Source: Leptotrichiaceae bacterium (GTDB taxonomy: Bacteria > Fusobacteriota > Fusobacteriia > Fusobacteriales > Leptotrichiaceae). Taken from it: DNA of 12,114 bases. Positions 1 through 12,114 of this stretch are shown here, one piece after another. A program made the position numbers and the translations under genes. Positions within the stretch are counted from its first letter, which is position 1; the number at the start of each line of letters is the position of its first letter. The stretch spans positions 1 to 12,114 of the forward strand of contig JAUNKI010000049.1 in the NCBI GenBank assembly GCA_030532815.1, written 5' to 3'. The notes beneath the pieces are model-generated. The model made no database searches, was not told the DNA's origin, and saw only the letters and a program-made list of their open reading frames with translations.

Positions 1-30
1 ATTTGATTATAAAAATTTTCATTTAATCGA

Positions 31-39
31 ATTATAGCA
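31..39 (-). promoter_or_regulatory. Possible extended -10 promoter facing out of the window
   Basis: Read on the minus strand, 39 down to 31 gives TGC followed by TATAAT, a textbook extended -10 element. No good -35 lies at the usual distance: the hexamer 17 bp upstream (54-59) reads CACTTT. It lies about 70 bases beyond the end of the HxlR gene and points left, so it could drive a gene outside the window. Perfect TATAAT boxes arise easily by chance in DNA this AT-rich, so this is only a candidate. Confidence 0.3.
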
Positions 40-105
40 TATTTTTCAAATGAAAAGTGTAACTTCCGATACATTTCTTCATTTTATTTCTTTTACAAAA
101 TTTTT

Positions 106-435
106 CTATTTTATTTTTTCCCTGTATCCTGTTCCCCATTTATCCATTTCATCAAGTATAGTACTCAAACTTCTTCCTATTTCCGTCAGTGTATATTCCA
201 CTCTGGGAGGCACTTCAGGAAATACCTTTCTTGTCAGTAAACCGTTTTTTTCCATTTCTCTTAAATTGGATGTTAAAACTTTCTGTGAAATATTACTTAT
301 TGATTTTTTTAATTCTCCGAATCTTTTTGTTCCTGTAAACAAATCTCTTATTATCAATATTTTCCATTTGTTTGAAATTAATGTCAATGTTATTTCAACA
401 GAACAATCAGGTAATTCATTTTTATTTATTTTCAT
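106..435 (-). CDS. HxlR-family winged-helix transcriptional regulator
   Basis: A 109-residue protein with the HxlR layout. An N-terminal Cys (Cys11, in the stretch LPDCSVEITL) is followed by a helix ending SNKWKILIIRDL, then the recognition region around FGELKKSISNISQKVLTSNLR, and a wing near residues 65-85 with the family-typical VPPRVEYTLTEIG. HxlR proteins are dimeric DNA-binding repressors. The best studied (YodB, CatR and HypR of Bacillus subtilis) sense quinones, diamide or hypochlorite through this N-terminal cysteine. The ATG at 435 is preceded by AGGAGAGGG (445-453), and a promoter lies further upstream. The gene is divergent from two redox genes, so it probably represses them and possibly itself. 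The ligand or stress is not visible in the sequence. The family assignment is firm and the redox-sensing role is inferred. Confidence 0.9.
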   Translation of the reverse strand: MKINKNELPDCSVEITLTLISNKWKILIIRDLFTGTKRFGELKKSISNISQKVLTSNLREMEKNGLLTRKVFPEVPPRVEYTLTEIGRSLSTILDEMDKWGTGYREKIK

Positions 436-482
436 ATCAGTCTTCCCTCTCCTACTTATTATTTTTTATACTCTTCTACTTT

Positions 483-510
483 ATTATACTATATTTTTAA
501 AATTTGTAAA
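483..510 (-). promoter_or_regulatory. Promoter of the HxlR regulator gene
   Basis: On the minus strand a TTTACA -35 (505-510) and a perfect TATAAT -10 (483-488) are separated by 16 bp. Transcription would start near 476, giving a leader of about 40 bases that contains the AGGAGAGGG ribosome binding site. The inverted repeat at 557-585 lies about 50 bp upstream of the -35, so repression from that site would act less directly here than on the opposite promoter. Confidence 0.65.
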
Positions 511-556
511 TATTTTTTTCTTTCTACATATTGTAGTTACTCAATAGTTCCTTTTT

Positions 557-585
557 AGTAAGTATAGCACTAAAAAGTGCTTACT
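557..585. promoter_or_regulatory. Nested inverted repeat, candidate HxlR operator
   Basis: The inner arms AGCACT (566-571) and AGTGCT (576-581) are perfect and separated by AAAA. Outer arms GTAAG (558-562) and CTTAC (580-584) form a second, wider dyad sharing the right side. The dyad ends at the -35 box of the plus-strand operon. A repressor bound here would block that promoter, and divergently encoded HxlR regulators usually control their neighbour. TTAC/GTAA half sites also occur in known HxlR-type operators such as those of YodB. Binding is inferred from position and symmetry. Confidence 0.55.
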
Positions 586-613
586 TTACATTTGAAACTA
601 TATAATATATAAT
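585..613 (+). promoter_or_regulatory. Promoter of the two-gene oxidoreductase operon
   Basis: TTTACA (585-590) and a perfect TATAAT (608-613) are separated by exactly 17 bp. Transcription would begin near 620, leaving about 30 untranslated bases before the ATG at 650 and placing the TGGAGGA ribosome binding site (633-639) inside the leader. The -35 box abuts the dyad at 557-585, an arrangement suited to repression. Confidence 0.7.
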
Positions 614-649
614 TTACCCATACAAATAAATATGGAGGATAAAAATTAT

Positions 650-1279
650 ATGAAAGTAGCAATTATAGGTGCTAATGGAAAAGTAGGAAGCTTTATTGTT
701 AAAGAAGCTGTAAATAGAGGACACGAAGTGACAGCAGTAATTCGTGATAAAAACAAAAGTACAACAGAAAATTTTATTATTAAAGATTTATTTCATCTTA
801 CGGAAGAGGATTTAAAAAACTTTGATACAGTAATTACCGCATTTTCTGCGTGGACTCCCGAAACATTATTTCAACATACTACGTCTCTACAACATTTAAG
901 TAATCTTCTGTCAGGAAAAAACATACGTTTACTGGTAGTGGGAGGAGCAGGTAGCCTTTATATGGATAAAGATCATAAAATTCAATTATCAGATACCCCT
1001 GATTTTCCTGAAGAATACAAACCCGTAGCAAATGCCATGTCGGATGGATTGGCGGAACTGAGAAAAAGAGATGATGTTCAATGGACATATATAAGTCCTG
1101 CAGCAGATTTTTATGCAGATGATAAAAAAACGGGAAATTATATTATAATGGGAGAGGAATTTACTGTTAATAGTGACGGTGAAAGTAGGATAAGTTATGC
1201 CGATTATGCTTCGGCTATGCTTGATGAAATGGAAAGAGGTAATAATATAAAAAAGAGAATATCCGTTTTAAAAAAATAA
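650..1279 (+). CDS. NmrA-like NAD(P)-dependent oxidoreductase
   Basis: A 209-residue Rossmann-fold protein of the atypical SDR / NAD(P)-binding group (YwnB-like). It starts directly with a beta strand and the dinucleotide motif GANGKVG (residues 7-13). A second conserved strand, LLVVGGAGSL (94-103), then WTYISPAADF (145-154) and a C-terminal ISYADYASAMLDE (181-193) are typical of this group. No classical YxxxK catalytic pair is evident, as usual in this family. I chose the ATG at 650, not the in-frame ATG at 632: the only good ribosome binding site (TGGAGGA, 633-639) overlaps the upstream ATG and is well placed for 650, and the family normally begins MKVAIIGA. It is co-transcribed with the flavodoxin-fold oxidoreductase 21 bases downstream and probably repressed by the divergent HxlR protein. 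The substrate is unknown; a quinone or electrophile-related role is inference from context. Confidence 0.88.
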   Translation: MKVAIIGANGKVGSFIVKEAVNRGHEVTAVIRDKNKSTTENFIIKDLFHLTEEDLKNFDTVITAFSAWTPETLFQHTTSLQHLSNLLSGKNIRLLVVGGAGSLYMDKDHKIQLSDTPDFPEEYKPVANAMSDGLAELRKRDDVQWTYISPAADFYADDKKTGNYIIMGEEFTVNSDGESRISYADYASAMLDEMERGNNIKKRISVLKK

Positions 1280-1300
1280 TGCAGAGAGGAGGAAATAGTT

Positions 1301-1831
1301 ATGAAAACTTTAGTAATTTTAGTACATCCTGATATTAAAGGATCAAAAATAAACAAAATATGGAAACAGGAACTCGAAAAATATCCTGATAAGATCACGA
1401 TACATGAACTTTACAAAGAATACCCGAACTGGAATATTAATGTAAAAAAAGAACAGGAACTTCTTGAAAAATATGACCGTATTATTCTGGAGTTCCCTCT
1501 ATACTGGTACAGTTATCCGCCACTGCTGAAAAAATGGTTTGATGACGTATTTACTTTCGGTTGGGCTTACGGTCCTAACGGAAATAAAATGGAAAATAAA
1601 AAAATCAGTGCTGCAGTTTCCGTCGGAGGATTTGAAAAGGACTATTCCAAAGAAGGACATGTAGGATTCTGCTTAAATACTGTTCTTTCCCCTTTGACAG
1701 CTACTGTAAAATTCATACGTGCTGAAATGTTTCCTCATTTTACTTTATTCGGAACTGAACACGAACTGAAAGATGAGGAAATTAAAGAAAGTGCATTAAA
1801 ATATGCGGAATATATATTAAATTTAAAATAA
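1301..1831 (+). CDS. Flavodoxin-fold NAD(P)H oxidoreductase (quinone reductase-like)
   Basis: A 176-residue protein of the Flavodoxin_2 family, which includes KefF, MdaB and YwrO. These cytoplasmic FMN or FAD enzymes reduce quinones and related electrophiles by two electrons from NAD(P)H. The N-terminal strand MKTLVILVHP matches the family start. The flavin-site signature is FPLYWYSYPPLLKKWFDDVF (65-84), followed by GWAYG (87-91) and the VSVGG strand (107-111). The length is typical. The ATG at 1301 has a strong upstream AGAGGAGGA. It is the second gene of the operon begun at 650. A T-rich hairpin about 210 bases downstream probably ends the transcript. The family is clear; the exact electron acceptor is not. 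Confidence 0.9.
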   Translation: MKTLVILVHPDIKGSKINKIWKQELEKYPDKITIHELYKEYPNWNINVKKEQELLEKYDRIILEFPLYWYSYPPLLKKWFDDVFTFGWAYGPNGNKMENKKISAAVSVGGFEKDYSKEGHVGFCLNTVLSPLTATVKFIRAEMFPHFTLFGTEHELKDEEIKESALKYAEYILNLK

Positions 1832-1866
1832 GACTGTATTATTTATTAAAACGATTATTTTCAGTT

Positions 1867-1960
1867 ATTGAAATCAGTGAAAAAATTTCAATTTTCAAAA
1901 ATCTGTTTACAAATAAGAAATAACAAGTAATTTATAATTAATATATTTCTTAATTATAAA
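1867..1960. repeat. Two AT-rich inverted repeats in the convergent gap
   Basis: The first dyad pairs ATTGAAAT (1867-1874) with ATTTCAAT (1885-1892), 8-bp arms with a 10-base loop. The second pairs TTTATAATTA (1931-1940) with TAATTATAAA (1951-1960), perfect 10-bp arms with a 10-base loop and no G or C. Neither is followed by the long T tract expected of a strong terminator, and both would be weak as RNA hairpins. The rest of 1832-2040 shows no gene that I can support. Confidence 0.35.
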
Positions 1961-2040
1961 CTTTCATTCTTATCAGTTATTATAAAAAATTGTATCAGAT
2001 TTCAAATCCGTCTTTCGGAGTATTTGTCAGGAAAAATTAA

Positions 2041-2077
2041 AAATCTGTCCTTAATTATTGTTAATAAGGACAGATTT
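2041..2077. terminator. Bidirectional rho-independent terminator
   Basis: Perfect 13-bp arms at 2041-2053 and 2065-2077 (AAATCTGTCCTTA and its complement) enclose an 11-base loop. On the plus strand the stem is followed by GACTTTTTCTTT; on the minus strand it is followed by TTAATTTTT. It lies between convergent units, 209 bases after the oxidoreductase and 21 bases after the yhfW stop codon, so it most likely terminates both. The close fit to the yhf operon end suggests that is its main role. Confidence 0.85.
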
Positions 2078-2098
2078 GACTTTTTCTTTATTATTTAA

Positions 2099-3313
2099 TC
2101 ATTCCAACATCTTCAAAAAACTTTTCCCGTTCTCGGGATTTTTTACTTTAAAATATTCGGCTACAGTTGCTCCTATGTCGGACATAGTTTTTCTGTGACC
2201 GATATTTATATTTTTCAGACCTTTTTTATAAATAAGAATAGGTACATTTTCCCTTGTATGTTGGGAATGCCCTATAGTCGGATCATTTCCGTGATCGGCT
2301 GTCACTATCAGTATATCATTTTCATTTAGCTTCTTAATTATTTTCTCTATATATCCGTCACTTTTTTTCAGTATTTCGGAATATCTTTCAGGATTTTCAG
2401 CATGCCCTGCAAGGTCTGTTTCCTGAATATTCACACATATAAATCCTTTTTCAAGTTTATCTATTTCGGAAAGAGTAATACGAAATATTTCATCCGTATC
2501 CACAAGGTTCATAAAACTTTTTCCCTGCTCGTTAAATACAATATCCGCAACTTTACCTATAAGTATCACAGGTATATTTTCTTTCCCCAAAATCGTCGGA
2601 ATCTGTGTTTCAGGATTTATTCCGTAGCCCAAATGCCGTACCATATATCCCTTTTCATAAACTTTTGACTTTGGAGCGTTTATTCCTATATATTTTCCGC
2701 TTTTTTCCTCTTTTGCAGCTTTTATACTTTCAATTGTAGCCTCTGTTCCTCCAAATACTATTACTCTTTCAGTTTCCACTATTTTTCTTACAATTCGGCC
2801 TATTTTTAATTCTTCTTCAAAGGAAATTTTCCGGAAAGTTCCCGTTACGTTATAAACCTGACCTAAATCCGTTTCCAAGTTATCTCCTACGGCTACACAA
2901 TCGTTTACCCACAAATAACGGAGTTTTTCACCTATTTTTTCAACTTTGTACCCTTCTTTTACAAGTGCTTCATAGACATCGTCTATATAATGACTGAATG
3001 GTGCTATTAGCGGTTTTATAGGATATGTTCCCATTATTTCCTGATGCCCAAGAAATGTATCTCCACCGTGATGCATGAGTTCGGCTTTCCCGTATACGGC
3101 TTCAGGATTTATTTTCATCTTTCCGTAATTTTCTCCAAGGGCATTCATTATTCCTAATTTTTCAAGATTTTCAAGTTTCAGTTCAGGCACACTGTCTATT
3201 ATATGTTTACATGTATTTGCACCTAAATCTGCAGGTCTTGTTTTAGGTACATCCTCCATATATCCGACTCCGTAACTATCCAGTACTATTACTATAAATC
3301 GTCCCTGCTTCAT
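2099..3313 (-). CDS. yhfW: YhfW, phosphopentomutase-like metalloenzyme
   Basis: A 404-residue member of the alkaline phosphatase/phosphopentomutase superfamily, close to the roughly 408 residues I recall for E. coli YhfW. The full two-metal set is visible: Asp12 in VLDSYGVG, candidate nucleophile Thr86 in GGDTFLGHQEIMG, Asp300 and His304 in QETDLAGH, Asp340-His341 in TADHGND, and His352 in QHTRE. The same pattern is seen in phosphopentomutase (DeoB), where the threonine carries the phosphate. An inserted cap domain spans roughly residues 95-290, as in DeoB. It is therefore probably an active Mn-dependent phosphomutase or phosphoryl-transfer enzyme in the cytoplasm; its true substrate is unknown. 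The ATG at 3313 follows AAGAGGTAACAG. It is the last gene of the operon, 33 bases after yhfX. Its yhf neighbours argue against ordinary DeoB. Confidence 0.92.
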   Translation of the reverse strand: MKQGRFIVIVLDSYGVGYMEDVPKTRPADLGANTCKHIIDSVPELKLENLEKLGIMNALGENYGKMKINPEAVYGKAELMHHGGDTFLGHQEIMGTYPIKPLIAPFSHYIDDVYEALVKEGYKVEKIGEKLRYLWVNDCVAVGDNLETDLGQVYNVTGTFRKISFEEELKIGRIVRKIVETERVIVFGGTEATIESIKAAKEEKSGKYIGINAPKSKVYEKGYMVRHLGYGINPETQIPTILGKENIPVILIGKVADIVFNEQGKSFMNLVDTDEIFRITLSEIDKLEKGFICVNIQETDLAGHAENPERYSEILKKSDGYIEKIIKKLNENDILIVTADHGNDPTIGHSQHTRENVPILIYKKGLKNINIGHRKTMSDIGATVAEYFKVKNPENGKSFLKMLE

Positions 3314-3346
3314 TCTGTTACCTCTTTTTCTATCTATGAATATGAA

Positions 3347-4507
3347 TTACTGTATTTTTTCTCCGAGAGATGTATATTTACCTATAATTTCAAATTTTCC
3401 GTCCTGTATTCCCTTAACAAGAACCACTGTTGACCTCGTTACAAACATTTGGGCTCTGAAACAGCTTAAAACCGTATCGTTTACATTCCCCTCTTTTTCC
3501 ATTTCCAGATAATAGTCAATATTGTCGGGATCCATTTTAGTTACGTTTATTTTACTGCTTTCTAAAAAATTTCTGCCTACTAAAACATTTTTTATATTTG
3601 AACGTCTGTAATAACCTCCACCGTAAAAATATCCCTTTCCTCTGAAATTATGCGAAATTTCAGATACATAAACATAAGCGGGAATTTCAACGGTTTTACC
3701 GTTTTCTCCCATAGGTATCGTTCCTGTAAGGGAATGACCCGGCTCTCCATGGGTTCCTCCCATTTTGGAAATCAGCTTTATATTTTCTATTGATGTGGCT
3801 GACGGTATATTTATTTCTTTTACTTTCTGATTAAATTTTTCCTTTAAAATTTTTTTTACTTTCATTACCGCTTTTAAATTTGTAGTGCATTTTATTTTTT
3901 TGCTTTTATTATCATATAAAAAACATGGAAATGAAGTCAGTCCGTTTATATTAACTCCCTTCAACTCCTTTATCTTTTCAATATCCTTCTCTATACTGTC
4001 TATTTCAAAACCAGCTTCCTGTCCGGGATAAATTTCAGAATTACTGCCTATTACCCTTAACATAATATCCTGAACTTTTCCCAGCTCTAAAGCAATTTCG
4101 GAAATTTCCTTTATTTTTTCATAAGAATACACTGTTATTATTTCAGGATTACTTTCAACAACTTTTCTCATCATATGTCTGGGTATTTGTACTAAATGTC
4201 CCACATTTCCTATTTTCAAACCGTTATTTATAAACAGTTCAGCTTCCTTAAAATCAACTACAACTGCTCCGGCATATCCCATTTCTTCAAGTTTCCTCGC
4301 TAAATAAGGATTCCTCCCTATCTGCTTTGTCATATAATAAAGTTTGACATCATATTTTTCAGCTTCCTTCAATATCTTTTCAGCATTTTTCAGAAATATA
4401 TCCACATCAATTATGTAACTGTCGGGCATTACATGTCCTTTCTGATGTAATTCAAATGCTGCATTTATAAGCTTCTCATTCCTCTCTTTCAATACATCCA
4501 AAAACAA
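3347..4507 (-). CDS. yhfX: YhfX, fold-type III PLP enzyme (alanine racemase-like)
   Basis: A 386-residue protein matching YhfX of E. coli, about 387 residues. The N-terminal half is an alanine-racemase-type TIM barrel. The likely PLP lysine is Lys61 in LYYMTKQIGRNP, near the barrel start as in this fold. Other conserved stretches are GHLVQIPRH (153-161 region), THGEPGHSLTGT with a probable phosphate-binding role, and a C-terminal beta domain containing GYFYGGGYYRR and CFRAQMFVTRS. The start codon is TTG at 4507, with AAGGAG nine bases upstream. The resulting MFLDVLKERN resembles the beginning of E. coli YhfX, which supports this start. It lies six bases after yhfS, so the two PLP enzymes are probably translated together. 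The reaction is unknown; racemase, aldolase and decarboxylase activities all exist in this fold. Confidence 0.92.
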   Translation of the reverse strand: MFLDVLKERNEKLINAAFELHQKGHVMPDSYIIDVDIFLKNAEKILKEAEKYDVKLYYMTKQIGRNPYLARKLEEMGYAGAVVVDFKEAELFINNGLKIGNVGHLVQIPRHMMRKVVESNPEIITVYSYEKIKEISEIALELGKVQDIMLRVIGSNSEIYPGQEAGFEIDSIEKDIEKIKELKGVNINGLTSFPCFLYDNKSKKIKCTTNLKAVMKVKKILKEKFNQKVKEINIPSATSIENIKLISKMGGTHGEPGHSLTGTIPMGENGKTVEIPAYVYVSEISHNFRGKGYFYGGGYYRRSNIKNVLVGRNFLESSKINVTKMDPDNIDYYLEMEKEGNVNDTVLSCFRAQMFVTRSTVVLVKGIQDGKFEIIGKYTSLGEKIQ

Positions 4508-4513
4508 GTTATA

Positions 4514-5617
4514 TCACTCCTTTGTTATTTTTCCGTATGCCTGCTCCAATATTCTTATAACAGTTTTTGACCCGCTTCTGTTCGGATTTATTCTTATCAT
4601 CTTTTCCTTTAAAGCCGGATTGCTTTTTAAAAATGTTCCTGAAACTTTATAAAATAAAGGAGGAATTTCATATTTTGATTCCGCTCCCACCGGATTGGGC
4701 AATGCACCCAGAGTTTCAGCCGATTTTATTATCCTTTCAGCTATATTTTCCTTAAATTCCACTAATATTACTTTTGACTGGGCATTTCCCAAAAATACAT
4801 TTTTTATATAAGGATATTTTTCTCTGTTGTTTAGTTCTCTTACTAATTCTTCACTTTCCCGTGCCTGTATTGCAAGACTTACAGGAGCATACACAAGTCC
4901 TCTGAGCACTTCCATCGCTTCATAACCTTGAACCTGCCCTCCTCCTGAATAATTCATCTTTTTTACTTTTTCAATAAATTCTTTTTTTCCTGTCAGACAC
5001 CCTATTCCTACAGGACCGAGCAGCTTAAAAGTTGAAAAAGCTGAAAGTTCGGCTCCTAGTTCACAGCCTATTTTATCTACTTTCATTACTGCGTAATTAT
5101 CGTCTGTAAGGATTGTCATATCTGCCCTTATTTTCTTTATTTTTTCTATAACTTCGCCTAAAATGTAGCTGTCATCAGGTTTCTGTCTTGTATGCTGCAG
5201 AAGACAGAATTTCAGTTCACTGTCGTTTAAAATTTCCGAAAGTCCGTTCAAATCATTGAAGTCATATTTTATAATATTCAGATTCATACTTTTTATATTT
5301 ACTTCAGTAGTAGGATAAATAGGAGCATCGTGAACCAGAATTTTACTATTCGGCTCCACAGCGGATAAAATACCCCATCTGATTGCCTGAGTTCCTGCAC
5401 CTCTTGTCAACATACAGCTTTCAGCATTGAAAAAATCAGCTATAATTTTTTCCGCTTTTTCCGTTTTTACAGGTTTATTACCTTCCTTACTCAGTCCCAA
5501 ATCTCCCAATTCCAGAAATTCACTTCCTGACATATGCTCCGTAATAATATCCACTAATCTGAACTGTTTTTCCTGAGCTTCTGAAATTGAAAGAGAATTT
5601 AACGGATATGTTTTCAT
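4514..5617 (-). CDS. yhfS: YhfS, fold-type I PLP-dependent aminotransferase-like enzyme
   Basis: A 367-residue protein of the aspartate aminotransferase fold, near the 361 residues I recall for E. coli YhfS. A cofactor phosphate-binding loop is seen at TRGAGTQAIR (71-80). The Asp pairing with the pyridine nitrogen is probably in LTDDNYAVMK (170-179). The Schiff-base lysine is probably Lys198 in FSTFKLLGPVG. A glycine-rich stretch NYSGGGQVQGYEA (222-234) follows. This layout resembles lyases and selenocysteine synthase-like members as much as true aminotransferases. The ATG at 5617 is preceded by GGAGAAAAGGAA. It follows php after 78 bases, the largest internal gap of the operon, with no convincing promoter or hairpin in it, and runs into yhfX six bases later. 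The substrate is unknown. Confidence 0.91.
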   Translation of the reverse strand: MKTYPLNSLSISEAQEKQFRLVDIITEHMSGSEFLELGDLGLSKEGNKPVKTEKAEKIIADFFNAESCMLTRGAGTQAIRWGILSAVEPNSKILVHDAPIYPTTEVNIKSMNLNIIKYDFNDLNGLSEILNDSELKFCLLQHTRQKPDDSYILGEVIEKIKKIRADMTILTDDNYAVMKVDKIGCELGAELSAFSTFKLLGPVGIGCLTGKKEFIEKVKKMNYSGGGQVQGYEAMEVLRGLVYAPVSLAIQARESEELVRELNNREKYPYIKNVFLGNAQSKVILVEFKENIAERIIKSAETLGALPNPVGAESKYEIPPLFYKVSGTFLKSNPALKEKMIRINPNRSGSKTVIRILEQAYGKITKE

Positions 5618-5695
5618 TTCCTTTTCTCCTGATTCTTTGTATTATTTGTTTATTATTTAAGTACTCTTTTTTATTCCTGTCCTATTTATAAATTT

Positions 5696-6568
5696 TTATT
5701 CAAAAAATTTTTTAGGATTGGTTTTCAGCATTTTTTCAACGGAACTTTCTTTTATTCCGCTTTCTCTTAATTTCGGAATAAATCTGTCAAATATATAGTT
5801 GTATCCTATTCCTCCGTTATACTTCATATTTGATTTTCTTGTAATATCCAGTGACAGAAAAACTCTGTCTATGAGATCTCTTTTTTCTATTTCTTTCAGA
5901 ATTTCAATACGGATATCATCAGACATGTAATTGTTTTTTCCTATTGTATCAAACTCGATATATACTCCGTTATAAAGCATTTTCAGGACATATTCCCCAT
6001 TTCCGCTCAAATCAGTATGACCTATTACAACTTTATCAGGATTCACGTTATATTCTTTGAACAATTTGACCTGCTCATGTCCCATTGTTCCCAAAGATGT
6101 ATGGGTAGTTATGGGAGCTCCCGTTTCCAAATGAGCAATTATCGCAGCTTTAAAAACTTTCAATTCCGTATCGGTTATCTTATCCTTGCTTGAGCCTATT
6201 TCTCCGATTATCCCGGCTTTAACGTCCGTTCCGTCTATTCCTTCTGAAATTTCCTTTTTCATTATTTCAGACAGTTCCTTTTCACTTTTTTCGTAAACAA
6301 AATCAGGATAGAAAGGCTCTTTATAAAATCCTGTTGCACATATGACGTTTATTCCCGACTTTTCGGAAACTTCCTTTATATAGTCAATGTTTCTTCCCAT
6401 TCCTATATTAGTAACATCTGTTACGTTTCTTACTCCGTTTTCATACAGTTCTTTAAATTCCTTTATTGTCTCATCTTTACAGTCCAGTCTACAGTCATCC
6501 AGTTTTTTTACTCCGGACAGGTCTATAAAAATATGTTCATGCATCAATGTATAACCGTCTTTTAGCAT
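5696..6568 (-). CDS. php: Php (YhfV), phosphotriesterase homology protein
   Basis: A 290-residue amidohydrolase-superfamily TIM barrel. The metal ligands are His10 and His12 in LMHEHIFIDLS, Glu123 in IIGEIGSS, His156 in TTHTSLG, His184 in VIGHTDLS and Asp241 in LSLDITRK. Each is two residues earlier than the ligand I recall for E. coli Php (12, 14, 125, 158, 186, 243), so spacing is conserved throughout. As in E. coli Php, a Glu bridges the metals where bacterial phosphotriesterase has a carbamylated Lys. Related enzymes hydrolyse lactones, phosphoesters or esters; E. coli Php has no clear known substrate. The ATG at 6568 follows AAGGAGCGG. It sits between the YhfT permease and the PLP enzymes and probably acts early on the imported compound. 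Confidence 0.94.
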   Translation of the reverse strand: MLKDGYTLMHEHIFIDLSGVKKLDDCRLDCKDETIKEFKELYENGVRNVTDVTNIGMGRNIDYIKEVSEKSGINVICATGFYKEPFYPDFVYEKSEKELSEIMKKEISEGIDGTDVKAGIIGEIGSSKDKITDTELKVFKAAIIAHLETGAPITTHTSLGTMGHEQVKLFKEYNVNPDKVVIGHTDLSGNGEYVLKMLYNGVYIEFDTIGKNNYMSDDIRIEILKEIEKRDLIDRVFLSLDITRKSNMKYNGGIGYNYIFDRFIPKLRESGIKESSVEKMLKTNPKKFFE

Positions 6569-6601
6569 ATTCCCGCTCCTTTTATCAGTATTTTATATTT
6601 A

Positions 6602-7936
6602 CTATTTTACTGCAGCAGGTACATACAGATGAAATATGTACAGTATATTTAATATTATTCCGAAAAGTATAGTGGCAACAGGACCTACAGCCATATCTAC
6701 AAGAGGTTTTTTTGAAGTTTTATTTAACAAGTAAAAACCGCTTACAAAGAGAAATCCTAGTCCGCTTCCTCCTGCCATTTCATTTGCGGCAATCATTCCT
6801 CCTACCAGTAGGGAAACTTCAAGGACTTTTGTCATCGCCGTTCTTATCTGATCTCCGCAGGCTTTCACTCCCGGAAATTTATCCAAAGTTTTAGCCGTAA
6901 ACTCAAGGAGCAATATTTCAACTGCTAAAATCACAGTTCCTGCAAAAAAAGCAATAATCGGATTTTTAATAAATATCCCTACTGCAAATACAAGGGTCAT
7001 TCCTGCCGGACCGTATACTCCGGTTGTTATTGCAGTAGTGGCGACTAACGGTATAAACCCTACACTTCTTGCCAAAGCTACCAGTCCTGCTTCAAAATTT
7101 TTAGTACTTCCCACTGATACATCTTTTAATGTTTCTACCAGTAATTTTAAGGATATCGGATCTCCTGCCACAATTCTCAGACTGCATGCAGCCGCTATCA
7201 AACCTCCCATAATTGACAGAGGAATTATATTTTTCTTGACTCTTGCAACTCTCGCTGAAAAAATTCCTATCAACATTTCATTTGAGCCGGTTTTTTCAGT
7301 TTTTCTGTCACATATTGCAAAGATAAGCATTATTACAACACTTACAAGAAGAGCCATACCGTCGGGATTTAAAGTAATATTTACACTTTGGGAAACTGGT
7401 ATTTTCCCGAATACCGTTACAATCTGTCTTACAAGTAATGTAATTATAAGTGTAAAAGCACCTTTCCTCACTCCGTACTGATACCCTACCACCAATGCCG
7501 GAAACACTGAAAATCCTACTATAATCGGAGCACCTACTTTAGCCAGACTTGGCAGAAAATCAATAGGCATTTTACTAAACAGTTCCACTATTTTCTCAAG
7601 ACCGAATACCAATCCTATTCCATATAATGCTCCTATTATTCCCGCCACTACGGCTCCGGTTTTATTTCGGGGAGTGGATACTCCTATTATATCCGTTCCG
7701 AGCAGTATACTGTGTATCAGTATAATTGTGGAACCTATTGAAAACGGAATTCCGAAACCTATCACAAGACCGAATGACAATGCAAAACTTGTGGCAGCCA
7801 GAGCTTTTCTGTCTATTCTTCCTTCTAAAAACTCGGGTACCATAGGTCTTAATCCGTCATTAAATACTGCTACACCAAGATTTGCCAATATTGAAGCAAA
7901 ACCGCTTAAAAATCCGCTTATTAAAAATTTCTCCAT
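6602..7936 (-). CDS. yhfT: YhfT, multi-pass membrane permease of the yhf operon
   Basis: A 444-residue, strongly hydrophobic protein with about 10 to 12 probable membrane segments, close to the 434 residues I recall for E. coli YhfT. The N-terminal helix (residues 3-25) is followed by a polar stretch around NDGLRPMVPEFLEGRIDRK. Later features include a conserved-looking GVSTPRNKTGAV loop near residue 85 and a Gly-rich helix around GGMIAANEMAGGSGLGF (about 388-404). There is no cleavable signal peptide. Context makes it the likely importer for the operon's substrate in the inner membrane. The ATG at 7936 follows AAAGGAGGA, 28 bases after yhfU. Whether it is energised as a secondary transporter or by a PTS-like phosphotransfer through YhfU is not known. 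Confidence 0.9.
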   Translation of the reverse strand: MEKFLISGFLSGFASILANLGVAVFNDGLRPMVPEFLEGRIDRKALAATSFALSFGLVIGFGIPFSIGSTIILIHSILLGTDIIGVSTPRNKTGAVVAGIIGALYGIGLVFGLEKIVELFSKMPIDFLPSLAKVGAPIIVGFSVFPALVVGYQYGVRKGAFTLIITLLVRQIVTVFGKIPVSQSVNITLNPDGMALLVSVVIMLIFAICDRKTEKTGSNEMLIGIFSARVARVKKNIIPLSIMGGLIAAACSLRIVAGDPISLKLLVETLKDVSVGSTKNFEAGLVALARSVGFIPLVATTAITTGVYGPAGMTLVFAVGIFIKNPIIAFFAGTVILAVEILLLEFTAKTLDKFPGVKACGDQIRTAMTKVLEVSLLVGGMIAANEMAGGSGLGFLFVSGFYLLNKTSKKPLVDMAVGPVATILFGIILNILYIFHLYVPAAVK

Positions 7937-7964
7937 TTTTCCTCCTTTATATTACTGATTTCCG

Positions 7965-8324
7965 TTAACCTTTTATTTTTAAACAGCCTGCAACAGCTTT
8001 TACAACTTCTTCTGCCGATTGGGGTGTAAATCCGAAAGCAACCTTTCCTTTATCCACTTCTTCTTTTATTTTTTCTTCAGAAAGGATATTTCCGGGCATT
8101 GCAAGAGTTGCACATTTATCTGCTCCTATAAGTGCAATAGCCATTGCCAATGCTCCACCTCCACCTGTATTGCACGCTCCGAAATAATAGTCGGCATTCC
8201 CCAGTTTAACGTCCATTGCCGCATCAATATCACTTTTTATGCTTATTACCGCATCAGGAAAATGCTTTTTCAGCAATTCCGCCACATTTTCCTTGTCTAT
8301 CTGTCCCCCCACTGCTATTTTCAT
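7965..8324 (-). CDS. yhfU: YhfU, small glycine-rich DUF2620 protein
   Basis: A 119-residue protein, the same size as E. coli YhfU, of the DUF2620 (glycine-rich SFCGS) family. It begins with a Rossmann-like strand and glycine turn, MKIAVGGQIDKENVAELL. The family glycine motif is FGACNTGGGGALAMAI (48-63), carrying Cys51; other cysteines are 71 and 114. There is no signal peptide or membrane segment, so it is cytoplasmic. It lies just before the permease gene, with GAGGAGGT just upstream of its ATG at 8324. The small alpha/beta fold, the conserved Cys in a loop and pairing with a polytopic permease recall PTS EIIB components, but this is speculation. No function is established for the family to my knowledge. 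Confidence 0.9.
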   Translation of the reverse strand: MKIAVGGQIDKENVAELLKKHFPDAVISIKSDIDAAMDVKLGNADYYFGACNTGGGGALAMAIALIGADKCATLAMPGNILSEEKIKEEVDKGKVAFGFTPQSAEEVVKAVAGCLKIKG

Positions 8325-8343
8325 TTATACCTCCTCATTCACA

Positions 8344-8706
8344 TTATTTATTTTCTTCTATGAGTAATAAATTTATAAGAATATATTTCTTTTCTTCTTC
8401 AGGTAATTTTTCACTAAAAATATTTTTTTCAATATCTTCATAAATTTTTTCAATTTTCTGAAATTTATCCGACGCTAATATTTCCTGAAACACATTTTCA
8501 TCAATATTACTTACGTTTCCACCTTCTTTTATTCTTTTTAAAGCCATTGATAAATGAGTTATGAACATTGCTCCGTTATCTTCAGTCAATCTGATTTCCC
8601 ATTTTTCATTTAAATACATTATTAAATTTGTTACCGTATTGTATATTTTTTCGTCTATTACACCGGAATTTTTCAATATTTCCATCCGAAATTTCAACTT
8701 TTCCAT
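8344..8706 (-). CDS. yhfY: YhfY, free-standing PRD regulatory protein
   Basis: A 120-residue all-helical protein with the layout of a single PTS regulation domain (PRD). The first half carries the PRD signature with a histidine, DNGAMFITHLSMALKRI (43-59, His51). The second half ends LPEEEKKYILINLLLI (101-116), where a typical PRD would have a second His in the YIxLH motif; here Ile and Asn occupy that region and His51 is the only histidine. PRDs are phosphorylated by HPr or EIIB proteins and control antiterminators and activators. With no DNA- or RNA-binding domain of its own, it presumably acts through a partner, most simply YhfZ, encoded 53 bases upstream. The ATG at 8706 follows CAGGAG. 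The family call is good; the mechanism is inferred. Confidence 0.85.
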   Translation of the reverse strand: MEKLKFRMEILKNSGVIDEKIYNTVTNLIMYLNEKWEIRLTEDNGAMFITHLSMALKRIKEGGNVSNIDENVFQEILASDKFQKIEKIYEDIEKNIFSEKLPEEEKKYILINLLLIEENK

Positions 8707-8759
8707 TTTGTATGAAACTCCTGTATAAATTTTATCCTGATTTTCTGAAAATGCTCGAA

Positions 8760-9686
8760 TTAATATGTAGGCAGCGTTTTATTTTCCATTACATTTCTCT
8801 GTATTTCTTTAATATAACCCATGTCTATTATTTTTTTAGCCAATCTTTTCAGATTATCGTTATTGCTGTTTACTATAAGTACAGCTTCGCTTGCATGTCT
8901 TAACATCTTATTTTGAGGTAATTCTTCATAATCTATGTCTATTTTCTTTTCCTCAACTTCGTCAAAATTCCATATAATTCCGTCAACGACTTTATTTTCA
9001 AGTAATTTCGGAGTTTCATTATAATCTATTTCCACATAAGTGTAGTCAGAACCTTCCAGACATTTTTTCGTTAAATATTTCTGATCTTCGGAATTTCTAT
9101 CAATTCCTATTTTTTTCAGTTTCTTTACACCCGGAGCTTTAAAAAGTACATGTTTTGAAGCATAGCTGTTTTCTCCGAATTCAAATATAGCTTCAATATC
9201 TTTATTTTTCTCTCTTTCAAGTTTATAAGCAAGTTTGGATACTACTGCAAAATCATACACGCCTTTTCTGAGAAGATCCATTCTTATTTTTGAACCGCTC
9301 ATATATGCAAAATAATAGTCCAAATTATTATTTTGGAAATTATTTTTTATTCCCGTTGCAAGTCCTTCATATCTCTTTGAATAAGGTAACGGCATAACTC
9401 CTACCAGAATATCGAGATCACTTTTTTCTAAAAGAATGTCATTATTTATTTTTTTCACAAAGGAACCTAAAACTCCTCTTTTTTCAAATTCTACAGCCCC
9501 TTCATTCTGTAAATAAACAAATGCTTTCTGAATAAGTCCTACGGAAATTTCATATTTTTCCGAATAATGAATTACTGACGGAATTCTTTCTCCCACTTTA
9601 GAGAACAAAAGTTCTCTTGCAATTGATAAGATGGCACGATTGTTTTTGCTCATCTTTTTTTCCTTTTTCTCTTTTTCTCTGTTCAT
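8760..9686 (-). CDS. yhfZ: YhfZ, winged-HTH regulator of the yhf operon
   Basis: About 308 residues from the ATG at 9686. An N-terminal lysine-rich tail precedes a GntR-like winged HTH: the segment beginning SIARELLFSKVGERIPSVIHY, then YEISVGLIQKAFVYLQNEG as recognition region, and the wing to SFV. The remaining roughly 220 residues form an effector domain of the periplasmic-binding/LysR-substrate type (DILVGVMPLPYSKRYEG, MDLLRKGVYDFAVVSKLA). E. coli YhfZ is about 301 residues with the same design. The start is uncertain. The in-frame ATG at 9722 has no ribosome binding site and lies about 20 bases from the predicted transcript start. The ATG at 9686 follows AAGGTGG, and the one at 9653 follows a weaker AAGG. 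As first gene of its operon it is probably an autogenous, substrate-responsive regulator. Confidence 0.88.
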   Translation of the reverse strand: MNREKEKKEKKMSKNNRAILSIARELLFSKVGERIPSVIHYSEKYEISVGLIQKAFVYLQNEGAVEFEKRGVLGSFVKKINNDILLEKSDLDILVGVMPLPYSKRYEGLATGIKNNFQNNNLDYYFAYMSGSKIRMDLLRKGVYDFAVVSKLAYKLEREKNKDIEAIFEFGENSYASKHVLFKAPGVKKLKKIGIDRNSEDQKYLTKKCLEGSDYTYVEIDYNETPKLLENKVVDGIIWNFDEVEEKKIDIDYEELPQNKMLRHASEAVLIVNSNNDNLKRLAKKIIDMGYIKEIQRNVMENKTLPTY

Positions 9687-9748
9687 AATTTCCACCTTTT
9701 CCTTAATTTTTTTAATTTTCATTTTTTTGAAAATTTATATTTAATTAG

Positions 9749-9776
9749 ATTATACCTTAAAATTTCAAAAAGTCAA
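9749..9776 (-). promoter_or_regulatory. Promoter of the yhf operon
   Basis: On the minus strand TTGACT (9771-9776) and a perfect TATAAT (9749-9754) are 16 bp apart, the best promoter match in this gap. Transcription would start near 9742, giving a leader of about 55 bases to the chosen yhfZ start. Approximate inverted copies of a TTTTTGAAA-type motif flank the -10 (9724-9736 and 9759-9773) and could be an operator, though such A/T runs are common here. Confidence 0.7.
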
Positions 9777-9926
9777 GACTAAAAATAACATTTTTTTCAA
9801 AAATTTTCAAAAGAAAAAGAAACATTTTTTAGATAATAATGTAATTTATCCAAAAATATGTCTCTTTAAACCTTTCATTTTTCTTTTTTCTAAATATATA
9901 CTCTTAGAGAAATATCCTATTAAAAT
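9777..9926. other. AT-rich gap between yhcH and the yhf promoter
   Basis: I see no gene here. The stretch is almost entirely A/T with homopurine/homopyrimidine blocks. AACATTTTTT occurs twice, at 9787-9796 and 9821-9830, 34 bp apart and just upstream of the yhf -35. An AT-only palindrome (9922-9935) spans the yhcH stop codon. No GC-containing hairpin with a T tract follows yhcH, so some read-through into yhfZ is possible. Confidence 0.5.
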
Positions 9927-10376
9927 TTAAATTTTTATTTTGTATACAACCTTTTTTGCGGAAACAGGCTCATTGACCATCATTCCGGGCATATGTCCGT
10001 CTTCAGGAAAAAGAACAAGTACGTCTCCTTCTTTCAGTAAAACCCTGAACAGCTCATTTCCTTCATATTCTATCAGATCTTTTTCCTTATCCCTTTTGAT
10101 TTCCCTTAGATTACGAATATTGTTAAAAGCTATGTATTCTTCACCTTTCAGTATAATCTGAACATCAATATATTTTAAATGGCTTTCCCAGAAACATTCT
10201 TTTTCGGATTTTGTAGTATAATGTCCGACATTCATTTTCATATTAATTTCAGGAATTTCATAAACTCCCGCTTCATATTCTTCTATTTTATTTTTATTTG
10301 TAAATTCAATACACTTTTTTATTTCCTCTGAAAGACTTTGATTCTGAAGATTATCCTTTAAATTTGTAAAAATCAT
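9927..10376 (-). CDS. YhcH/YjgK/YiaL family protein (NanQ-like sugar anomerase)
   Basis: A 149-residue cupin-like protein of the DUF386 family, at the usual length. The family signature ESHLKYIDVQIILKGEE (64-80) contributes Glu64, His66 and Asp71; the second metal-site motif is LFPEDGHMPGM (122-132) with His128. E. coli NanQ (YhcH) accelerates ring-form conversion of N-acetylneuraminate, and relatives YiaL and EbgC act beside other sugar operons, so an anomerase-like or mutarotase-like role is the best general reading. Its ATG overlaps the permease stop codon (ATGA, 10373-10376), with GGGAG upstream, so translation is coupled. It probably processes the sugar delivered by that permease. Sialic acid cannot be assumed, since no nanA, nanE or nanK is in view. 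Confidence 0.87.
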   Translation of the reverse strand: MIFTNLKDNLQNQSLSEEIKKCIEFTNKNKIEEYEAGVYEIPEINMKMNVGHYTTKSEKECFWESHLKYIDVQIILKGEEYIAFNNIRNLREIKRDKEKDLIEYEGNELFRVLLKEGDVLVLFPEDGHMPGMMVNEPVSAKKVVYKIKI

Positions 10377-11989
10377 ATTTTATATTTCTCCCTTATTTTA
10401 TTTTTATATATTTCAGCTTGAGTTCCGTATATTATCTGTATTCCGTTTCCTGATCTTATAACACCTTTGGCATTCAGTTCTTTCCATCTGACATCATCCG
10501 AAACTTTGGCAGAATCCTTTACAGTCACTCTCAATCTTGTAATACAGGCATCTATATTTTCTATATTTTCCACTCCTCCCAATGATATTACGATTTCATC
10601 TATAAATTCATTTTTTTCTTTGGAAGCATCGTAATCTTTCCTTGTATAAAGCTTATTCTCTCCTTCTCCTCTTCCCGGTGTAGGAATATTGAATTTAAGT
10701 ATCAGTGTTTTAAATATAAAATAATAAATAAACGCATACAGAGGACCTAATATGAGAATCCAGTAATAGGATGTTTTAGACGGTCCCTGTAAAAGACCGA
10801 AAAATGTAAAGTCTATTATCCCTCTTGAAAATGTAATTCCTACAGCTACATTCAGTACATACATAAGCATGTATGCCAATCCTTCAAGTAATGCGTGAAT
10901 GACATACAATATCGGAGCAACAAATAAAAATGTAAATTCTATAGGCTCCGTTATTCCCGTAAGAAATGATGTCAATGCTGCAGATATAAGTATACCTTTT
11001 ATTGCCGCCTTATTTTTATCTTCTGCCGTTCTGTACATTGCCAAAGCGGCTGCAGGCAGACCGAACATCATAGGTAAAAAGCCTCCCGTCATAGTTTTTG
11101 TAGCAGCTGCACTAAAGTGTTTTATTGTAGGATCTGCAAGCTGAGCAAAAAATATGTTTTGTCCTCCGGCAATCATTTTACCTGCAACTTCTTCGTACCC
11201 TCCGAGCTGAGTATACCAGAACAGGGGATAAATGGCGTGATGCAGCCCGAAAACATTGAGTATTCTCATAGTAAACCCGTAAAAGAATGTTCCTACAGCT
11301 CCTGTTGCGGCAAATATTTCTCCCGCCTTTACAATTCCCATAAATATAGTCGGCCATATAAACGGAAATATTACAGCTACTGGTATGAAAAGTATAATTG
11401 TAATAACGGGAACAAATCTGTTTCCGCTGAAAAATGCCAGATAATCAGGCAGTACTTTACCCGAAAATTTATTTGTAATCCCTGCTGCAACTATACCGCA
11501 AATTATCCCTCCGAATACACCTGTCTGAAGTGTAAATATTCCAAGCTCCCTTGCATAAAGTGCTGCCGTTCCTCTTGCTGCCGCTTCACTAAGTCCTTTG
11601 GATATGAGTGCATCATAAGTTACCATATCAGGAATTATTCCCTGAAATTTCAAAACAGTTCCTATTATCGTATGGAAAAGCAGAAATCCCAGAACTGCCG
11701 ACAAAGCCGCCGTTTCCTTATTTTTATTTGCAAGTCCTATGGCTACACCTACTGCAAAAAGTAAAGGAAGATTTGCAAAAACAAACAGCCCTGTGTTTAA
11801 AAACAGCTGCATTACATAGTTTAAAAATGTTCCTTCTCTTAAAAAAGTAAGATTATATGTTTCTATCAATACGGGATTTGTAAATGATCCTCCTACTCCT
11901 AAAAGTATTCCTGCCATCGGCAATACAGCTATCGGGAGCATAAATGCCCTACCTATCTTCTGTAATACTGAAAAAAAATTATTTTTCAT
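10373..11989 (-). CDS. PTS EIICB permease, glucose/maltose (MalX-like) family
   Basis: A 538-residue fused phosphotransferase permease. The EIIC domain (about 1-432) starts with KIGRAFMLPIAVLPMAGILLG and carries the family motifs GLHHAIYP (249-256) and GITEPIEFTF (345-354), the latter at the sugar site. A linker precedes EIIB (about 460-538), with phosphorylated Cys482 in ACITRLRVTV and the NGIQIIYG strand (515-522). No EIIA domain is attached, so a separate glucose-type EIIA is needed. It imports and phosphorylates a sugar at the membrane. Domain order and length resemble MalX, but substrate cannot be read from sequence; glucose, a glucoside or an amino sugar are possible. The ATG at 11989 lacks a convincing ribosome binding site and is overlapped by the stop of a short upstream ORF. 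It is followed by the coupled YhcH-family gene. Confidence 0.92.
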   Translation of the reverse strand: MKNNFFSVLQKIGRAFMLPIAVLPMAGILLGVGGSFTNPVLIETYNLTFLREGTFLNYVMQLFLNTGLFVFANLPLLFAVGVAIGLANKNKETAALSAVLGFLLFHTIIGTVLKFQGIIPDMVTYDALISKGLSEAAARGTAALYARELGIFTLQTGVFGGIICGIVAAGITNKFSGKVLPDYLAFFSGNRFVPVITIILFIPVAVIFPFIWPTIFMGIVKAGEIFAATGAVGTFFYGFTMRILNVFGLHHAIYPLFWYTQLGGYEEVAGKMIAGGQNIFFAQLADPTIKHFSAAATKTMTGGFLPMMFGLPAAALAMYRTAEDKNKAAIKGILISAALTSFLTGITEPIEFTFLFVAPILYVIHALLEGLAYMLMYVLNVAVGITFSRGIIDFTFFGLLQGPSKTSYYWILILGPLYAFIYYFIFKTLILKFNIPTPGRGEGENKLYTRKDYDASKEKNEFIDEIVISLGGVENIENIDACITRLRVTVKDSAKVSDDVRWKELNAKGVIRSGNGIQIIYGTQAEIYKNKIREKYKI

Positions 11990-12048
11990 AATTCACTACA
12001 TTTAAGATTATTTTGAAAATTTTTTATACCCATTCCTTTACAAAACAA
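11986..12048 (-). CDS. Putative 20-residue leader ORF upstream of the PTS gene
   Basis: A TTG codon at 12046-12048 lies six bases after a strong GGAAAGGAG (12055-12063). It opens a 20-codon frame beginning MFCKGMGIKN whose TGA (11986-11988) overlaps the permease ATG as ATGA. The permease itself has no good ribosome binding site, so ribosomes ending the leader could restart on the permease. The frame has an upstream stop, so it is not the tail of a longer gene from this frame. The peptide resembles nothing I know; the ORF may be fortuitous. Short alternatives exist, such as a 13-codon frame from the ATG that overlaps the same purine tract. Confidence 0.4.
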   Translation of the reverse strand: MFCKGMGIKNFQNNLKCSEL

Positions 12049-12114
12049 TCTTTTCTCCTTTCCATTAAATTTTTTATTTTATAATTATGCTTTAGTCATT
12101 GTCGTGTAATCCAA
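12049..12114 (-). other. Upstream region of the PTS operon, cut by the window edge
   Basis: Read on the minus strand this stretch is AT-rich and contains the GGAAAGGAG used above. TATAAA- and CATAAT-like boxes occur near 12078-12089, but no -35 at proper spacing is convincing. All three minus-strand frames entering from the edge stop within 30 bases, so an upstream gene could end here unseen. I found no RAT-type antiterminator site or terminator hairpin. Confidence 0.35.

Follow-up and report, generated by a model that had tools for sequence, protein, structure and literature searches.

A yhf operon from a Leptotrichiaceae bacterium and its probable role in the use of a small nutrient

The window analysed here, a stretch of 12,114 nucleotides from a Leptotrichiaceae bacterium, contains an operon of a known but unexplained type. 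All eight yhf families are found in a single co-directional unit on the minus strand (2099-9722), each with an open reading frame, and the cluster very probably serves to take up and degrade a single small nutrient. The yhf genes are present in 5036 of 5426 complete E. coli genomes, and loci are named for several phyla among YhfT relatives (best 80 of 327). An earlier note on this DNA knew of no settled substrate, and the literature agrees: none of the papers found under the yhf gene names assigns a function or a substrate. Two papers mention single genes: one, on a metabolic model, lists yhfW for a reaction at E 0.47 (PMC3423039), and a BIME attenuator cluster that includes yhfZ is listed in the other (PMC2965389).

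The operon and its relatives

The gene order in the window is Z-Y-U-T-php-S-X-W, as the earlier note had read it. Pfam and NCBIfam matches bear out its eight assignments, and the short gaps that it described are 6-78 nt long. A promoter-like site, TTGACT-16-TATAAT, precedes yhfZ on the minus strand (9749..9776), with 11 of 12 consensus matches. It is the top-scoring of 42 sites in the scanned stretch; shuffled versions have 32.9 sites on average, all grades counted. A terminator hairpin lies 3' of yhfW on the same strand (2041..2077; 13 pairs and a U tract, -20.2 kcal/mol, z -6.55); a simple scan with a loop limit of 8 overlooks it. Two minus-strand genes in the upstream flank are outside the core: a YhcH/YjgK/YiaL-family gene (9927..10376; PF04074, 121.5 bits) and a PTS EIICB of the glucose/GlcNAc/maltose group (10373..11989; PF02378, PF00367), whose best NCBIfam model, PTS-II-BC-glcB, gives 512.7 bits, below the cut-off of 591.8.

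We have compared 96 loci, with relatives chosen by similarity to YhfT (best 80 of 327), so the counts describe the nearer kin of the window. L043, whose contig has the same length as that of L125 (14150), is not included in the counts of gene order. The order of the window is the commonest (56 of 96 loci), while the E. coli order, Z-Y-X-W-php-U-T-S, given correctly in the earlier note and seen in MG1655, appears only in the E. coli locus of this set. The window can be called reordered only with respect to an outlier. The E. coli operon (yhfZYXW-php-yhfUTS, b3376-b3383) has the same eight families, with solved structures for X, S, php and Z, but differs in gene order and is flanked by trpS and frl genes, in place of the PTS EIICB-yhcH pair upstream in the window. 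The operon of Pseudoleptotrichia goodfellowii (L126) has an identical order, PTS-yhcH upstream and a YhfT 86% identical. It differs in that php and S are separated by a serine hydrolase gene, absent in the window and in L127. An extra gene is found between U and T in L026.

All eight families occur together in 83 of the 96 loci. Among 98 Fusobacteriota genomes, YhfT and YhfU are found in the same 16 (Fisher 1e-18), YhfX and YhfS in these 16 plus G089 (17/98), and YhfZ in 15 of the 16. Both results back the suggestion that the eight genes act as one unit.

On the other hand, the set is not as complete as had been claimed, as it misses a ninth gene of most of its kin: a divergent amidase is found near 61 of the 96 loci. 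Its Lys53, Ser103 and Ser127, which we take to be the Lys/cis-Ser/Ser triad of the amidase signature, are kept in 61/61. Five of these proteins were scanned with PF01425 (gathering score 27 bits): three are over it (30.4, 30.5 and 32.8 bits) and two under (25.0 and 26.7 bits). Strong amidase matches are present in 8/16 Fusobacteriota genomes with yhf genes vs 0/82 without them (p 8e-8). The amidase is not found in the window, nor at full strength in its genome, which is 82.5% complete. A PBP4B-like serine hydrolase is part of 14/96 loci. The three of them that were scanned match PBP4B (NF002968) best among NCBIfam models, at 254-316.5 bits, below the cut-off of 385. The window's own genome, at the same completeness, has no match to this hydrolase at E <= 0.001, and neither hydrolase lies beside the yhf operon in the window or in E. 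coli.

Gene exchange and transfer

The earlier note suggested that the operon moves as a block, the eight genes being transferred together, hence a full set with varying order. As a general account this is unlikely. It would agree with the patchy spread of the operon (16/98 Fusobacteriota genomes) and with its presence on plasmids. YhfT has matches in five plasmid records, of which three, from E. coli, were set aside as they have the size of a chromosome (4.8-4.9 Mb). The other two are a Cetobacterium replicon of 704 kb, recorded as a plasmid, and a Vibrio plasmid of 244 kb, on which a Tn3 transposase and a resolvase lie downstream of the operon. In L. rhamnosus, DUF2620, PRD and YhfX-family proteins are among the genes tabulated as distinguishing clades (PMC7513527).

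However, S is absent from the Vibrio plasmid operon, and a search with E. coli YhfS does not find this plasmid. The block fails in one clear case: in G087, G088 and G090, which belong to the family of the window, the genes of one operon differ in their histories, with php-U-T of the E. coli/Vibrio type and S, X and W, as well as Z (less firmly), of the type found in the family itself. In the trees of YhfT and YhfW, the copies of the window group with those of its own family and give no hint of a recent transfer into it. The php-U-T genes can be exchanged, with Z and S-X-W as the more conserved remainder. Over 83 loci, the agreement in tree distances with php is 0.70 for W but 0.55 for T and 0.32 for U, which argues against a strict php-U-T module.

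The proteins of the operon

All the genes described below are on the minus strand. The product of yhfZ (8760..9722) is a GntR-type regulator (NF041241, 329.8 bits, cut-off 260; PF14502, PF14503), and its top-scoring PDB sequence is 2ozz, a solved protein named YhfZ. The true start is likelier to be the ATG at 9686 than 9722, since GGTGG is seen by eye ahead of it and the family model starts at residue 22 of the open reading frame. The next gene, yhfY (8344..8706), codes for a single PRD protein (PF00874, 37.7 bits) whose PRD His51 is kept in 94/94 homologues. PTS genes adjoin the yhf operon or are near it in the window, L126, L127 and L129. In L095, a LicT-type antiterminator (CAT_RBD plus PRD) precedes yhfY, and YhfZ is absent.

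The php protein (5696..6568) belongs to the phosphotriesterase family of metal hydrolases (PF02126, 289.5 bits), with its six ligand positions kept in 94/94. Its top-scoring PDB sequences are 4lef and 1bf6, solved proteins named php, but it falls below the E. coli php equivalog NF007373 (363.9 bits, cut-off 486). A weaker match is given by a phospho-furanose lactonase model (110 bits, cut-off 630); our literature search for lactonase work on the php family found none. YhfS (4514..5617) is a fold-I PLP enzyme with a PF22475 C-domain and Lys198 kept in 92/92. YhfX (3347..4507), which has a TTG start, is a PLP enzyme of the alanine-racemase type: its N-terminal part belongs to that fold family (PF01168), its C-domain to PF21279, and Lys61 is kept in 92/92. 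Their top-scoring PDB sequences, 4j8l and 4kbx, are solved proteins named YhfS and YhfX, respectively. YhfW (2099..3313) is a phosphopentomutase-like phosphomutase (NF009049, 628.6 bits, cut-off 254), far below the deoB equivalog TIGR01696 (167.5 bits, cut-off 341.2). Its presumed active site, of the alkaline-phosphatase type, is well kept: the nucleophile is Thr (46) or Ser (42) in all 88 sequences, six metal-ligand positions are kept in 88/88, and H349 in 79/88.

YhfU (7965..8324; DUF2620, PF10941, 143 bits) is predicted to have an RpiB fold with a catalytic-type Cys retained: the RpiB/LacAB_rpiB family occupies ranks 1-23 of the structural list obtained with the predicted model. Profile alignment brings the Cys and the Thr-Gly of YhfU into register with those of RpiB, but the match is weak on its own (E 0.0036, probability 9%; control profiles of W, X and Y give E 0.022, 0.037 and 0.58), so the predicted fold carries the RpiB claim. 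The Cys of the C-G-T-G motif, presumably catalytic in RpiB, is kept in 96/96. YhfU differs from RpiB in its length, some 25 residues less than that of the RpiB sequences compared, and in having no PF02502 match. In 83 sequences it has no invariant or near-invariant Arg or His; as we assume that the DH motif and C-terminal Arg residues of RpiB bind the phosphosugar, binding of the RpiB type is doubtful. YhfT (6602..7936; PF10797, 541.6 bits) is a multi-helix membrane protein, presumably a permease, whose predicted model (pLDDT 89.0) has no clear match to any solved fold.

A parallel is the L140 operon (PRD / Gly_rich_SFCGS / DUF4312-4311-4310 / KDGP aldolase), in which a small PRD protein is followed by a small YhfU-like protein (hhalign E 1.3e-4, probability 54%), then membrane proteins and, last, a sugar enzyme. 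Its downstream enzymes are not those of yhf, and YhfT shows no clear profile similarity to DUF4311 or DUF4310 (E 0.24-0.53, with alignments of four sequences). We have found no functional paper on DUF4310/4311/4312/SFCGS. It is conceivable, if improbable, that YhfU-YhfT and, in parallel, SFCGS-DUF4312-4311-4310 would represent an uptake system of a new type, in which a permease with no clear solved relative works with an RpiB-fold partner whose invariant Cys would act on the incoming sugar, either isomerising it as it enters or becoming phosphorylated itself, with PTS control through the PRD protein and php-U-T as a swappable specificity cassette.

Neighbouring genes and the probable substrate

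NagB adjoins 11 of the 96 loci, always on the strand of the operon; the only one of these scanned (L055) exceeds the nagB cut-off. MurQ adjoins three loci (L034, L059 and L069), over its cut-off in all of them, and MupG is confirmed in L034 and L069. These neighbours favour an amino-sugar or cell-wall-derived substrate, most likely from the bacterial cell wall or another amino-sugar compound, although they are a minority of the 96 loci. The PTS protein beside MurQ in L034 matches the sucrose model better than the MurNAc model, both below cut-off. MurQ is over cut-off in 12/16 Fusobacteriota genomes with yhf genes vs 35/82 without them (p 0.03, confounded by kinship), which leaves four of the 16 without it.

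MurNAc operons have some likeness to these loci. In E. coli (murQ-murP-yfeW), the gene for PBP4B, yfeW, starts 4 nt behind murP. AmiE presumably belongs to the same serine-hydrolase class as the PBP4B-like protein. Its gene, amiE (formerly ybbE), is carried by the MurNAc operon of B. subtilis, murQRP-amiE-nagZ (PMC5061867). Both operons combine a hydrolase of the PBP4B type with a PTS, and MurQ lies beside yhf in the three loci mentioned, but they contain no yhf enzyme.

The reading we lean to, tentatively and with a little less than even confidence, is that the operon serves to break down a single small molecule taken up by the cell, an amino-sugar or cell-wall compound, under control of YhfZ and with tuning by the PTS through the PRD protein YhfY. 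From the gene content, conserved active-site residues, co-occurrence, cassette exchange and neighbour enrichment observed here, we infer its steps and substrate as follows. YhfT would import the substrate with YhfU as a soluble partner. The PBP4B-like hydrolase or the ninth-gene amidase, where present, may cut an amide before or after entry, and php may open a further amide or a lactone, as suggested by their families and intact active-site residues. YhfX and YhfS would then act on an amino carbon, and YhfW would shift a phosphate on a sugar-phosphate intermediate. The product would enter amino-sugar metabolism, in some lineages through GlcN6P and NagB. php-U-T would be an exchangeable cassette on the substrate side.

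A rather less probable alternative is a degradation of the pentose or nucleoside type, in which php would act as the lactonase of a phospho-sugar, YhfW would shift phosphate from C1 to C5, YhfU would isomerise the sugar and the PLP enzymes would handle an attached amino acid. The likeness of YhfW to phosphopentomutases, its nucleophile, the predicted fold of YhfU and the lactonase match of php are consistent with it. In L051, a PF04227 gene, which we take to code for a pseudouridine-phosphate glycosidase, follows yhfW together with a gene that looks PfkB-like by eye, which points toward ribose chemistry. However, PF04227 is a neighbour in one of the loci scanned, while NagB recurs 11 times, and both the distance of YhfW from deoB and the lack of conserved Arg and His in YhfU argue against it. 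Recovery of D-amino acids from their amides or esters, for example from cell walls, with hydrolases freeing the amino acid and YhfX and YhfS racemising and degrading it, would fit the fold family of YhfX and the L126 serine hydrolase, which also matches Flp, FmtA and alkaline D-peptidase in the PDB, but it is quite unlikely, as it leaves the phosphomutase YhfW, the RpiB-like YhfU and NagB unexplained.

In summary, the ninth gene, the php-U-T cassette, the predicted RpiB-like fold of DUF2620 and the recurrent NagB, MurQ and PBP4B-like neighbours narrow the chemistry enough for screens with the purified enzymes and with knockouts of E. coli K-12.

The operon in the window

The window is the entire contig G000:C110 of a draft genome of 1.85 Mb, with a completeness of 82.5%. 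The set of eight yhf genes which the earlier note placed at 2099-9776 is confirmed, as is the gene order it gave for E. coli. By protein, the nearest named relatives are Leptotrichia sp. OH3620_COT-345 for YhfT (90% identity) and Pseudoleptotrichia goodfellowii for YhfU (79-81% identity), which places the window in the Fusobacteriota. The minus strand carries a series of ten genes: PTS EIICB, yhcH, yhfZ, Y, U, T, php, S, X and W. With a promoter-like site just upstream of yhfZ (9776-9749, the best-scoring of the scanned stretch) and a hairpin of 13 pairs with a U tract after yhfW, the eight yhf genes look like a single transcription unit, separate from the first pair. The genes of this pair, PTS EIICB and a YhcH-family gene, overlap and lie immediately upstream of the operon (9927-11989); among the 96 yhf loci compared, the pair is only found in the window, in P. 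goodfellowii (L126) and in locus L127. Past the terminator (106-1831) there are an HxlR-type regulator, an NAD(P)H-binding protein and a Flavodoxin_2 protein, which look like an ordinary redox group.

Residues with presumed roles are conserved throughout: the PLP-type Lys of X and of S (92/92 each), the six ligand positions of php (94/94), the YhfW nucleophile, Thr or Ser (88/88), and the YhfU Cys (96/96). The PRD His51 of YhfY is present in 94/94. The window's copy retains every one of these residues and, judged by its sequence, looks functional.

In L095, which has no YhfZ, a LicT-type antiterminator (CAT_RBD + PRD, 508-1335) precedes yhfY. By eye, large chemotaxis-receptor-like or sensor genes lie just upstream of yhfZ in the clostridial loci L021, L025, L055 and L058. 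In L086 another php-like gene lies upstream, about 5.5 kb from the operon.

Additional genes: an amidase and a serine hydrolase

At many of the 96 loci an extra gene lies in a gap of about 1.0-1.4 kb that separates either T from php or php from S. Clustering of the locus ORFs finds an amidase-signature protein at 61 loci. Its gene is part of the operon at 37 of these, the next gene downstream at 16 and a divergent upstream gene at 7; at the remaining one it lies four genes downstream. Its relatives, where named, are called amidase, amidase-family (amidotransferase-A-like) or hypothetical protein. Five proteins scanned against PF01425 score 25-33 bits, and a search with one protein found no sequence relative in PDB. 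A putative Lys-Ser-Ser triad (K53, S103, S127, which we take to be the triad positions of the amidase-signature motif) is present in all 61. Among 98 Fusobacteriota genomes, strong matches (E <= 2.4e-121) are found in 8 of the 16 with yhf genes, versus none of the other 82. Weak matches (E 1e-6 to 6e-4), also found in the window's genome, lie in frames of 481-520 residues and are taken to be GatA.

A serine hydrolase is found at 14 of the 96 loci, in 12 of them inside the operon or directly adjoining it. PBP4B is the best NCBIfam model for the three proteins scanned, with a score under the cut-off. In the window's phylum both genes replace each other: of 16 loci, 8 have the amidase, 5 the serine hydrolase and 3, including the window, neither. 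Outside this phylum they can be found together, for example in L026, L027, L062, L064, L068 and L097.

Exchange of php, U and T

Three genomes of the window's own family (G087, G088 and G090, presumably Sebaldella) are placed differently by different genes. In the YhfT tree they group with E. coli and the Vibrio plasmid (support 100), and a tree constrained to keep the family together is rejected (AU p 3e-12), while in the YhfW tree they stay with the family (99). U sides with T (99.9; family-together p 0.025), as does php, more weakly (77; p 0.03). W is joined by S (99.9), X (99.6) and Z (90); placing them on the other side is rejected at the 0.05 level in the case of S (p 0.018), but not for X (p 0.06) or Z (p 0.13). 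Gene order in these genomes is php-U-T, the same as in E. coli and Vibrio. We read php-U-T as a substrate-side cassette and take Z, together with S-X-W, to be the part that stays conserved. In the 83 loci with all eight genes, the best tree-distance agreements are T-U 0.79, X-W 0.74, php-W 0.70 and S-W 0.67 (maximum 0.12 in 100 name shuffles of T vs X); the php-W tie counts against a strict split.

Locus L129 (5435-20717), from the Vibrio halioticoli plasmid AP024877, has a yhf operon without S, flanked by PTS EIIC and DUF7916 upstream and by a Tn3 transposase and resolvase downstream. Locus L118, on a contig of 704842 bases, also carries the operon; it is taken as the Cetobacterium somerae replicon NZ_CP092520, a plasmid in PLSDB. 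G090 contains a parallel operon (L140, 4319-7536) with PRD, SFCGS, DUF4312, DUF4311, DUF4310 and KDGP aldolase genes; SFCGS is above the cut-off in 9 of the 98 genomes.

Our searches of open-licence PMC papers found no report of the ninth gene (the amidase), the php-U-T exchange or the predicted RpiB-like fold of DUF2620 (YhfU).

Neighbouring genes and the probable substrate

NagB adjoins 11 of the 96 loci, on the same strand as the operon: directly downstream in 6, directly upstream in 2, second downstream in 2 (in L089, behind a HAD hydrolase-family gene) and fourth downstream in one. The only one scanned, from L055, is above the nagB cut-off. MurQ adjoins 3 loci. Since the 96 loci contain 1034 non-yhf ORFs, a single-copy gene would be expected about 0.3 times by chance, assuming about 3000 genes per genome. 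In E. coli, PBP4B is the gene behind murP. The NagB and MurQ neighbours and the PBP4B-like hydrolase therefore suggest, tentatively, an amino sugar as the substrate, possibly of cell-wall origin. Against this, such neighbours are found in a minority of loci, and 4 of the 16 Fusobacteriota genomes with yhf genes lack a MurQ above the cut-off. One locus, L051, points instead to a ribose-type substrate, with a PF04227 gene (which we take to be pseudouridine-5-phosphate glycosidase) and, by eye, a PfkB-like gene directly behind yhfW (8998-10894); we consider such a substrate less likely than an amino sugar. The yhf operon of the window is of a known but unexplained type, and very probably it serves as a unit to break down a single small molecule that the cell imports.
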